A stretch of DNA of 64,000 nt, taken from the NCBI RefSeq assembly GCF_900142475.1, contig NZ_FRAY01000005.1, positions 186,001 to 250,000 of the forward strand. The letters are read 5' to 3'. Positions 1 to 64,000 of the stretch are shown one piece after another. This DNA comes from Fibrobacter sp. UWH4. GTDB taxonomy: Bacteria > Fibrobacterota > Fibrobacteria > Fibrobacterales > Fibrobacteraceae. The translations under genes and the position numbers were made by a program. Within the stretch, counting starts at the first letter, position 1. Each line of letters begins with the position of its first letter. The notes beneath the pieces were generated by a model. That model was not told the DNA's origin. It saw only the letters and a list, made by a program, of their open reading frames with translations, and made no database searches.

Positions 1-1980
1 AACTGGGCTAAAATGTACGTGTCCGTGCTTGGCGGCTCGATGGAGATTCCGCGTTCTGCGCTTAATAAGAAGACGGGGTATTATGACTTTGACTTGGACC
101 AAGTCGCGGAAGAATTTGTGGGGGACACCTTTGCGCTTGCCGATGCGTATGATTCAGGTCCAGTGCATTATGTGCTTCAGTCGGAATGGAACGGCTTCAC
201 TCGCTACGACTATAGTTATCCGAAGATGCATGCCGATATCGCCTGCCCTGGAAAAGGAATGGATGTCTGGGTCCTTGAAGATCCGAAACATCCGGGAGAG
301 ACGTTTGTTTCTTCTACAAAGCCGGATATCAAGGTGCTCTTCGTTTTGCCTCCTGATGATGAAAAATGGTTCGCTTCGACGCCGATGTGGTCTCCGGACG
401 GAACCTACGGGAATGGCCGTCCGTTAAGGGTCTATCCCTATATGTGCGGGTGGTACTACGCGGTCTGGATGAACGAGGATGTTTCCGAGAATGTCCTTAT
501 CTTTAGAGAGGACGATGAATCCTTGACAGATGCAATCGGTGTTAATGGTTGGGGAAAAGAGCCTGATTTAATTCCGATGAATTCGCTTTTTACACTTTTT
601 GGTGCGGACACGGTTTCCTTTGTAACGGAACCCGACGTGGCGGAAGCCTATGGTGTTAAAGAGATGTATTTTAAGGGTAGTCCGGATGAACTGAGGATAG
701 ACGGCGTCTGTTCTTACGCCATGTACGTGACCTATTACGATACTGACGCTAGCTTGCATGGTGCTTTTACTTGCGATGATTATCCGAACATGGCATCGAA
801 CGCTTGCTATGATGCTTCCGCTTATTATAACTTCCCGGGTGCTGGAAAAATAAATTCAGTTCCCTGTATTGGCGTGACTCCGGGAATTGTCAGTGAAACG
901 CTTGATCCGACGAAGAAGAAGCCGACCTACAATTCGACGAGCGGGTGCTTCGTGAGTTCGGATGCCTTTGATGTGATGTTCCTGGAAACGGATGGCGTAA
1001 ATGTGAAGCATGACTTCCGTTATCTGCCGTTCTTTAGGAATGAGTACGGCTTCTGGGAATTTGATAGCTATTACTACTCCTTTGACTATTTCGCACCTAC
1101 AGAAGCCTTTACTCCGCTGAATGACCTTAAGGATTCTGTTACTGCGAAAACCTGCAAGGGTGATTGCGCTACTGCGGCGACACTTAGGGATGAATTTGGT
1201 GCGGTTAAGTATGGTCGTGGAAGTGCCCAAGGGTCGGAATACAATTATATTTCCCAAAGGGCGGATGAGGCTCTTGGTCCTGTTGAAAACTGGTCTGCGA
1301 TTGATCCGAAAACGAATCTTCCGTATATCGACCTGTATCCGGTTTCTGCGGGTGAATTTGCCAATGGCGATGAGCCCAATGTTTATGATCAGGATAGTTG
1401 GGAAGAACGACTCGTGACGGAAGGAAACCAGCATTTCTGTATGGAAGTCCATGGTGTGTTTACCTACCACCGAGGCGCGTTCCTGTCGGTACGCGGGGAC
1501 GATGATATCTGGATTTTTGTCGACAACAAGTTGGCGATTGACCTGGGTGGTCTCCACATGCCTGCTCCGAGTTATGTATCCCTGGATGATTTTGTTGGCA
1601 ATACGGGCAAGCTTAAGGCGGGAATGGAGTATGACTTTGACATGTTCTACTGCGACCGTCGTACGAGCATGAGCAACCTGCGCCTGGTAACGAATCTGTA
1701 TATCCACAACGATGATCCGTTGCATACGACTTCTGTCAAGAAGCCGTCGGTTGCTGCCGTAAAGAATGGCCAGTCCGACTTTGCCGTAAGGAATAGTGCC
1801 CGTTCGACCTTGACGATTGCAGGGGGCTTGGCTGGCGCAAAGTTCGCTGTGATGGATTTGCAGGGTCGCGTCGTGCGCCAGGGAAATCTCTCCGGTGCAG
1901 AAACGGTGGTGCCCGACCTTATGAACGGTTCCTATATCGTGAAGGTTGGCCGCGAAACCCGCCGCGCGAACATCCGCTAA
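1..1980 (+). CDS. Fibro-slime domain surface protein, 5'-truncated by the window edge
   Basis: The frame is open from base 1 and continues upstream. The first residues (NWAKMYVSV) align with residues just after the signal peptide of the paralogue at 50718-55355 (DDWTSVFVTM), so only the signal peptide and a short N-terminus appear to be missing. The visible 659 residues carry the fibro-slime core, ending in the PA14-like signature RGDDDIWIFVDNKLAIDLGG and the Cys/Arg-rich CDRRTSMSNLRL. The last 60 residues (MDLQGRVVRQGNLSG, then LMNGSYIVKVG) look like a type IX secretion sorting domain, so the protein is probably exported and anchored at the cell surface. A role in adhesion or carbohydrate contact is inferred from the family's lineage, not shown here. 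A hairpin at 2007-2028 follows the stop. Confidence 0.85.
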   Translation, partial: NWAKMYVSVLGGSMEIPRSALNKKTGYYDFDLDQVAEEFVGDTFALADAYDSGPVHYVLQSEWNGFTRYDYSYPKMHADIACPGKGMDVWVLEDPKHPGETFVSSTKPDIKVLFVLPPDDEKWFASTPMWSPDGTYGNGRPLRVYPYMCGWYYAVWMNEDVSENVLIFREDDESLTDAIGVNGWGKEPDLIPMNSLFTLFGADTVSFVTEPDVAEAYGVKEMYFKGSPDELRIDGVCSYAMYVTYYDTDASLHGAFTCDDYPNMASNACYDASAYYNFPGAGKINSVPCIGVTPGIVSETLDPTKKKPTYNSTSGCFVSSDAFDVMFLETDGVNVKHDFRYLPFFRNEYGFWEFDSYYYSFDYFAPTEAFTPLNDLKDSVTAKTCKGDCATAATLRDEFGAVKYGRGSAQGSEYNYISQRADEALGPVENWSAIDPKTNLPYIDLYPVSAGEFANGDEPNVYDQDSWEERLVTEGNQHFCMEVHGVFTYHRGAFLSVRGDDDIWIFVDNKLAIDLGGLHMPAPSYVSLDDFVGNTGKLKAGMEYDFDMFYCDRRTSMSNLRLVTNLYIHNDDPLHTTSVKKPSVAAVKNGQSDFAVRNSARSTLTIAGGLAGAKFAVMDLQGRVVRQGNLSGAETVVPDLMNGSYIVKVGRETRRANIR

Positions 1981-2006
1981 CTAGTTACACGGACGCCTAA
2001 TTTGTC

Positions 2007-2036
2007 ATCCCGGCCTCCGAGCCGGGATCTCCTTTT
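2007..2036 (+). terminator. Terminator-like hairpin formed by an intergenic repeat
   Basis: An 8-bp stem (ATCCCGGC at 2007-2014, GCCGGGAT at 2021-2028) with a 6-nt loop is followed by CTCCTTTTTA. It lies between the fibro-slime stop and the convergent MATE gene. The same tail (ATCTCCTTTTTAT) follows a related hairpin at 25743-25785, so this is also a member of a dispersed repeat family. Confidence 0.6.
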
Positions 2037-2046
2037 TATGTCAGAA

Positions 2047-3432
2047 CTATTTTAACTTTTTCAGTTCATGCCAAAGCATGGCGAGGCCGATAATTGCGGC
2101 TCCCGTGTCGGCAATGGGCTGCGCCATGAAAACGCCCTTGAGTTCAAAGAAGTGGGGCAGTATCAGCAGGAAGGGAATCAGCAAGATCACTTGACGACAG
2201 GCGTTCAGGAACATGGCCCTGAGCGCCTTTCCTGTACCCTGGAAAAAGTTTCCGGACACCATGCCGAAGGGAATCATGAAGAAGGCGGCTGCAAAAATGC
2301 GCATGGCCCAGGCGGAAAGCTTGATGAGTTCGGGGTCGTTCGGAGCGAACGGTGCCACGAAGGTTTCCGCTTGCCACATGAGGACTGCCCAGGTGACGAA
2401 CATGAATCCGCCGGCGTAAATGAAGGCGAACTTGAGAGTTTCCTTGACGCGGCTATTGAGGCGTGCCCCGTAGTTGTATCCGATAATCGGCTGCGTTCCG
2501 TGAACGAATCCCAGGAGCGGCAGGATGATGATTGAAATGATGCTGTTGGTAATGCCGAACGCTGAAATCGCCATGTCGCCGCCGGAGAGTGCGCCAGTCG
2601 TCTTGACGCTGATGTTTCCGTAAGTGGTCAGGCTCCAGGCGAGAATAGCGTTCATCAGGCTGTTGCAAATCTGCATCACGGAAGGCGGCAGGCCAAGAAT
2701 GTAGATCTTGCGTACGTAGGCGACGCGGAGCTTCATGTGCCGCCAGCGGATCTTGATTGGCGTATCCTTCTTGATAAAGAATTGGGTAATGAGGGCCGAG
2801 GCCACCAGCTGCGAAATGAGGGTCGCCCAGGCGGCGCCTTCGATTCCCCAGTGGAACTTCATGATGAATATGTAGTCGAGAATGATGTTCGTGACGGCTC
2901 CCACGATTTCTCGGAACATGGCCGTCTTGGGGTGACCCATTGAACGGATAAAGTGGTTCATGCCGGGGGCGATCGTCTGGAAGATTGCCCCACACAGAAT
3001 GATGCGCATGTAGCTGCTGGCCACAGGCAGGGTCTGCTCGCTTGCACCGAACAGCTTTAACAGGGGCTCCATGAAGATTTCGCCCAGCGTGAAAACGCCG
3101 ATGGCCATCAAAATCAGGAGCGAAAAGGAGTTGTTCAGGATGATGCTTGCCTGGATGTACTTCTTTTGCCCGAGGCGGATGGCGAAGAGCGTGTTGCCGC
3201 CTACGCCGACCATCATGGACATGGCCATGATGAACAGGAAAATCGGAAAGCAGAGTGTAATGCCTGCGATACCGAGACTGCCTACCCCCTGACCTACGAA
3301 GAATCGGTCCACAATATTGTAGAGGGCGTTCACCAGCATGCTGATGATGGCCGGAACGGAAAACTGCAACACCAGCTTGGGGATGCTGGCGGAACCAAAG
3401 GAGTTGAGGCGATCGGAATTCAAACTCGACAT
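2047..3432 (-). CDS. MATE family efflux transporter
   Basis: A 461-residue polytopic inner-membrane protein with about twelve hydrophobic segments. The N-terminal region (FSVPAIISMLVNALYNIVDR, FFVGQGVG) is typical of the MATE family in its DinF/NorM-like branch, which exports cationic drugs or metabolites by Na+ or H+ antiport. I chose the start at 3432 (MSSLNSDRL) rather than 3471, because the longer form overlaps the divergent gene beginning at 3497 and has no ribosome binding site. The substrate cannot be told from sequence. It is convergent with the fibro-slime gene and divergent from the outer-membrane barrel gene. Confidence 0.9.
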   Translation of the reverse strand: MSSLNSDRLNSFGSASIPKLVLQFSVPAIISMLVNALYNIVDRFFVGQGVGSLGIAGITLCFPIFLFIMAMSMMVGVGGNTLFAIRLGQKKYIQASIILNNSFSLLILMAIGVFTLGEIFMEPLLKLFGASEQTLPVASSYMRIILCGAIFQTIAPGMNHFIRSMGHPKTAMFREIVGAVTNIILDYIFIMKFHWGIEGAAWATLISQLVASALITQFFIKKDTPIKIRWRHMKLRVAYVRKIYILGLPPSVMQICNSLMNAILAWSLTTYGNISVKTTGALSGGDMAISAFGITNSIISIIILPLLGFVHGTQPIIGYNYGARLNSRVKETLKFAFIYAGGFMFVTWAVLMWQAETFVAPFAPNDPELIKLSAWAMRIFAAAFFMIPFGMVSGNFFQGTGKALRAMFLNACRQVILLIPFLLILPHFFELKGVFMAQPIADTGAAIIGLAMLWHELKKLK

Positions 3433-3496
3433 TTCGGAGCCAAATGTAGCTTTTTGAATGTCGGGTGACAATGGTATATTTTTATCTTTGATCGCA

Positions 3497-4585
3497 ATGT
3501 ATTTTTGGAGAAAATTTTGGGTGGTTCTGATTGCCTGTGCAGCCTTGGCTGTTGCGGGTGAAAGTGGTGTAGCAAAAGAAAATGCTCCTGAAGAGGATTT
3601 CCAGCGCTATTCGGTGGTGCCCATCTTGGGGTATACCGAAGAGACTGAGTTCCAGGTTGGCGTGATGGCCCTGCTGTTTCTGAAATCGGACGAGGCGGCA
3701 GGCAAGGTCCCCGAAATCGGGCTTACGGCATACGGCTCGACGCGTGGCCAGCTGCAGTTGCAACTGGAACCCTACTATTATATGTTCCATGACCGGGTGA
3801 GTATTTGGGGCCTGCTCAAGTACCAGGACTGGGTGGCCGGTTATTACGGTCGAGGCAACGATCCCGACATCGACGTGTTTACCAATTTCAACCGGAAGAA
3901 ATTCCAGTTCGGCACCAAGGTCGAATCGCGGGTGGGGTTGCCGTCTACGCTTAAGTACGGCATCGAGGTCCACGCCGAATACACTGAAATTGATTTTGAA
4001 CAGGGCGAAATTGAAGACTTGCCCGATGAACATTCCGGGTGGCGAAATGGCGTGGGATATCTGTTCGGATTTGATTCCCGAGATAACATCAACTGGACCC
4101 GTCACGGATTCCTGGTGCAGTGGCAGCAGATGTTCTACAGCGACCGCCTGGGCGATTACACATTTGATGTTGAATCGCTGGATTTGCGAGTCTATTCTAG
4201 CTTGTCAAAGACGACTACGACGGCGGTGGGCTTCCTGTGGCAGCGCGCCGATGGCGACGTCCCGTTCGATATGCTGGCGGGGCCCGATGGAATTTGCCGT
4301 TTCCGCGGCGTAGAGAGTCTATACTTTGGCGACAACCAGGCTGTCATTATGCAGGCGGAATTGCGCCAGTACATCTGGTGGCGGCTTGGTGCGCATTTCT
4401 TTTTCGAAGGGGGCAAGTCGGGTCGTTACTTTAGTGAACTTGTACGCAACGACTGGCACCGGTCGATTGGCGCGGGAGCGCTTCTCGGTTTGAATCTGAA
4501 ACAGACTCTTTTTGCTCGCGCCGACATTTCCTGGGTCGATTTTGACCATCTGGGACTGTCTTTTTATGTGCGTCAAGCATTCTAG
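3497..4585 (+). CDS. D15/Omp85-like outer-membrane beta-barrel protein
   Basis: 362 residues with an N-terminal signal peptide (MYFWRKFWVVLIACAALAVA) followed directly by alternating amphipathic strands rich in Tyr, Trp and Phe, and a C-terminal aromatic residue (YVRQAF). The segment CRFRGVESLYFGDNQAV matches the (V/I/F)RG motif and following strand of the D15/Omp85 surface-antigen barrel. No POTRA domains are present, so it is a barrel-only member rather than BamA. Its job is unknown; small barrels of this kind can serve as pores or partners of surface lipoproteins. I preferred the ATG at 3497 because the signal peptide begins there; an upstream start at 3458 would add 13 residues. No clear Shine-Dalgarno sequence is visible. 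Confidence 0.7.
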   Translation: MYFWRKFWVVLIACAALAVAGESGVAKENAPEEDFQRYSVVPILGYTEETEFQVGVMALLFLKSDEAAGKVPEIGLTAYGSTRGQLQLQLEPYYYMFHDRVSIWGLLKYQDWVAGYYGRGNDPDIDVFTNFNRKKFQFGTKVESRVGLPSTLKYGIEVHAEYTEIDFEQGEIEDLPDEHSGWRNGVGYLFGFDSRDNINWTRHGFLVQWQQMFYSDRLGDYTFDVESLDLRVYSSLSKTTTTAVGFLWQRADGDVPFDMLAGPDGICRFRGVESLYFGDNQAVIMQAELRQYIWWRLGAHFFFEGGKSGRYFSELVRNDWHRSIGAGALLGLNLKQTLFARADISWVDFDHLGLSFYVRQAF

Positions 4586-4696
4586 TGCCGTTTTATCCTT
4601 GATTTCTGTCAATATGTCAGTTTTGTAATGTTTTTGAAAGATGAATTCTTATTTTTTTCTATCTTTTAGCGCAAATTGAAAATAATGAGGTTAATT

Positions 4697-4942
4697 ATGT
4701 CTTCTGAAGAAATGAAAAGCAAACTCAAGTCCTTCTTTATGTCCGATCTCGGTGTCGATGGTGACGTTCTCCAGTTCGATACTCCGCTTTTTGGTGAAGA
4801 AATCGGTCTTGATTCCGTGGATTCCCTTGAAATCATCTCTTTCGTGGATTCCAACTTCGGCGTGTCCATGACCGGTGTTGCCAAGGAAAACTTCCAGAGC
4901 ATCGATACGATCGCCGCCTATATCGAAGCCCACAAGGCCTAA
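4697..4942 (+). CDS. Acyl carrier protein
   Basis: 81 acidic residues with the 4'-phosphopantetheine attachment motif GLDSVDSLE; Ser40 is the expected modified residue. The start at 4697 follows a GAGG box; an in-frame ATG at 4676 lacks one. It leads the lipid synthesis genes at 5149-8742, separated by about 200 bp of repeat-derived sequence, so it may be transcribed with them or alone. Functionally it would carry acyl chains for the adjacent ketoacyl synthase, reductase and dehydratase. Whether it is the cell's main ACP or one dedicated to this locus cannot be told from this window; a dedicated carrier is suggested by its position beside specialised synthases. Confidence 0.88.
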   Translation: MSSEEMKSKLKSFFMSDLGVDGDVLQFDTPLFGEEIGLDSVDSLEIISFVDSNFGVSMTGVAKENFQSIDTIAAYIEAHKA

Positions 4943-5148
4943 TTATCTAAGTGAGACCTGGTCGGTCTGTTAGAATGACAGATGGGTAGGGTCTTCGAGG
5001 CCAGTCATTCTGAGCCCTATCGGTCGTCTTACGGATTCCTTCCAGGGTGACATAAGACCGTCATTCTGGAGTCCTGGAGCGTAGCGAAAGGGCGATAGAA
5101 TCTGGCCGTGGCAATCTCTAGTTGAATTCTGTAGATTTTTGGAGTAGT
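4943..5148. repeat. Intergenic repeat cluster between the ACP and ketoacyl synthase genes
   Basis: The 206-bp gap holds several degenerate copies of phrases seen elsewhere in the window: GTCATTCTG, GGATTCCTTCCAGGGTGACA, GTCATTCTGGAGTCCTGGAG and GGCAATCTCTAG (the last also at 15013-15024). They include inverted partners such as TTCTGGAG/CTCCAGGA. No gene is visible; a GGAG box at 5141-5144 serves the next start. Confidence 0.6.
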
Positions 5149-7545
5149 ATGACCCCTGACGAACGCCGCTGTGTAGTTACTGGCTTGGGTGTTATTTGCG
5201 CCGTCGGTAACAATGTCGAAGAGACTTGGAAAAGTGCCCTTGAATCAGTTTCGGGTATCCATAAAACGACTTCGGTCGATACTGTAAATTGCTATGCGGA
5301 CTTGGCTGCCGAAGTCAAGTGCGACACCCTCGATAACCTGGACGCTCCCGAAGAAAAGGACCGCGTCTCTAAGCTCTGCATCAAGGCTGCGAACGAGGCC
5401 TTGGCCGATGCGGGGCTTTCTAATTTCGGTGACGATCAGCGCGTGAGCGTGGTGATCGGCAGCTGCGTGGGCGGCGTGCTTTCCATTGAACAGTATCACC
5501 AGCATGGTCGCGACGCTTCTGAAATTGCAAAGATGCCTATTGCCGCCATTGCTTCGCAGGTTGCTGAATCTTGCGGCGCTGGCGGTATCGTGACGAACGT
5601 GGCGAACGCCTGTGCGGCGGGCACGATTTCGATTGCGGTCGCCTGCGACCTGATTCGTGCCGGCAAGGCCGACGTGGTGATTGCGGGCGGTGCCGACTCC
5701 TTTGCTGCGGTTCCGTATTCCGGTTTCCTTTCTCTCCATGCCCTCGACGAAAACGGCTGCTCTCCGTTCAACCGTTGCAACGGCATCACGCTTGGCGAAG
5801 GTGCGGGCATCGTTATCGTAGAATCTTACGAACATGCCCAGAAGCGCTCCGCAAAACAGTACTGCGAAGTGCTCGGTTCCGGTGTCACCAGCGACGCGAA
5901 CCACATTACCGCTCCGCGTGAAGATGGCGTTTGCCTGATGGAAGCGATTAATCGCGCCGTCAAGAATTCCGGCATCGACAAGTCCGATATCGGCTACGTG
6001 AACGCTCACGGTACGGGTACGGGCAAGAATGACAATGCCGAGATTACGGCGTTCAAGAATTTCTTTGGCGAAGACAACGCAAGTGTCAGCGTGAGCTCCA
6101 CCAAGGTGATGACCGGTCACTGCCTCGGTGCCGCCGGTGCTATCGAGGCCGTGTTCAGCATCAAGGCGCTTACGACCGATACGGTGCTCCCGACATTCCC
6201 CTACAGCGAAGAACAGTCTGCCGCCCTCAAGGAAAAGGTGGGTAGTCTCGACTTCGTTCAGAACAAGGCGCGCCACAAGGAACTCAAGTGCGTGCTGAGC
6301 AACAACGTGGCGTTCGGCGGCACGAACGCGGCGATTGTTTTCTCGAAGGTCCCTGGCGAAGTTTCTGCCCAGTCCGCGAAGGCAAAGAAGATTGCCGTGA
6401 CGGGGCTTGGAATCGTCTCTCCGCTTGGTAACAGCAAGGCCGCTTACCTCGCGGCCGTCGCAGAAGACAAGAAACCCGAATCCGCCTCGGTGCATTCGAC
6501 GATTGCACTCGACGACTACAAGGAACTCGGCATCAAGATGGCTTTCTACCGTAAGCTCGACAACCTGGGACAGCTCCAGACGGTGTCGGGTATGCGCGCC
6601 TTGCAGGATGCGAATTTCCAGGTGACTGACGATAACGCCAAGGATATCGGCATTATCGTGGGTACCAGCGAAGGTGGCCTCGGTGCCACTTATGATTTTG
6701 AAGAACTCATTGCACGTGAAGGCAATTCCCAGGGTTCCGCGTTCAAGTTCCCGCATACGGTTTACAATGCGGCGGGCGGTTATCTTTCCATCTGCTCCGG
6801 CATCAAGGGTTACGGAGTCACGATTACGACGGGTCCGCTTTCCGGCCTCGACAGCATCGGGTACTCGATGAACGTGATTCACGACGGTCAGGAACAGGCT
6901 ATGATGGCGACCGGTACCGACGAGAACCTGCCGATTATTACCGAATTTGCCCAGAAGCTGGGCGTGGCCGCCGCTGATGTGGTGGTGCCTTTCGCAGACA
7001 ACGAAGGCTGTGTGGTGGGTGACGGCTCCGTGTCGATTATGCTCGAAGAAGAAGGTTACGCCAAGGCCCGCGGCGCGAAGGTCTACTGCTACGCGCTTGG
7101 TTTCGGCCACGGCCGCAAGAACGTGAAGTTCGGCAAGCTGGTCGGCTCTGACGAGGCATTGGACAAGGCTATAGCCGACGCTCTCGCCGATGCCGGGATT
7201 TCCGCTGGCGAAATTGATGCGGTTTGCGGTTTCGCCAACGGCTGCAAGCGAATCGACGATATCGAGAAGGGCGCACTCAAGCGCGTGTTCGGTGAAAAGC
7301 TTGCCTCGATGCCGCTCTTTGAAGTCAAGGAACGCACCGGTGAAGGTCGTGCGGGGTCTGCTGCTTTGGCGGCAGCCGAAGCGGCCCTCCTGTTGAGCGG
7401 TGAACTTGCTGGCGACAATGCCTACTTTGTCGCGGCCGACGGTTCCGTGGCATCCAAGAAGGTCGATGCGGCTGGCCTCAAGAAAATTTTGGTGATTTCG
7501 TTTGCGGCGGGCGGCTCCTACAGCGCCGTCGTTTTCGGCAAATAG
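5149..7545 (+). CDS. Fused double beta-ketoacyl-ACP synthase with an inactive second domain
   Basis: 798 residues made of two ketoacyl synthase (thiolase-fold) domains in tandem. Domain 1 (about 5-405) has the complete Cys-His-His triad: Cys155 in NACAAG, His287 in AHGTGTG and His324 in MTGHCLGAAG, so it should perform decarboxylative condensation with malonyl-ACP. Domain 2 begins near 415 (KIAVTGLGIVSPLG) and keeps the fold, but the nucleophile position reads TGPLSG (Pro563 in place of Cys), the first His region reads FANGCK and the second reads RTGEG. It therefore resembles a chain-length-factor subunit fused to its partner, as in KS-alpha/KS-beta pairs of type II polyketide or aryl-polyene-like systems. 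The start at 5149 follows GGAG. It is followed by fabG and fabZ homologues. Confidence 0.88.
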   Translation: MTPDERRCVVTGLGVICAVGNNVEETWKSALESVSGIHKTTSVDTVNCYADLAAEVKCDTLDNLDAPEEKDRVSKLCIKAANEALADAGLSNFGDDQRVSVVIGSCVGGVLSIEQYHQHGRDASEIAKMPIAAIASQVAESCGAGGIVTNVANACAAGTISIAVACDLIRAGKADVVIAGGADSFAAVPYSGFLSLHALDENGCSPFNRCNGITLGEGAGIVIVESYEHAQKRSAKQYCEVLGSGVTSDANHITAPREDGVCLMEAINRAVKNSGIDKSDIGYVNAHGTGTGKNDNAEITAFKNFFGEDNASVSVSSTKVMTGHCLGAAGAIEAVFSIKALTTDTVLPTFPYSEEQSAALKEKVGSLDFVQNKARHKELKCVLSNNVAFGGTNAAIVFSKVPGEVSAQSAKAKKIAVTGLGIVSPLGNSKAAYLAAVAEDKKPESASVHSTIALDDYKELGIKMAFYRKLDNLGQLQTVSGMRALQDANFQVTDDNAKDIGIIVGTSEGGLGATYDFEELIAREGNSQGSAFKFPHTVYNAAGGYLSICSGIKGYGVTITTGPLSGLDSIGYSMNVIHDGQEQAMMATGTDENLPIITEFAQKLGVAAADVVVPFADNEGCVVGDGSVSIMLEEEGYAKARGAKVYCYALGFGHGRKNVKFGKLVGSDEALDKAIADALADAGISAGEIDAVCGFANGCKRIDDIEKGALKRVFGEKLASMPLFEVKERTGEGRAGSAALAAAEAALLLSGELAGDNAYFVAADGSVASKKVDAAGLKKILVISFAAGGSYSAVVFGK

Positions 7546-7567
7546 TTTAGAAGAAGGAGACTTGAAG

Positions 7568-8299
7568 ATGAAAGTTGCTTTGGTGACAGGTGCGTCTAAG
7601 GGAATCGGCAAGGCTTGCGCCCTGCGACTCGCCCGTGACGGTTACACGGTCGTGGTGAATTATTCCAGTTCCGACGAGGCGGCGAACGCGACGCTCGACC
7701 AGATCAAGGCTGAAGGTGGCGACGGCATGATTTACAAGGCCGATGTTTCCAAGCTTGACGAAGTCAAGGTGATGGTGCGCGAAGTGTTCAAGGCTTACGG
7801 CCGCATTGACGTGCTCGTGAACAACGCGGGCATTGTCCGCGATGAATACCTGATGATGATGAATCCGGCAACTCTCGACAAGTGCTTCGATCTGAACGTG
7901 AAGGGCTACTTCTACTGTGCCCAGCAGGTGGCCGTGAAGATGTACAAGCAGAAATCCGGCGTGATTATCAACATGAGTTCCGTGTCCTCGAAGTTCGCTC
8001 TCGCGGGCCAAGCCGTCTACAGCGCCACGAAGGGTGCGGTGAACTCGCTGACCCAGACCCTCGCGAAGGAGCTGGGCGGTTTCGGCATCCGCGTGAATGC
8101 CGTGGCTCCGGGCTTTATCGCGACCGAGATGATCGAGGCTATTCCCGAAGAGACCCGCAAGGGCTATCTCGAAAAGATTCCTCTCAAGCGTTTCGGCTCT
8201 GCCGACGAAGTCGCAAACATTGTGTCTGCACTAGCCTCTGACCAGTTCGCCTACGTGACCGGCCAGGTGTTCGTACTCGACGGAGGGCTTTCTCTATGA
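7568..8299 (+). CDS. fabG: 3-oxoacyl-ACP reductase (FabG-like SDR)
   Basis: 243 residues of the classical short-chain dehydrogenase family: NADPH-binding GASKGIG at 8-14, the NNAG motif, and catalytic Ser, Tyr and Lys in INMSSVSS and YSATKGAV. The end (TGQVFVLDGGLSL) is typical of FabG. It reduces the beta-keto group of acyl-ACP after condensation. A strong AAGGAG box precedes the ATG at 7568, 22 bp after the ketoacyl synthase stop, and the gene's stop overlaps the fabZ-like start, so the three are one translationally coupled operon. The FabG call is firm at family level; the acyl chain it serves is unknown. Confidence 0.92.
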   Translation: MKVALVTGASKGIGKACALRLARDGYTVVVNYSSSDEAANATLDQIKAEGGDGMIYKADVSKLDEVKVMVREVFKAYGRIDVLVNNAGIVRDEYLMMMNPATLDKCFDLNVKGYFYCAQQVAVKMYKQKSGVIINMSSVSSKFALAGQAVYSATKGAVNSLTQTLAKELGGFGIRVNAVAPGFIATEMIEAIPEETRKGYLEKIPLKRFGSADEVANIVSALASDQFAYVTGQVFVLDGGLSL

Positions 8300-8742
8300 T
8301 GAACATTTACGAAATCAGCGAAAAGATTGCGCAGCGTCCGCCGTTCCAGATGATCGAGAAAGTGACGGAACTGGTGCCGAACGAATCTGCCGTGGGCATC
8401 AAGAACGTGAGCGTGAACGAACCGTACTTTACCGGTCACTTCCCGGGCACGCCGATTATGCCTGGCGTGCTCATTGTGGAAAGCTGCGCTCAGCTTTGCT
8501 CGCTTGTGATTGAAAAGCCCGCCGAAGATTTGAAAAAAAATCTCTACGTGCTTTTGAAAATTGACGGATTCAAGTTCGTGAAGCCGGTGATTCCGGGTGA
8601 CCAGCTTGAAATCTCGGTCAAGAAGACGAAGGAAGGTGGCGTGCTGGTCGGCTTTGACTGCATCGTGAAAGTGAACGGCAACGTTCACGCGAAGGGTGCG
8701 CTCACCTTTACCAGCATCCCGAAAGAAAGCCTCGGAAAGTAA
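8296..8742 (+). CDS. fabZ: 3-hydroxyacyl-ACP dehydratase (FabZ-like)
   Basis: 148 residues of a hot-dog fold. The sequence GHFPGTPIMPGVLIVES contains the catalytic His48 and Glu62 in the spacing of FabZ. It dehydrates 3-hydroxyacyl-ACP to the trans-2-enoyl form, the third step of the chain extension cycle encoded here. The ATG overlaps the fabG stop, and a GGAGGG box lies inside the end of fabG. No enoyl-ACP reductase is found in this locus; the product is therefore either finished by an enzyme encoded elsewhere or left unsaturated. It is convergent with the GSCFA gene, with 21 bp between them. Confidence 0.9.
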   Translation: MMNIYEISEKIAQRPPFQMIEKVTELVPNESAVGIKNVSVNEPYFTGHFPGTPIMPGVLIVESCAQLCSLVIEKPAEDLKKNLYVLLKIDGFKFVKPVIPGDQLEISVKKTKEGGVLVGFDCIVKVNGNVHAKGALTFTSIPKESLGK

Positions 8743-8763
8743 TCGCTTTTTGATTGCGCTCGG

Positions 8764-9852
8764 TTATTTGACCGGGCGTTTTTCGTCGCTCAGGTCGAGC
8801 CCTGGAATGTCTGATTCCAGTAGGGTCGCCTGGGCGTTTATCTTTTTAAGGAAATCCTGCGTGGCGGGTGCGCTTTCGTCCTGAATCCGGTGTCTCGCTC
8901 CCTTGAGGAACTTTTCGACCTTGGCGATGTGGCCACATGTTATTTCACTGCAGTAAGTATCTGCCATACGTTCGAAAATGTATTCTTCGGCGGTTCTTGA
9001 AAGGTGGACCATGTCGCTTTCGTAGAATCGGTAGTCGCGCAGCTCGTCCATCACGATTTCGTAGCTCGGAAAATAATCTATGGTGGGAAAGGTTCCTGAG
9101 CTGGCCGAAGGGACGGTGGTGACACTGCTTATTGCGCTATTTACTGCGAGCTGTAATGTCGCCTTAGAAAGTGTGTTGTTATGGGCGCCGTCGCTCATGT
9201 GTCGCAGCGGCGATACGGTAAAGACGATGCGGGGGGTGTTGTCGCTTGTAAATCTTGCAACGTCATTGCGAGCCGAAGGCGAAGCAATCCTGGTCTGATT
9301 TTTTATCTTGCGCAGATTTTCGACGATTTCGCAGATGGCGCTGGCCGCCTCATCTACGCTAATCATCCTGCGTTCAAAAAGTGCGGGGTCTTGTCGGTGG
9401 CAATTCGAAACGGGCTTACCGCTGTCCTTTAAATAGTAAACGAATGCGGTGCCGAGCGTAATAAAGACGGCATCTGCCTTTCGCAGAAAATCCCGTGCCT
9501 GCGTTGTCGCGGCGTTCAGCTTCGCGATGCATTCTTCGCGGGTATGGCCCGAAAGAGAACTGTGCGCGTCCCAGCAGTGCCAAAGGTTATCGCCGTGGCC
9601 GTTGTCGCGACATACATCTTGGAACACGTCGGTGTCGCCGTAGACTTTACCTTCGGCGATGTTCTTTACCATTTGGGCAATTGAAAGTGGATTGTAGATT
9701 GTGCCGAACGGGTTCGCCAGCACTTTGAATTTACGTGACGCGAACTGTGCCGAAATGTTGTCTGCAAAACAGGAACCGATGAATACCAAGTTCGACTTGT
9801 AGTCGATGCGCAAATCGCTGGCGGGAATGTCTACTTTCGAGAAAAAGTTCAT
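8764..9852 (-). CDS. GSCFA domain protein carrying two in-frame repeat insertions
   Basis: 362 residues with the family-naming motif GSCFADNIS at 27-35, followed by NPFGTIYNPLSI and TLGTAFVYY. These are the signatures of the GSCFA family, which is related in fold to SGNH/GDSL esterases; the substrate is unknown. Two stretches are foreign: TRIASPSARNDV (DNA 9262-9294) and VPSASSGTFP (DNA 9091-9116). Both are exact-frame translations of dispersed intergenic repeats. They sit either side of the well-conserved VFTVSPLRHMSDGAHNN and probably form surface loops, so the protein may still work. It is the only gene facing the fatty-acid-like operon and may or may not be related to it. Confidence 0.85.
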   Translation of the reverse strand: MNFFSKVDIPASDLRIDYKSNLVFIGSCFADNISAQFASRKFKVLANPFGTIYNPLSIAQMVKNIAEGKVYGDTDVFQDVCRDNGHGDNLWHCWDAHSSLSGHTREECIAKLNAATTQARDFLRKADAVFITLGTAFVYYLKDSGKPVSNCHRQDPALFERRMISVDEAASAICEIVENLRKIKNQTRIASPSARNDVARFTSDNTPRIVFTVSPLRHMSDGAHNNTLSKATLQLAVNSAISSVTTVPSASSGTFPTIDYFPSYEIVMDELRDYRFYESDMVHLSRTAEEYIFERMADTYCSEITCGHIAKVEKFLKGARHRIQDESAPATQDFLKKINAQATLLESDIPGLDLSDEKRPVK

Positions 9853-10068
9853 ACAGCAAATTTAAATAGAATTCAATGACCTTGTGGGCAAACTTGAAAT
9901 TTATTGTGAGAAATGCTTGATTTTTATATTAATTTTAAAGAAATGTTGAAATTTTTGAAAAATAATGAAAAATTTATTGTAAAAACTATTGATTTTTTAA
10001 AATTCTTTGTTTATATTTAGGATGTACTTAACTTGGGCCGAGCTTTCGGGGGGTTAAGAGGAGGACAA
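9853..10068 (+). promoter_or_regulatory. AT-rich promoter region of the TIGR02147/FISUMP operon
   Basis: The gap is about 75-80% A+T. A good sigma-70 type promoter is visible: TTGATT at 9989-9994, a 17-bp spacer, and TATATT at 10012-10017. It would start transcription near 10025, about 45 nt before the ATG at 10069, which has a GAGGAGG box. Several TTGAAATTT/AAATTTATTGT runs upstream could be regulator sites, but no symmetric operator stands out. Confidence 0.6.
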
Positions 10069-10899
10069 ATGAAAGATATACTTGAATATACGAGCTACCG
10101 TCAGTATATCGCGGATTATTACGCCGACAAAAAGGCGAAATCTGCGTTTACCTGGCCGGAGTTCGCTTCTGCGGCGGGATTTTCTTCGCCGGTCTACTTA
10201 AAATATGTGAGCGAAGGCCGCTTCAACTTGAGTGACGCCGCTGTCGATCGCGTTGCCGCAGCGATGCACTTGATTGGTGGCGATCTCGAATTTTTCCGTG
10301 AATTGGTGCGCTTTGACCACGCCAAGACGGACAAGGCGAAAAAGGAATCGTTCCAGAAGTTGGTGGCGATGGCGGAAAGTCGCAAGGTGAAAGTTGTCGA
10401 GGCCGATGCGTACCGCTACTTTGACAGCTGGAAAAATCCGGTGCTTCGCGAACTTGCGCCGGCCATGCCGGGTGCAAAACCGCTTGCACTAGCGAAAGCT
10501 TGTCGCCCTAAAATTACCGCTGCCGAGGTGAGTGATTCGCTGAACTTTCTGGTGAAGGCGAACATGCTTCAGAAAGACGAGAACGGCAATTACGTTCAGA
10601 CGGACAGGTCGATTACGGCTGGTCCCATGGAAGTGACTCCCGCTGTGATTCGCGGCCTGCACCGTCAAATGGGCGAACTCGCGCTTGACACAATCGAAGG
10701 CGTGCCGCAAAACGAAAGGCATTTTTCGGGTGTAACGCTTGGCATTACTCAAGGTGCCTACGACGAAATTGTCGCTGAAATCAATGCGTTCCGCAAGCGC
10801 ATTATTGAAATTGCCACGAGGGAAACCGAAACGGATGAGGTGTACCGCCTGAACATCCAGTTTTTCCCCATGACGAACAAGAGTTCTAAAAAGGGTTAG
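10069..10899 (+). CDS. TIGR02147 family protein (Fibrobacter paralogous regulator-like)
   Basis: 276 residues starting MKDILEYTSYRQYIADYYADK, the signature opening of TIGR02147, a paralogous family found mainly in Fibrobacter and related to DUF4423. The segment TWPEFASAAGFSSPVYLKYV resembles a helix-turn-helix, which supports a DNA-binding regulator, though this is not demonstrated. The middle (DAYRYFDSWKNPVLRELA) and the C-terminal VYRLNIQFFPMT are typical of the family. The start was set by a GAGGAGG box. The FISUMP lipoprotein gene follows after 9 bp with its own AGGAGG, so the two form a unit; a plausible reading is that it controls its neighbour's expression. Confidence 0.85.
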   Translation: MKDILEYTSYRQYIADYYADKKAKSAFTWPEFASAAGFSSPVYLKYVSEGRFNLSDAAVDRVAAAMHLIGGDLEFFRELVRFDHAKTDKAKKESFQKLVAMAESRKVKVVEADAYRYFDSWKNPVLRELAPAMPGAKPLALAKACRPKITAAEVSDSLNFLVKANMLQKDENGNYVQTDRSITAGPMEVTPAVIRGLHRQMGELALDTIEGVPQNERHFSGVTLGITQGAYDEIVAEINAFRKRIIEIATRETETDEVYRLNIQFFPMTNKSSKKG

Positions 10900-10908
10900 G
10901 AGGATATC

Positions 10909-12768
10909 ATGAACTACAAAACAATGAGCAGAAACTTTATCTGCAAAATGGCGATGCCGCTCGCCTTGGTGTTCGCTGCCTGTTCCACTGACGAAGGAAA
11001 TACCATTTCAAAAGTGGAAACGACTCCGGGGACGCAGATGGGAGGCTCTTCAGAAGAGCCGAGTGTTATCGCGTACAAAAATATCTCTTTGAGAGGGCGT
11101 GCTTATTATGCGCCGGCAGGTAATGAGGCCGGTTCGTCAGAAGATGTTTCTGTTCCGACGAATGTTTTTTATGATGGCGGACAGATCGTTCTGACGGAAC
11201 TGGATACGGTGACGCTTGTGCCGCTGGATGATTCCACGATTACGGAGTCCTTTAAGGGCGACGTCATAGATCCGCTCACAGGAGAAAAGGTGCCTGGTGA
11301 CGACGGAATGGCCAGTTTTGATAGTGTTTCGCTGAGGAGTCCGATTGTCTTGTTGGAAGCTGTATCGGGTGAAGTATCGCTGAGTGCGATTGTGGATATC
11401 CGGGATGCAAATACCTTTGTGATCGATGGATTGAGTCATTTGGCGACCTATCGCATACGGAAGCTGGCTGAATCTGGAATGTCGTTTGTGGCGGCGAAGG
11501 CCCAGGCTGAAACCGAAATTGCAAATGCGCTAGGTTTTGGCTCGCAAAATCCGTTCGTGGAGGAAAGCTTGATGAATTCCTCGAATGTAGCTGTGTGGCG
11601 CAAGGCGTTTAATGAATTGGTCCCGTTTAATTTGCTACAGCATTTGAAAGAGGAACTTGGCGAGTCTGGATTGTTGGCTGATTTGTCGGAAGATACAAAA
11701 AAATCTTTGACGGAAGCTGTTGAGAAGTCGCATTATTGGAGATTGTTGAGCTCTTCGCGAAAGGCCTTTGAAATGTGGGATGAGGATTTTTATCAGGAGT
11801 GCATGCAATTTAAGGCTTATTATGTGAACCTGTTGGCAAGTGTTTTCGGTGTGGGACAATGCTCTTCTGAAAACGAGGGGACGTTTGCCGATGTTCAGGG
11901 AGATTTCTTTGAACTGAAGTGCGTGTCCGGTTTTTGGGAATTTGCGTATCTCAAAACGAGCCGTTTGAATATTGCACATACGTTTGGGGCGATGGTTGAT
12001 TCTCGTGATGGCGAGGAATATAAAACGGTGACTATTGATTTGGGTGGAACTTCGCAGACCTGGATGGCGGAAAACTTAAGGTATGCGGCGGAATATTCCA
12101 ACTGCTTTATGGACAATTCGTCGTACTGCTCTGTATACGGTCGGTTGTATTCTCCGTTGTATGGCTTGGATTCGTCTTACCGAAAGTACACGACTAAAGA
12201 AGCGTGTGTTGACGTTAAAGCTTTTGAGTACTTGAGCGAGAATATGTCAGATGATACGCTGTATTGGCGGGGTAGGGCCGAAGAAGATTGTGATGAACTA
12301 TATGAATATGGCGATTATCGTGACGATGGTGATAATATGCTTTGGGACAAGGTGATCGATTCGCTCGAGACGATAAATTTTGAAGTGTGTCCGGAAGGTT
12401 GGCGCATGCCGAAGTATGAAGACTGGAATGCTTTGCTCAGTTATCTCGATGGCCTTGGACAGGGCCCTGCATTGACCTTGCTGTTGGCAAATTATGGAGA
12501 TCCTACAGGATTTGGCTTGGATCTTCTGGCTGACATTCGTGGTGAAAAAGGCGACTATAGGGCTATAGTTAGGGGTGTGGGGGAGTATCAGTTTGAGCCT
12601 GTGGTGACGCCTGAAGAAATCCGTGGAAATGCTGCGGGCGATGTCGTGGGAGCTCTTGCAACTCAAACTACTAGCCGTAGGAAGGGGGCCAATGTGTATT
12701 ATGAAGCGGTAGTGCTCGGTTACGACTTGCCCCGCTCTGGTTTTGTCCGCTGCATTAAAGACGAATAG
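10909..12768 (+). CDS. FISUMP domain lipoprotein
   Basis: 619 residues with a lipoprotein signal peptide (MAMPLALVFAAC, lipobox FAAC), then a Ser/Glu-rich spacer, a beta-rich domain, and a helical part (LSHLATYRIRKLAESGMSF) common to Fibrobacter lipoproteins. The C-terminal 250 residues are the FISUMP domain: DGEEYKTVTIDLGGTSQTWM, AENLRYA, CPEGWRMPKYEDW and the closing GFVRCIKDE. FISUMP domains are related to the fibrobacter major paralogous and C-type-lectin-like folds and are usually exported. Function is unknown. It is cotranscribed with the TIGR02147 gene and followed by a structured 3' region and a strong terminator at 12841-12867. Confidence 0.88.
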   Translation: MNYKTMSRNFICKMAMPLALVFAACSTDEGNTISKVETTPGTQMGGSSEEPSVIAYKNISLRGRAYYAPAGNEAGSSEDVSVPTNVFYDGGQIVLTELDTVTLVPLDDSTITESFKGDVIDPLTGEKVPGDDGMASFDSVSLRSPIVLLEAVSGEVSLSAIVDIRDANTFVIDGLSHLATYRIRKLAESGMSFVAAKAQAETEIANALGFGSQNPFVEESLMNSSNVAVWRKAFNELVPFNLLQHLKEELGESGLLADLSEDTKKSLTEAVEKSHYWRLLSSSRKAFEMWDEDFYQECMQFKAYYVNLLASVFGVGQCSSENEGTFADVQGDFFELKCVSGFWEFAYLKTSRLNIAHTFGAMVDSRDGEEYKTVTIDLGGTSQTWMAENLRYAAEYSNCFMDNSSYCSVYGRLYSPLYGLDSSYRKYTTKEACVDVKAFEYLSENMSDDTLYWRGRAEEDCDELYEYGDYRDDGDNMLWDKVIDSLETINFEVCPEGWRMPKYEDWNALLSYLDGLGQGPALTLLLANYGDPTGFGLDLLADIRGEKGDYRAIVRGVGEYQFEPVVTPEEIRGNAAGDVVGALATQTTSRRKGANVYYEAVVLGYDLPRSGFVRCIKDE

Positions 12769-12783
12769 CGAATTTGGGGGTTA

Positions 12784-12833
12784 GGCCTGTTTGAAGGACC
12801 GGTTAGGAGGATTCGGTTGGGGGAGAACAGGCC
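12784..12833 (+). ncRNA. Structured 3' element upstream of a terminator (candidate sRNA or 3' UTR)
   Basis: Perfect arms GGCCTGTT (12784-12791) and AACAGGCC (12826-12833) enclose a second small hairpin, ACCG (12798-12801) with CGGT (12814-12817), whose loop displays GGTTAGGAGGATT, a Shine-Dalgarno-like sequence. The element lies 16 bp after the FISUMP stop and 8 bp before a strong terminator. It could be a 3'-UTR-derived RNA; expression is not known. Confidence 0.35.
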
Positions 12834-12840
12834 GAGAACG

Positions 12841-12880
12841 AGAAGGAGGGCCTCTAGCCCTCCTTCTTTATTTTTTTTAT
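12841..12880 (+). terminator. Strong intrinsic terminator of the FISUMP operon
   Basis: An 11-bp perfect stem (AGAAGGAGGGC at 12841-12851 and GCCCTCCTTCT at 12857-12867) with a 5-nt loop is followed by TTATTTTTTTTAT. Confidence 0.92.
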
Positions 12881-12946
12881 GGCATGGAAGGAAAAATATT
12901 GTATCTTTATGGTATCTTGCGGAATAGACGCAAGAAAAGGAATTGT

Positions 12947-13702
12947 ATGAAACCTGGTAAGACCGAACTTCGTCTGAATGCTGAAATCGAAAAACGCGGT
13001 GCGCTTTTTGCCGTGCTGCTGGACCCCGATACGTCTGACGAAGTCGCATTTGTGAAGGCGGGCGCGATGGCCGCCGAGAACGGTGCCGACCTTTTGCTGG
13101 TGGGCGGTTCTTACCTAGGCAACTTCACGCTCCCCAAGCAGGTGGCTGCCCTCAAGGCCAATGTGGACTTGCCCGTGGTGCTGTTCCCGGGTGGCGCCTC
13201 CCAGGTGGTGCCAGGCTTTGACGCGATGCTTTTCATGACCCTCGTGAGCGGTCGCAATCCGAACTACCTGATTGATGAACAGGTGCGTGGCGGTGCGCTC
13301 GTGCGTGCGCTCAACATGGAAGCGATTCCGACGGCGTACCAGCTGATCAACAGCGGCAAGCGTACCACGGTCGAATACATCAGCGGCACCATGCCGGTTC
13401 CTGCAAACAAGCCTAAGCTGAGCATGGTGAACTCCATTGCGGCCGAACTTATGGGCATGCGCTATGTGTACCTGGAAGCGGGCAGCGGTGCCGAAGAGCC
13501 CGTACCCGTGGAGCACATTGCCTATACCCGCAAGGCGACCGAAATGACCATCATTACCGGTGGCGGAATCAAGGACCCGCAGACGGCCGCCATCCGCGTG
13601 GCCGCCGGTGCAAACATCATCGTGACCGGCACGCTGTGGGAAAAGGTCGAAGACCCGAAGCTGCTGGCCGAATTTGCTTCTGCAATCCACATTAAGGGCT
13701 AA
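12947..13702 (+). CDS. Geranylgeranylglyceryl/heptaprenylglyceryl phosphate synthase family protein
   Basis: 251 residues of a TIM-barrel prenyltransferase. Diagnostic stretches are LLDPDTSDEVAFVKAG, ADLLLVGGSYLG, PVVLFPGGASQV, YVYLEAGSGAEEPVP and ITGGGIKDPQTA, all matching the GGGP synthase family. Such enzymes join a polyprenyl diphosphate to sn-glycerol-1-phosphate, the first committed step of archaeal ether lipids; bacterial homologues (PcrB and group II enzymes) are known in Firmicutes, Bacteroidetes and relatives. The chain length and product here are unknown. The ATG at 12947 follows GAAAAGGA. It stands alone between a terminator and a convergent toxin-antitoxin pair. No glycerol-1-phosphate dehydrogenase is visible nearby. 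Confidence 0.85.
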   Translation: MKPGKTELRLNAEIEKRGALFAVLLDPDTSDEVAFVKAGAMAAENGADLLLVGGSYLGNFTLPKQVAALKANVDLPVVLFPGGASQVVPGFDAMLFMTLVSGRNPNYLIDEQVRGGALVRALNMEAIPTAYQLINSGKRTTVEYISGTMPVPANKPKLSMVNSIAAELMGMRYVYLEAGSGAEEPVPVEHIAYTRKATEMTIITGGGIKDPQTAAIRVAAGANIIVTGTLWEKVEDPKLLAEFASAIHIKG

Positions 13703-13709
13703 AAATTAA

Positions 13710-13979
13710 CTACGCGACTTCGATGTCGAGCTTGCTTTCGGTGTAGCGCTTGACCACGGAATTGAGCAGCGTCTGATAAGGTATGCCGACGCGTTCGGCC
13801 TTTGCCTTGAACGCTTCTAAAACACCCGGATCAAAACTTGTTCCTACCTTGGTTTTGCGTTTCTTGACTGTGGCAATGGCTGCAGCCATTGAGGGGGCTG
13901 GAGGCATGGCGAAGCCGGCATTATCACCCGTTTCGTCATATTCCCTTTCAAGGGTCAATGCAAGTTCTTTGTCTGTCAT
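13710..13979 (-). CDS. BrnA-like antitoxin (ribbon-helix-helix)
   Basis: 89 residues. The C-terminal half, TSFDPGVLEAFKAKAERVGI followed by PYQTLLNSVVKRY, is a ribbon-helix-helix DNA-binding domain of the kind found in BrnA and other CopG-like antitoxins. The N-terminal half is acidic and probably binds the toxin. A strong GAGGAGG box precedes the start. The gene lies 3 bp downstream of the toxin gene, the toxin-first order seen in BrnTA modules, so the antitoxin is expected to repress the shared promoter at 14211-14240. Confidence 0.75.
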   Translation of the reverse strand: MTDKELALTLEREYDETGDNAGFAMPPAPSMAAAIATVKKRKTKVGTSFDPGVLEAFKAKAERVGIPYQTLLNSVVKRYTESKLDIEVA

Positions 13980-13982
13980 AAT

Positions 13983-14210
13983 CTACCTCCTCGGGAAAAG
14001 TGTTATCAGCGTATCCGTGAGCGCATTATAGACCAACCTAAATTTGCATCCATCAAACACTGTGTCAACCAAAATAACAGAGTTGTCGAAATCGGATATT
14101 TTCCAATAGGAAATTGGTTCATTGGAATCGAAGAAATTTCTCACCTGTTCTTCGGAAACACCTCTTTCATCCATTCTCTGTTTTGCGTGTTCGCTTATCT
14201 TTATGTTCAT
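13983..14210 (-). CDS. DUF4258/BrnT-like toxin
   Basis: 75 residues beginning MNIKISEHAKQRMDERGVSE, the ISxHAxxRMxERG signature of DUF4258-type toxins, and ending with the strands VILVDTVFDGCKFRLVYNA and TLITLFP. Members of this fold resemble RelE/BrnT ribonucleases; activity here is inferred from family and from the adjacent antitoxin. It is the first gene of a two-gene operon. The upstream promoter places its -10 box directly against the ATG, which would make the message leaderless or move the start to Met13. Confidence 0.7.
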   Translation of the reverse strand: MNIKISEHAKQRMDERGVSEEQVRNFFDSNEPISYWKISDFDNSVILVDTVFDGCKFRLVYNALTDTLITLFPRR

Positions 14211-14240
14211 AATATATATCTTTATCTAGATAATGTCAAG
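14211..14240 (-). promoter_or_regulatory. Toxin-antitoxin promoter with palindromic operator
   Basis: On the minus strand, TTGACA is followed by a 17-bp spacer and TATATT immediately before the toxin ATG. The spacer contains the perfect 10-bp palindrome TATCTAGATA, well placed for repression by the ribbon-helix-helix antitoxin. Both boxes are near consensus. Confidence 0.6.
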
Positions 14241-14379
14241 ATATTTGTTGTAAGGTAAATTTTATTTGCCCCTATTACTTAACACGTTTGATTCAGCCCG
14301 CCAATGCCCAAATTATTGTAAAACTTTTGTAAAACCCGCAAAAGCCCAGCTATGATGCCTGTTTAGGAGGTTCTTGCAA

Positions 14380-14463
14380 ATGACACTAATTGTCGCCACC
14401 TCAATCTATATTCCTCTTAAAAAAGCGAGGATTTATGACAATCAAGGAATACTTAAAGTTTAG
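14380..14463 (+). CDS. Possible 27-residue leader peptide overlapping the next gene
   Basis: ATG at 14380 is preceded by a perfect AGGAGG (14366-14371 region) at good spacing and opens a 27-codon frame (MTLIVATSIYIPLKK...) ending at TAG 14461-14463. It runs across the start of the 161-residue gene at 14435 in another frame, an arrangement compatible with translational coupling. The peptide has no recognisable family, and composition gives no independent support. Confidence 0.35.
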   Translation: MTLIVATSIYIPLKKARIYDNQGILKV

Positions 14464-14920
14464 TTGCCTGTCGCGTGTTGCGAAAGGCGATATCCTGGAT
14501 GCAAGAATTGCTGCGGCACTTGCGGAGCGCCCCCTTTGGGAATTGGTCGAAGAATCGCAGGAACTGCTTGGCAAAGTGTGGAACAAAGTCATCGACTCGA
14601 GCCCTTATCGCAAACTCAAATGGAGCTGTAGAAAAGACACTCCGTATGTTCTTGTGTATAACGATGTGGCGGAATACCAGTCAGACGATGCAGATTGTCA
14701 AATAACGAAGGAACAGCTGCAGAAATTTTTTGATGGCTTCAGGAACGATGAATGGAAGTCGCTCTCGTGGCTCTCGAATATGCCGGAAAGTCGTGTAGAA
14801 AAGGCCGTCAAAGTTTATCCAAATGGTGTTGTGGAGTATATAGAGGCTAACTCGATAACTGGCTCTCTTTGCTTTATGCTGATTCCGCTAAAAATCTGGC
14901 AGAAAGCGGAAGAAATTTGA
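14435..14920 (+). CDS. Hypothetical protein, 161 residues
   Basis: Starts MTIKEYLKFSCLSRVAKGDI after a GCGAGG box. I do not recognise a family. It appears soluble and mixed alpha/beta, with a Trp- and Cys-containing middle (KLKWSCRKDTPYVLVYNDVA) and a C-terminal strand-rich part (VKVYPNGVVEYIEANS). No signal peptide or membrane segment is present. The short frame at 14380-14463 overlaps its start and carries the stronger ribosome binding site. Codon use and coding-length support a real gene; the role is unknown. It begins the accessory stretch between the toxin-antitoxin pair and the membrane cassette. Confidence 0.6.
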   Translation: MTIKEYLKFSCLSRVAKGDILDARIAAALAERPLWELVEESQELLGKVWNKVIDSSPYRKLKWSCRKDTPYVLVYNDVAEYQSDDADCQITKEQLQKFFDGFRNDEWKSLSWLSNMPESRVEKAVKVYPNGVVEYIEANSITGSLCFMLIPLKIWQKAEEI

Positions 14921-14984
14921 GAGTATGTCTATGTACACGCGAAGCGTATGTCTGCGTTGAACGGTTCTGCAGCTCTCGCCTTGC

Positions 14985-15025
14985 ACGTCATTGCGAGGCC
15001 CGAAGGGCCGCGGCAATCTCTAGAT
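14985..15025. repeat. Dispersed repeat of the GTCATTGCGAG type
   Basis: CGTCATTGCGAGGCCCGAAGG followed by GCCGCGGCAATCTCTAG is an imperfect inverted repeat (ATTGC...GCAAT ends with a GGCCC/GGGCC core). A close relative lies inside the GSCFA gene at 9262-9294. Confidence 0.75.
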
Positions 15026-15044
15026 GACCTCATAGGAGGCATTT

Positions 15045-15674
15045 ATGTCGAATACATTCTTTACGGACCCGCGAGACGGTGAAACCTACCGCACCGTGAA
15101 AATCGGAAATCGGATTTGGTTCGCCGAAAACTTGCGGCATAAATGCGAAGGTGCGCAGGCGTATGCCGGTGGCATGGGGTATTTGTGCTTGAATGGCGAA
15201 ACGCCGCCTTACGATTGGAACTGCGACCCAGATGTGAAGAAATATGGCTTGTGCTACTACTGGAAATTTGCAGAAGCCGCGGTCCCCAAAGGTTGGCGCT
15301 TGCCGAACAATGACGATTGGCGAGACTTGTTTAATGCAGTTGGCGCAAAATGTGAAATGGGCGAGCATGGTGCCGAAACTTACCTTGGGGCGGCTCTTGC
15401 GTTAAAGTCCAAAGACGATTGGGAAGAAGACGAACTGTTCCCTGTTGGCAAAAGTGCTGATGCATTCAACTTTACGGCGTATCCGGCGGGTTGCATGGAA
15501 GAATTCGGTTTTTGCGGAGCTCGCGGCAGACACACGCGATTCTGGAGCTCCGTCGGGCAAAACAAGTGGGCGTATCGCGTTCGATTGGACAACTTCTACG
15601 ACGATGCTATTCTCGATCGCTTCTGGAACGACTTCTCCTGCGCGAATTCAATCCGCTGCATGAAAGACTGCTGA
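15045..15674 (+). CDS. FISUMP domain protein without signal peptide
   Basis: 209 residues that consist of little more than one FISUMP domain: DPRDGETYRTVKIGNRIWFA, ENLRHKC, GLCYYWKFAEAAVPKGWRLP, NNDDWRDLF, FWSSVGQ and the closing SIRCMKDC. Unlike most members it begins directly with the domain (MSNTFFTDPRDGETY) and shows no signal peptide or lipobox, so it may stay in the cytoplasm or be fed to another export route. The start has an AGGAGG box. Function unknown. It stands alone between two repeat-filled gaps. Confidence 0.85.
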   Translation: MSNTFFTDPRDGETYRTVKIGNRIWFAENLRHKCEGAQAYAGGMGYLCLNGETPPYDWNCDPDVKKYGLCYYWKFAEAAVPKGWRLPNNDDWRDLFNAVGAKCEMGEHGAETYLGAALALKSKDDWEEDELFPVGKSADAFNFTAYPAGCMEEFGFCGARGRHTRFWSSVGQNKWAYRVRLDNFYDDAILDRFWNDFSCANSIRCMKDC

Positions 15675-15683
15675 TTCTTCTTA

Positions 15684-15745
15684 TGTCATCTCGACCTCGA
15701 ATATAATTCGAGGGAGGGAATCCATAGGGCATCTCCTATTCATTC
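15684..15745. repeat. Intergenic repeat hairpin
   Basis: GTCATCTCGACCTCGAAT begins a hairpin with arms CCTCGAAT (15695-15702) and ATTCGAGG (15706-15713), followed by GGGCATCTCCTATTCAT. The end resembles the ATCTCCTTTTTAT tail of repeats at 2007 and 25743. The rest of the 181-bp gap to 15856 is AT-rich and probably holds the promoter of the next gene. Confidence 0.55.
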
Positions 15746-15855
15746 CAAGTTGGAATATTTAAAATCGCGTTTTTTGAGGGAAAACTATAGTTTTTGTGGG
15801 GAATTGTGCTCTTTTGTAGAAAATAGGATATATTTCTTTTTGAGAAGGAAAAAAT

Positions 15856-16194
15856 ATGGATAAAGAACCAGAAGTTTTAGATGTGAAGAATTTGAACGGT
15901 GCCTCGCCACTGCAAAAGGGGCTCGCCGTTTTTTTGATGATCATGTCACTTTTGTACACCGTGTCGCCCGTTGACTTGGCGCCCGATGCCATCCCCGTGG
16001 TGGGCTGGCTCGATGATATCGGATTCCTCGTGACTGCCACCATGAATGTGGTTCAGCAGTTCTCAAAGGATCAGAATTCTGCCCTGGTGAAAATCCTAAA
16101 ATATGCCAAATGGTTTATGGTCATCGCCGTCGTAATTGCCGCTCTGTTACTCGGCGGTTTAATCGCTGCGATTGTGGCGCTGATTGTGAAGTAG
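15856..16194 (+). CDS. YkvA/DUF1232 family membrane protein
   Basis: 112 residues. The central SPVDLAPDAIPVVGWLDDIG is the DUF1232 (YkvA) signature: a membrane-embedded turn with conserved Asp residues. A second hydrophobic segment (FMVIAVVIAALLLGGLIAAI) anchors the C-terminus. YkvA proteins are of unknown function. The start follows AAGGAA. It is the first of three closely spaced genes (15 bp and 9 bp gaps) that all encode hydrophobic or membrane-active looking proteins, so it is probably the anchor or partner of the other two. Confidence 0.85.
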   Translation: MDKEPEVLDVKNLNGASPLQKGLAVFLMIMSLLYTVSPVDLAPDAIPVVGWLDDIGFLVTATMNVVQQFSKDQNSALVKILKYAKWFMVIAVVIAALLLGGLIAAIVALIVK

Positions 16195-16209
16195 AAAGGA
16201 AAATTTTGT

Positions 16210-17787
16210 ATGAAGCCTTTGCTAAAAATCGAGAATGACGATTTTGCTGTAGAATTTGAAATGTCATCTGTGTGGGATGATATTGTTGGTTCCGATTCTC
16301 GCATGCAGGAACTTGAACGTAAGATTCATGATGAAGATTCTTGCATGGAAGCACGTCAGCAACAGATTGATAAGTTGAATGAAGATATCGATCGCTTGAC
16401 AAATCATGCCGATGGTGTTGACTATATGGTCGCTGTTATGAGTGGCATAATAACGGGACTGATCGATTCTTTTATTGTTGGCGAGTGGAATTTTGCTAAA
16501 GCAAAGGCCGAAAGTAATAAGAATGTTAATAATATGGTTATGGATTTCGCCAAAAAACATGGGTATACAGGCGATAGACTTGACGGTGCAATAGCTTTTC
16601 TAGAGAAAAAATTCCGTTTGCCGGGAGATGGTGCGTATCAGTTTAATCCAGAAACTCTGATAAATGCAAAGACGCATCATTTAGATGATTTTTGCCATCA
16701 TCCGACTTTGGTTGGCTTAATATGCAATGTGATTGTCCAATTTACCGGGGAATCTGTCTATGTCAACAAAGATAGCGATAGTTTTTCTATTCCTATTTCG
16801 GTAAATGAGTATGGACAATTTCAAGGAAATAATACTGTTACAAAATTATTCTGTGGAATTATAAATTGGATTATTAACGCCGCTAAGGCTATGGCTAATG
16901 GCTATGGTCACTGGATGAGCGATATTGCAGGCTCTTCGAGTGCTCAAAAAGGTGGTGCTGGTTTGCCAGGACCAATATTGTCCATGTTAAAGGAATTATC
17001 GGCATTACCGATATTTAAAGAATCAAATTTTGGAGAGTTGTTACGTAGAGCTTTCCAAAATGGAATCGGACCTGGTTCTAAACAAGTTGACCTTGGGGCG
17101 TTTAATTCTTTGTTCGAGGGGGCTTCTAGTAAATTAGATTTTCGAACGGAAATGGCTGTATTTAGCGAATTAAAACGTCAAGCGTTACCGGTCGTGATAA
17201 ATGAAATAATTGTTAGAGGTTTTTATTTTGTTAGACGATTTATGTTTGAGTTGAAAGAAGGTAAACCTCTTTCTGAGATTAATTGGCGAAAAGTTATGCC
17301 GTTCAATAATCGAACCATTATTCGAATGCTGACCATTGCAACGGGCTCATTTGCAGCGTTTGATATTATTGATGCGACTATTCGAGCCTCGATAAAGAGC
17401 GGTGGAAATGCTCCTATCGCTTTAGCGGATGTCTTGTTGCGTGTTAATTTTGTTGGCGTGGGGCGTTTTGCTGTAGCCGTATTTTCTGATCTCAAAATGG
17501 GTTTCGAAAAGAAACGTGCTGAAGGCAAGGTACTGGAGCTTGAAATGGAACAACTCAAATCTCTTGGTGTTAAATTGTATTATTGCCAAGAAGAAACTTG
17601 GGTGATGGCCGATAATTGCCTAGTAGCGTATAAGCAACTTGCTCAAACTGTAGAAAAAGCAATTGAAAAAAATCAAGAGGCGGTTAAATCTATTCAAGCC
17701 GATACGGCAATTGTTGGTGAACATTTATCGGATATTGCAAAGAATGATTCCAAATTTGCAAAGGATTTATTAGACGATCTTTTTTAG
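16210..17787 (+). CDS. Large uncharacterised protein with hydrophobic segments and coiled coils
   Basis: 525 residues, no family recognised. Residues about 35-70 (MQELERKIHDEDSCMEARQQ...) form a coiled coil. A hydrophobic stretch follows (YMVAVMSGIITGLIDSFIVG), then a conserved-looking HHLDDFCHHPTLVGLICNVI, further amphipathic segments (CGIINWIINAAKAMANGYGH), and a long helical C-terminus (EKAIEKNQEAVKSIQADTAI) ending in acidic residues. The pattern suggests a membrane-associated or membrane-inserting protein rather than a metabolic enzyme. AT-rich composition contrasts with flanking housekeeping genes. It lies between the YkvA gene and the 228-residue gene with tight spacing and good ribosome binding sites, which supports a three-gene unit. 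Confidence 0.75.
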   Translation: MKPLLKIENDDFAVEFEMSSVWDDIVGSDSRMQELERKIHDEDSCMEARQQQIDKLNEDIDRLTNHADGVDYMVAVMSGIITGLIDSFIVGEWNFAKAKAESNKNVNNMVMDFAKKHGYTGDRLDGAIAFLEKKFRLPGDGAYQFNPETLINAKTHHLDDFCHHPTLVGLICNVIVQFTGESVYVNKDSDSFSIPISVNEYGQFQGNNTVTKLFCGIINWIINAAKAMANGYGHWMSDIAGSSSAQKGGAGLPGPILSMLKELSALPIFKESNFGELLRRAFQNGIGPGSKQVDLGAFNSLFEGASSKLDFRTEMAVFSELKRQALPVVINEIIVRGFYFVRRFMFELKEGKPLSEINWRKVMPFNNRTIIRMLTIATGSFAAFDIIDATIRASIKSGGNAPIALADVLLRVNFVGVGRFAVAVFSDLKMGFEKKRAEGKVLELEMEQLKSLGVKLYYCQEETWVMADNCLVAYKQLAQTVEKAIEKNQEAVKSIQADTAIVGEHLSDIAKNDSKFAKDLLDDLF

Positions 17788-17796
17788 GAGACTCTT

Positions 17797-18483
17797 ATGG
17801 CAGAAACAAATAATGCAATCATTATAGCTCCAGAAATAAAAAATGCGGAGCAGGCGGAAACTTATGCTGGCGAAAAATTTGAAAAACTAGCAGCGCTAGA
17901 AAAGGAGATAGATGCTTCGCTAAATGAATTGAAAAAGTTTAGCGGGATGGAAAAATATTCAACGGAGTTTTTACGAACTACTTTGTTCTCTGCATTAGGA
18001 TCTACAGGGATTGCTGGGATGGGAATTGCCGCTGCAACAATAGCTCTTCCTATTGTTGGATGGCCTTTTTTACTCGGAGGAGGCCTGTTGGGAATAAAAA
18101 ATCTTTTTGGAGGAAAAGATCTTTCAAAGGCTGTAAATCAGCTTGCTGAAGGCCAAAAAGATATTTATGAACGTTTGGTTAAAGTTTCTCGAATTCAAGT
18201 CTTGCTATTTGAATTTCAGCGTGTGATGGCGGAAATTCTAAATGAATTGTTTGAAATGTGCTCGTCAAATATTGAAGTCGTCCAAGCGACAATTAATACG
18301 TTGCGAATGAAATTGGATAAAAATGCGACTTCAATGACGGAATCGACAAAGCAAAATGTGAGAGACTTGATAAAAAAATTAGCGTCTCGTCAAGATACTC
18401 TGATGAAACAAGAAGAGATGAAAATGCAAATCAAGCAATTAAAAAATGAGATTGCTGAATTACGCTCCATGATTCAGAAGTGA
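17797..18483 (+). CDS. Uncharacterised protein: helical with a Gly/Ala-rich hydrophobic hairpin
   Basis: 228 residues. Residues about 20-60 are a charged helix. Residues about 65-105 form a long hydrophobic Gly/Ala-rich hairpin (ALGSTGIAGMGIAAATIALP then IVGWPFLLGGGLLGI). Residues 110-228 are long helices ending in a classical coiled coil (EEMKMQIKQLKNEIAELRSM). Long helices flanking a membrane-inserting hairpin are what alpha-pore-forming proteins look like, but membrane-tethering proteins share that plan, so function is not assigned. The start follows TAGGAG, 9 bp after the 525-residue gene, and a clear terminator at 18514 closes the unit. Confidence 0.75.
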   Translation: MAETNNAIIIAPEIKNAEQAETYAGEKFEKLAALEKEIDASLNELKKFSGMEKYSTEFLRTTLFSALGSTGIAGMGIAAATIALPIVGWPFLLGGGLLGIKNLFGGKDLSKAVNQLAEGQKDIYERLVKVSRIQVLLFEFQRVMAEILNELFEMCSSNIEVVQATINTLRMKLDKNATSMTESTKQNVRDLIKKLASRQDTLMKQEEMKMQIKQLKNEIAELRSMIQK

Positions 18484-18513
18484 ATGGGGTGGAAAACATC
18501 AACTCTACGGTAC

Positions 18514-18541
18514 AGACCTAACTTGATTTAGGTCTTTTTTG
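18514..18541 (+). terminator. Intrinsic terminator closing the membrane cassette
   Basis: Arms AGACCTAA (18514-18521) and TTAGGTCT (18528-18535) form a perfect 8-bp stem with a 6-nt loop, followed by TTTTTTG. It lies 30 bp after the stop of the 228-residue protein gene. Confidence 0.88.
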
Positions 18542-18775
18542 ATGAATGCCGTGACGAGATTGTAAAGGGCAAGACCATCCACATAAAAACGCACTAGAGT
18601 GGAGTCTTGGCTCTGAAAAAGTGTTATGTTTTTTGCGGCTTTTCAGTAGCATTACAACTTGGATCAATTAAGATCAGGATTTATGAATTGTTTTTGCCCC
18701 CTTCTTTTATTTTGAGGTTAAATTTATACCGGATGCAGTAATTGTTGCTTTGTTTTTGAAATGGGGAGGGACTTT

Positions 18776-19000
18776 ATGGGCGACAAAGTGAAAAAATTGA
18801 AGGGAAAATTTGTCTCTGTAGTGCAAACTTTTTTGGATAAAACTGGCGCCGTATTGCATGGCTTGCCGAATGCTGTAAAGCCTAGACTTCGCAATCTGCT
18901 GCATGCGCAATTTAAGAAAACCATTATAGAGGCTGCGGTTAAACTTATCTTTTGTGTGATTGCTGTTTATTTGGCTGTTTTTAAGCCTTTTGGAGAATAA
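18776..19000 (+). CDS. Small membrane protein, 74 residues
   Basis: MGDKVKKLKGKFVSVVQTFL opens a basic amphipathic N-terminal half, and the C-terminal half contains one transmembrane segment (AAVKLIFCVIAVYLAVF). No family recognised. The start is set by GGGGAGGG at 18763-18770, one of the better ribosome binding sites in this stretch. It follows 290 bp that hold the cassette terminator and AT-rich sequence, and precedes another small membrane protein gene by 24-36 bp. Size, basic charge and single membrane span would suit a small toxin or an accessory subunit, but nothing in the sequence decides this. Confidence 0.6.
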   Translation: MGDKVKKLKGKFVSVVQTFLDKTGAVLHGLPNAVKPRLRNLLHAQFKKTIIEAAVKLIFCVIAVYLAVFKPFGE

Positions 19001-19036
19001 AGTTCGCTATGGATATCGTCACTCTTGTTTATTGGA

Positions 19037-19414
19037 ATGTTGCTGTGGACAATTTTTGAATCTGTTTCATATTGTATGCTTTTGATAATGATTGTACAAG
19101 AGCGTAGTGTACGGACAGGAATAATTGAATTTGTTAAGTGGAAATTCCCCAAGGTGTCGATTGGATCGGATATATATGAAATAGCGCGTATTTTCGGACC
19201 ACGTTTTTCTTCTCAATTTCAAAATCTTCGCTCGTCTAACGATGTAATATGGGACTTTATTGTTTATTTGGCAAAAAATGCCATCACTTTTGTTTCGATA
19301 TTCTCTTTATACATTTTGTTAGTTCATTGGATATTTAAGCCTATTATTCTTGAAAATTTTGCGGGATTGACGACAATGCAGATTTATCTGTTCCCAATAA
19401 GACAATTTTTGTAA
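19037..19414 (+). CDS. Small membrane protein, about 125 residues
   Basis: A two-span membrane protein: LLWTIFESVSYCMLLIMIVQ near the N-terminus and FVSIFSLYILLVHWIF in the second half, joined by a basic cytoplasmic-looking loop (VKWKFPKVSIGSD). No family recognised. The start is uncertain: ATG 19037 has only a weak TTGGA upstream, and a TTG at 19025 in the same frame would add four residues. It sits between the 74-residue protein and the DUF262 gene, with 41 bp to the latter, so all three may be cotranscribed. Confidence 0.5.
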   Translation: MLLWTIFESVSYCMLLIMIVQERSVRTGIIEFVKWKFPKVSIGSDIYEIARIFGPRFSSQFQNLRSSNDVIWDFIVYLAKNAITFVSIFSLYILLVHWIFKPIILENFAGLTTMQIYLFPIRQFL

Positions 19415-19455
19415 TAGGATGATGATAAACAGCGAATTTAATCGGAGGAAAAATA

Positions 19456-21660
19456 ATGACAGTATGGAAAGTTGGTTGCCGTTGGAGTAAAAATGGAAAT
19501 GAAAATTCTAAAATCATTTCTGTTTTTAGGCGTAATGAGGTTGTTTTTGTCGGGGAACAAAAACATATTTTTGAAAAGATAAGGAATGGCGACTTAATTG
19601 CTATAGCTGATGGTTATACAGTGATTTCTGTCGCCAAGGCGACATGTGATGCGGCTCCTTTAAAAGAACTCAAGTCAACAATTCGGATACGCAGCAACGA
19701 ATTTGGTATTATCGATGAATCGTGGCCTCGCGAGAACGCTGTTGGCGTGACTGCAAAAATATTTGATTTGCCAACATACGATGAATCTTTAAAAGAAGAC
19801 TCTGATGTTCAACAAATTCAGTATAAAAAGCGTGGATCTTGCTGTAAGGTGTATCAAATAGCAGACAAGGTTAAGACGCTATATGAAAGGTGTGCTGTGT
19901 CTTCTGAAAAATTTGATATTGATTGTAAAAGGTGTTCTTTGAAAGAATTGCTTGATTCAAAGACTCGTTATGTAATCCCGGTTTATCAACGTGAATATTC
20001 TTGGGGGGAACCGCAGGTTGCTAAATTTATGAGGGATTTGCTGACGGGCTTTTGTGGAGTTTCCGGTTTTGATGAAAATGAAAATGGTGAAAAAAAGCTT
20101 TTGCCAAAAGAAAAACCGGCTCCAATGTTTATTGGAACGATGCAATTGTCGTATCGTAAATATATCACAGAGGATGAACAAGAACAGGATGTGATTGACG
20201 GCCAGCAACGATTTAGTACCCTTTTATGTTTATTAAAGTATTTATCATTTTATTGTAATGTATCTGATATTCATTTCAATGACATTCTTGAATCTAGAGT
20301 GAATAAAGGTAAGGAAGATGAATTTCTAAATGAAGCGATGTCTTTATCTTTAAAAGACTTGAGTGGGGAATTTATATGCAATAAATACATAGAGAATATT
20401 AAACTGATTGAAGAAATTTTAAATGAAGAGGGACTTCAGAAAGAGTTCTATGAAAAATTGTTGGCTTATGTTAAGGAGAATATTTGGTTTGTTGTAATAA
20501 CTACAAGGGCCGGTATTTCCAAGACTTTAGAAATTTTCAATACTATCAATACAGCCGGACTAGATTTGAATGGTTGTGATTTGTTTAAGGTTAGGTTGTA
20601 CGAGTACCTTAAAGATAAAAAGGGAAAAGAACAATTTGATGATATTGATCTTCTTTACAGCGAGATAAAGAAACAAAATCTTGATTGGAGATTAAATCAC
20701 GATTTTGATTTAATTAACGTAGGTATGGTTCGTGATATATATAAGACCTATCTGATTGCCAAATATGATTTGCCAAATATTATGTATGCATGGGGTTCTG
20801 ACCGATTTTATGATGTGCTGTTTGATATTTGTCTAGATGTTGCCCCACATCGGGAATTGCATCTTGATGTCAATCGGGTTCGAAAGGTTGACTTTAGTTT
20901 AGACGATTTGCAAAAGGTTAAGGATGCCGTAATACTTTGGAATTCAAGAAAGATTGATTCCCCAAAAAAGATGATTGTCGATGTACTTATCGGCAAGTCT
21001 CGGTATGGAAGATTTTGGCAATATCCTATTCTCTATCTACTTTTTACAGGAGAAAAGGTAATTGAGAAAGTATATGGAACATGGCGGTTGCTCGCAATGA
21101 TATTCTTTGCGTATAGCGTTAGTTATGCAAAAATTGTAAACGATGGAATAACTTTTATGTATAGTATTTATAAAATGCTGTATAATAAAGATGCTATTGC
21201 TATTGATGAGATGTTGATGAAAAAAAGAACTGAATTACAGCAAAAGTTAGAAGCTAAATTAGAATATCCTATCACTGACAATCGAAAAAAGAAAGATTTA
21301 ATCTGCATTGTGTCTGCGTTCCTCAAGGAACCTCATATAGTAGACGAACATAGTATAGAACAATTGAAAAATCGACTTTCTTGGGGCTTTGATGTGGAAC
21401 ATGTTCATGCTACAGGAGATGGATCTGTTGAAGTGGACTGGGCTCTTCAAAATAGCATTGGTAATTTAATGCTATTGGAATCCAGCATTAATCGTTCTAT
21501 AAAAGATAAACCATTTAAAGAAAAAGTGGAATGGTACAGTAAAAGTGAATATGCTGTTGCACAACAAATGGCAAAAATGAAATGTTGGGAAACTCAACAA
21601 ATTCAGGAACGATTAAAAGCCGAGAAAGAAGCGATATTGGATTTTTATAATCAAACTTGA
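19456..21660 (+). CDS. DUF262/DUF1524 protein, GmrSD-like modification-dependent nuclease
   Basis: 734 residues. After an N-terminal domain of about 70-150 residues (VWKVGCRWSKNGNENSKIIS) comes the DUF262 (ParB-fold NTPase) domain with PVYQREYSWGEPQVAKFMRD and the catalytic VIDGQQRFSTLL near residue 247. The C-terminus has the DUF1524 His-Me nuclease signature FDVEHVHATG (near 646), SIGNLMLLESSINRS and KPFKEKVEW. This is the architecture of fused GmrSD type IV restriction enzymes, which cut modified phage DNA in an NTP-dependent way. The extra N-terminal domain resembles PUA/EVE-type readers of modified bases, an inference from layout only. The start has a GGAGG box. A+T is high (about 63%), unlike flanking core genes, which fits transfer. 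Confidence 0.85.
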   Translation: MTVWKVGCRWSKNGNENSKIISVFRRNEVVFVGEQKHIFEKIRNGDLIAIADGYTVISVAKATCDAAPLKELKSTIRIRSNEFGIIDESWPRENAVGVTAKIFDLPTYDESLKEDSDVQQIQYKKRGSCCKVYQIADKVKTLYERCAVSSEKFDIDCKRCSLKELLDSKTRYVIPVYQREYSWGEPQVAKFMRDLLTGFCGVSGFDENENGEKKLLPKEKPAPMFIGTMQLSYRKYITEDEQEQDVIDGQQRFSTLLCLLKYLSFYCNVSDIHFNDILESRVNKGKEDEFLNEAMSLSLKDLSGEFICNKYIENIKLIEEILNEEGLQKEFYEKLLAYVKENIWFVVITTRAGISKTLEIFNTINTAGLDLNGCDLFKVRLYEYLKDKKGKEQFDDIDLLYSEIKKQNLDWRLNHDFDLINVGMVRDIYKTYLIAKYDLPNIMYAWGSDRFYDVLFDICLDVAPHRELHLDVNRVRKVDFSLDDLQKVKDAVILWNSRKIDSPKKMIVDVLIGKSRYGRFWQYPILYLLFTGEKVIEKVYGTWRLLAMIFFAYSVSYAKIVNDGITFMYSIYKMLYNKDAIAIDEMLMKKRTELQQKLEAKLEYPITDNRKKKDLICIVSAFLKEPHIVDEHSIEQLKNRLSWGFDVEHVHATGDGSVEVDWALQNSIGNLMLLESSINRSIKDKPFKEKVEWYSKSEYAVAQQMAKMKCWETQQIQERLKAEKEAILDFYNQT

Positions 21661-21697
21661 TAAATCTTATGCTTGAAATAATTTAAACCGTTTCCTT

Positions 21698-21730
21698 CGC
21701 ACGACGCTAATTGTCGTGCGCTTCTTTTAT
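21698..21730 (+). terminator. Intrinsic terminator after the DUF262 gene
   Basis: Perfect 8-bp arms CGCACGAC (21698-21705) and GTCGTGCG (21713-21720) with the loop GCTAATT are followed by CTTCTTTTAT. A related hairpin with GATAATTGTCGTGCG lies at 25690-25709. Confidence 0.8.
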
Positions 21731-21759
21731 ATTGCATAGCAGAATCAAGAGGTTTTGCT

Positions 21760-24060
21760 ATGCAGCTACATTATCAGAATTCGGCAGAGAATTATTTCGG
21801 GAATGCTCTGGATCGGTTAGAAGGGGAGTCGCCTGCGGCGAAGGCGGAGTCGAGGACTTCTTTTATCGACTTGAAAATTATGGAATACTGGGTGCGCTTT
21901 ATGCGGGCGTATCCGGATGGTTGCTGTCGCAGTTTTTGCGAGAATTATTTGCCGGTTCGTTATTATGGCGATTTTGCGGATCGTGTTTACGAGATTCGCG
22001 ACCAGGTTGATTTTTCGAGTACTATCAGGACTTCGATTGATGACAAGCATTATGGGGTGCGGGAACTTTTGGAGGCGTATCACGAAACCAGGAATGTTCG
22101 CTTTGCTCAGCAGTTTTTTGAGATTATGGCTTATTTGGAGCGCGCAAACGATTGCTTGCGACCGATTATCGTGCAGATGATTGAAAATTGCGTAAAAGAA
22201 AAGCTGGCAAAAGGTTGCTCGCCCGATGATGATGCCTTGCAGCGCGTTTTTGAATTGAAACGTCTCTTCCATTTGTCCGATGAGGCTGTGGAACTGGTGC
22301 TTTATTTGTGGCTTCGAAATCATCAGCGCTTGTATTTGAGGTTGGAAAATATTCGCGTGAAAGATGGGGAAATTTTTGATCCGAACGAACGTGGTGGCTT
22401 TAATCGGATTGCCTTGCTGACGGGACTTGATGCTGCTACGCTTCAGGAGCTTTGTTCCAAGGAGAGTCCGCTTCTTAAGTTCCAGCTGGTTCAAATAGAA
22501 GAATCGTTCCGCAATGCGGATTTAAGAATCAAACGCAAGGAATTGTACCTAGCGGACGATGTGAGCAATTATCTGTACGGGTTTTCGGATATGTCGCGGA
22601 TTATGGATTTCAAATCGGCAGCAAAACCGTGTGTCCCCTATGAGCAGATAGTCAAGACGAATCCGCAGGCGTCTTTTGTTTTGCAGATGCTGAAATCGCA
22701 CCAGAAGGGCTCTCCGCTGAACATCCTTTTTTATGGCCGCGAGGGTACGGGCAAGACGGAACTTGCCAAGGCGATTGCGCAAGAATTGAATGTTACGCTG
22801 CTTTCGGTGGGCATCGGTGAAGAATCGATGAGCGAGGAATCTCTTTTGCAGACACGCCTGCGCTCGATGCTGCTTGCCGATTGGGAATGTGAGCGGAGTG
22901 GCGGCATCATCTTGATGGATGAGGCAGACTTGGTTTTGAACAAGGCAGAAAAGGGATTGCTGAATATTATTTTTGAGAGCCTGAAAACGCCTGTTATCTG
23001 GATTACGAATAATATCGCGATGATTGAAAATAGTACCCGCCGCCGTTTCGATTATTCGTTGGAATTTTTCTCGTTCAGCAAGAGCGAACGCTTTGCAATT
23101 TGGCAGTCCGTACTGAAAACGCAACAGGCGGAATCACTGATGCGTGGCGAAGATATTGAATGTGTCGCCAAGGAAATTCCGGTGATGGCAGGGAGCGCCA
23201 CTTTGGCAGTTCGGCTTGCGCGACGGATGCAGTCTCAGGAGATGTCGCCTTTGAATGTGGTTCGCGAGGTCGCTTCTTCGCATGCTAAACTTTTGGGTAT
23301 ACCGACTTTACCGCAGGAATCAAGGCCGGATTATAATTTGGATTGCGTCCGTATTTCGAGCGGGGATATTCGGAATGTAGATTATGTCGTGCCGATGCTC
23401 AGAAATTTTGATGCACGCTGGAAAGATTCGAAATTGACGAGGCGTAGGGAAAACCTGAATATATTTTTGTATGGTCCTCCCGGCACCGGAAAGTCGGCTT
23501 TTGCAAAGCATATCGCGCATGACATTCTAGATCGCGAGATTATCGTGAAACGGGCGAGCGATATTCTGGGGTGCCATGTGGGTGAAAGTGAACATAATGT
23601 TAGCGCCATGTTCCGTGAAGCGGAACGGAGTGATGCGATTCTGTTTATCGACGAGGCGGACAGTTTCTTTGAAAATCGTGGCAATGCGAAAAACCATTGG
23701 GAAGTGACCCTAGTGAACGAGTTTATTTGCCAGATGGATTCGTTCAATGGGATGCTGATTGCTGCGACAAACTACGAGAATGTCTTGGATTGGGCGATTC
23801 GCCGGCGTTTTCAGCTGAAGTTGGCGTTTGACTATATGGACCTGCCGCAAATTTCAAAAACTTGGACGGCATTTTTCGGGGGCCATTGCCCCAAGGAAGT
23901 TCTTCGCTGCGACAATGTGGCGATTAGCGACTTGCAGAATGTGCGCCGCAAGCTAGAATATGTGCCTACTGAGTTACGGACGAAGGAGCTTATCTTGCAG
24001 AACATGCTTGAAGAACTCGCCAATAAAGACGACCATCAGGGCCGTAAGCTGGGATTGTAA
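21760..24060 (+). CDS. Tandem AAA+ ATPase
   Basis: 766 residues: a helical N-terminal region of about 300 residues, then two AAA+ modules. The first has Walker A GREGTGKTELAK (about 325-335) and Walker B GGIILMDEADLV (about 382). The second has Walker A YGPPGTGKSAFAKHIA (about 570) and Walker B ILFIDEADSFF (about 627), with an arginine-rich RRRFQLKLAF after the sensor region. Both modules keep the catalytic Glu and so should hydrolyse ATP, in a ring like Cdc48/ClpX-type remodellers. No protease or nuclease domain is fused. The N-terminal EGESPAAKAESRTSF is compositionally odd and may be repeat-derived. AAGAGG precedes the start. The PLD-like gene follows after 26 bp, which suggests the ATPase acts with it. 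Confidence 0.85.
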   Translation: MQLHYQNSAENYFGNALDRLEGESPAAKAESRTSFIDLKIMEYWVRFMRAYPDGCCRSFCENYLPVRYYGDFADRVYEIRDQVDFSSTIRTSIDDKHYGVRELLEAYHETRNVRFAQQFFEIMAYLERANDCLRPIIVQMIENCVKEKLAKGCSPDDDALQRVFELKRLFHLSDEAVELVLYLWLRNHQRLYLRLENIRVKDGEIFDPNERGGFNRIALLTGLDAATLQELCSKESPLLKFQLVQIEESFRNADLRIKRKELYLADDVSNYLYGFSDMSRIMDFKSAAKPCVPYEQIVKTNPQASFVLQMLKSHQKGSPLNILFYGREGTGKTELAKAIAQELNVTLLSVGIGEESMSEESLLQTRLRSMLLADWECERSGGIILMDEADLVLNKAEKGLLNIIFESLKTPVIWITNNIAMIENSTRRRFDYSLEFFSFSKSERFAIWQSVLKTQQAESLMRGEDIECVAKEIPVMAGSATLAVRLARRMQSQEMSPLNVVREVASSHAKLLGIPTLPQESRPDYNLDCVRISSGDIRNVDYVVPMLRNFDARWKDSKLTRRRENLNIFLYGPPGTGKSAFAKHIAHDILDREIIVKRASDILGCHVGESEHNVSAMFREAERSDAILFIDEADSFFENRGNAKNHWEVTLVNEFICQMDSFNGMLIAATNYENVLDWAIRRRFQLKLAFDYMDLPQISKTWTAFFGGHCPKEVLRCDNVAISDLQNVRRKLEYVPTELRTKELILQNMLEELANKDDHQGRKLGL

Positions 24061-24086
24061 AGTTCAATAAATCTATATTTCCCTTC

Positions 24087-24608
24087 ATGCCAACCTTTAC
24101 CAAGTACATCCAGAACGAGGAACATTACTCCGAAGTGATTTCGCGAATTATGTCGGTCCGCAATAATTTGTGGATTGGTACTGCCGATATCAAGGATGTG
24201 TATGTGAAACAGGATGGAGATGCGATTCCGTTGCTTGGGCAACTTGCAACGCTTTTGAAACGCGGCGTGGGTATTCGTCTGATTCATGCAAAGGAGCCGG
24301 GTCCGAATTTCCGCGAGGACTTTGACCGGTTCCCGATTCTGGTGACGGATTTGGAGCGTGTGATGTGCCCGCGGGTGCATTTCAAGATGATGATTTTTGA
24401 TCTCGAAACGGCCTACATCGGGTCTGCAAATTTGACGGGGGCGGGAATCGGCATGAAAAGTTCTTTACGCCGAAACTTCGAGGCGGGAATCCTCACAAAT
24501 GACCCTGCGCTTGTTGAACCTGCTATAGAACAGTTTGATACGCTATGGATGGGCTCGCATTGCAAAAAATGCGGTCGCCAGGAATTCTGTGGTGATAGGA
24601 TTAAGTAG
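24087..24608 (+). CDS. PLD-like (phospholipase D superfamily) protein with a C-terminal Cys cluster
   Basis: 173 residues. A single HKD-type motif is present: His98 and Lys100 in RVHFKMMIFD, followed by YIGSANLTGAG with the Ser and Asn expected in PLD nucleases and lipases. One motif per chain implies a homodimer, as in Nuc/BfiI-type nucleases. The last 15 residues (CKKCGRQEFCGDR) carry three cysteines that could bind zinc. No signal peptide is seen, so it should act in the cytoplasm, probably on nucleic acid. It is 26 bp after the tandem AAA+ gene and its end overlaps the end of the convergent WYL gene by 8 bp. There is no evident ribosome binding site. Confidence 0.8.
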   Translation: MPTFTKYIQNEEHYSEVISRIMSVRNNLWIGTADIKDVYVKQDGDAIPLLGQLATLLKRGVGIRLIHAKEPGPNFREDFDRFPILVTDLERVMCPRVHFKMMIFDLETAYIGSANLTGAGIGMKSSLRRNFEAGILTNDPALVEPAIEQFDTLWMGSHCKKCGRQEFCGDRIK

Positions 24609-25626
24609 ACTTTCTTTCGTACAGTTTTACCAAATCTTTTGCGCTGTCGAGTACCATTTGACGGAGCTTGGCAGGCTTTAGCACCTCGGCGATGGAACCG
24701 TAGTACATAACCCATTGCTTGAGTAGGCCGTTTACGGCGACGTTCATGGTCACGTGCAGGTCGCCACATTCCAATTCTGTGATTTTCATGCTAGGGTGGT
24801 AGGGACGTTCCTGCAGAAAGTTCTTGGCGTATCCAGGGAAATAGATGACGACTTTTTCTTCTTGCTGGTCCTGGTCGCCCGAAAGCAGCGTGCCTGTGCG
24901 GATGCGCCTGCGGAGCGTCTCAACGACTTTCGGGTCTTCGACGAATTGTTCGCGCAAGAGTTTTACGGATTGAATGCGGCGAAGCTTGAGAGCGTATGTC
25001 TTGTCGGGAAGGTGTTGCGACACGCAGCCGATGTAGATTTCGCCCTGGTGGATGGCTACCATCAGCGGAATGCGAGGCTTGTTGGTTATATTGCCCCAAT
25101 TGTCGGTGTAGGCGATTTGCACCTTCTGTTTTTTGCGGATGGCATCGAGAATGACCGGTAGATTTTTGCCTACATTTTCGTCAACGCTCGGAGGCGTTCC
25201 CATGAATAGAATGCGTCCGTTCAGTTCTTTCGCGTAATGCGCCAAAGTCGATTGTTCCTTGATGGGCAAATCCTGCGTGATTCTCTTAGTGAGGTCTTCG
25301 ATAAGGTTCGATGTTGCGGGGTAGATGTTGGCAATGCGCTGCAGGAACATAAAGTGCAAAAGCGTGTCGCCGAATTCCGGGAACACGAGCTTGTTCGCGC
25401 GTTCGAGTGCCACCTGGTAATAGGTCTTGCCGCTTTCGACAGAACGCCTGATGTAGCCGCCCTCGATTTCGGAAAGTGCATGCATGTCGCGTTGCACACT
25501 CCTCAAATCTTCTTCGCGGATGTCCAGGTGCTGCATGATGTCTGCCACACTGTAACGATTGTTGTAATGCGCCATCATGTAGACGAATATCCGTATCATT
25601 CGTTCGCCGCGAGCCTGATCTGCCAT
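24601..25626 (-). CDS. WYL domain transcriptional regulator (YafY-like)
   Basis: 341 residues: an N-terminal winged helix-turn-helix (ERMIRIFVYMMAHYNNRYSV, then DIMQHLDIREEDLRSVQRDM) and a central WYL domain (KKQKVQIAYTDNWGNITNKP, RIPLMVAIHQGEIYIGCVSQ), ending in the usual WCX-like extension. WYL proteins sense ligands, probably nucleic acid fragments or nucleotides, and commonly repress defence systems such as BREX and CBASS loci. A strong AGGAGG precedes the start. It converges on and overlaps the PLD-like gene, so it is likely the regulator of this ATPase/PLD locus, though the target promoter is not shown. Confidence 0.85.
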   Translation of the reverse strand: MADQARGERMIRIFVYMMAHYNNRYSVADIMQHLDIREEDLRSVQRDMHALSEIEGGYIRRSVESGKTYYQVALERANKLVFPEFGDTLLHFMFLQRIANIYPATSNLIEDLTKRITQDLPIKEQSTLAHYAKELNGRILFMGTPPSVDENVGKNLPVILDAIRKKQKVQIAYTDNWGNITNKPRIPLMVAIHQGEIYIGCVSQHLPDKTYALKLRRIQSVKLLREQFVEDPKVVETLRRRIRTGTLLSGDQDQQEEKVVIYFPGYAKNFLQERPYHPSMKITELECGDLHVTMNVAVNGLLKQWVMYYGSIAEVLKPAKLRQMVLDSAKDLVKLYERKST

Positions 25627-25642
25627 AAAGCCTCCTGCTAAA

Positions 25643-25800
25643 TGTCATTCCCGCGTAGGCGGGCATCTTTCTCAATATGCAAAAAGTAGGCGACGATAAT
25701 TGTCGTGCGTGGGCGTTGTCCTTGCTTACCTCCTCATTTGTCATGCCCGTCCCGGGCTAAATTCGGGATAAACTCCAGCGGGCATCTCCTTTTTATAGGC
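25643..25800. repeat. Intergenic repeats with terminator-like tails
   Basis: Two repeat units lie in the 266-bp gap. One has arms CCCGC (25650-25654) and GCGGG (25659-25663) in the context GTCATTCCCGCGTAGGCGGG. The second has outer arms ATGCCCG (25743-25749) and CGGGCAT (25779-25785), inner arms TCCCG/CGGGA, and the tail CTCCTTTTTATAGG. Between them is ACGATAATTGTCGT (25692-25705), akin to the terminator at 21698. The remaining AT-rich 90 bp should contain the promoter of the gene at 25893. Confidence 0.65.
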
Positions 25801-25892
25801 TTTTTTGAGTTTTTCACCACTTCATTCCTCAAATATTTGTGTATTTTTCGGTATAAAGAAATGCACCCCAAAGGTGCTGTTTTGAGGTATCT

Positions 25893-26171
25893 ATGAAAAA
25901 ACTCGTAATTGTGACTTATGTGCTCCGTGCACTGGGCTTTGTGCTGGTGCTTTTGATGCTTTTTGGACACAGCATTGTTTTGAATTTGTTCCCCTCTCTC
26001 GAATGGCATTCGATTAATCCGATTTTTTATACGGGTATCGTTTGCTATGCGACAGGTGCGGTCATTCATTTCTTCATCAAAAAGAAAGAGATGGCGGAAC
26101 GCCGCCGCAAGGAAATCGAGGAGGCCGAGGAACGCGCTTTTGGAAAAAGGTCCGACGATTCGGATAAGTGA
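25893..26171 (+). CDS. Small two-span membrane protein upstream of an ABC transporter
   Basis: 92 residues with two transmembrane segments (VIVTYVLRALGFVLVLLMLF and FYTGIVCYATGAVIHFFI) and a charged C-terminal tail (EMAERRRKEIEEAEERAFGK). No family recognised beyond a generic small inner-membrane protein. GAGG precedes the ATG. Its stop lies 11 bp before the ATG of the ABC ATPase gene (an alternative GTG at 26168 would overlap it), so it is the first gene of the exporter operon and may be an accessory subunit. Confidence 0.75.
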   Translation: MKKLVIVTYVLRALGFVLVLLMLFGHSIVLNLFPSLEWHSINPIFYTGIVCYATGAVIHFFIKKKEMAERRRKEIEEAEERAFGKRSDDSDK

Positions 26172-26182
26172 TTGGGTTGTCT

Positions 26183-27094
26183 ATGATAAAGATTGAACAT
26201 TTGCATAAGACGTACCGCAGCGGTTTCTTGATGAAGCCGAAGCTTGCGCTCAAGGATGTGAGTTTTTCCGTAGAACCGGGACAGGTGTATGGCTTTATCG
26301 GGCCGAACGGTGCGGGCAAGTCTACGACCATCAAGGTGCTGACGGGCCTTTTGAATTTTGATTCAGGCAAGGTGCTGGTGAACGGGATTTCTCCGCGCAA
26401 TGTGAAGAGCCGCCAGTTTATCGGTTATTCGCCGGAACAGCCGTACTTCTACGATTATTTGACAGGCCGCGAACTGTTGCAGTTTTACGGCAAGCTTGTG
26501 GGGCTTTCTGGTGCCGAACTGGACAAGCGTATCGACTGGTCGTTGGACTTGCTGCATGCGAACAAGGACTGGATTGACCGTCGCCTGCGTTCGTACTCCA
26601 AGGGTATGATGCAGCGTGTGGGTATTGCCCAGGCGATTCTCGGCAAGCCGAAGCTGTTGATTCTCGACGAACCCATGAGTGGTCTTGACCCGATGGGCCG
26701 TCGCGACGTGCGTGAAGCCATTATGGAACTCAACCGCACGGGGGTCACGATTTTCTATTCGAGCCACTTGCTGAGCGACGTGGAATCGATCAGCCACAAG
26801 GTGGCGATGATCGTGGACGGCAAGATTGTGCGCGAAGGAACCGTCGACGAGATTACGGAATCTTGCGGCGTGGAATACCACGTGCGTACCCGCGAGGCGA
26901 TTCCGCAGGCTGAACTGCCCGAAGGTGTTAGTCCCGCTGGCCATCCGCAGGAATGCGTTTGCGCTGATGACGCTGCACGTGACCGCCTGTTGCGTTACTG
27001 TTTGGACAAGGGTGTTGCCGTGGAACGTATGGACCACAAGCGCCCGAGTCTCGAAGATATTTTGACGGAGGAAATTGCCCGTGCAGACGCTTAA
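26183..27094 (+). CDS. ABC transporter ATP-binding protein
   Basis: 303 residues with a complete nucleotide-binding domain: Walker A GPNGAGKSTT, signature YSKGMMQR, Walker B LLILDEPMSGLDP, and the H-loop YSSHLLSD. The C-terminal extension is of the type found in GldA/CcmA/NatA-like exporters. It energises the membrane partner encoded immediately downstream (the two genes overlap by 14 bp). The substrate is unknown; gliding or export roles are known for the nearest-looking families, so these remain possible. I take ATG 26183; a GTG at 26168 overlapping the preceding stop would add five residues. Confidence 0.92.
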   Translation: MIKIEHLHKTYRSGFLMKPKLALKDVSFSVEPGQVYGFIGPNGAGKSTTIKVLTGLLNFDSGKVLVNGISPRNVKSRQFIGYSPEQPYFYDYLTGRELLQFYGKLVGLSGAELDKRIDWSLDLLHANKDWIDRRLRSYSKGMMQRVGIAQAILGKPKLLILDEPMSGLDPMGRRDVREAIMELNRTGVTIFYSSHLLSDVESISHKVAMIVDGKIVREGTVDEITESCGVEYHVRTREAIPQAELPEGVSPAGHPQECVCADDAARDRLLRYCLDKGVAVERMDHKRPSLEDILTEEIARADA

Positions 27095-27884
27095 GCATAT
27101 CGGCATTATTGCCCTCAATACGTTCCGCGAATCCATTCGCGACAAGATTCTCTATAACATCGGCTTTTTGGCGATTGCGCTCACCTTGTTCAGCATCGTA
27201 CTTGGCGAATGGTCGGTGTTTGACCGTGCCTACGTGATCAAGTCCACGACGCTTTCGGTGATGAGCCTTTCGGGCCTGTTGATTTCGATTTTCGTGGGCA
27301 TTAGCCTGGTGCAAAAAGAAATCCAGCGCCGTACGGTGCTTACGCTGCTCTCGAAGCCCATTAGTCGCGCCTCGTTCATTGTGGGCAAGTACTTTGGCTT
27401 GCTTGCGGTAGTGGCGGTTCACCTGATGCTTTTGACGGTCATCTACTACGTGATGCTGTTCCTTACGGGTTCTGCCCCGACGCTTAGCCTGCTTACGGCC
27501 ATCTACTTGATTTTCTGCGAGATGGCGGTGGTGATTGCGGTGGCGCTCTTGTTCAGCAGCTTCAGCAGCACGGTGCTAAGTGCGCTGTTTACGCTGGGGG
27601 TGTACTTTGCGGGCCACCTGAGCGACCAGCTGTTGGAACAGGTGCGCTTCGCGACCCGTATGGGCGAACTGAACGGAACATCGAGCATGCTGTTCCAGAA
27701 GGCAGCCGAAGTCATTCACGCGATTTTCCCGGGGCTTTACCGCTACAACGTGACGACTTACGTGGTGCACGGCGTGGCGCTCCCCGACATGTATGTGTTC
27801 TGGAACAGTGTTTACGCACTTGGTTATATCGGCGTGTTCCTTGCGATTGCAAGCTGGTGGTTTAGCCGGAGGGACTTCCTATGA
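27081..27884 (+). CDS. ABC-2 type transporter permease
   Basis: 267 residues with six hydrophobic segments and the plan of ABC-2/NatB permeases (NTFRESIRDKILYNIGFLAI; VQKEIQRRTVLTLLSKPISR; the latter is the characteristic cytoplasmic loop). It should form a homodimeric channel with the upstream ATPase. The GTG at 27081 follows GGAGG at good spacing inside the ATPase gene, and the stop overlaps the ATG of the PilT-like gene (ATGA at 27881), so expression of transporter and PilT-like proteins is coupled. Confidence 0.88.
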   Translation: MQTLKHIGIIALNTFRESIRDKILYNIGFLAIALTLFSIVLGEWSVFDRAYVIKSTTLSVMSLSGLLISIFVGISLVQKEIQRRTVLTLLSKPISRASFIVGKYFGLLAVVAVHLMLLTVIYYVMLFLTGSAPTLSLLTAIYLIFCEMAVVIAVALLFSSFSSTVLSALFTLGVYFAGHLSDQLLEQVRFATRMGELNGTSSMLFQKAAEVIHAIFPGLYRYNVTTYVVHGVALPDMYVFWNSVYALGYIGVFLAIASWWFSRRDFL

Positions 27885-29524
27885 GAAACCAGTACATGGC
27901 AAAAGTCCTTGTGCACAACAAGGTTGTTACTGAAGCTCAGGTTAAAGCCCATTGGGGTGAAATTACCGACAAGAAAGATATTGGTCAGGTGCTCGTGGAT
28001 GCGGGAATTCTCCCGCCTCCGATGTACATCAAGGTTCTGGCCTTTGTCAAAAATTTAGAGGCGAAGAATGCTGCCGAAGGTGGTGCCGCTCCGGCGAATA
28101 CGACGGGCGCGACGGCTACATCGGCTCCTGCCGCTAATGCTGCCGCAGCGACACCGAAACCCTCTGCCGCGCGCTTTGAGGCTCCGCCGGCATCGTCGGC
28201 TCCAGTGGCTCCAGCTCCGCAGCCCGCACAGTCTGAAGGTCTGCAGATCGAAGGCAACAGCAGCTTGTACGGTGAAGTCTCGACATCGAACGTAGAAGTC
28301 GAAGCGGTGGCCGGCCTGGAATCGACGAGCATCAGCACGGTGCAGGTGCAGGCCGAAACGGAAGAGGAAACTTCCGAAGAAGAATCCGAAAAATTGCCGA
28401 GTCGCTTTGCCATCTTGACTGGCGAAGGAACTCCGGTCGAGGCGCCCGAAAAGATTCGCCCGATGACGAGCATTTCGCAGATGATTGCGTTTGCCCGTAA
28501 GTTCGGAGCGACGGATATTTACCTTTATGCGGATCGCCCCGTGGTGATGCGTCAGTCGGGAGCGCTCTTTGTGGCTTCAGACGACGCTCTCGATTTGTCG
28601 CGTATCAATGAACGGCTGGATGAAGCGTCCAAGGGATTTTCGGACGGCTACAAGATTGTGGTCGGCAAGAATTTCAGCAAGACGATTGGCCTTGCGGGCG
28701 TGGGCCGCGCACGTATGACGGTCACCTGGAACGGTACCAATCCGAGTATTGCCATCCGCGTGATTCCGCAGGAATCGACGACGCTTGAAAACCTTTACTT
28801 GCCCACGTTCTGCAACCAGTTTGCCGAACTCAATAGCGGCTTGGTGCTGGTGGCGGGCCCTGCGGCGAGCGGACGCTCTACGACTATTTCCACTTTTGCC
28901 GAAACGATTGCGGCGAACCGCGATGTGTACATCCAGACGGTCGAGAAACCGATTGAACGCTTGTTGCAGAATCCGCGCGGGGCGATTGCCCAGCGTGAAG
29001 TGGGACTTCATGTGCGTTCCGGTATCGAAGGAATCGAACTTGCCATGCAGAGCGGTGCCGATGTAATCCTGTTTGACCATCTGGAAACGATGGATGAACT
29101 GTCGATGCTATTGCAGGCCTCTAATGCGGGCGCCCTTGTGTTTGCGACGGCGATTGGCAACAATGTGCATGCGTTGCTTTCTCGCCTGATTTCGTCGGTC
29201 TCGGCAGAAAACCGTACCGCCTTTGCGAATTCCCTTGCGGAACAGCTGAAGGGAATTATTGTGCAGCACCTGATTCCGATTGTGCAGAACCAGGGGCAGA
29301 TCCTTGCGGTCGAGGCAACCAAGATGACATCGACCATGGCGAACATGTTGCGCCGCGGAGAAATCGCGCAGCTGGCGGCGGCTATCAGCAGCCAGGGCAG
29401 TCAGGGAATTTCGCTTGACGATTCCTTGCAGAAATGCGTTGAATCTGGTTATATCGACGGAGCCGAGGCTTGGATGCGTGCAAGCGACAGCCGTCGCTTT
29501 GCCTCTTACCGTCCGGCGAACTGA
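27881..29524 (+). CDS. PilT/PilB-like protein with eroded ATPase motifs
   Basis: 547 residues. The N-terminus (DIGQVLVDAGILPPPMYIKV) is similar to the small N-terminal domain of GspE/MshE ATPases. A long Ala/Pro linker follows (about 65-150), then a PilT-like core from about 190: SISQMIAFARKFGATDIYLY, the walker region GPAASGRSTT (Arg in place of the essential Lys), RDVYIQTVEKPIE for the Asp box, QREVGLH, and a Walker B region DVILFDHLE in place of the usual DVILVGE. It therefore keeps the secretion ATPase fold but probably cannot hydrolyse ATP, and may be a partner of the second PilT-like protein. Tightly coupled to the ABC permease. Confidence 0.8.
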   Translation: MRNQYMAKVLVHNKVVTEAQVKAHWGEITDKKDIGQVLVDAGILPPPMYIKVLAFVKNLEAKNAAEGGAAPANTTGATATSAPAANAAAATPKPSAARFEAPPASSAPVAPAPQPAQSEGLQIEGNSSLYGEVSTSNVEVEAVAGLESTSISTVQVQAETEEETSEEESEKLPSRFAILTGEGTPVEAPEKIRPMTSISQMIAFARKFGATDIYLYADRPVVMRQSGALFVASDDALDLSRINERLDEASKGFSDGYKIVVGKNFSKTIGLAGVGRARMTVTWNGTNPSIAIRVIPQESTTLENLYLPTFCNQFAELNSGLVLVAGPAASGRSTTISTFAETIAANRDVYIQTVEKPIERLLQNPRGAIAQREVGLHVRSGIEGIELAMQSGADVILFDHLETMDELSMLLQASNAGALVFATAIGNNVHALLSRLISSVSAENRTAFANSLAEQLKGIIVQHLIPIVQNQGQILAVEATKMTSTMANMLRRGEIAQLAAAISSQGSQGISLDDSLQKCVESGYIDGAEAWMRASDSRRFASYRPAN

Positions 29525-29536
29525 GGAGCTTGAACT

Positions 29537-30535
29537 ATGGCGACAGAAATTGAATCTTTGTTGGAATACACGCTGAACGTAGGTGCGTCCGAATTGGTGG
29601 TGACCGAGGGCGCGTCCTCGGCGGTGCGCCTTGCGGGAAAGGTTTGCGCCATTCCCGATGCGCCTGCTGTTGAACCCGGTGCGCTTCGTAACTTTTTAGG
29701 CTCGATGGAAGGGGAGTCGGGAACGTTGATGGGTGGCCCCTGGTGCGGTTCCCGTTTCCGCGTGCGTTACAACCGTACGGCTTTGGGCAATTCGGCAACG
29801 TTTAGGCCCGTACTGGATGAATGTCCTGATTTTTCGGCGCTCGGTGCGCCTCCTTCGCTGGCCAATGTCTTGGGTTTCCGTTCGGGACTGGTCGTATTTG
29901 CGGGCCCTGCCTGTAGCGGCAAGACGACTACGGCGACCGCTTATGTGTCGGCGCTTTGCCAGTCGGGAATTCTTCGCGTGAGCTTGCTGGACAAGGATGC
30001 CGAAATGCCTGTCAAGCGCGGCGAAAGCTTGATCCTCGAAAATACGACGGGAACGGTCCCCGAGAAAATGGAGCAGGCGCTCCGCAGCGGAATCGACTTG
30101 ATTTGGCTCGGTAACTTTGAGGGGCTTTCCTTGATACCGGTGCTGCGCGCTGCGGAGGCGGGAGCACTTGTAGTGCTCACGGTGACCGCGGGCAACGCGG
30201 TCGGCGCCCTGGATGCGTTGCTTTCCTCTGAAACGCTTGAAAACCGCGATGTGACCCGCAACATGCTGGCTTCTGTCCTGAAGGCTGTCGTGGTGCAGCG
30301 CTTGCTGCCGGGCACACAGGGGGCAGTTCCCGCGTGGGAAATCCTTTACGGCTCGCAGAACGTCGCCTCAAAAATCCGCAGTGGCGAGCATTATACGCTT
30401 CCGTCGATTATCGCAGCCTCGGCATCCGAAGGAATGATGCTCATGGACGATTGCCTTGCCGAACTGGTGAATTCTGGATTTGTCGCACAAGAGGATGTGG
30501 CGCGGTATGCGTCGAACCCGGCTCGCATGGGGTAA
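29537..30535 (+). CDS. Second PilT-like protein, intact Walker A and altered Walker B
   Basis: 332 residues of a PilT-like core without the long linker: ESLLEYTLNVGASELVVTEG at the start, Walker A GPACSGKTTT (intact), and IDLIWLGNFE at the Walker B place, which lacks the usual acidic pair arrangement. The C-terminus (VVQRLLPGTQGAVPAWEILY) matches PilT. It may bind ATP and act as a heteromer with the degenerate protein encoded 12 bp upstream. There are no pilin or pilus genes in the window. Its end overlaps the start of the patatin-like gene. Confidence 0.78.
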   Translation: MATEIESLLEYTLNVGASELVVTEGASSAVRLAGKVCAIPDAPAVEPGALRNFLGSMEGESGTLMGGPWCGSRFRVRYNRTALGNSATFRPVLDECPDFSALGAPPSLANVLGFRSGLVVFAGPACSGKTTTATAYVSALCQSGILRVSLLDKDAEMPVKRGESLILENTTGTVPEKMEQALRSGIDLIWLGNFEGLSLIPVLRAAEAGALVVLTVTAGNAVGALDALLSSETLENRDVTRNMLASVLKAVVVQRLLPGTQGAVPAWEILYGSQNVASKIRSGEHYTLPSIIAASASEGMMLMDDCLAELVNSGFVAQEDVARYASNPARMG

Positions 30536-32888
30536 GCTGAAGGCGCTTGCATGGGGACTTTCCCTTTGCTCGTTTGCCTTTGCCGAAGGGGATTCCCTTT
30601 CGGTTTCTTCTGCTACAGATGCTCCTGTTGCAGAAACTTCCGTTGTTGGGAAGCCTGCCGCCGGAAATGACATCCCGTCGCTGGATTCGCTGGTGGCGCA
30701 GGTCGATTCGGTAAACCGTATTGCCCCTTCGTCTGCGGATTCGGCAACGCCTGTGGCGCAACCGCTGCCGGAAAAGTCTTCTGCCCCTTTGAAGACTGTC
30801 CTTTACTTGGGTGGCGGCGAACGCTCCCCCTGGTTCCAGCTGGGCGTACTCTATGCCATTGAGGAATACGGCATCCCCGTTGATTCTGTCGTGGCAACTT
30901 CATGGGGAGCGTGGATTGGCTCTCTGTGGTCTCGCGGCGTTCCGCTGGACGACATCCAGAAAATGATGCTTGATCCGGCGATTGCGCCGTTTGTAGGACA
31001 CGATCTTTCCTCTGCGGAAAATCGTTTGGGATATTCTCAGAACGATCCCCTGGAAATGCCCGTTTCCGTAACGGGAATTCCTTCTGTCCGCCAGCGATTT
31101 ACGTTGTCTGTAGATTCCGCGCATTTCCTGGAACGTCGGAAAAAAATGCTTACTCCAGATTCGATGCAGGCCGTGCGCGCCTTGGCAAAGCTCCGTTTTC
31201 AGGAAAGTCTTTATCGCCAGCGTTCCAAGTACCGCATCCCGTTCTCGGTACAGTCGTGCGATGCGGGCAATCCGGTCATTGTCGGCGACTTGACGCATCA
31301 GGTCATAGAATCGCTCCCGCTGTGGAACAATCCGTCTGGAGAACTCTGCCCCTATTATGCGATGCCCGCCGAGGATAACGCTTCGGAACTTTCTGTAATA
31401 GTGGTGTCCGATCCGCTGCGTGCCCCGCTGACGGGGGCTCCTTCGGTGCAGCTGGTCAAGCGGCATGCGGGAGATGTGCTTGCTAGTCAGCCGGGAGTCG
31501 TCATTCGGGCGCATACGATTTTGGATACGTCGAGGACGGCCTGGATTCAGGCGGGCTTTACTTCGTTCGAAAAACAGCTTGCGAATTTTAGAGTCTTGAA
31601 TGGTCGTCGTAACGATTATTCAAGGGACCGCGTTGCGGCGAAGCCCTGGTTTCGTTTCGAGCCGACTTTTGACAGTCTTTCTTCCGAGGTCCAGAATGCC
31701 GTCAGGGATTATTGGGATAGGAACGATACGGGAATGGTCGCTCCGGCGAATTTCGCGCATTCGCTTCTGCAGAACCCTGCTTACGATTCCCTTGATTTTG
31801 ACATGCAGCCGGGAGGCAACCTTTCGCTAGAAGCGGCGGTACATCCGACATTTGATGTTGCTGCTGGTGGTTTTGGCTCGAATGCGATCGGGCCCAACGC
31901 CTATTTCGAAGGCTCCGTGCATTATGTCGACCATATCGAAATCGAATTGATCTTGGCGGGCTTCTGGGGCGGTAATTCCTATGGAATGCGCCCGCGCTTA
32001 GGTATCTCGAAGTTGTGGAACCGTCACTGGAACGTGCTGTTCGGTTATGATTACTTGAAACTGGTTCCGCTCAAGTCCTTCAACAACAAGCAGGATCGTT
32101 CACTCCGTATTGAATCCGAAAAGCGTAGCGATCTGACGATGAGTATTGAATATGTTCTGGACAAGTGGCAGTTCGTGTCGCTGGATTTCTTGTTCGGCTC
32201 CAGACAGTTTGAACTGCATCCGCTGTACTACGGTGGCAAGCCGATAAAGACGTATCCCGTGTCGCCGATGTTGCACTACCGCTATTTGGAAGGCCCCGAC
32301 GACGACTGGTTTGCCGAAAACGGGTATGTGCTGAATGTCTGGGGTGGCTTTGAATCTATCGGTTTTGACGACGGCATAATTGACGTGGTTCCCATTTACT
32401 GGAAGATTCTGGCCGATGCCCGCTATACGATTTCTCCAAGACCGTTTGTGACGTTTAATGTGGCCGCGGCAGGGGCAATCGAACGCTATCATGACGAAGG
32501 CCACGGATATGTCTCTCCGAAGTCTTTTGAAAAGGCTCCTTTGGATGTCGCATACCGGCAGCATGCGGCGGCGACGCCCTGGTCAACCGAGTGGTACAAT
32601 ACGGAACTTTCTTCGCACGAATATGCGATGCTGCGCCTCAACGGAGGCTTGCACGGGAGTTATTTGGGGGCATGGATTTTCGGGGCGTACTATCACGATT
32701 TCGAACAGAGTCCGTACGCGAAGCTAGCGGCAGACAAGTTTGTCTTTGAACCGGCGGTACGATTCGCCTATAGGTCGCTGGTGGTTTATGTGGGAATGAA
32801 CCGCATTGTCGACAAGGAAACCCTTGGCGACTTGACTCATGTCAAGCAGTACGATTACTTTATCCGAATCGGCAACTATAGCTTCTAG
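30507..32888 (+). CDS. Patatin-like phospholipase fused to an outer-membrane barrel
   Basis: About 793 residues. A signal peptide (LKALAWGLSLCSFAFA) is followed by a Ser/Pro-rich linker, a patatin domain (VLYLGGGERSPWFQLGVLYA; then VATSWGAWIG), and a C-terminal 16-strand-like D15 barrel (from about residue 430, many aromatic strands). The plan is that of PlpD/type Vd-like or DUF5982 proteins, in which a lipase-type domain is carried on a barrel. The nucleophile elbow reads ATSWG where GxSxG is usual, so Ser is kept but the first Gly is Ala. The start is uncertain among TTG 30480, ATG 30495 and ATG 30507; I chose the last for its signal peptide. It overlaps the end of the second PilT-like gene and converges on tsaD. 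Confidence 0.78.
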   Translation: MRRTRLAWGKLKALAWGLSLCSFAFAEGDSLSVSSATDAPVAETSVVGKPAAGNDIPSLDSLVAQVDSVNRIAPSSADSATPVAQPLPEKSSAPLKTVLYLGGGERSPWFQLGVLYAIEEYGIPVDSVVATSWGAWIGSLWSRGVPLDDIQKMMLDPAIAPFVGHDLSSAENRLGYSQNDPLEMPVSVTGIPSVRQRFTLSVDSAHFLERRKKMLTPDSMQAVRALAKLRFQESLYRQRSKYRIPFSVQSCDAGNPVIVGDLTHQVIESLPLWNNPSGELCPYYAMPAEDNASELSVIVVSDPLRAPLTGAPSVQLVKRHAGDVLASQPGVVIRAHTILDTSRTAWIQAGFTSFEKQLANFRVLNGRRNDYSRDRVAAKPWFRFEPTFDSLSSEVQNAVRDYWDRNDTGMVAPANFAHSLLQNPAYDSLDFDMQPGGNLSLEAAVHPTFDVAAGGFGSNAIGPNAYFEGSVHYVDHIEIELILAGFWGGNSYGMRPRLGISKLWNRHWNVLFGYDYLKLVPLKSFNNKQDRSLRIESEKRSDLTMSIEYVLDKWQFVSLDFLFGSRQFELHPLYYGGKPIKTYPVSPMLHYRYLEGPDDDWFAENGYVLNVWGGFESIGFDDGIIDVVPIYWKILADARYTISPRPFVTFNVAAAGAIERYHDEGHGYVSPKSFEKAPLDVAYRQHAAATPWSTEWYNTELSSHEYAMLRLNGGLHGSYLGAWIFGAYYHDFEQSPYAKLAADKFVFEPAVRFAYRSLVVYVGMNRIVDKETLGDLTHVKQYDYFIRIGNYSF

Positions 32889-33892
32889 AGCGCAAGCGGC
32901 ATCCAGGGCTTGACTTCGTTGACGGAAACGAGCTTGCCCTGCAATTTGCGACGGATGGCTGCGGCCGCAATCATCGCACCGTTGTCGGTACTCAGGCTGC
33001 GTTCCGGGATGCAGAACATAATGCCGTGCTTGTCGCAATAGTCCTGCAGGCGCGTGCGTAACCAGGCATTCGCACTCACGCCGCCACCGACCACAAGCGT
33101 CTTCATCTTGGTCTTCTTGAGGGCGGCAATCGTCTTGGTTACGAGACTGTCGACAATGGCATCTTCAAGGGAGGCGCAGATGTCGCCGAGGTTCTTCTGG
33201 ATAAATTCCGGGTCGTGAGTCTCCGTGTAGCGGAGAACGGCCGTCTTCAAACCGCTGAAAGAAAACTCGCAGTTGTCGTGAACATGGAGTGCCCGCGGAA
33301 AGTCGACGAACTTGCGGTTGCCGTCTTTTCCGAGGCGACTGATGGTGGCTCCGGCGGGGTACTTGAGCCCGAGCAGCTTGCCGCACTTGTCGAAAGCTTC
33401 GCCGGCGGCGTCATCGCGGGTGCGTCCGATGCTGGTGTACTTGAAACCGGGTTCTTCGAGAACCAGTTCCGTGTGTCCGCCCGAAACGGTGAGCGTTAGA
33501 AACGGCGGCTCGATTTCGGGGTGCGTGAGCCACGCGGCGGCAAGGTGACCTTCCAGGTGGTTCATACCATAAGCCGGAATCTGCAGGTCGCGGGCAAGAC
33601 CCTTTGCAAAGCTTGCTCCCACGAGCAGCGGCCCCATAAGGCCGGGTCCCGTGGTGTAGGCGATGGCGTCGATGTCCTTGAGTTCGATTCCCGCTTCCTT
33701 GACGGCGGCTTCTGCAATCGGGGAAATTTTTTGTAGGTGCGCTCTTGCTGCAATTTCGGGAACGACGCCTCCGTATAGGGCGTGCTCGTCGATTTGGCTG
33801 TAGAGCGGGTTAGAAAGAACTTTTACGGGATCGTCTTGCAGAACGGCGCAAGCGGTTTCGTCGCAGCTGGATTCAATTCCGAGCCAGATCAT
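32885..33892 (-). CDS. tsaD: tRNA N6-adenosine threonylcarbamoyltransferase TsaD
   Basis: 335 residues, the normal length. GIESSCDETACAVL opens the ASKHA fold, the metal ligands His112 and His116 lie in MNHLEGH, and SGGHTELVL and VGGGVSANAWLR are the other family marks. With TsaB, TsaC and TsaE it transfers the threonylcarbamoyl group to A37 of ANN-decoding tRNAs. Its ATG overlaps the stop of the upstream ybbR gene (33889-33892), so the two are coupled. Its end overlaps the convergent patatin gene by 4 bp. Confidence 0.97.
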   Translation of the reverse strand: MIWLGIESSCDETACAVLQDDPVKVLSNPLYSQIDEHALYGGVVPEIAARAHLQKISPIAEAAVKEAGIELKDIDAIAYTTGPGLMGPLLVGASFAKGLARDLQIPAYGMNHLEGHLAAAWLTHPEIEPPFLTLTVSGGHTELVLEEPGFKYTSIGRTRDDAAGEAFDKCGKLLGLKYPAGATISRLGKDGNRKFVDFPRALHVHDNCEFSFSGLKTAVLRYTETHDPEFIQKNLGDICASLEDAIVDSLVTKTIAALKKTKMKTLVVGGGVSANAWLRTRLQDYCDKHGIMFCIPERSLSTDNGAMIAAAAIRRKLQGKLVSVNEVKPWMPLAL

Positions 33893-34896
33893 GGTGCAAC
33901 CTCGTCGGTGGAACCTGTAGAATCTACGGGAGTGGCTTCTTTCTTGACCAGGGTCACCTTTTCGGGCTTGAGCTGGATTGCCTTGATGGCCATTTCACGG
34001 TTAATGTGCGCCGGAAGAGATAGCTTTACCGTAGGAGAAAGACTGTCGGCGTCCTCGATGGCGAAACGGTTGAATTCCATGACGAGTTCAATGTTGCCGG
34101 CCGAAATGGAATCTAGAGCCTGGTCGCCGCCCGTGATTTCAACAGACAGCTTGTTGGGCTTGAGCGAATAGGTCTCCTTGTCGAAAAATCCGATCAGGTT
34201 GACGGGAATGTCCTTGTAGGTCTTGCTTGCCATCTTCTGGATATCGATGGATATTTTCACGAGCGAATCGTTCGGATTGACAAAGGCGGGAAGCGTCCCG
34301 AAGTCGAGCGGTACGGTGAATTCTTGGCTTGCGCGGAGGGTGTCGAAAAAGGCGGAGTCCGTGGGAATGTCGATGATTCGCGTGAGGGCGTTTCTTGCAC
34401 CGGATACAAGAAGTTCTTCGGGAGAGATTCTGGGCTCGTCGGCGATCAGGTAACCTTGCGCGGCGTTGAACGTGGCGACAGACTTGATGGGAACGTTACG
34501 CGTAATGCGGGTGTCTATGTCGATGTCCACGAACAGGAGCTGGTTTTCGGGTTCGACAAAACGGATGTCGGGGAACCCTGCGGCGATAAAGTTCTTTCCG
34601 TCCAGGTGGATACGGGTTGCACCGAGGTCCGCCTGCTGCAAGTCGATGACCATGGCGATAGAATTCTGCTTGGGGTCGCGGATGATCTGTTGCAAGCGGA
34701 TCAGGTCCCACGACTTTCCCTCGACGGTGATGTGGAGCGTGTGGGGTGGCTTGGAGGCGATGGCCATCGTTTCGGGGAGCTTCACGAAGTTCAAGGGGAC
34801 TTCCACCGATAGCTGGAAATCCTTCTGCGATATGACCAAGAACCAAAGCGCGATACCGAAGATCAGTGCTGTTATCTTTATTACGATGTTTCCCAT
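33889..34896 (-). CDS. YbbR/CdaR-like protein
   Basis: 335 residues: one N-terminal membrane anchor (IVIKITALIFGIALWFLVIS) and several YbbR repeats in the extracytoplasmic part (VPLNFVKLP, VPIKSVATFNAAQGYLIADE, ISPEELLVSGA, IPVNLIGFFDKETYSLKPNK). In Firmicutes CdaR regulates the diadenylate cyclase CdaA; in other phyla the role of YbbR proteins is unknown, and no cdaA is adjacent here. It shares a 46-bp divergent intergenic region with ftsX and is coupled to tsaD. Confidence 0.85.
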   Translation of the reverse strand: MGNIVIKITALIFGIALWFLVISQKDFQLSVEVPLNFVKLPETMAIASKPPHTLHITVEGKSWDLIRLQQIIRDPKQNSIAMVIDLQQADLGATRIHLDGKNFIAAGFPDIRFVEPENQLLFVDIDIDTRITRNVPIKSVATFNAAQGYLIADEPRISPEELLVSGARNALTRIIDIPTDSAFFDTLRASQEFTVPLDFGTLPAFVNPNDSLVKISIDIQKMASKTYKDIPVNLIGFFDKETYSLKPNKLSVEITGGDQALDSISAGNIELVMEFNRFAIEDADSLSPTVKLSLPAHINREMAIKAIQLKPEKVTLVKKEATPVDSTGSTDEVAP

Positions 34897-34942
34897 TGTT
34901 GCCCTATAAAGAACCCTCTAAAATTTAGTTATAATTCACCTC

Positions 34943-35830
34943 GTGTTCGGACAACTCGGTTATTTAGTATCGGAAACTTTCCGCGGAATGAGGCAACACC
35001 GCACGGTGATCCTTCCCTCGTTTGCGACCATTTTCCTTTGTTCCCTATTGTTGACGGCCTCTTTCGTGATATTCGGGGGTGTCGTCCGTGTTCTTTCCAT
35101 GGAAAAGAACCTCTATGCGGTGGAGGCTTTTTTGCCGGAATCGTTGGATGCCGATTCGCTTCGCGTTATTCAGGACCGCCTGGAACATACCAAGCACGTG
35201 GATTCGGTGGTCTTTGTCAGCGCTGATTCCGCACTGGCGGATTTCCGCAGGCATTTCTCGGGAGAGATGCTTGACCTTGTAGAAGGCAACCCCATTCCGC
35301 CCTTTTTCAGGGTGACCCTGGATGAAAACAGCAAGGATCCTGCGACCTTGGCCGAGCTGAGAAACGCTCTTGCCCGAGAGGATTACTTTGAAGAGGTGCA
35401 GGCCCCGGTCGAATGGGTTGAAAAGATTGCCGCCTGGAAATTCCGTATGGTTTTCTGGCCGATATGCATCAGCGTACTTCTGCTGTTTATCCTTTCGCTC
35501 ATTATCTGCAATTCGGTACGCCTTTCCCTGTTCTCCAGGAGATTGTTGGTCGAGAACATGAAGTATGCGGGCGGAAGTCATTTCTTTATTGAGTTTCCGT
35601 TTGTGATGCAGGGCGTTGTCCAGGGAGTCGTTGGCTCCGGACTTGCTGTGTTGCTTGTGGCGACCGTGGTCCGTTCGGTGGCGGACGCATTCCCGATTGT
35701 GGCGGCGAATCTGGCGGGGTTCGGCCTTGCGCTTGCCGTCGTTGTTTTGTTGGTGACCGTGTTGTCGGGGTATTTCAGTTTCCGTACCGTGCGCGGTTTC
35801 CTTTCGGTCAAGCGTGGCGAACAGGAATAA
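34943..35830 (+). CDS. ftsX: Cell division protein FtsX
   Basis: 295 residues with four transmembrane segments and the FtsX extracellular domain (VVFVSADSALADFRRHFSGE, IPPFFRVTLDENS). FtsX with FtsE activates periplasmic amidase regulators at the division site. No ftsE lies next to it; it must be elsewhere. The start is GTG at 34943, with no ribosome binding site and a TATAAT at 34930-34935 only 7 nt upstream, so the mRNA could be leaderless. The next gene encodes an EnvC-like protein, the classical FtsX partner, 1 bp downstream. Confidence 0.92.
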   Translation: MFGQLGYLVSETFRGMRQHRTVILPSFATIFLCSLLLTASFVIFGGVVRVLSMEKNLYAVEAFLPESLDADSLRVIQDRLEHTKHVDSVVFVSADSALADFRRHFSGEMLDLVEGNPIPPFFRVTLDENSKDPATLAELRNALAREDYFEEVQAPVEWVEKIAAWKFRMVFWPICISVLLLFILSLIICNSVRLSLFSRRLLVENMKYAGGSHFFIEFPFVMQGVVQGVVGSGLAVLLVATVVRSVADAFPIVAANLAGFGLALAVVVLLVTVLSGYFSFRTVRGFLSVKRGEQE

Positions 35831-35831
35831 C

Positions 35832-37205
35832 ATGCGCCTCCTTTTCTTGATAGTTTGTCTTGTGCTAGGTTTCGGATTTTCGGATTCCTATGCCAAGGCT
35901 CCTGCGAAATCTGGCAAGTCGTCGAAACCAGCGGCATCTGCCAAGGCTGCGCCCAAGGCGGCGAAGTCTTCGTCCAAGTCCAAGACCTCTGCGGTGACCA
36001 AGAAGACCGATGCGCAGATCAGTGAGCAGAAAAATGCGCTCAAGAAACTGGAATCGGACCTAGCGAAAAAACGTCAGGAGCTGGCGCTCCTGGAAACGGA
36101 AGAAAAGGGCGTCCTGAACACGATCTCGGTGCTGGACCAGAACCTGAACCAGACGCGAACTTACATCTCGGAACTTTCCAGGAGCGAGGGGATGCTGGAA
36201 CGGGCGATTGTCCAACTTTCGGCCGATATCGATTCTCTGGACCGGAAAATCGAGGTGCGCAAGGCTGCCATGAAAAAGCGTATCCGCAATTTGTACGTAG
36301 TCGGACGCAGCAGCGAGGCCCGTGTCCTGTACAGTCTACTCACGCAGGAGGGCAATCCCGACCGTCAGGTTTACTGGGTTCATCATATTTTGAACCAGGA
36401 CCGTCAGGAAATAGAAATGCTGCAGCAACTGGTGCAGGAACGCGACGAAAAGAAACAGCTGGAAAGTTCGCACCTTTCAGATTTAAAACTGTTGCGCACC
36501 AAGAAGGCGGCAGAAGAAAAGGGACTTGTTTCGCAGATGAGCGGCCAGGAAAAGATGCTCATGAGCTTGAAGCACGACCAGAACATGCAGCGCCGCGCAC
36601 TCAAGGAATTCGAACAGAACCAGAAAACGATGCTTGCGCTTATCAAGAAGTTAGAAGAACGCCGCAAGAAGGAAATCGAACAGGCGAAGAAGGAAGAGGC
36701 CGCCCGTAAGGCTCGCGAAAAGGCGGAAAAATCGAAGAAGGGCAAGAAGAAGGATTCCAAGGCGCCGTCGAAGACGGTCGAAAAACCGAAAGTCGTTGTG
36801 GCGGAATCGGTCAAGGGGCCGAAGTGCATGCCGCTGAAGGGCGAAATCATCAGCAATTACGGCTTGCAGGAACACCCGGTGCTGCACATCATGACGCGTA
36901 ACCTGGGTGTCGAAATTCGCGGAAAGCGTGGCGACGCCGTGAGGTCTGCCGCGGCAGGAACGGTGGTGATGGTCTCCGAAATTGACGGTCGAGGTCCCTC
37001 GGTCATTATTGAGCATGCGGGTGGAACCTATTCGGTATACGGTCACCTGAAGTCTATCCGCGTGCAAGAGGGAAAAGAGGTGCGAAATTGCGAAGAAATT
37101 GGCGAAGTGGGTGATGTCGCTTCGCTAAATGGAATTAAATTGTATTTCCAAGTGAGCGAGGGTACACAGACCGTGGATCCCTTGCAGTGGTTGAAGACGA
37201 AATGA
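35832..37205 (+). CDS. envC: EnvC-like murein hydrolase activator with degenerate LytM domain
   Basis: 457 residues. A signal peptide (MRLLFLIVCLVLGFGFSDSY) is followed by a Lys/Ser/Ala-rich stretch, a long coiled coil (about 60-300) and a C-terminal M23/LytM domain. The metal ligands of active M23 peptidases are lost: RNLGVEI stands where HxGxDI is usual and KLYFQVS where HLHFE is usual. E. coli EnvC is likewise an inactive LytM activator of amidases, driven by FtsEX. Position directly after ftsX supports the same role. The start ATG 35832 follows AGGAATAAC. Its stop overlaps the start of the holB-like gene. Confidence 0.88.
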   Translation: MRLLFLIVCLVLGFGFSDSYAKAPAKSGKSSKPAASAKAAPKAAKSSSKSKTSAVTKKTDAQISEQKNALKKLESDLAKKRQELALLETEEKGVLNTISVLDQNLNQTRTYISELSRSEGMLERAIVQLSADIDSLDRKIEVRKAAMKKRIRNLYVVGRSSEARVLYSLLTQEGNPDRQVYWVHHILNQDRQEIEMLQQLVQERDEKKQLESSHLSDLKLLRTKKAAEEKGLVSQMSGQEKMLMSLKHDQNMQRRALKEFEQNQKTMLALIKKLEERRKKEIEQAKKEEAARKAREKAEKSKKGKKKDSKAPSKTVEKPKVVVAESVKGPKCMPLKGEIISNYGLQEHPVLHIMTRNLGVEIRGKRGDAVRSAAAGTVVMVSEIDGRGPSVIIEHAGGTYSVYGHLKSIRVQEGKEVRNCEEIGEVGDVASLNGIKLYFQVSEGTQTVDPLQWLKTK

Positions 37206-38326
37206 TCGAATATTCTTTACAAGGTCCCGTATCGCAGGAACGTGTCCGCATCCGCGTGATGTCGGCGCTCCGTGAAAACCGATTCCCTCAGGCGGTCCTG
37301 ATTGATGGCCCTGCCGGAATTGGCAAGAAAGCTCTTGCCATGGAAATTGTAAAGGCTCTCCAGTGTACAGACGAAAATATGCGCCCGTGCGGGCACTGCT
37401 TCGGTTGCAAGATGGCAAGCGACAGCGGTGCGACCGGAAACTGGGTTATCCCGCTGGAGGCCGCCGAGGCCCACGCCCGCAGTTCAGACGACGTGTCTGC
37501 CGGGAGCAAGGCGAAGACGGTTGAAGATTTCAAGAAAGGCTACATCGAGGAAATCCAGAAGAACCCTTACCGGGTCGATGTCTTTTCGGCGGGGGCGTTC
37601 ATTTCGGTGGACTTGATGCGCCTGATGACGTCGGGCTTTGCGTTGAAGGGCGATCGCGTGCGCACGGTGATTGTCGCCGAGGCGGACCGGATGAACGAGG
37701 CTGCCGCTAACGCGTTCCTGAAGACTTTGGAAGAAGTTCCCCCCGATACCTACTTCATTCTCACGACTTCTTCGCGCGAAAAAATGCTGCAGACGATCCG
37801 TTCACGCTGTCTGGCCTTGCACCTGTTGCCGCTGACGGATAGCGAAGTCCGTAACGAAGTGCTCCGTGTCGCAGGGGAGGATTTCGATGAAGATTCCCTG
37901 ACCGATGATGTCGTCGGCTTGGCGGTCGGTTCGCCGGGAAAGGCTTTGTATTACGCCGAACACGGAAAAAAGTGGTGTAGCCTCGCAGTTGATTTCCTGG
38001 TGAAGTCTCTTCTGACGGACTATGCGGATCTTTTCCTACAGCTGAAGGAAGTTGCGATAGATGACCCGTACGAGGCCAACCGTTTCTTGGAAGTTCTCTC
38101 GTTCCTGCTGGCGGACTTGTTGCGATTGAAGGCAGGAGCGCCCTTGCGTCTTCCGCAGACAACGGTTAGCGTCGGTATCGAAAAATTCCCGCGTGTCGAT
38201 GCGACTGCGCTTGAACTCTCTCTTGTGACGGTGCAAGAATCGATGTCCCGCATCGAGTCCCGCCGCATTTCCACGACGATGGGCCTGCAGGACCTGTCGC
38301 TCAAGATTTTCGAGGGCTACAAGTAA
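37202..38326 (+). CDS. holB: DNA polymerase III delta-prime subunit-like clamp loader ATPase
   Basis: 374 residues. Walker A DGPAGIGKKALAM, a Cys cluster (PCGHCFGCKM), the lid region FLKTLEEVPPDTYFILTTSS and the SRC motif QTIRSRC identify a DnaX/HolB-type AAA+ clamp loader subunit. It helps load the sliding clamp during replication. The spacing between Cys cluster and motif II is longer than in E. coli HolB (about 60 residues, EAHARSSDDVSAGSKAKTVE), a possible lineage insertion. The ATG overlaps the envC-like stop, and its stop overlaps the recJ start by 1 bp, so ftsX-envC-holB-recJ form one unit. Confidence 0.9.
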   Translation: MIEYSLQGPVSQERVRIRVMSALRENRFPQAVLIDGPAGIGKKALAMEIVKALQCTDENMRPCGHCFGCKMASDSGATGNWVIPLEAAEAHARSSDDVSAGSKAKTVEDFKKGYIEEIQKNPYRVDVFSAGAFISVDLMRLMTSGFALKGDRVRTVIVAEADRMNEAAANAFLKTLEEVPPDTYFILTTSSREKMLQTIRSRCLALHLLPLTDSEVRNEVLRVAGEDFDEDSLTDDVVGLAVGSPGKALYYAEHGKKWCSLAVDFLVKSLLTDYADLFLQLKEVAIDDPYEANRFLEVLSFLLADLLRLKAGAPLRLPQTTVSVGIEKFPRVDATALELSLVTVQESMSRIESRRISTTMGLQDLSLKIFEGYK

Positions 38327-40101
38327 TGATGCCCGCGGCAGAGGATTCGACGATGTGCAACGAAGAGCTCCTGGCGTCTTCGATGGCGCAGACCTTGCGC
38401 GTCCCTCATGCTGTTGCGCGATTCTTGGTTTCGCGAGGTGTTCGAACACTTACCGAAGCGCACCGGATGCTTTGTGGAAATGCCGGTGATGTTCATGACC
38501 CGTTCCTGATGAAGGGCATGAAAGAGGCTGTCGAGTGGCTTCTGGCTGTGCGTGAGCGGGGCGAAAAAGTATTCGTCTTTGGTGACTACGATCTGGACGG
38601 GATGACCGCTGTTACATTGATGACGCGGGCGTTAGCCGAACTGGGTATCGAGTCGGATTGGCGCCTCCCGAATCGCTTTGGTGACGGTTACGGCCTTTCT
38701 GTATCGGCGATTGAAGAAATGCATAGCGCTGGTGCGCGTAATGTCATCACGGTCGATACGGGTATCACGGCGAACGCAGAAATTGCCCTGGCCAAAAAGT
38801 TGGGCATGTCGGTGCTGGTCATTGACCACCATCAGCCCTCTGGCGAAGGTTTACCCGAATGCGATGTCCTGCTGGATCCGCATCAGGAAGGTGATACTTA
38901 TCCGAATCCGGAACTTTGCGGAGTCGGAGTTTCGTATAAATTCATTTGTGCTCTTTATTCTAGGCTCGGCATGCCTGAACCTAAGAAATTTCTTGACTTG
39001 GTGGCTTTAGGGACACTTGCCGATTTGGTTCAGATGACGCCGGAGAACCGCTGCTTTACCAAGGCCGGGCTTAAGTCGATTGAGGGGAGCTGCTGGCCTG
39101 GTTTGCAGGAAATGTACGGCGATCTCATGAAACGCCACGGAAGCGTGGGCGGAATCGATGTCATGTACAAGTTCGCCCCGCTCCTGAATGCCCCTGGCCG
39201 AATGGAACGCCCCGACCCTGCGCTGAAGTTGCTGCTGAGTCCGAATATGGCCGCTGCCAACGCGCTCATGGCGGAACTCAAGGAATGGAACAGCAAACGC
39301 AAGCAGAAAGAAGCCGAAATCACCGACATGGCGCTGGAACAGGTCAAGGCGAAGTATGGCGATAAGCTCCCGACCGTTCTCGTGGTGGCCGGAAACAACT
39401 GGCATGTGGGCGTTATAGGAATTGTCGCTGCAAAGCTTGCGCAGGAATACCATCGTCCGACGGCGGTGCTCTCGGTTACCGACGGCATGGCTCATGCGAG
39501 TGCGCGCGCAGTACCCGGTTTCAACTGGCATAAGGCTCTTTTTGAATCCAGGGATCTTTTTGACCGCTGGGGCGGTCATGCGAATGCGGCTGGTTTTTCT
39601 CTCCCGTCCGACAAGATTGACGAACTTCGTGAACGCCTGGAACAGTCCGCCAGAATGCAGAACTATACGGGCGCAGTCGAAGAATTGCCGGTGGGTGCCT
39701 ATCCGTACGATATCCGGATTTCGTTAAACGAACTGGTGGTCGAGGCGGAACAGTATATGTCTCCCGACGGCACGACGTGTCCCGGCGGCAAGAGGCTGAT
39801 TTCTATTCTGGATTTCTTCGACCTGCTGGAACCGTTTAGCGGAAATTTCCCGTACCCCACTTTCCGTGCGGACAACATCAAGGTGCATCGCCTGCGTGAA
39901 CTTCGTGGCGGGCATCTGCAGATGGACATTTCGCAGGCGGGAAGCCGCGTGTTCCCGGCGATTGCCTTTGGCCTCCGCAAGAGTAAGGCGCTGCTCCATG
40001 GCGACAAGCCGGTGTCTGTCATCTTTGAACCGACCTGGAACTATTTCAACGATCGGAAGTCCATGCAGCTTTGCATCAAGGCGATCGAACCGTGTGATTG
40101 A
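38326..40101 (+). CDS. recJ: Single-stranded-DNA exonuclease RecJ
   Basis: 591 residues, normal for RecJ. The DHH motifs are intact: FGDYDLDGMTA, VITVDTGITANAEI, VIDHHQPSGEGLP, and the DHHA1 end DRWGGHANAAGFSLP. It degrades single-stranded DNA 5' to 3' in recombination and mismatch repair. The ATG overlaps the holB stop (TAATG). It is followed after 9 bp by a small TonB-like gene. Confidence 0.96.
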   Translation: MMPAAEDSTMCNEELLASSMAQTLRVPHAVARFLVSRGVRTLTEAHRMLCGNAGDVHDPFLMKGMKEAVEWLLAVRERGEKVFVFGDYDLDGMTAVTLMTRALAELGIESDWRLPNRFGDGYGLSVSAIEEMHSAGARNVITVDTGITANAEIALAKKLGMSVLVIDHHQPSGEGLPECDVLLDPHQEGDTYPNPELCGVGVSYKFICALYSRLGMPEPKKFLDLVALGTLADLVQMTPENRCFTKAGLKSIEGSCWPGLQEMYGDLMKRHGSVGGIDVMYKFAPLLNAPGRMERPDPALKLLLSPNMAAANALMAELKEWNSKRKQKEAEITDMALEQVKAKYGDKLPTVLVVAGNNWHVGVIGIVAAKLAQEYHRPTAVLSVTDGMAHASARAVPGFNWHKALFESRDLFDRWGGHANAAGFSLPSDKIDELRERLEQSARMQNYTGAVEELPVGAYPYDIRISLNELVVEAEQYMSPDGTTCPGGKRLISILDFFDLLEPFSGNFPYPTFRADNIKVHRLRELRGGHLQMDISQAGSRVFPAIAFGLRKSKALLHGDKPVSVIFEPTWNYFNDRKSMQLCIKAIEPCD

Positions 40102-40110
40102 CGGTAATTT

Positions 40111-40638
40111 ATGCAGGTGCGCGATTTACCCATCTTTTTTCTGGTGTTGGTCTTTGCGGGCCTCTTGCTCGGCGTATACTACATAAAGCCCTATAAGCCG
40201 GTCGTTTCGATTGTTCCTGTCGCCGAAGAGGAGCCGCAGTGGCATGCGTTCACGGGACGCGTGGTGATGCCGTCGCTCGACGACATGTATGTGCTGGGCA
40301 ATTCCGCCGACCGCGATTTGCTGCAGTTCGAACGTTTCCTGCAGGGGCGTGCCGCGGGGCTGCACTTTGCTGCTGCGGATTATTTCAAGAAGCATAACTG
40401 CGTCGCGGCCCGTGGAGAAAACTCCCCGGACGTAGTGCTCGGAATAAAGCTGACTCTAGATTCTCTCGGAATTTTCGAACCGGAAATTCTTTTCAGTAAT
40501 ATCTCCGATGAAAATTTCAAAGGCCTGGTGCTTTCGCAAATCCAGACCTATTGGCGTTACCCGCGTAGCGAGCAGGGAAATTTAGAAGTTTGGGTTCCCG
40601 TCGTTTGGAAATCGTGCTACAGGCACAATTCCAATTAG
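40111..40638 (+). CDS. Membrane-anchored protein with TonB/AgmX-like C-terminal domain
   Basis: 175 residues: one N-terminal membrane anchor (IFFLVLVFAGLLLGVYYI), a short linker, and a C-terminal beta-alpha-beta domain (LGIFEPEILFSNISDENFKG, VLSQIQTYWRYP) that resembles the TonB/AgmX C-terminal fold. It may transmit force or bind an outer-membrane partner, but there is no ExbB/ExbD gene nearby and the family call is tentative. It follows recJ after 9 bp and overlaps the convergent gene by 4 bp. Confidence 0.6.
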   Translation: MQVRDLPIFFLVLVFAGLLLGVYYIKPYKPVVSIVPVAEEEPQWHAFTGRVVMPSLDDMYVLGNSADRDLLQFERFLQGRAAGLHFAAADYFKKHNCVAARGENSPDVVLGIKLTLDSLGIFEPEILFSNISDENFKGLVLSQIQTYWRYPRSEQGNLEVWVPVVWKSCYRHNSN

Positions 40639-41063
40639 TAGCCTTTTAAGATGGCGAGCAGCTGTTCGGTGCGCTTCTCGATCAGGATGAACGCTTCGAA
40701 CATACGGGCTTCGCGCCACTTGACCAGGTACTTGGCGCGCCATTCCTCGGCCACTTCTTCGGGATCTTCGTGGTGTGACTCGTTACGGTACCATTCTTCT
40801 TTCTTGATTTCCTTGATCATGTCGCCCATTTCGGCAGCAGGCTGCAAGGAACCCTTGCAGAGCAGGAGGGCGCGCAGGTTGTCAAGCAGGATTTCGTCGG
40901 TCGGGTTTTCGGAATCGTCGCGGGCGCAGTCCCAGATTTCGCCACGGTGGCGTTCCGTCCAGCCCATCAGGTGTTTCTCGGTCCTGGCGAGTTCACCCTT
41001 GGCGAGCTTTTCTTCGACGGCTTCGCGCGGGTAATAGATGCTGTTCGGGTAGAATTCAATCAT
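40635..41063 (-). CDS. Hypothetical protein, 142 residues
   Basis: A soluble, highly charged helical protein (MIEFYPNSIYYPREAVEEKL; KEEWYRNESHHEDPEEVAEE). I do not recognise the family. The start has GGAGCTCCTT upstream, and codon use matches the neighbouring core genes. It lies immediately downstream of the tRNA-Leu gene on the same strand (25 bp), so it may be cotranscribed with it. Confidence 0.6.
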   Translation of the reverse strand: MIEFYPNSIYYPREAVEEKLAKGELARTEKHLMGWTERHRGEIWDCARDDSENPTDEILLDNLRALLLCKGSLQPAAEMGDMIKEIKKEEWYRNESHHEDPEEVAEEWRAKYLVKWREARMFEAFILIEKRTEQLLAILKGY

Positions 41064-41088
41064 AAGGAGCTCCCTGGTTTGCCGTTAA

Positions 41089-41171
<83 letters not shown>

Positions 41172-41305
41172 TCGGGCGTGGCCTAAATATAGAAAAAAGT
41201 ATGCGGTGGGAGAATGCGCGAAAAGCAGTTTTTGTATTTCTTGCTGCAGCCACGGATGCCGGTGATGTTAAAAGCGGCTGGATTAGCGAATAGGTAACAG
41301 AAAAA

Positions 41306-41503
41306 GTCATTCTGGAGGAACGAATTTCTGACGGAATCCGGGGGAGATTAGAAAAGTGAAATGTGAAATTGATTAGAAACTAGTCCTTCTGGAGGAACGA
41401 ATTTCCGACGGAATCCGGTGGAGATTAGAACGGTGAAATGTGGAATTAAGTAGAAACTTGTCATTCTGGAACGACCGTAGGGAGTGACGGAATCCAGTGA
41501 ATT
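41306..41503. repeat. 77-bp tandem repeat, two and a half copies
   Basis: Copies begin at 41306, 41383 and 41460, each opening with GTCATTCTGG or GTCCTTCTGG. The first two are 77 bp long and differ at about ten positions; the third shares the start and the GACGGAATCC core and then diverges. This is the main content of the 347-bp gap between the tRNA and the next gene; no gene is seen in it. Confidence 0.85.
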
Positions 41504-41518
41504 TCTAAATTACAGTTT

Positions 41519-42043
41519 ATGAAACACTTAGTTTTTTTCGTTGCCTTGCTCCTTGCCACGCCTCTTTTCGCCTACGATGGCGATATGGATACCTACCACG
41601 AATTCAAGGAAGATCTTTCGCTGGCCCGCGACGGTTATATCGCGTGCCTGAACATGGCCATGGAATCGGCCAACGAAAGCACTGAAGGTTCGCTGGAGGG
41701 GTGGTTCGAACTCCGCAGTAAGGGGGGCGCCCGCTCCTGGATGCAGCTCGATTTCGAGGCTCCGGATCTCAAGTTCCTCAAGATGGAAGAAATTCCCTAC
41801 GGGTTCAAACTCAAGGGCTTACACGGCGCCTACAAAATCGATGTAGAAATCCGCGTGGTCACCCGCGACACCGACATTTTCTACGATGTCAAGTACAACA
41901 AGGCAAGCAACGCTGCCGGCAAGGAAATCTTCGGCGAAGTCTTCCGCAACGACCGCGTCGTGTTCTACGACGAAAGTTCCCCGTGCAAGCGCAAGGCCGT
42001 CACCTGTATCAACGAATACTCCCGCGGCACTATGGGGAAATAG
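41519..42043 (+). CDS. Secreted hypothetical protein, 174 residues
   Basis: An N-terminal signal peptide (MKHLVFFVALLLATPLFA) precedes a mature part of about 155 residues with mixed strands (GWFELRSKGGARSWMQLDFE, IDVEIRVVTRDTDIFYDVKY) and two late cysteines (PCKRKAVTC) that may form a disulfide. No family recognised. There is no evident ribosome binding site. It is a single-gene unit in a repeat-rich gap. Confidence 0.65.
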   Translation: MKHLVFFVALLLATPLFAYDGDMDTYHEFKEDLSLARDGYIACLNMAMESANESTEGSLEGWFELRSKGGARSWMQLDFEAPDLKFLKMEEIPYGFKLKGLHGAYKIDVEIRVVTRDTDIFYDVKYNKASNAAGKEIFGEVFRNDRVVFYDESSPCKRKAVTCINEYSRGTMGK

Positions 42044-42212
42044 TGAAGGGGAAAGTCTTCCCCTGACTTTAGCCATGGCTCTGCCTAAGCCGCACGCTCA
42101 CATGGCCTTGGCCTTTGGCCAACGAATGTTCGCTTAGCGGTTAGGCTATCGCCATGTCTGCCGTTACCCTTTCGCCTAGGGGCTTTGCCCCTAAAACCCT
42201 GAAATCAAATCG

Positions 42213-42584
42213 TTATTTTTTTTGATTGTTTTGAGGCGAGTAAATCATATATGCTATTAAACATGCTAATGCTATAGCGATTGCAAAAAGTATAAATACT
42301 GCTGCATGATTTGCAATGATTTCAGAGATCCAAATAATAAACCCCAATACAAAGGCTATTGCAAAGAATCCTCCGCAGCCTATAGCCGCTTTTTTTGGAT
42401 TTTTTTGAACAAGTGAGAAAAATACAGCAATGCCTAAGGCTAACATGAATAAGGGAAACATCTTTATCATTTGATTTGTTGCTGCATCGGCCATAATTGG
42501 ACCTAAATTTGCATTTGGATTATTTGCAAATGCAGTTGAAATTGTTAGTAGAGAAAATGATAAAAGTTTCCTGTACATACTCAT
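42213..42584 (-). CDS. Membrane protein, 123 residues, with signal peptide
   Basis: An N-terminal signal peptide (LLSFSLLTISTAFA) is followed by three hydrophobic segments (FPLFMLALGIAVFFSLV, GGFFAIAFVLGFIIWIS, FILFAIAIALACLIAYMI). The plan recalls VirB2/TrbC-like pilin precursors or small TrbC-type membrane proteins, but this is only a likeness of layout. Composition is more AT-rich than in the adjacent gpm genes, hinting at transfer. It is downstream of the gpmI terminator at 42611. Confidence 0.6.
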   Translation of the reverse strand: MSMYRKLLSFSLLTISTAFANNPNANLGPIMADAATNQMIKMFPLFMLALGIAVFFSLVQKNPKKAAIGCGGFFAIAFVLGFIIWISEIIANHAAVFILFAIAIALACLIAYMIYSPQNNQKK

Positions 42585-42604
42585 CTTAATATACCTTATT
42601 TAAA

Positions 42605-42636
42605 TAAAAAAGGAACCCGCAAGGGTTCCTTTTTTA
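42605..42636 (-). terminator. Bidirectional intrinsic terminator after gpmI
   Basis: Arms AGGAACCC (42611-42618) and GGGTTCCT (42623-42630) with a 4-nt loop are flanked by A and T runs, so it can act in both directions; it ends the minus-strand gpmI transcript. Confidence 0.9.
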
Positions 42637-42741
42637 TTCGGAATTTTGATTTCGGATTTCAGAATTTGAACAATCGCGGCATAGCCGCCAAATAAAAAAA
42701 CTCTGAACTCCGAATTCCGAAATCTGGATTGAGTTAATCGC

Positions 42742-44376
42742 CTACTTGATGATTAACATCGAGTCGTCCCAAGCTTCGTGCTTTTCGAGGCCGAGGAGGT
42801 TCGCGGTCGTAGCAGCGATGTTGGAAAGACCCCAGTCGCCTTCCTTGAGGCCGAGCTTGCCGCCCGTTACGTTATCGTAAAGGATGCAGGGCACCTTGTT
42901 GAGCGTGTGGCTGGTCTTTGCCTTGAAGGTCCCGTCCTTGTTAACCTTCGGCATGCCGGTCTTCTTGTCGATTTCGTACATTTCGTCGGCGTTACCGTGG
43001 TCAGCCGTGATGATAGCGACACCACCGAGGGCGTCAATCACCGGGAGGAGGCGTGCAAGGCCGATATCCACCGCTTCGATAGCCATCGTAGCAGCGCGGA
43101 AGCTACCAGTGTGGCCCACCATGTCGCCGTTCGGGAAGTTGCAGCGGAGAGTCTGGTACTTGCCGCTCTTCAAAGCTTCGATCATGGCGTCGGTAATTTC
43201 GGCTGCCTTCATCCACGGGCGCTGTTCGAACGGAACCACGTCGGATTCAATTTCCAGGTAGGTTTCGCCGTCGAACTTGCTGGAACGGTTACCGTTCCAG
43301 AAGTAGGTCACGTGGCCGTACTTCTGCGTTTCGGAGCAGGCAAACTGCTTCACGCCCGTTTCAGCAAGCCATTCGCCGCTGGTTTCCTTGATAGCCGGAG
43401 GCGGAACGAGGAAGCGGTTCGGGAGCTTGAGGTCGCCGTCGTACTGGAGCATGCCGGCGTAGCACACATGCGGGAAGCGCTTGCGGTCAAATTCGTTGAA
43501 GGATTCTTCTTCGAAGGCGCGGGTGATTTCAATAGCGCGGTCGCCACGGAAGTTGAAGAACACCACGGAGTCGCCATCGTTGATGGTACCGACCGGCTGA
43601 CCGTCCTTAGCAATCACGAACGGGGGCAGGTCTTGGTCGATAGCCTTGGTTTCGCCGCGGAGGGTTTCGATAGCCTGCGTGGCGTTGTCGAAGTAGCGGC
43701 CTTCGCCCAGCACGTGGGTCTTCCAGCCGAGTTCCACCATTTTCCAGTTAGCGTTGTAACGGTCCATGGTAATCTGCATACGGCCACCGCCGCTAGCAAT
43801 GCAGACGTCGAATTCCGGGCTGCGGAGTTCGTCGAGGAACTTTTCGAACGGGCCAACGTAATCGAGAGCGGAGGTTTCCGGCACGTCACGGCCGTCGAGC
43901 AAAATGTGCACGCGGACCTTCTTGAGGCCTTCCTTCTTGGCCTGGGCGACCATGGCCTTCAGGTGAGAAATGTTGGAGTGGACGTTACCGTCGCTGAAGA
44001 GGCCGATGAAGTGGAGAACGGTGTTCTTTTCGCGGGCGTTGCCGGCGATTTCCTTCCAGGCGTCGCGACCGAAGATGTCGCCGGAGACGATTGCGTCCTG
44101 CACGAGGGCGGCGCCCTGGTTGTACACCTGGCCAGCACCGATGGCGTTGTGGCCCACTTCGGAGTTACCCATGTCTTCGTTGGTCGGCATACCCACGGCG
44201 CGGCCGTGAGCCTTCAGGAGCACGTTCGGGTACATCTTGAAGAGGTTGTCGAGAGTCGGGGTGCGGGCGGCCTTGATGGCGTTGCCTTCGACCTTATCAG
44301 TGATACCAAAACCATCCATCACGATGGTTACGACCGGTCCCTTGATGCCGGGGAAATTGGAAAGCTTCTTGAGCAT
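42742..44376 (-). CDS. gpmI: 2,3-bisphosphoglycerate-independent phosphoglycerate mutase
   Basis: 544 residues of the alkaline phosphatase superfamily. Metal ligands and nucleophile are in place: VMDGFG (Asp21), DMGNSEVGHN (Ser72), LLDGRDVPETSALDYV, and ITADHGNADEM near the end. It interconverts 3- and 2-phosphoglycerate in glycolysis, Mn2+-dependent, without a cofactor. AAGGAG precedes the start. The unrelated cofactor-dependent mutase gene gpmA lies just upstream on the same strand, separated by 119 bp with a hairpin. Confidence 0.96.
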   Translation of the reverse strand: MLKKLSNFPGIKGPVVTIVMDGFGITDKVEGNAIKAARTPTLDNLFKMYPNVLLKAHGRAVGMPTNEDMGNSEVGHNAIGAGQVYNQGAALVQDAIVSGDIFGRDAWKEIAGNAREKNTVLHFIGLFSDGNVHSNISHLKAMVAQAKKEGLKKVRVHILLDGRDVPETSALDYVGPFEKFLDELRSPEFDVCIASGGGRMQITMDRYNANWKMVELGWKTHVLGEGRYFDNATQAIETLRGETKAIDQDLPPFVIAKDGQPVGTINDGDSVVFFNFRGDRAIEITRAFEEESFNEFDRKRFPHVCYAGMLQYDGDLKLPNRFLVPPPAIKETSGEWLAETGVKQFACSETQKYGHVTYFWNGNRSSKFDGETYLEIESDVVPFEQRPWMKAAEITDAMIEALKSGKYQTLRCNFPNGDMVGHTGSFRAATMAIEAVDIGLARLLPVIDALGGVAIITADHGNADEMYEIDKKTGMPKVNKDGTFKAKTSHTLNKVPCILYDNVTGGKLGLKEGDWGLSNIAATTANLLGLEKHEAWDDSMLIIK

Positions 44377-44432
44377 ATTGTGTCTCCTTGAGCTCGGCCT
44401 GAGCCTAGCCAGTTGAATTAAAATCCGAGCAC

Positions 44433-44476
44433 AAATTTAGAAAACCCGGAAAGCTCTTGGTTCCAGGTTTTCTAAA
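44433..44476 (-). terminator. Hairpin between gpmA and gpmI
   Basis: Arms TTTAGAAAACC and GGTTTTCTAAA (outer ends near 44435 and 44476) with a further inner pairing CGGAA/TTCC form a long hairpin downstream of gpmA on the minus strand. The T run is short, so it may terminate only partly and let some transcription into gpmI. Confidence 0.5.
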
Positions 44477-44495
44477 GACGCCACAATAAGATAGG

Positions 44496-45242
44496 CTACT
44501 TTTTCTTGCCCTGGTTGGCGACGGCCTCCATTTTGGCCTTGAGTGCTTCCTGGTCACCAAGATAGTAGTGCTTGATGGGGTTCAGGTTGTCGTCAAACTC
44601 GTAGACGAGCGGAGTCGCGGTCGGGATGTTCAGACCGAGAACTTCTTCTTTGCTCATCTTGTCAAGGTACATCACCAGTGCTCGTAGGGAATTGCCGTGC
44701 GCTGCGATTACGATACGCTTGCCGGCCTTCATTTGAGGTTTGATTTCTTCGAGATAGTAGGGGATTACGCGAGCAATTGTCGTTTCGAGGCTTTCGTTCT
44801 GCGGGAGGAACGATTCGTCTACATCTCGGTACATGGCCTGTTTCTTTGCGCTGCGTTCGTCGTCATCGGCGAGTACGGGCGGCTTGATATCGAAGGAACG
44901 GCGCCAGATCTTCACTTGGTCTTCGCCGAACTTCTCGGCGGCTTCGGACTTGTTCTTGCCCTGCAAGTCCCCATAGTGACGTTCGTTCAGTTTCCAGCTT
45001 TTAACGACCGGGAGCCAGGCTCGGTCCATTTCGTCAAGAACGTGATTCAGTGTATGGATGGCTCGCTTCAGGTAAGAGGTGTAGCAGAGGTCAAAATCGT
45101 AACCTTCATTCTTCAGAAGCTGGCCGGCGGCAGCCGCTTCTTCGTGGCCTTTTTCGCTAAGGTCTACGTCCATCCAGCCGGTAAAGAGGTTCTTCTTGTT
45201 CCATTCACTTTCGCCGTGGCGTACAAGAACGAGTTTAATCAT
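44496..45242 (-). CDS. gpmA: 2,3-bisphosphoglycerate-dependent phosphoglycerate mutase
   Basis: 248 residues of the histidine phosphatase superfamily. [10 protein letters not shown] carries the phosphorylated His9; [13 protein letters not shown], and [16 protein letters not shown] with the second His, are typical of dPGM. It carries out the same reaction as GpmI with 2,3-bisphosphoglycerate as cofactor. The start at 45242 has AGGAG upstream; a longer frame to 45278 lacks support. The -10 TATTAT (minus strand, 45278-45283) and a large palindrome at 45301-45337 lie upstream, which suggests regulated expression. Confidence 0.96.
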
Positions 45243-45300
45243 GAGGATTCTCCTATTTGTTAAATCTGATGAACGCAATAATAGAAAAAATCCTTGCTAA

Positions 45301-45337
45301 AGTTAGATTTAGTTAATAAAATTAACTTAATCTAACT
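45301..45337. promoter_or_regulatory. Near-perfect 17-bp inverted repeat upstream of gpmA
   Basis: Arms AGTTAGATTTAGTTAAT (45301-45317) and ATTAACTTAATCTAACT (45321-45337) differ by one base and are separated by AAA. The element ends 17 bp upstream of the gpmA -10 box, overlapping the -35 position, and is far more AT-rich than a terminator stem would be. It looks like an operator for a dimeric regulator. Confidence 0.5.
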
Positions 45338-45378
45338 AAAAAGGGGAGAAAGTGGTGCGTTTCTCCGTAACAAAAATA

Positions 45379-45402
45379 ACCCTCCCTTTACGGGGAGGGT
45401 TT
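45379..45402 (-). terminator. Intrinsic terminator of the lipoprotein gene
   Basis: Arms AACCCTCCC and GGGAGGGTT form a 9-bp stem; on the minus strand it is followed by ATTTTTGTT. It lies 20 bp downstream of the lipoprotein stop. Confidence 0.88.
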
Positions 45403-45422
45403 AAACTTGGTTTTAGACCCGA

Positions 45423-46445
45423 TTACTGGACCTTGTAAATCTTGACCTTGAAGGTGTAGTAGCCGTTTTTGTCGGGGAAGCCGCTGTCGTAAACGGCGAA
45501 CGGATAGAATCCAGCTCCGTTTGCAGCGTCGTATGCGGCGGTCTTTGCCACATACGACAGTCCCTCGCCGTTTTCAATCAACGTCGGGAGGCTCGACTTT
45601 TCGATCGTGCCCGCTCTGAAGTCGCTCAAATAAGCAGGACGGTTGTTGACGTCTTCGGGCCACATGCCGTTACCGTAGTCGTCGTTGCTAATCGTGAGGA
45701 ACGTGACGCCTGCGCCTGCATTGGCGGTGACATCGGGTTCGCTCTTGGAGCCGGACTTTTCAAAGACGATGTCTGCAGCTTCGGCGGGAACCGCAGTGCA
45801 AGTAGCGAGGCTGACGCCGCTGATGTTTTTATCGGCCGTAGAGACCGTCACTTCACAGGGAGTCATGACAATTTCGTCGGAACCCGGATCGGTGGAGGCG
45901 GAAGAGGCCGGTTCCACGTTCTTGCAGAGACGTTCCGTCTTGGCTTCTGCATCGAAAGGAATCACGTCGGTTCTGAAGTAATCCTTGGCGCCGTCGTTTG
46001 CGGTTACCGTAACGACCAGGCTATAGTCATCGCATGTGAAGATAGGGTCAGCCAGGTTGATTTTCACGAAAGCAGACATCATTGAATTGAGGTCAATTTC
46101 GTTTGCTGTCGGGACGACTGCTTCGTTGTAAATAACCTGATACTGGACCTCCTGCTGGGCGGAGTTCATGACTTGGAACTTAATCGCGGTAAACAGCAGG
46201 TTCGAAGAGTTTTCGTTGGTTTCGTCCGTGCGGTCCAGACCATAGATACCCTTGAAGCGGAGTGTGTCGCCAGACACTCTGGAAACGAGACCGTTGGCAG
46301 AAATGTTGGGTGCGTTGTTATCCGGAATAACAATCTTGCCGTTGTCCTTGTTAGAGGCGTTCGTGCTGCTGTCGTCACCGCAGGCAATGAGACCGAAAGC
46401 GCCCATGGCGATAACGGAACCCAGGAAAATTTTCTTAAAGTCCAT
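45423..46445 (-). CDS. Lipoprotein of unknown function
   Basis: 340 residues. A lipoprotein signal peptide (GSVIAMGAFGLIAC, lipobox LIAC) is followed by an acidic Ser/Asn-rich tether (GDDSSTNASNKDNG), a beta-rich domain (LRFKGIYGLDRTDETNENSS), a Ser/Ala linker (EPASSASTDPGSDE), and a second beta-rich domain ending in FPDKNGYYTFKVKIYKVQ. This tether-plus-domain pattern is common among Fibrobacter surface lipoproteins. No family recognised. GAGG precedes the ATG. A single-gene unit between uvrB and the gpmA region. Confidence 0.7.
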   Translation of the reverse strand: MDFKKIFLGSVIAMGAFGLIACGDDSSTNASNKDNGKIVIPDNNAPNISANGLVSRVSGDTLRFKGIYGLDRTDETNENSSNLLFTAIKFQVMNSAQQEVQYQVIYNEAVVPTANEIDLNSMMSAFVKINLADPIFTCDDYSLVVTVTANDGAKDYFRTDVIPFDAEAKTERLCKNVEPASSASTDPGSDEIVMTPCEVTVSTADKNISGVSLATCTAVPAEAADIVFEKSGSKSEPDVTANAGAGVTFLTISNDDYGNGMWPEDVNNRPAYLSDFRAGTIEKSSLPTLIENGEGLSYVAKTAAYDAANGAGFYPFAVYDSGFPDKNGYYTFKVKIYKVQ

Positions 46446-46533
46446 GATTTTTCCTCATAAAAAGTTTTTCTGCCCTTGAAAATAAACAAAAATGGTCAAA
46501 AAAGCAACTGAAAATATGAAAAAAAGGTAAAAA

Positions 46534-46561
46534 GAACTTAGAACTTAGAGCTTGGTGCTTA
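46534..46561. repeat. Heptamer tandem repeat (GARCTTA type)
   Basis: Four consecutive 7-bp units: GAACTTA, GAACTTA, GAGCTTG, GTGCTTA. The same repeat in six units lies at 61082-61123. The rest of the gap to uvrB holds a CGACAGGCTCACC-type repeat and no gene. Confidence 0.8.
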
Positions 46562-46664
46562 GATTGTTGGTTCGACAGGCTCACCAACCTTTGGTTAAGG
46601 TCCCTTACTGCACTAAGTATGGCCGAAGTGAGCTTGCCGAATGGCCAACTAATTTCCGCCCAAT

Positions 46665-48953
46665 TTATTTCATGCCGCGGATAATGTCGCGGAGGCGTGC
46701 GGCTTCCTCGAAGTCGAGTTTGGCGGCAGCTTCCTTCATCTGGCGTTCCAGGTCTTCGAGCTTGTCCCCTGTTTTCGACCCACGATTCCCTTCTGTCATC
46801 CTCGCCCCACGAATCATCCCTTCTGTCATCCTCGACCCACGAAGTGGGGAGGGGATCTCATCGCCTTCTGCTCCAGGATGGCGCTTCTGGGTGCTGCCTC
46901 GAGTCCCCTTCTTCTTCGTCTTGCTGCTCGGTTGGAGCGGTTCCATCGGGCGAATGCCTCCGGAGGTCCCTGAGCTTGTCGAAGGGCCGTCGTCTTCGTA
47001 GTCGTCGTCGACGGAATCGTCGCCGTCGATTCCAAGGGGATCCGCAATCCTCAGGTCGTCTTCCAACTTGCGGGTCACGGACTTCGGCGTAATGCCGTGT
47101 TCCTTGTTGAATTCTTCCTGCACGGCCCTGCGGCGGGCGGTTTCGGTGACGGCCTTCTCCAGGCTGTCGGTCATGTTGTCAGCGAACAAGAGCACTGTGC
47201 CGTTCACGTTACGGCTCGCGCGGCCCATCGTCTGGATGAGGCTGCGGTAGTTGCGGAGGAACCCTTCCTTGTCGGCGTCGAGTATGGCCACCATGCTCAC
47301 TTCGGGCAGGTCCAGGCCTTCGCGCAGCAGGTTGATGCCCACCAGCACGTCAAATTCTCCGGTACGCAAGCCCCGGATGAGTTCGTGGCGTTCCAGCGTC
47401 TTGATGTCGCTGTGCAGGTAACGCGCACGGATGCCCGCTTCCACGAAAAAGTCGGTAAGGTCCTGCGCCATCTTCTTGGTGAGGGTCGTCACCAGCACGC
47501 GGTCGCCGTTCTTGACGACCTCCTCGATGCGGTACAGGAGCACGTCCATCTGACCCTTGATGGGGAACATCTCGATTTTTGGGTCCAAAAGTCCGGTGGG
47601 TCTGTTAATTTGTTCGGTAACGACGCCGCCCGTCTTGGTAAGTTCGTAATCGCCGGGGGTTGCAGACACGAAAAGCACCTGCTTCGGGTACATGTACTCG
47701 AATTCGGCAAAGTTCATCGGGCGGTTGTCGAGTGCGCAGGGGAGGCGGAACCCGTACTGTACAAGGGTTGTCTTGCGGGATTTGTCGCCCTCGGCCATGC
47801 CGCCCACCTGCGGAATACTCACGTGGGATTCGTCCACCATCAGGAGCCAGTCGTCACCGAAGTAGTCGATGAGCGTGAACGGGCGCGTACCCGGGGCGCG
47901 GTTCTCGATAATGCGGGAGTAGTTCTCGATGCCGCTGCACATGCCGGTCTCGCGAATCATTTCCATGTCGTATCGAGTGCGGCTCGAAAGGCGGGCCGAT
48001 TCTAGAACTTTGCCTTCTTTGTCGAGTTCGGCGAGGCGCTCGGTCAGTTCCACCTGCATGCGTTGCAAAATGCCCGCGCGGCCTTCTTCTTTCGTCACAA
48101 AGTGCTTTGCCGGTGCAATCGTCATCTCGTCCATTTCCTGAGTAACTTCGCCGGTAATGATGTTGAAGCGAACGAGACGGTCCACTTCGTCGCCGAACAG
48201 TTCGATGCGGAGCCCTTCTTCGTCGTAGCTCGGGTGAATTTCAATCACGTCGCCGTGCACGCGGAAACTGCCGCGCTCCAGGCTGAAATCGTTTCTCGTG
48301 TATTGAATTCGCACCAGGTCGTGCAGAATCTTGTCCCGGTCGTAAACGTCACCCTTCTTGATACGCACCATCAAGTCAAAGTATTCGCTGGGGCTGCCCA
48401 AACCGTAGATGCAGCTCACGGAAGCCACGATAATCACGTCGCGGCGGGTGAGCAAGTTTGCGGTGGCGCGCAGGCGGAGCTTGTCAATCTCGTCGTTGAT
48501 GCTCGCATCTTTCTCGATAAACGTGTCCGTATGCGGGATGTACGCTTCGGGCTGGAAGTAGTCGTAATAGCTCACGAAGTATTCCACCGCATTGTGCGGG
48601 AAGAACGCCTTGAATTCTTGGTAGAGCTGCGCCGCCAGCGTCTTGTTGTGCGTGAGAATCAGCGTCGGCTTGCCCACGTTCTTGATGACGTTCGCCATCG
48701 TGAAAGTCTTGCCGGAACCGGTCACGCCAAGCAGCGTCTGGAACTGTTCTCCGTGTTTGAAACCTTCGGTGAGTTCCTCAATGGCCTTCGGCTGGTCACC
48801 CGCCGCTCCGTAAGGGCTCACCAGTTCGAAGTTTGCGCGAGTGGGCGACTGGAACTGCTTTAACTTCCCCGGTAAACTCTGCTCGGGCGGTAGCGGTTTC
48901 GCTATCGGTTTTGCATACGGGTCAGGTGTAATTGTCTTGCGTGCGCGTGCCAT
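46665..48953 (-). CDS. uvrB: Excinuclease ABC subunit B with a repeat-derived linker
   Basis: 762 residues, about 90 more than usual. All UvrB helicase-like motifs are present: [28 protein letters not shown] in the beta-hairpin region, [31 protein letters not shown], and a C-terminal UVR motif ([12 protein letters not shown]). It verifies DNA damage and recruits UvrC in nucleotide excision repair. The extra length sits in the linker between about residues 650 and 728. There the DNA at 46777-46890 and 46968-46989 is made of dispersed intergenic repeats read in frame ([28 protein letters not shown]). The linker is normally disordered, which explains tolerance. It is the first gene of its transcript. 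Confidence 0.95.
46777..46890 (-). repeat. Intragenic copies of the GTCATCCTCG repeat in uvrB
   Basis: Two near-identical units of about 27-30 bp (CCTTCTGTCATCCTCG, with CCACGA at the junction) followed by CCACGAAGTGGGGAGGGGAT and CTCCAGGATGGCG. These phrases are the same as those in the 49914-50490 intergenic array. A further repeat of another type, CCCTGAGCTTGTCGAAGGG, lies at 46968-46986 in the same linker. Confidence 0.8.
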
Positions 48954-48986
48954 GGAAATTCAGAATTCGGAATTCAAATTTCGGGG

Positions 48987-49865
48987 TTAAAAAGCGACGC
49001 GGTTTCTGCCGTTTTCCTTGGCGACATACAGCAGACGGTCGCATTCGGCGATCATTTCTTCGATCTTGCCGATGCTTTCGCCCTGACGGCTAGCGAGTCC
49101 CAATGAAATTGTCACGGGGATAACGGTATCCTTCCATGAAAAACGGTGGCGTTCCACGGCGCTGCGCAGGCGTTCGGCGCTTTTCTTGGCGTCTTCGGGG
49201 CCGATTCCGCTTAAAAGCAACACGAATTCTTCGCCGCCGTAGCGGGCGAGCAGGTCGGATTCGCGCTTTTCTTCTTTGAGAATTCGGGCAATCTCCTTAA
49301 GGACCATGTCGCCGCACTGGTGGCCCCAGGTGTCGTTTACGTGTTTGAAATGGTCTGCATCGACCATTATAGTATGTATATAATAGTTGTTGCGGCGGGC
49401 GAGGGCGAGTTCGCCGAGGCTTCTGTCCATAAAGGTGCGGCGGTTGCTGATTTTGGTCAGCGGGTCCATGGTGGCCGCCTCGTAGAGTTCTCGGTCGAAG
49501 GCTTCTTCGCTGGCGTCCTTGAAGTCAACCTTCAGGACCATCTTGCCGATTTGCAGACGGTTGTGGTCTTCAAGCTTGCTTTCGGCGACGGGGCTACCGT
49601 CGACGAAGGTGCCGTTGGTGCTGCCCAGGTCCTTCACGGTGACGTCGATGCCGTCGAAGGTGAGTGCGCAATGCCTGCGGCTTACCAGTTCGTCGTCCAT
49701 GCGGATGTCGGCATCTTGGCCGCGGCCTAGGATGACGGTGCCCTTTTCAAGGGGAATCTGCTTGAACTGGTTTTGCGGGTAGAGTACAATCAGGTGCGGC
49801 CTCATCTTTGCGATGGGGAGTTTGATGGTGTTGCCGCTGGCAATTGTTCGGTCCATGTCCTGCAT
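48987..49865 (-). CDS. FHA-GGDEF diguanylate cyclase
   Basis: 292 residues: an N-terminal FHA domain (GRGQDADIRMDDE, SRRHC, DLGSTNGTFVDG) and a C-terminal GGDEF domain with the active GGEEF motif (RYGGEEFVLLLSG). A canonical inhibitory site, RESD, lies five residues before GGEEF, so product feedback is expected. It would make cyclic di-GMP in response to phosphothreonine-containing partners. The start at 49865 has GGAG upstream; the longer frame to 49907 lacks one. The 33-bp gap to uvrB contains GAATTC-rich low-complexity sequence. Confidence 0.92.
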   Translation of the reverse strand: MQDMDRTIASGNTIKLPIAKMRPHLIVLYPQNQFKQIPLEKGTVILGRGQDADIRMDDELVSRRHCALTFDGIDVTVKDLGSTNGTFVDGSPVAESKLEDHNRLQIGKMVLKVDFKDASEEAFDRELYEAATMDPLTKISNRRTFMDRSLGELALARRNNYYIHTIMVDADHFKHVNDTWGHQCGDMVLKEIARILKEEKRESDLLARYGGEEFVLLLSGIGPEDAKKSAERLRSAVERHRFSWKDTVIPVTISLGLASRQGESIGKIEEMIAECDRLLYVAKENGRNRVAF

Positions 49866-49913
49866 AAGTGCTCCGTTGTTCACTCGAAATGTAGTAAAAA
49901 GATGCAACTTGTG

Positions 49914-50490
49914 GGTCCCCTCCCGCGCTGCCGCTTCGTCGAGGATGACTTTGAGGGGGGGGGGGATGTCCGCGGACCGTTCCTGCCGAGGATGACGTTT
50001 CGGGGGATGCCCGCGGACCGATCCTGTCGAGGATGACGTTAAGGGGAGGTGCGGGGGCTGTTCCTTGTTGGGGAGACATTTTAATATACAGTCATCCTGG
50101 AGGGAGTGCGCGACCGACGGGATCCATTGTAGATCCCCTCCCGCGCTACCGCTTGGTCGAGGATGACTTTGAGGGGGGGGGGGATGTCCGCGGACCGTTC
50201 CTGCTGAGGATGACGTTTCGGGGGATGCCCGCGGACCGTTCCTGCTGAGGATGACGTTTCAAGGAAAGCCCGTGAATTGTTCCTGCCGAGGATGACATTA
50301 AGGGGAGGTGCGGGGACTGTTCCTTGTAGGGGAGGCATTTTAATATGCGGTCATCCTGGAGGGAGCTGCGCGACCGACGGGATCCATTGTAGATCCCCTC
50401 CCGCGCTGCCGCTTGGTCGAGGATGACGTTTCAAGGAAAGCCCGGGAACTGTTCCTGCCGAGGATGACGTTTCGGGGGATGCTCGGGGAC
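49914..50490. repeat. Nested tandem repeat array (260-bp period with about 43-bp subunits)
   Basis: Three copies begin near 49914, 50132 and 50392 with (G)GATCCCCTCCCGCGCT; the second is 260 bp, the first 218 bp and the third about 100 bp. Within them a subunit containing CCGCGGACCGTTCCTGC, GAGGATGACGTTTC and GGGGGATGC recurs with a period of about 43 bp. Poly-G runs of 12-13 nt appear at the same place in copies one and two. No gene is seen in this gap. Confidence 0.9.
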
Positions 50491-50495
50491 TTTTA

Positions 50496-50514
50496 AACTG
50501 TTTTGAAAACAGTT
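50496..50514. promoter_or_regulatory. Perfect 19-bp palindrome upstream of the large fibro-slime gene
   Basis: AACTGTTTT-G-AAAACAGTT is perfectly symmetric and lies about 200 bp before the start at 50718, right after the repeat array. TTTACAAAC and GTTTACAAA direct repeats follow at 50515 and 50576. It has no T run, so an operator is more likely than a terminator. Confidence 0.4.
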
Positions 50515-50717
50515 GTTTACAAACGGGGCTTTCTCGGTGTGATTTTATTCACTATTAAATGCGAATCCACCGTTTGTTTACAAAAATGAACGGAATTTTT
50601 ATCAAAAATTACAAAAACAGTTGGCATTTTTCGCTAGAAAAGAATAAATTTGAGGGTGGTATGTGGCATTTCAAAAAGGCCGGTCTTTTTGTTATGCCGT
50701 TGGTAGGAAAAACATCG

Positions 50718-53700
50718 ATGGAAACTAAAATGATGAAAAAAACGAAAATCTCCATGTGGAAGTGGGTTTTGGGTACCTGTCTGATTTTCGCTGGAGTGCA
50801 GAATGTTATTGCCGCCTGCGAAGGCACGCTGCATTTTAAGAAGCCTGATGACTGGACTAGTGTCTTTGTTACGATGAATAACATTGCCGCTCCAGTCCCG
50901 GCAACCGCCTTGAATGCGGCGACCGGTTATTATGATTATGATTTGTCTGCTGCCAAGGGCGAAGCTCAGGAAATGACCTTCGGTCTTGCAAGTTCGTCTA
51001 CAAATCCGTTGAACTACGTGCTCAAGAGCACTTGGAACGGAAAGTCCGCCTACGACCCGAACCTTCCGAAGAACCAACGTGACATCGCCTGCCCTGGTGC
51101 CGGTAAGGATGTCTGGGTGCTCGAAAACCCGAAACAGGCGAGCAAGACCCTGGTTTCCTATGAAGAACCGAAAATCAAGTACTTCTATGTCCTGGTTCCC
51201 GATGACGAAGACTGGAAGTCCACCGTGCCGCAGTGGTCTCCCGATGCAACTTTCGAAAACCGCCAGCCGTTGAAGGTAGACCCCAACTTGTGCGGGTGGT
51301 ACTACGTGGTCTGGATGAACGAAGCCATGCCGGAAAACTTTATCATCTTCCGTGAAGACGACGAAACTCTCGACGACGCGATTGGTGTCGATGGCTGGGG
51401 TGCTCCGCTCACTGCGTTCCCGATGAATGTTTTCTTTGACGCTTATCCGAATACCAACAAGATTTACTTTATTGCCGACCCGGAAAAGGCTGAAGAAGAG
51501 GGTGTACCTTCTATTTCTGAAACGGACCCCATGGTTGAAGGAAACTGCACCTATCAGTTGGCCGCCTTCCTTTACGATACCGATGCGAGCCTGCACGGCG
51601 CCTTTACTTGCGATGCTTACCCGCAGGCTGGAGCAAATAAGTGCTATGTTGCCACAGCTCCCTTTGGTTATGCTGGTGGCGGTGCCGCCAATACGGTTCC
51701 CTGTATCGGTGTGACCAAGGGAATTGTGTCTGATCTTTTGGATCCTTCTACCAAGAAGCCGACTTACAATGCCGCAAGCGGATGCTTTGCAAGTGCGGAT
51801 GCCTTCAATGCCATGTTCGATGACTCCAAGGGTACTAGCGTAAAGCATTGCCGCAACGTGACTTTCAGCCTCACCAAGGAAGGTATGTGGGAATATGATT
51901 CCTATAACGAACCGACCGGCGCCTTTACCATCCTGAACGACTTGGCTGACTCTATCTTGGCGGGGACTTGCACGGGTCTCTGTGCCCAGGCAGCGAACCC
52001 CCGTGAGGGTCTAGGCAACGTTGCCTATGGTCTTGGGGAAGGCCAGTTGACTAACACTGCTGCCCAGAATGCTACCGCGAACAATATCTCCGCTGCCGCT
52101 CAGGCTGCCCTTCCTGGTGTAATGGACTGGTCTGCCATTGATCCTGTTTCCGGTTTGCCCTATATTGACCTTTATCCGGTGGCCAATGGCGAATTTGGTG
52201 ACGGTACGCACCCCAACGTTTATGATAACTCCACTTGGGATTTGCGTATTAAGGGGAATAACAACCAAATGTTCTGCTTTGAATCCCATGCGAACTTCAC
52301 CTACCGCGCCGGAATGCAGTTCTCGTTCCGTGGTGATGACGACATTTGGGTGTACATCGACAACAAGCTTGCCGTGGACCTCGGCGGTACCCACCTTGCC
52401 GCTCCGGGTTACGTGAACCTCGATCAGTTTACGGGGGCCTCAGGTGCGCTTAAGGATGGCACAAAGTATGACATTGACATCTTCTTCTGCGACCGCCGTA
52501 CCGATATGAGTAACGTGCGTATCAAGACGAACATGTATATCGTCCAGCAGACTGCTATTGCTTTGACGCGCAAGAAGAATGGTACAGCGACTTCGTACGA
52601 CATTTGCTATTCCAAGTCGGGTGACGGTTCCTGCGAGGCCGCTGCGAAGGGCCAGTCTGAAACCCAGGTCTTCTGTGGTGCGCAAATTGCAGATGCTGGC
52701 CTGCCGATTTCCTACACCCTCGTTCAGGGAAGCAAGATTACGGACCCGGCCGTGGCCATGCCTGAACTGGCCGCTTCCGGTATTACCAAGTTCGAAAACA
52801 TTTCTGCCCCCGGTATTTACAAGGGTGGTATCGACTTGAGAAACCTGGCCGCTCCCTCGATTGACGGGACCAAGGTCAATCTCGGCGCCGGCAGCTACAC
52901 GTTGTTCGTAACCATCGATGGCAAGACCAAGAAGATAAAAAGCTTCCGCCCGAGTGGCGAAGTCGACGTGGTCTACGCCGATGGCGAAGCGGTCGATATC
53001 AACGAAGATACGGGCGAAATGAAGAAACTCGGTAAGTACAAGGCAGTGAAGAGCGCCATGGGTGGCGAATTCGTGCCGGTCTATATTTCTAACGTGGGCA
53101 AAGCAGAAAATCCGGGCCAGCCGCTGGTCATTCAGCCTATCGATGCCAAGGGTATGAAGTATACGCTGACCCCGTCCAGCAACCTGATGAAGCTTTATGA
53201 AAGAACGGTGGACGAAAACGGTGCTGAAACATTCAAGAAGATCGCCTTTGGTGATTCCCGTGAGATTGGCGAAAGCGGTGTCGATACCGTCTATGTGACC
53301 GTGGAAATGGACGACCTGACCGAACCGAACAACGAGTTTACCGTCGGCGTGACCGGCAGGCCCAACGCTTTGAAGATTAATTTCTACTTGCCGATTATCC
53401 AGTTCGTGTCCGCTCCGGATAGCACGGGTGAAGTTGTCAATGGCGACAAGCCCGAAGCTGACGGCACCTACGACGAACGCTGGGTCGGTAGTATCTATGA
53501 ACTTTACCTTGCCGTGCTTAAGCCGAACGACAACGGCGACTACTATATCTGCGAAGACTGTAACTTCACGATTCATAGGGATCCGAGGACTTCTGACTAC
53601 ATCACCTTCGCCGATGCCGAATTCGTGAACGGTTATGCAACGATTTCTATCGTAGCTACCAAGGAATACCGCTTCGATACGGACCCGACGATCCATAATC

Positions 53701-55355
53701 CGGGTATGGTTGTTGCGGCCTACAATGACTACGTGTTCACGAACCCGGGGTATTCTCCGATTTACTTCCGCGAACCGCCGGTTCCGTCTCCGCGTCTTGC
53801 CGATGTGTTCGACGTTCACGGTGCTTCGCCCGAAGTTGAATTCAAGATTCCGGCCCCGTACTTCAGCATGAACCAGGAATACCTCGACGGTGTGGCTGAC
53901 TCTGTGGTCATCTACTATCACCGCGCCATCCATAAGGACTCCGTGCCGACCCAGATTTGCGTGGTGTGGGATTCCACTTCCGCCAAGAAGCACAACCCGA
54001 TCGCAGAAGGATTCTCCAATATCTCGAAGGATACCGCGATTGTCTGTAACGCTCTTGTCAAGGTGAACAAGGATACCGATATCGACTGCTCTGGTGCCGG
54101 TGCCGACGGCTACTGCACCAACGTGGTCAAGTTGAGCTCCAGCTACTTCAAGGGAGATTCTACCAAGCTTTCTAATGGTGTCAAGACCTCCGGTAAGGGT
54201 AAGGTGATTTCTTACGCCGAATTCAAGGACAAGGGTAAGGACATCAAGCAGGGATTCCCTGGCGAGCTGACTGACCGCATGGCTCCTGTGCCGCTGCGTG
54301 CTGAAGTGCGTGCCATTAGAAAGGGCGACGAACTCAGCGACTTCGATAGCCTTGTGGTAATTATGTCTGAACCGGTCAGGATCGTGACGGACCAGAAGAA
54401 GAACGCTCTGGACTTCTACCTGAATTCCGCTGTAGACCTCTCCGAAGACAGTCGTTTCGTCTCTATCCTGAACAGCACTGTTGCCTCGGTGACCGGTGCC
54501 CAGGACGCCCTTGTGGGTTCTGCAAATGGCCAGGGCCGTATCAAGTACCAGTATATCCGTGGCAATGTTTCTCCGCACGTGGGTGACTTTGTCCGCCTCT
54601 CCGGTGACATGTCCACCATCTTCTGGGTCGACAGTGCCGATATCGCCGTGCCGGGTGCCGATACGCTCCGTGCCGCTGCCGATGCCGCATACAACTGGAA
54701 CTCCCCGACGTCTTACAACGAGACCAAGCGTCTCCCGACTCCGTGGGTGTTGGTGAGCGGTGAACCTGAAGTCAAGGTTGTCGAAAACAACTTTGCCAAT
54801 ACGGGTAACTCTCCTGTTGGCGAAAATGTTCCGGTCGTAACGGTGAATGGCTATTCTACCAACCTGTCGAAGAACGAAGTGATCGCTGCAGAAGGTGGCC
54901 GTCTGGGCTTGTTCGCTCAAGCGGATATGTACTCCCTGATCAACGACATGAAGGCTAAGGGCTTCAAGGACGAAGATCTGGATCCTGCAAAGATTTACTT
55001 CTCTTACGATCTGCAGATCTACACCAACCTGGGTAACTACGTGGCTGGCAAGAGTGGCAAGATCTTCTGCGACGACAGCAAGAATACGGAAACCGACGAA
55101 AATGGCAAGAAGATTGACTACTTCGGCGGTAAGACCTGTATCGATGCAGGTATCGGTTCCAACTTCTTCATCGGCTGGAATACTCGCTCTGACAAGGGCC
55201 GCATGGTCGGAACAGGCGCCTACATTGTCAAGTACACGACCTTTATCAGACTCGATAAGGCCGGCAAGTACGGCAAGAAGGAAGACACCTCGGTCTGGGG
55301 CGTGAAGCGTTCTCCGCTTCCCAATACGGACTACCTGAAAAAGGCTGCCAAGTAA
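50718..55355 (+). CDS. Large fibro-slime domain surface protein
   Basis: About 1545 residues. The signal peptide (MWKWVLGTCLIFAGVQNVIA) and the first 600 residues parallel the gene at 1-1980, including ALNAATGYYDYDLS, DTDASLHGAFTCD and the PA14-like FRGDDDIWVYIDNKLAVDLG with CDRRTDMSNVRIKTN. The following 850 residues are extra: several Ig-like or beta-sandwich modules (DTVYVTVEMDDLTEPNNEFT; YAEFKDKGKDIKQG), then a FlgD-like end (GRMVGTGAYIVKYTTFIRL). An extracellular adhesion or matrix role is expected for the family, not shown. The start at 50718 is set by AGGAA; a longer open frame from 50559 is probably untranslated. A terminator follows. Confidence 0.88.
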   Translation: METKMMKKTKISMWKWVLGTCLIFAGVQNVIAACEGTLHFKKPDDWTSVFVTMNNIAAPVPATALNAATGYYDYDLSAAKGEAQEMTFGLASSSTNPLNYVLKSTWNGKSAYDPNLPKNQRDIACPGAGKDVWVLENPKQASKTLVSYEEPKIKYFYVLVPDDEDWKSTVPQWSPDATFENRQPLKVDPNLCGWYYVVWMNEAMPENFIIFREDDETLDDAIGVDGWGAPLTAFPMNVFFDAYPNTNKIYFIADPEKAEEEGVPSISETDPMVEGNCTYQLAAFLYDTDASLHGAFTCDAYPQAGANKCYVATAPFGYAGGGAANTVPCIGVTKGIVSDLLDPSTKKPTYNAASGCFASADAFNAMFDDSKGTSVKHCRNVTFSLTKEGMWEYDSYNEPTGAFTILNDLADSILAGTCTGLCAQAANPREGLGNVAYGLGEGQLTNTAAQNATANNISAAAQAALPGVMDWSAIDPVSGLPYIDLYPVANGEFGDGTHPNVYDNSTWDLRIKGNNNQMFCFESHANFTYRAGMQFSFRGDDDIWVYIDNKLAVDLGGTHLAAPGYVNLDQFTGASGALKDGTKYDIDIFFCDRRTDMSNVRIKTNMYIVQQTAIALTRKKNGTATSYDICYSKSGDGSCEAAAKGQSETQVFCGAQIADAGLPISYTLVQGSKITDPAVAMPELAASGITKFENISAPGIYKGGIDLRNLAAPSIDGTKVNLGAGSYTLFVTIDGKTKKIKSFRPSGEVDVVYADGEAVDINEDTGEMKKLGKYKAVKSAMGGEFVPVYISNVGKAENPGQPLVIQPIDAKGMKYTLTPSSNLMKLYERTVDENGAETFKKIAFGDSREIGESGVDTVYVTVEMDDLTEPNNEFTVGVTGRPNALKINFYLPIIQFVSAPDSTGEVVNGDKPEADGTYDERWVGSIYELYLAVLKPNDNGDYYICEDCNFTIHRDPRTSDYITFADAEFVNGYATISIVATKEYRFDTDPTIHNPGMVVAAYNDYVFTNPGYSPIYFREPPVPSPRLADVFDVHGASPEVEFKIPAPYFSMNQEYLDGVADSVVIYYHRAIHKDSVPTQICVVWDSTSAKKHNPIAEGFSNISKDTAIVCNALVKVNKDTDIDCSGAGADGYCTNVVKLSSSYFKGDSTKLSNGVKTSGKGKVISYAEFKDKGKDIKQGFPGELTDRMAPVPLRAEVRAIRKGDELSDFDSLVVIMSEPVRIVTDQKKNALDFYLNSAVDLSEDSRFVSILNSTVASVTGAQDALVGSANGQGRIKYQYIRGNVSPHVGDFVRLSGDMSTIFWVDSADIAVPGADTLRAAADAAYNWNSPTSYNETKRLPTPWVLVSGEPEVKVVENNFANTGNSPVGENVPVVTVNGYSTNLSKNEVIAAEGGRLGLFAQADMYSLINDMKAKGFKDEDLDPAKIYFSYDLQIYTNLGNYVAGKSGKIFCDDSKNTETDENGKKIDYFGGKTCIDAGIGSNFFIGWNTRSDKGRMVGTGAYIVKYTTFIRLDKAGKYGKKEDTSVWGVKRSPLPNTDYLKKAAK

Positions 55356-55377
55356 ATCCAACCGGAACTTAATTTGA

Positions 55378-55408
55378 AAAGGCCCCTGCTTAGGCAGGGC
55401 CTTTTTGT
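55378..55408 (+). terminator. Intrinsic terminator after the large fibro-slime gene
   Basis: AAAAGGCCCCTGC and GCAGGGCCTTTTT form a hairpin with one bulged C and a 4-nt loop, ending in a T run. Confidence 0.85.
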
Positions 55409-55420
55409 TATATTTGCGGC

Positions 55421-55840
55421 ATGCGAAAGATTTTAGCTGCTATGAGTCTGTGTGCCGCCGCGACGGTTGCGTCGTTTGCGGCTGAACCTACGGATTTGGA
55501 TTCCCTGTTCCGCGGCAAGGAATATAAGCCTGTGTTGAGCGCCTCGTTGCGCGATTCCGCGGCGAACGAAGCTTCGGCGGTGCCCGGCAAGGCTGCCGCG
55601 AAGACGTCCAAGTCCGACGGCTACTATATGCTGCAGTTTGAATCGGTCGCCGATTTTGATGCCGCCCAGCGTCGCCGTGCGCAGATTTCTGCAAGTACCG
55701 GCTACGCTATCCAGGTGGTATTCGACGCTCCCTTCTACAAGCTTCGTGGCGGTGGATGGGGCAATAAGAAAGCCGCCGAGGACAAGGCCCGTGAACTTTC
55801 TGCTTATAACATTACCGCTTTCGTCGTGAAAGTGAAGTAA
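55421..55840 (+). CDS. Secreted SPOR-domain-like protein
   Basis: 139 residues. A signal peptide (MRKILAAMSLCAAATVASFA) and a short Ala/Ser-rich linker are followed by a SPOR-like domain (YYMLQFESVADFDAAQRRRA, then VFDAPFYKLRGGGWGNKKAA), with the usual beta-alpha-beta pattern and closing strand NITAFVVKV. SPOR domains bind glycan strands lacking stem peptides and often mark division-associated proteins. It follows the fibro-slime terminator and has no clear ribosome binding site; single-gene unit. Confidence 0.8.
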   Translation: MRKILAAMSLCAAATVASFAAEPTDLDSLFRGKEYKPVLSASLRDSAANEASAVPGKAAAKTSKSDGYYMLQFESVADFDAAQRRRAQISASTGYAIQVVFDAPFYKLRGGGWGNKKAAEDKARELSAYNITAFVVKVK

Positions 55841-55904
55841 TCGCAGCGAATCCGTTTATCTTTTTCGGTGGAGGATTTTTCCAGAGTCCGAATGTTGAAA
55901 ATTT

Positions 55905-56033
55905 AAGGGCCTGGATTCCCTCCCGCGCTGACGCTTGGTCGAGGATGACTTATACCGAAGGCCTGCCGCGTCCTTGCAGACGAGGGTGACTTGTAGCGAA
56001 GGCTTGTCGCGGCTTTGCAGGCGAGGGTGACTT
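55905..56033. repeat. Copies of the TCCCGCGCT / GAGGATGAC repeat
   Basis: TTCCCTCCCGCGCTGACGCT with TTGGTCGAGGATGACTTA matches the start of the 49914 array units. Two further shorter units (GACGAGGGTGACTTGTAGCG and GGCGAGGGTGACTTA) follow. It lies downstream of the SPOR gene and right at the 3' end of the helicase homologue. Confidence 0.8.
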
Positions 56034-59000
56034 ACTCTAGCAGTCCCATTGCTTCTTTGAGGGCGTGCTCGTCCATGCTTTGCGGCATGAGGGCGCGTTC
56101 TTCCGGTGCGACGTAGGCGAGTTTCCTTTCGAAGTCGGGGCGTCCGGCGCGGTTGCGCGGGGCAAGTTCCTTGGGTTTGAGCGAGTAGAAGAACGGACCG
56201 GTCTTGATGAAGCGTTTTTTCTGCAACCCCTGGTTGATGGCTTCGGTGAGAGCCTTCTGGAGGATTGGCCCCATGCGGTCCACATGGTGGAGTTCCAGGA
56301 TGCGCAGTATCAGGACGTCCTGGTGGATGGGAGCCTCAGAGTCCACGTAGAATTTGAGTTGCGTGATGAGTGCCGCGGCAGGGAGTTCCGCAATCGGCTT
56401 GTCGTGGGCGGTACCCTCGATTTTCGGATGCTGCACCTGGTACGGGACCGTTGTCGGGGCGCTGTTGGCAAAGACTTCCGATTCGTCGTCTTCTTCGGTC
56501 GAAGCGGACGGCGGCGGGGCGACGCTCTGTTCGATGGCGATGGTCGCCACGAGGTGGCCGACTTCGTCCTTCTGCGCCATGAACCAGAAGGGGAGCCAGA
56601 GGTTCATGACCTTCCAGCCGAGCTGTTTTAAAATCTGCGGACGGATGTAGTCGCGGTCTTCGACCGAGTCGCGGAAACGTTCCGCGGTGCAGTCGTCCTC
56701 GATGAGTGCCAGGTAGCGGTTCGGATTGTTCGCGTCGATAATGACGGGACCGACGGGGATTCCTCCGCGGGAGAAGCTTTCTTTCGCCTGGATGTTCTCG
56801 CTGGCGAGTGCCTTGAGTACCTGTTCGCGGAGCGGCGATGTGGCAGATGTTGCCGTGTCGTCTGCGTTGTATTCCTTGTTCTGCAAGTGGCTGATCCATT
56901 CGCGGAAAAGGGTGTGCTTCTGGTCGTTGCCTTTTGCGGAGTCTGTTTCCGATACGAAAACTTGCAGTTCCTTTTTAGCGAGGGTCGAGCAGATGGCGAC
57001 CTTGTTGTTGCTTGCAATTTCCGGTTCACCACAAACGAGGACGACGTCCCTGAAACGGTCGACGGCGCGGTCCGGCGTCTTTACGAAGAAACTGATGTCC
57101 GGGTTCGGGCGCGTGAAAAATGCCGCAATGGGGGTGCCAGTCAGGAGCTGGGCGCGAATGGCGTCTTCGATTTCGCGACAGGTGGACTGGTGGAATGCGA
57201 TGATCCCGAGAGTCTTTTCGGGGTGGCGCTCGGCGTGCTGCAGGGCGGCCTGCGCAATGGCGTTCACCTTGTCTTCGACGACCTTGAGTCGGATTCCCTT
57301 GAACGGTTCGCTGCTAGGCGTCGGGAACTGCTTGATGCCGTGGTTGTAGATATGGCTGTTGGCGAATGCGACGAGTGCGGCATCGCCGTACAGCGAAGAG
57401 AACCAGAGCTCGCGGGTCGGGATGCCCTGCCGGAGTGCCGCTGTCAGGATGCTTTCCTGGAAGAAGGGCGAGTGCGGGAACGGCTGGTCTTGGAAGGCGT
57501 CAAGCGGCTGGAACTCCAGCGCCGGATTGTGCGGGTCGCCGACAAGGATGGTCTTGCCTGCAGCAAGAATGGTCGGGATCGCTTCGGCGATCGAGATGCT
57601 GTCGGCATCCAGGATGAGAGCGATGTCAAAAGAGGTCTTCCCGGAAATGCGGAAGGTGTCGCTCAGCGAAAGGTGCGTCAGGGCGTCGGGATTCTTTTCG
57701 ACGGCCTGGTGCAATTCGCTGAAGTTTGCGTTGCTGAATTTGTCCAGAAGTTCGCGGTACGCCTTGCCTTTCTTGGAACGTTCCTTGGGCGGTTGCGTAA
57801 ACAGGTTCGGGCAGGTCTTGGTGACATTCTGAATCTGTTCCCTGCTCCAGCAGGAAGACACGACGTTGATGAGTTCCTTGTCCGCATTTTCGGGGTCGGA
57901 AATGAATTGTACCAAACCCTTGCACGGGTAGCTTTCCATTTTCTTGAACAAGGCGGTCAGCTGCACGTGGATGTCAAGGTGGTCCCAGTTTTCGCTCCAC
58001 GATTTGATCCTGCCGAGCCATTTTTCGATGCTCAGGCTTTCGAGCGGAGTGTCCAGTTCCATCGCCTTGTTGATTTGCTTGATGGACTGCTGTAGTTCGA
58101 GGACCGAACGGTACAGCTCGTCGAATTGCGGGAGCATATCCTTGAACAGGTGCCATTGTTCCAGAATCTGCAGGAGCAGGTCGAGCTTGGGGTCGTTCTT
58201 GTGTTTGTCGCGGAATTCGTAGATAAACTGGATCTTGCTGTTGAGTTCGACCCAGTTGGACCGTTCGTAGTGCCAGTCCTTGCCGAGCAGATGGTTGCCG
58301 AGGACTGCGCTTTCCTTGTACGCTCGCTTGTTGGCTTGCAGTTCAAGCAGGGTGTCTATCAGGTCGAGTAGGTTGGCGTCGGATTCGACATCCTTCGGAT
58401 TGCGGAGCACCGAGAGGAGCTTGCGCCGAGAAGAACGGTAACGGTCGGAAAGCCCCTTGAGGGTGGCCTTCTGGCTTTCGGCAAAGTCGTCGCGCGCCGA
58501 CTGGATGTTTTCGTCGACGGCTGTGTCCGTATAAATTTCGGAGGTCTGTCTGCGGTAGCGTACCCATTGGTCGCCCGCTTCGGGAAGCGCCGTGAGCGTG
58601 TCTCTGTAGGCGGTCCAGTTGTAGCTTCGCAGTTGCCAATCTTCGAACTCGGGAGTGTCCTTGTTGAAGTGGTCGCGGATGATTTCCAGCGTGTCGGCGA
58701 GGCTCGAAAGGAAAATGCCCGTGGGGAATAGCCCGGTGGCCTCCATGATCTTGATGAGTCCGTCGAGGCTCGAGGCGCGGCTTGCGGCACGGCCCAGTTC
58801 CTGCGACAAGGTCTGTTGCAGTTCGGCGTTGAGACCGGGGAGCTTTACTCCCTGGAATGCCCTGCGCGCTTCGATTCCTTTCTTTTCGAAATAGAGCTCG
58901 TTCAGAAGGTTGAGATCGTTCTTGAGGTCTAGGTATTCCTGGTAGCTCAGCGAAGAAATTCCTTGCAGGACCGAAGCGGGATACTTGCGCTTGGACGGCT

Positions 59001-60120
59001 TGATGGCGATGAATTCTTCGAGGAGGCTTGCCAGCGGAACATTTGCCGGCGCAATCGGATTGTTGACCGTGTCGTAGTATTCCTGGAATTCCGCGCGCAT
59101 CTTGCGGACGTCCTGTTCCAGGGCGCTTCGGTCGGCTTGCGGAAAACTGCGGAAAGCGGGTTTCCAGGCTTCCTTGAAGGCACGGCCGGAAACGGCGCGA
59201 CGGTGAACCACGAGAACCTTTTGTCCCTTGGCGACGGAATCGGCCACGATGTTCGCGGCGACCTTCATCTTGTCGGTACCGGGGAGCGCCTGTATGGCAT
59301 AGGCTTTCGCCTCGTCGTTCAGGGCGTCGACAATGACCTTGTCGGTATGCGAATCCGTGGTGTAAAGGAAGTGGTGATCCGCGGGCGAGAATACCTTGTC
59401 AAAATTCTGTTCCTCGAAAAGGGATTCCTGCGTCTGGAAGCCGTCTTCGCTGAAAAGGGAGGCGAGCGCCGGATTGGCGTTGACCGTCTTGTCCTGGAAT
59501 CCTTGGGCCATTCGCTTCTTGAGAAGCAACTGGTCCGTGTTGAAGAAACTGAGACAGAGACCGTGGCGCGTAAATTTCCAGTTGCGGTTGCTTGCGATCG
59601 CCTTTTCGAAAAGCGAAAAATAGAGGAGCAGGCTGAACTTGCCGTTGATGACCGCGTCCTCGGTGGTGGGGAGCGTCACGGAATCCTTGAGTCGTTCGCG
59701 GAGGATGACGTTCTCGATGGGGGTACGCTTTGAAATGGTAAGCGTCTTTTGGACGGGGTCGGCATCCAGGGGAATGAGCAGGCTCGGGGCGAGCGCGTTG
59801 CCGTCCCACTTCAGGAATCCGAGGACCAGGTAAAGGTCTGTTTCGCCGAAGTCTTCGAGCTTGTTGCGGAGAACCGCCGTCATCGCGTCAATGGCGGTTA
59901 TCTTTTGCTGAGCTGTAAAGTTGGCAGAAACCTGGAAGAACGATTCTAGCGGAAGGGGACCCTTGGCCTGAAGCCATTTTTCAAAGAAAAGGTCGCCGGC
60001 TTCCATGACGAGTGGGGATTGGAAGTCGTTCTTGGTGGCGAAATTGAGGAGACGGTCCTTGGTATCGAAGAGGGCCGCTTCTTGCCTTATTTTTGCAACA
60101 ATAGCGGATGGCGATGACAT
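56032..60120 (-). CDS. Giant DUF4011-type SF1 helicase homologue with eroded catalytic motifs
   Basis: 1362 residues. The layout follows DUF4011-SF1 helicase-endonuclease-like-DUF3320 proteins: N-terminal DUF4011 (RQEAALFDTKDRLLNFATKN), helicase region, a Vsr/DUF559-like domain (VEDRDYIRPQILKQLGWKVM; NLWLPFWF) and DUF3320 (ILRILELHHVDRMGPILQKA). Yet motif I reads ALPGTDKMKV (usual GPPGTGKSQT), motif II reads LILDADSI (usual DEAS), VGDPHNPALEF has Asn where Gln is usual, the HYRS box reads FSSLYGD, and the nuclease IECDG box reads IEDDC. Such changes in every motif without a frameshift suggest a retained non-catalytic protein. Homologues are often linked to defence. Between 300 and 830 is a long helical insert. 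It stands alone between repeats and gluQ. Confidence 0.8.
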   Translation of the reverse strand: MSSPSAIVAKIRQEAALFDTKDRLLNFATKNDFQSPLVMEAGDLFFEKWLQAKGPLPLESFFQVSANFTAQQKITAIDAMTAVLRNKLEDFGETDLYLVLGFLKWDGNALAPSLLIPLDADPVQKTLTISKRTPIENVILRERLKDSVTLPTTEDAVINGKFSLLLYFSLFEKAIASNRNWKFTRHGLCLSFFNTDQLLLKKRMAQGFQDKTVNANPALASLFSEDGFQTQESLFEEQNFDKVFSPADHHFLYTTDSHTDKVIVDALNDEAKAYAIQALPGTDKMKVAANIVADSVAKGQKVLVVHRRAVSGRAFKEAWKPAFRSFPQADRSALEQDVRKMRAEFQEYYDTVNNPIAPANVPLASLLEEFIAIKPSKRKYPASVLQGISSLSYQEYLDLKNDLNLLNELYFEKKGIEARRAFQGVKLPGLNAELQQTLSQELGRAASRASSLDGLIKIMEATGLFPTGIFLSSLADTLEIIRDHFNKDTPEFEDWQLRSYNWTAYRDTLTALPEAGDQWVRYRRQTSEIYTDTAVDENIQSARDDFAESQKATLKGLSDRYRSSRRKLLSVLRNPKDVESDANLLDLIDTLLELQANKRAYKESAVLGNHLLGKDWHYERSNWVELNSKIQFIYEFRDKHKNDPKLDLLLQILEQWHLFKDMLPQFDELYRSVLELQQSIKQINKAMELDTPLESLSIEKWLGRIKSWSENWDHLDIHVQLTALFKKMESYPCKGLVQFISDPENADKELINVVSSCWSREQIQNVTKTCPNLFTQPPKERSKKGKAYRELLDKFSNANFSELHQAVEKNPDALTHLSLSDTFRISGKTSFDIALILDADSISIAEAIPTILAAGKTILVGDPHNPALEFQPLDAFQDQPFPHSPFFQESILTAALRQGIPTRELWFSSLYGDAALVAFANSHIYNHGIKQFPTPSSEPFKGIRLKVVEDKVNAIAQAALQHAERHPEKTLGIIAFHQSTCREIEDAIRAQLLTGTPIAAFFTRPNPDISFFVKTPDRAVDRFRDVVLVCGEPEIASNNKVAICSTLAKKELQVFVSETDSAKGNDQKHTLFREWISHLQNKEYNADDTATSATSPLREQVLKALASENIQAKESFSRGGIPVGPVIIDANNPNRYLALIEDDCTAERFRDSVEDRDYIRPQILKQLGWKVMNLWLPFWFMAQKDEVGHLVATIAIEQSVAPPPSASTEEDDESEVFANSAPTTVPYQVQHPKIEGTAHDKPIAELPAAALITQLKFYVDSEAPIHQDVLILRILELHHVDRMGPILQKALTEAINQGLQKKRFIKTGPFFYSLKPKELAPRNRAGRPDFERKLAYVAPEERALMPQSMDEHALKEAMGLLE

Positions 60121-60164
60121 ACCCTGAATATACTTATTTTTTGCGGGGAAAACCGAGATGGTCG

Positions 60165-61061
60165 CTATAAAGTACGGATGATTTGTCCAAGTGCGTCTTC
60201 CAGGGGGGTGGGGAGGTCGCTTTCCTGGAGCTTTGCCTTGAAAAGGACCCTTCCGAAAAGGGCTTCCGGGGTGATTCCGGCTTCCTTGTCTTGGCGAAGG
60301 CTATGGGCATGTTCGCGCTTGGAAAGCTTTTTGCCGCTGCCGTCGACGATAAGGGGGTGGTGCAGGTACAGGGGGCGCGTATAGGCGGGAACCTGGAGCG
60401 AGGCGTCGCCTGTACAGGCATCTGCAATCATCTGCGAAAGAGCGATCTGGCGAGCGGTGGAATTGAGGATGTCTTCGCCGCGGACGATGTGCGATATACC
60501 CTGCGTGAGGTCGTCGATGCAGACCGCGAATTGGTAGGTCCAGTAACCGTCGCGGTCACGGATCGGGAAATCGCCGCATTGCAATTTGGGGTTTTCGTGG
60601 AAGTCGCCGAGGCGCTCGTCGTGCCAGTCAATTACTTTGTCTGGAATGACGATGCGGAGGCTGTGCGGAGTTTCTCTGTTTGACTGAATGGGTCTGCATT
60701 TTCCCTGATAGATGACTTCGCCGGTTTCGCTTCGTGGGTTTTCGGCAAGGAGCTGCTTGCGGCTGCAGGTGCAGGGGTAAACAAGTCCAAGAGCGTCCAG
60801 TTTTTCGAGGATGCGCTGGTAGAAATTGAATCGTGTGCTCTGGATGCTTTCGCTGTCGTACTTGAATCCAAGCCAGGCGAGGTCTTCGTAGATGCTGTCG
60901 ATGTATTCCTTTCGGGCACGACCCTGGTCGTGGTCCTCGATGCGCAAGTGAACTTTCAGGTCCCATTTTTTTGCCGCCGCCCACACGTAAAGGGCAGAAA
61001 GCAGATGCCCTTCGTGGAGGTAGCCCGTAGGGCTCGGTGCAAAACGGATTGTGCCTGGCAT
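60165..61061 (-). CDS. gluQ: Glutamyl-Q tRNA(Asp) synthetase
   Basis: 298 residues, the usual length of this truncated GluRS paralogue without an anticodon-binding domain. The HIGH box reads YLHEGH, the KMSKS box reads KKLSKRE, and the zinc-binding CTCSR with a later YQGKC fits GluQRS. It attaches glutamate to queuosine in tRNA-Asp. It lies upstream of the DUF4011-like gene on the same strand (44-bp gap) and is divergent from the M16-like lipoprotein gene. Confidence 0.92.
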   Translation of the reverse strand: MPGTIRFAPSPTGYLHEGHLLSALYVWAAAKKWDLKVHLRIEDHDQGRARKEYIDSIYEDLAWLGFKYDSESIQSTRFNFYQRILEKLDALGLVYPCTCSRKQLLAENPRSETGEVIYQGKCRPIQSNRETPHSLRIVIPDKVIDWHDERLGDFHENPKLQCGDFPIRDRDGYWTYQFAVCIDDLTQGISHIVRGEDILNSTARQIALSQMIADACTGDASLQVPAYTRPLYLHHPLIVDGSGKKLSKREHAHSLRQDKEAGITPEALFGRVLFKAKLQESDLPTPLEDALGQIIRTL

Positions 61062-61081
61062 ACGCGAAAATATAGAATTTG

Positions 61082-61123
61082 GAGTTTAGTGTTTAGAGCT
61101 TAGAGTTTAGAACTTAGAACTTA
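61082..61123. repeat. Heptamer tandem repeat, six units
   Basis: GAGTTTA, GTGTTTA, GAGCTTA, GAGTTTA, GAACTTA, GAACTTA in exact 7-bp register, in the divergent gap between gluQ and the M16-like gene. The related four-unit tract is at 46534-46561. Confidence 0.88.
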
Positions 61124-61180
61124 GATATGTTCTACGAAGCTCTACCTGGTAATTTACTATCTTATTCAAGGATGAGTTTT

Positions 61181-62749
61181 ATGTTTAAAATATTTCTTTC
61201 GACGGCTGTGTCCGCACTTACGTTGGTTGCCTGTTCCGGTGCGCCGGAGCCGCAGACGGAACCCGTTGCTTCTGCTGTGCCGGCAGATACGGTACCTGCT
61301 CCTGTTGTAGAACAGGTTGCGGCGGCTTCGCTGCCGCAAGGTGAAGTGTCCGCTGTTCCTGAGAGCTACAAGGATATCCAGTTTCCGGAATACAAGTATG
61401 TTGCGCCTTATCCGAAGGATTACCGCGTGGAAATTGCGCCGGGGATTGCCGGTTACATCGTGAGTGACCGCAGCCTGCCCCTGGTGAATTTTGCGGTTTT
61501 CTTTGAACAGCCGCGCGTGCCGATGGTCTTGAAGGACGAGGCGGCAAGTTCCATGGTGGGAAGCATGCTGCGTCGCGGCGGCGGTGGCGGTATTTCGGCT
61601 CGTGCCCTCGATGATTCCCTGGAATTTATCAGTGCGGGAATCGGTTCGTCGGTCGGGACCTTTACCTCGACTTTTGACATTGACTGCCTTTCGAAGGATT
61701 TTGACAATATGCTTGCCTTGGCGAAACAGGTGCTCACGGCCCCCGCCTTTGACAAGGAACAGCTTGAGATTTTGCGGGCGAATTTCCTGACTGCTTATGA
61801 CCGCCGTTACGATACTCCGGCGAAGGTGCTTTCGGCGCTCCGTTCCAAGGTGAACTATGCCCCGAATCCGAGGTTGTGGGATGCCAACGCGGAGGAGTAC
61901 AAGAAGGTTTCCGTTGCCGACGTGAAACGCTTGTCCCAGGGAGTCTATTCCTCGAACCGGATCGTGTTTGCGCTTTCGGGCGATGTGGACCGGGATTCCG
62001 CTGTCACGAAACTCAAGGAATTCTTCGAAGGCTGGAAAATTGCGGTCGGTGCGGCGGACTCTTCGGCAAAGAAGAAGGCGGCGAAACCCACGGTGGCAGA
62101 ACCGCAGCCGCTTTCGTTCTTGCGCAAGCCCGGCATTTACGTGGTGGACAAGGATATAACGCAGGCGAATATCTCGATGAACCAACCTTTCGTAAAGAGG
62201 CCGCACGAAGATTACTACCCGGCGGCGGTGGCGAGTTTCATCTTGGGTGGCGGAAGTTTTACAAGCCGCCTGATGAACCGTGTCCGCAGCGACGAAGGCC
62301 TTGCCTATAGCGTGTACAGTTCGGTCGGTAACGACTACCGCGATACGGCTATGGTGACGATTGCCTTGCAGACCAAGGTGGAATCGGTGGATTTCGCTCT
62401 GAAGCTGATTCGCGAGGTAGTGCAGGAATTTGCCGAAAAAGGCCCCACCGAAGAAGAACTTTCGCAGGCGAAAAAGTCGCTGATCGAAAGTCTCCCTAGC
62501 CTGTTCGATAGCCCCGAAGCGACCGCGACGATTTTTGCGAGAGGCGAACTTGTCGGGAAAACCTTCGACCATTATCTGGACTATGTCAAGGAAATCAATG
62601 CCGTGACGGCGGACCAGGTGAAGGCGATGACCAAGAAATACTTTGACATGGACAAGATGACGGTCTCGATTGTGGCGCCCGTGGCGAAACTGGATGCCGT
62701 GAAGCCGTTTACGGTAGTGCCGCTTGATAGCCTGGAGTTCAGGGATTGA
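61181..62749 (+). CDS. M16-family peptidase-like lipoprotein, probably non-catalytic
   Basis: 522 residues. Lipoprotein signal peptide (FLSTAVSALTLVAC) and a Pro/Ala spacer precede two M16 domains (VNFAVFFEQPRVPMVLKDEA; RLMNRVRSDEGLAYSVYSSV). The catalytic HxxEH motif that should lie in the first domain is absent: the equivalent region reads KDEAASSMVGSML. Bacteria often encode such inactive partners beside an active subunit (PqqF/YmxG style), but no active paralogue is adjacent in this window. I took ATG 61181, spaced 9 nt from AAGG; 61172 is an alternative. Its stop overlaps the next gene's start. Confidence 0.82.
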   Translation: MFKIFLSTAVSALTLVACSGAPEPQTEPVASAVPADTVPAPVVEQVAAASLPQGEVSAVPESYKDIQFPEYKYVAPYPKDYRVEIAPGIAGYIVSDRSLPLVNFAVFFEQPRVPMVLKDEAASSMVGSMLRRGGGGGISARALDDSLEFISAGIGSSVGTFTSTFDIDCLSKDFDNMLALAKQVLTAPAFDKEQLEILRANFLTAYDRRYDTPAKVLSALRSKVNYAPNPRLWDANAEEYKKVSVADVKRLSQGVYSSNRIVFALSGDVDRDSAVTKLKEFFEGWKIAVGAADSSAKKKAAKPTVAEPQPLSFLRKPGIYVVDKDITQANISMNQPFVKRPHEDYYPAAVASFILGGGSFTSRLMNRVRSDEGLAYSVYSSVGNDYRDTAMVTIALQTKVESVDFALKLIREVVQEFAEKGPTEEELSQAKKSLIESLPSLFDSPEATATIFARGELVGKTFDHYLDYVKEINAVTADQVKAMTKKYFDMDKMTVSIVAPVAKLDAVKPFTVVPLDSLEFRD

Positions 62750-63810
62750 TGTTTCGCTTTGTTCGACAGGTGATGCTAGCCTCTGTTGCGATGCTTATGG
62801 GCGTTGTGGTGTCGCTAGCTGCGGACAATGCTGCGCGGACGGTGCCGGCGGATTCGCTTGCCAAGATGTGGGTCCATGACAACCTCCGGAAAAAACTGGG
62901 CAACGACGACGACTTGCGTTCGCTCTGCTCGGGGCTCAAGATCTGCATGGACATTGACTACGAAGGCTGTTTCGAGGAAGACAAGAAACCCTGGCCGCAC
63001 CACAAGTACGACAAAGAATTCTGCGGCGTTTACAAGGAAGTGGAAAAACGCGGCTACTTGCCTAATCCCAAGGTCCCGATGGCGGCGGAAGTCTTTGCGA
63101 GGCTCGGACGGCGCTACCGTGCGGTCTATGTAAACGAGGGAACGCTTCCGCTCAACGAGGATGTCTTCAGGTACCTGTTTGACAATATGCCCTTTACGGC
63201 GCAACTGATCAACGCCTACCTGGATGAAAATTACACGCTTGAGTATACGCATCCGAACAGGCGTTTCTTTAACGGAAGCAACGGTCGCAGCCTTTCCGGG
63301 GAATTCTACTGGGCCCTGCAGGATAGCGCCGGAAAACGGCTCGGGATGCGCAACCTGTTCTTTGGTTACGGCCATGCGCATGTGCTCAAGTGGCAGTTGC
63401 ACGGAACGGCAATCGCGTATCTGGACATGGATCCCCTTCCGGGAAACAAGATTAAGTACAAATTAACTGCTATCGTGTTTCCGGCGAATTCGGTGCTGAA
63501 TTCCATTATGCAGATGAAGGTGTTCCGGAGTGTCGTGAACAGCAAAATCGACCATATTGTCGATGATATCAAGAAGGCTTCCAAGATGTACTTTAGCGGC
63601 AACAAGGAACCCATGCTGAAGAGTGCAGCCCTGAAATCTTCCGAGAATGTACAGTACGTGCTGGATTTTGAAGAGGTGGTCAACGGCGCCCATTGGGAAC
63701 TGGGCGACTTTGAACGTTTGCAGAAGGCCCGCAAGGAAAAGCGCAAGCAGGATATGCAGGCTGTGCCCATCATGGTAGACGACAATCAAATAATCAAGGA
63801 CAAGAAATGA
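62749..63810 (+). CDS. Secreted protein of unknown function, 353 residues
   Basis: A signal peptide (VMLASVAMLMGVVVSLAADN) is followed by a mature part with Cys residues (SLCSGLKICMDIDYEGCFEE), and conserved-looking stretches (YTHPNRRFFNGSNGRSLSGE; LFFGYGHAHVLKWQLHGTAI). No family recognised. The ATG at 62749 overlaps the stop of the M16-like gene, and the gene's own stop overlaps the trmH start (63807), so the three form a coupled operon. A periplasmic location is expected. Confidence 0.7.
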   Translation: MFRFVRQVMLASVAMLMGVVVSLAADNAARTVPADSLAKMWVHDNLRKKLGNDDDLRSLCSGLKICMDIDYEGCFEEDKKPWPHHKYDKEFCGVYKEVEKRGYLPNPKVPMAAEVFARLGRRYRAVYVNEGTLPLNEDVFRYLFDNMPFTAQLINAYLDENYTLEYTHPNRRFFNGSNGRSLSGEFYWALQDSAGKRLGMRNLFFGYGHAHVLKWQLHGTAIAYLDMDPLPGNKIKYKLTAIVFPANSVLNSIMQMKVFRSVVNSKIDHIVDDIKKASKMYFSGNKEPMLKSAALKSSENVQYVLDFEEVVNGAHWELGDFERLQKARKEKRKQDMQAVPIMVDDNQIIKDKK

Positions 63811-64000
63811 GCGAAGAAAGAGAATCGATGGAATCCCTGTTGGCGCGCGTAACGGAACGCCGCCGCGAACTTTTGACATCTGTGGTGGATCGTCGCACAA
63901 GGCATTTTTGCATGGTGCTGGAAGACCTGTTCGATCCGCACAACATTTCTGCCGTGATTCGAACCGCCGAAGTTTTTGGCCTTCAGGATGTCCACATTAT
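63807..64000 (+). CDS. trmH: tRNA (guanosine-2'-O-)-methyltransferase TrmH, 3'-truncated by the window edge
   Basis: The frame opens at ATG 63807 inside the preceding stop (ATGA) and runs off the window. The 64 visible residues include RRRELLTSVVDRRTRHFCMV followed by LEDLFDPHNISAVIRTAEVF, the N-terminal signature of SpoU/TrmH enzymes, which methylate the ribose of G18 in tRNA. The catalytic C-terminal knot lies outside the window. Confidence 0.85.
   Translation, partial: MSEERESMESLLARVTERRRELLTSVVDRRTRHFCMVLEDLFDPHNISAVIRTAEVFGLQDVHI

Follow-up and report, generated by a model that had tools for sequence, protein, structure and literature searches.

Bunzi, a pair of genes encoding BnzA and BnzB, was reportedly first described as an anti-phage system by Millman et al. 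in 2022. Published surveys list it as an anti-phage system and give its mechanism as unknown. A related arrangement, PDC-M09, is a phage-defence candidate in PADLOC and combines a BnzB-like protein of ~480 aa with a second protein, PDC-M09A, of ~370 aa. Here, we analyzed a 64,000-nucleotide stretch of the Fibrobacter sp. UWH4 genome (contig NZ_FRAY01000005.1, hereafter the window), in which two adjacent genes, p2 and p3, appear to be a horizontally acquired pair that acts against phages and belongs to the Bunzi (BnzB) superfamily, with p3 tethering p2 and p2 acting at the membrane (probability roughly 0.6).

The original prediction for this locus was a three-gene membrane cassette, and its gene calls were reproduced exactly: p1 (15856-16194, 112 aa), p2 (16210-17787, 525 aa), and p3 (17797-18483, 228 aa) lie on the forward strand with gaps of 15 and 9 bp. 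The assignment of p1 to DUF1232/YkvA was likewise recovered (PF06803, E = 1.7e-10), as were the coiled coils and hydrophobic segments of p2 and a Gly/Ala-rich hydrophobic stretch in p3 (approximately residues 62-103) flanked by long helices. Neither p2 nor p3 matched a Pfam family. A hairpin with a T tail does follow p3 on the forward strand (18514-18535), in the position of the predicted closing terminator, although terminator-like hairpins were not enriched in the region (3 observed versus 2.7 ± 1.7 in shuffled sequence). Proteins of the TIGR02145 (FISUMP) and TIGR02147 (Fsuc_second) families adjoin the locus.

The unity of the three genes was not upheld. The AT-rich composition noted previously applies to p2 and p3 (GC 0.37-0.39, GC3 0.31), but not to p1 (GC 0.49, GC3 0.62), and the neighboring FISUMP gene on the left has a GC3 of 0.59. 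Of 61 Fibrobacter genomes, 43 have a p1 homolog (25 of the 29 good ones), with orthologs up to 94% identical, whereas p2 and p3 were each present in 1 of 61, the source genome. Throughout the genus p1 occurs without p2 and p3, cross-species homology ends exactly at its stop codon, and phmmer detected no p1 homolog at the other BnzB loci fetched; the three genes therefore do not travel together. We conclude that p1 is a Fibrobacter core gene and an ordinary resident of the genus, marking the left edge of the hotspot described below and excluded from the system. The break in GC3 and the presence in a single genome of the genus demonstrate that p2-p3 was acquired, and the earlier suggestion of an acquired membrane-linked system thus holds for this pair and not for p1. 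It is very unlikely that the locus is a single three-gene membrane cassette in which the DUF1232 protein is a working subunit: the genes are co-directional, p1 and p2 are only 15 bp apart, and co-transcription is probable, but p1 belongs to the core genome and has native GC3, the position behind it is taken by different cargos in sister species, and sister BnzB loci have no homolog of it. Less credible still is an ordinary chromosomal Fibrobacter operon for membrane maintenance, which would suit p1 taken alone and is already contradicted for p2-p3 by their foreign base composition and occurrence in one genome. We also considered a split BnzA, with p1 as the N-terminal and p3 as the C-terminal half (p3 versus BnzA in a single comparison: 21.6 bits, E = 0.027), and rejected it, as p1 has no BnzA similarity and is a core gene.

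Comparison with sister genomes placed the left homology edge at 16193-16200 (five genomes) and the right edge at 21693-21701 (six genomes), the latter at a hairpin (GCACGAC-GCTAATT-GTCGTGC, 21698-21720, forward strand) located 5' of a conserved AAA gene. The block between these edges (16195-21697) contains p2-p3, a split gene of 79/129 aa, and a GmrSD-type nuclease, and is replaced wholesale in sister species by cargo in the same orientation. This cargo comprised a dynamin-type GTPase set with LeoA/LeoBC matches (L127), a similar GTPase set recognized by sequence (L131), a GmrSD-type nuclease (L126), two GmrSD-like genes recognized by sequence (L133), or genes without a family (L132). In L133, a homolog of the 79/129 aa gene directly follows the p1 stop codon, and p2-p3 is hence cleanly absent. 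Two more distant species carry related genes near the same AAA gene: a LeoA-family dynamin (NF041922, above the cut-off) in G014, and the window's GmrSD nuclease, directly adjacent, in G004. Because sister species have LeoA-like dynamins or GmrSD nucleases between these very edges, the block is a defence hotspot, a swappable slot behind a core gene, and the nuclease and defence-like neighborhood recognized in the original prediction proved to be a slot for defence genes that includes p2-p3 itself. Cargo starts 13-240 bp behind p1. Where p1 carries no cargo (L128-L130), a hairpin like that of the right edge directly follows it, which is suggestive of cargo entry between the p1 stop codon and the p1 terminator; such hairpins do recur in the genus. 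The borders of the hotspot are nearly exact, and its position behind a core gene, in the reading direction of that gene, makes it a place to collect further cargos.

Several other features of the hotspot were observed. The 79 and 129 aa open reading frames (18761-19414) are in-frame and correspond to one 212 aa open reading frame in L133, and the gene therefore looks split by a stop codon. The GmrSD-type nuclease (19456-21660) has an extra N-terminal region of ~150 aa, and its copy in G004 (L143) is 73% identical. On the conserved right flank (21760-25626), an AAA ATPase with two AAA domains and a PLD-like protein face an opposing WYL regulator; the AAA gene is 93-95% identical across six sister genomes, and the flank may be a defence unit of its own or a hotspot anchor. 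Hairpins of the type CGACNNTAATTGTCG recur in the window at 10761, 14381, 21702, 25691, and 63549 (3 matches at ≤1 mismatch versus 0.17 expected, and further ones with a looser pattern), as a terminator or small repeat typical of the genus, which marks the right hotspot edge. Cargo genes of 148, 494, and 226 aa in L126 (8386-11028) and of 366 and 340 aa in L132 (9999-12399) had no Pfam or PADLOC match, and are candidate unknown defence systems.

The identity of p2 was established by its match to the PADLOC BnzB profile (PDLC03834, E = 8.3e-55), which spans two stretches, the best covering profile positions 140-377. When 84,980 species genomes were searched once using a BnzB alignment, 111 relatives from many phyla were retrieved, of which 80 were kept. 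In an alignment of 66 sequences (p2 and 65 relatives), 25 positions are invariant and all are retained by p2, including H156, H157, H163, N219, W220, H234, S237, D238, D310, R312, and N413, while D385 and D388 are conserved in 65 and 62 of the 66, respectively. Residues 156-238 (16675-16923, forward strand) carry the motifs HHxxxxxHxP, NW, and GHxxSDxxG, in which H156, H157, H163, P165, N219, W220, H234, S237, and D238 are identical in every sequence, and constitute a putative active or ligand site. A single strongly conserved hydrophobic segment precedes them (residues 73-91; 16426-16482, forward strand), with a 19-residue mean hydropathy >1.6 in 97% of the sequences and D86 in 65/66. The C-terminal helical extension of p2 is rare among BnzB proteins (alignment columns 489-510 are gapped in 61-62 of 66), and may be a dock for the coiled-coil partner.

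The AlphaFold2 model of p2 is of good confidence (pLDDT 85), and had no Foldseek match at E ≤ 0.001, no confident match to a solved fold, and no match in a viral structure library. Sequence searches gave no PDB match for p2 and no Pfam match among the 66 family members. As no known enzyme fold or Pfam family was matched, it is conservation that points to a putative active site: a helical core with invariant polar residues (His, Asp, Asn, and Arg) that is probably enzymatic or ligand-binding. A YdjM-like or zinc phospholipase-like identity, considered on account of the HH and GHxxSD motifs, had no Pfam, PDB, or Foldseek match and is not claimed. The best VIA results for p2 (colicin Ia, with a Z of 9.8 and an rmsd of 3.1 over 84 residues; condensin; MukB) were dismissed as generic coiled coils, and a BnzB match in G028 (L005, E = 1.2e-4) as a coiled-coil match in what reads as a mobilization-type protein.

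BnzB relatives occur in three gene arrangements. The first (20 loci) has a BnzA-type partner of ~550 aa upstream of BnzB, with a PADLOC match where scanned; weak Pfam matches of these partners to bPH_3 and DUF533 agree with the published TerB assignment (PMC10952713). The second (49 loci) has a PDC-M09A-type partner of ~370 aa downstream. In the third, comprising the window, L011, L013, L014, and L015, a coiled-coil partner of 228-462 aa lies downstream. A quick tree with midpoint rooting resolved a seven-sequence branch with a support of 100, in which six sequences (the window, L012, L011, L014, L015, and L013) group without L019 at a support of 85. The window combines a BnzB of this branch with a downstream coiled-coil partner, as the third lineage does, and the coupling is based on six loci. 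When all open reading frames of 95 loci were searched with p3 using phmmer, matches were restricted to copies of p3 and to the genes that immediately follow BnzB in L011, L015, and L013 (E = 4e-7 to 2.6e-5); the L014 partner also aligns with p3 in an alignment of p3 with the four partners. Gene order is conserved in unrelated genomes, with p2 and a downstream partner recurring in unrelated phyla. Two branch members depart from this order: L019 is a natural fusion of BnzB and an M09A-like Gly/Ala hairpin in a single chain, and in L012, which has no separate partner, BnzB is fused to a terminal region of five TM segments. The lineage seems rare, with no further members at E ≤ 1e-60 among 392 other genomes in the order of L011, and no match in viral contigs searched with the lineage alignment. 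One phage record contains a BnzB relative (31% identity).

Elsewhere, the L011 pair is flanked by hsdS and hsdR within a type I restriction locus that also has a Fic-type candidate. L012 adjoins a gene read as a conjugation-type coupling protein, and 18 of 23 plasmid-borne BnzB relatives are on mobilizable plasmids. The frequency of relatives on mobile plasmids and the conjugative-element-like context of L012 could indicate action against competing bacteria or plasmids instead of phages, but we regard this as improbable: the pair has no secretion or immunity gene, its hotspot neighbors are of anti-phage type, and its canonical relatives are classed as anti-phage. Homology and placement in the hotspot make an anti-phage function for p2-p3 likely.

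Other BnzB-like loci were noted outside these arrangements. Two other Fibrobacter genomes (L003, 1072-3304, and L004) encode a more distant BnzB-like protein of 446 aa, and in L003 the next genes code for a coiled-coil protein of 126 aa and a DUF1353 protein; these loci possibly represent a fourth architecture. Three Clostridia loci (L063, L075, and L087) have a short BnzB (~430-440 aa) followed by open reading frames of 83-89 aa, a candidate for another partner type. In the Bacillus relative L013 (5968-7386), one TGA lies inside the BnzB frame, within the lineage-profile match, and this is possibly a broken copy.

The helix-hairpin-helix plan of p3 was previously likened to alpha-pore-forming proteins. 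Hydropathy supports a Gly/Ala-rich hydrophobic hairpin at residues 62-103 (17980-18105, forward strand), and it is modeled as a hairpin at low confidence, p3 being a helix, the hairpin, and a long coiled coil in succession. BnzA and PDC-M09A carry long Gly/Ala hairpins and that of p3 is shorter, with no reliable sequence similarity between p3 and either protein (hhalign probabilities of 5% and 0.5%, respectively). The p3 model is weak (pLDDT 61), and the structure searches proposed for a pore or tether fold returned nothing specific (Foldseek to ClyA, E = 1.1; VIA Z <10, with generic coiled coils). The four sister partners of the third lineage have one C-terminal TM helix and no hairpin.

Under a pore-forming interpretation, p3 would be the effector, its hairpin inserting into the inner membrane and depolarizing the infected cell, with p2 restraining or triggering it. 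The layout of p3, the hairpins in BnzA and PDC-M09A, and weak matches to LeoBC (1.6e-5) and alpha-xenorhabdolysin A (1.2e-4) are all compatible with such a role. Nonetheless, we consider it unlikely, given that the xenorhabdolysin match is confined to coiled-coil residues 140-223, outside the hairpin, that the invariant residues belong to BnzB and not to the partner, and that no specific fold was matched. Because a single C-terminal TM helix replaces the hairpin in the four sister partners, a role as a membrane tether suits the hairpin better than that of a conserved pore. The resemblance in plan to pore-forming proteins therefore stands, while the pore reading itself is weakened.

With p3 as a proposed membrane tether or adaptor and p2 as the core component of the pair, p3 would bind p2 through coiled coils and its hydrophobic hairpin would anchor p2 to the inner membrane. 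Infection that disturbs the membrane or supplies a signal would then trigger the p2 core to act at the membrane, and phage production would be stopped, with the cell itself probably sacrificed. Because the pair lies directly behind the p1 stop codon, p1 may lend its promoter, from which p2-p3 is probably transcribed. The partners of BnzB (BnzA, PDC-M09A, and coiled-coil p3) are interchangeable membrane modules. Since the partners share membrane entry and the BnzB proteins share polar residues, we infer that activity resides in BnzB and tethering or sensing in the partner. More tentatively, BnzB could be a membrane-associated enzyme with an undescribed helical fold, in which the His/Asp cluster would provide the killing or signaling shared by the three lineages and the partners would serve as exchangeable sensors or tethers.

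Compared with named systems, p2-p3 shares with LeoABC/LeoBC dynamin-like systems a weak match of p3 to the C-terminal half of LeoBC and the presence of LeoA-type genes in the same hotspot of sister species, but neither p2 nor p3 has a GTPase domain. Alpha-xenorhabdolysin-type toxins share the helix-hairpin-helix plan, although the coiled-coil match scored 21.5 against a cut-off of 125, falls outside the hairpin, and the hairpin is not conserved in the p3 family. PDC-M09 is closer, with a BnzB-like gene (~31% identical) followed by a hairpin/coiled-coil partner after a gap of a few bp (9 bp in the window; 49 loci); however, p2 falls on a separate branch of the quick tree, and PDC-M09A matched neither p3 nor any other protein of the genome. 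Bunzi itself is likewise a two-gene system, with a BnzB homologous to p2 over the core and a partner with a membrane hairpin. It differs in that the window's partner, p3, is downstream, 228 aa long, and without N-terminal PH-like and TerB-like regions, and in that p2 is missing the first ~140 positions of the BnzB profile and carries a C-terminal coiled coil specific to its lineage. BnzA had no match to p1 or p3, and a search of the entire genome at E ≤ 1 likewise gave none. As BnzB is present and BnzA is not, the pair can be called Bunzi only with qualification. It is a rare variant, a third architecture in the Bunzi family, rather than a new three-gene machine. Comparison of the three architectures separates the constant part, a BnzB core with invariant polar residues, from an exchangeable membrane partner, and predicts that point mutations in BnzB should abolish protection and that membrane anchors should be swappable.
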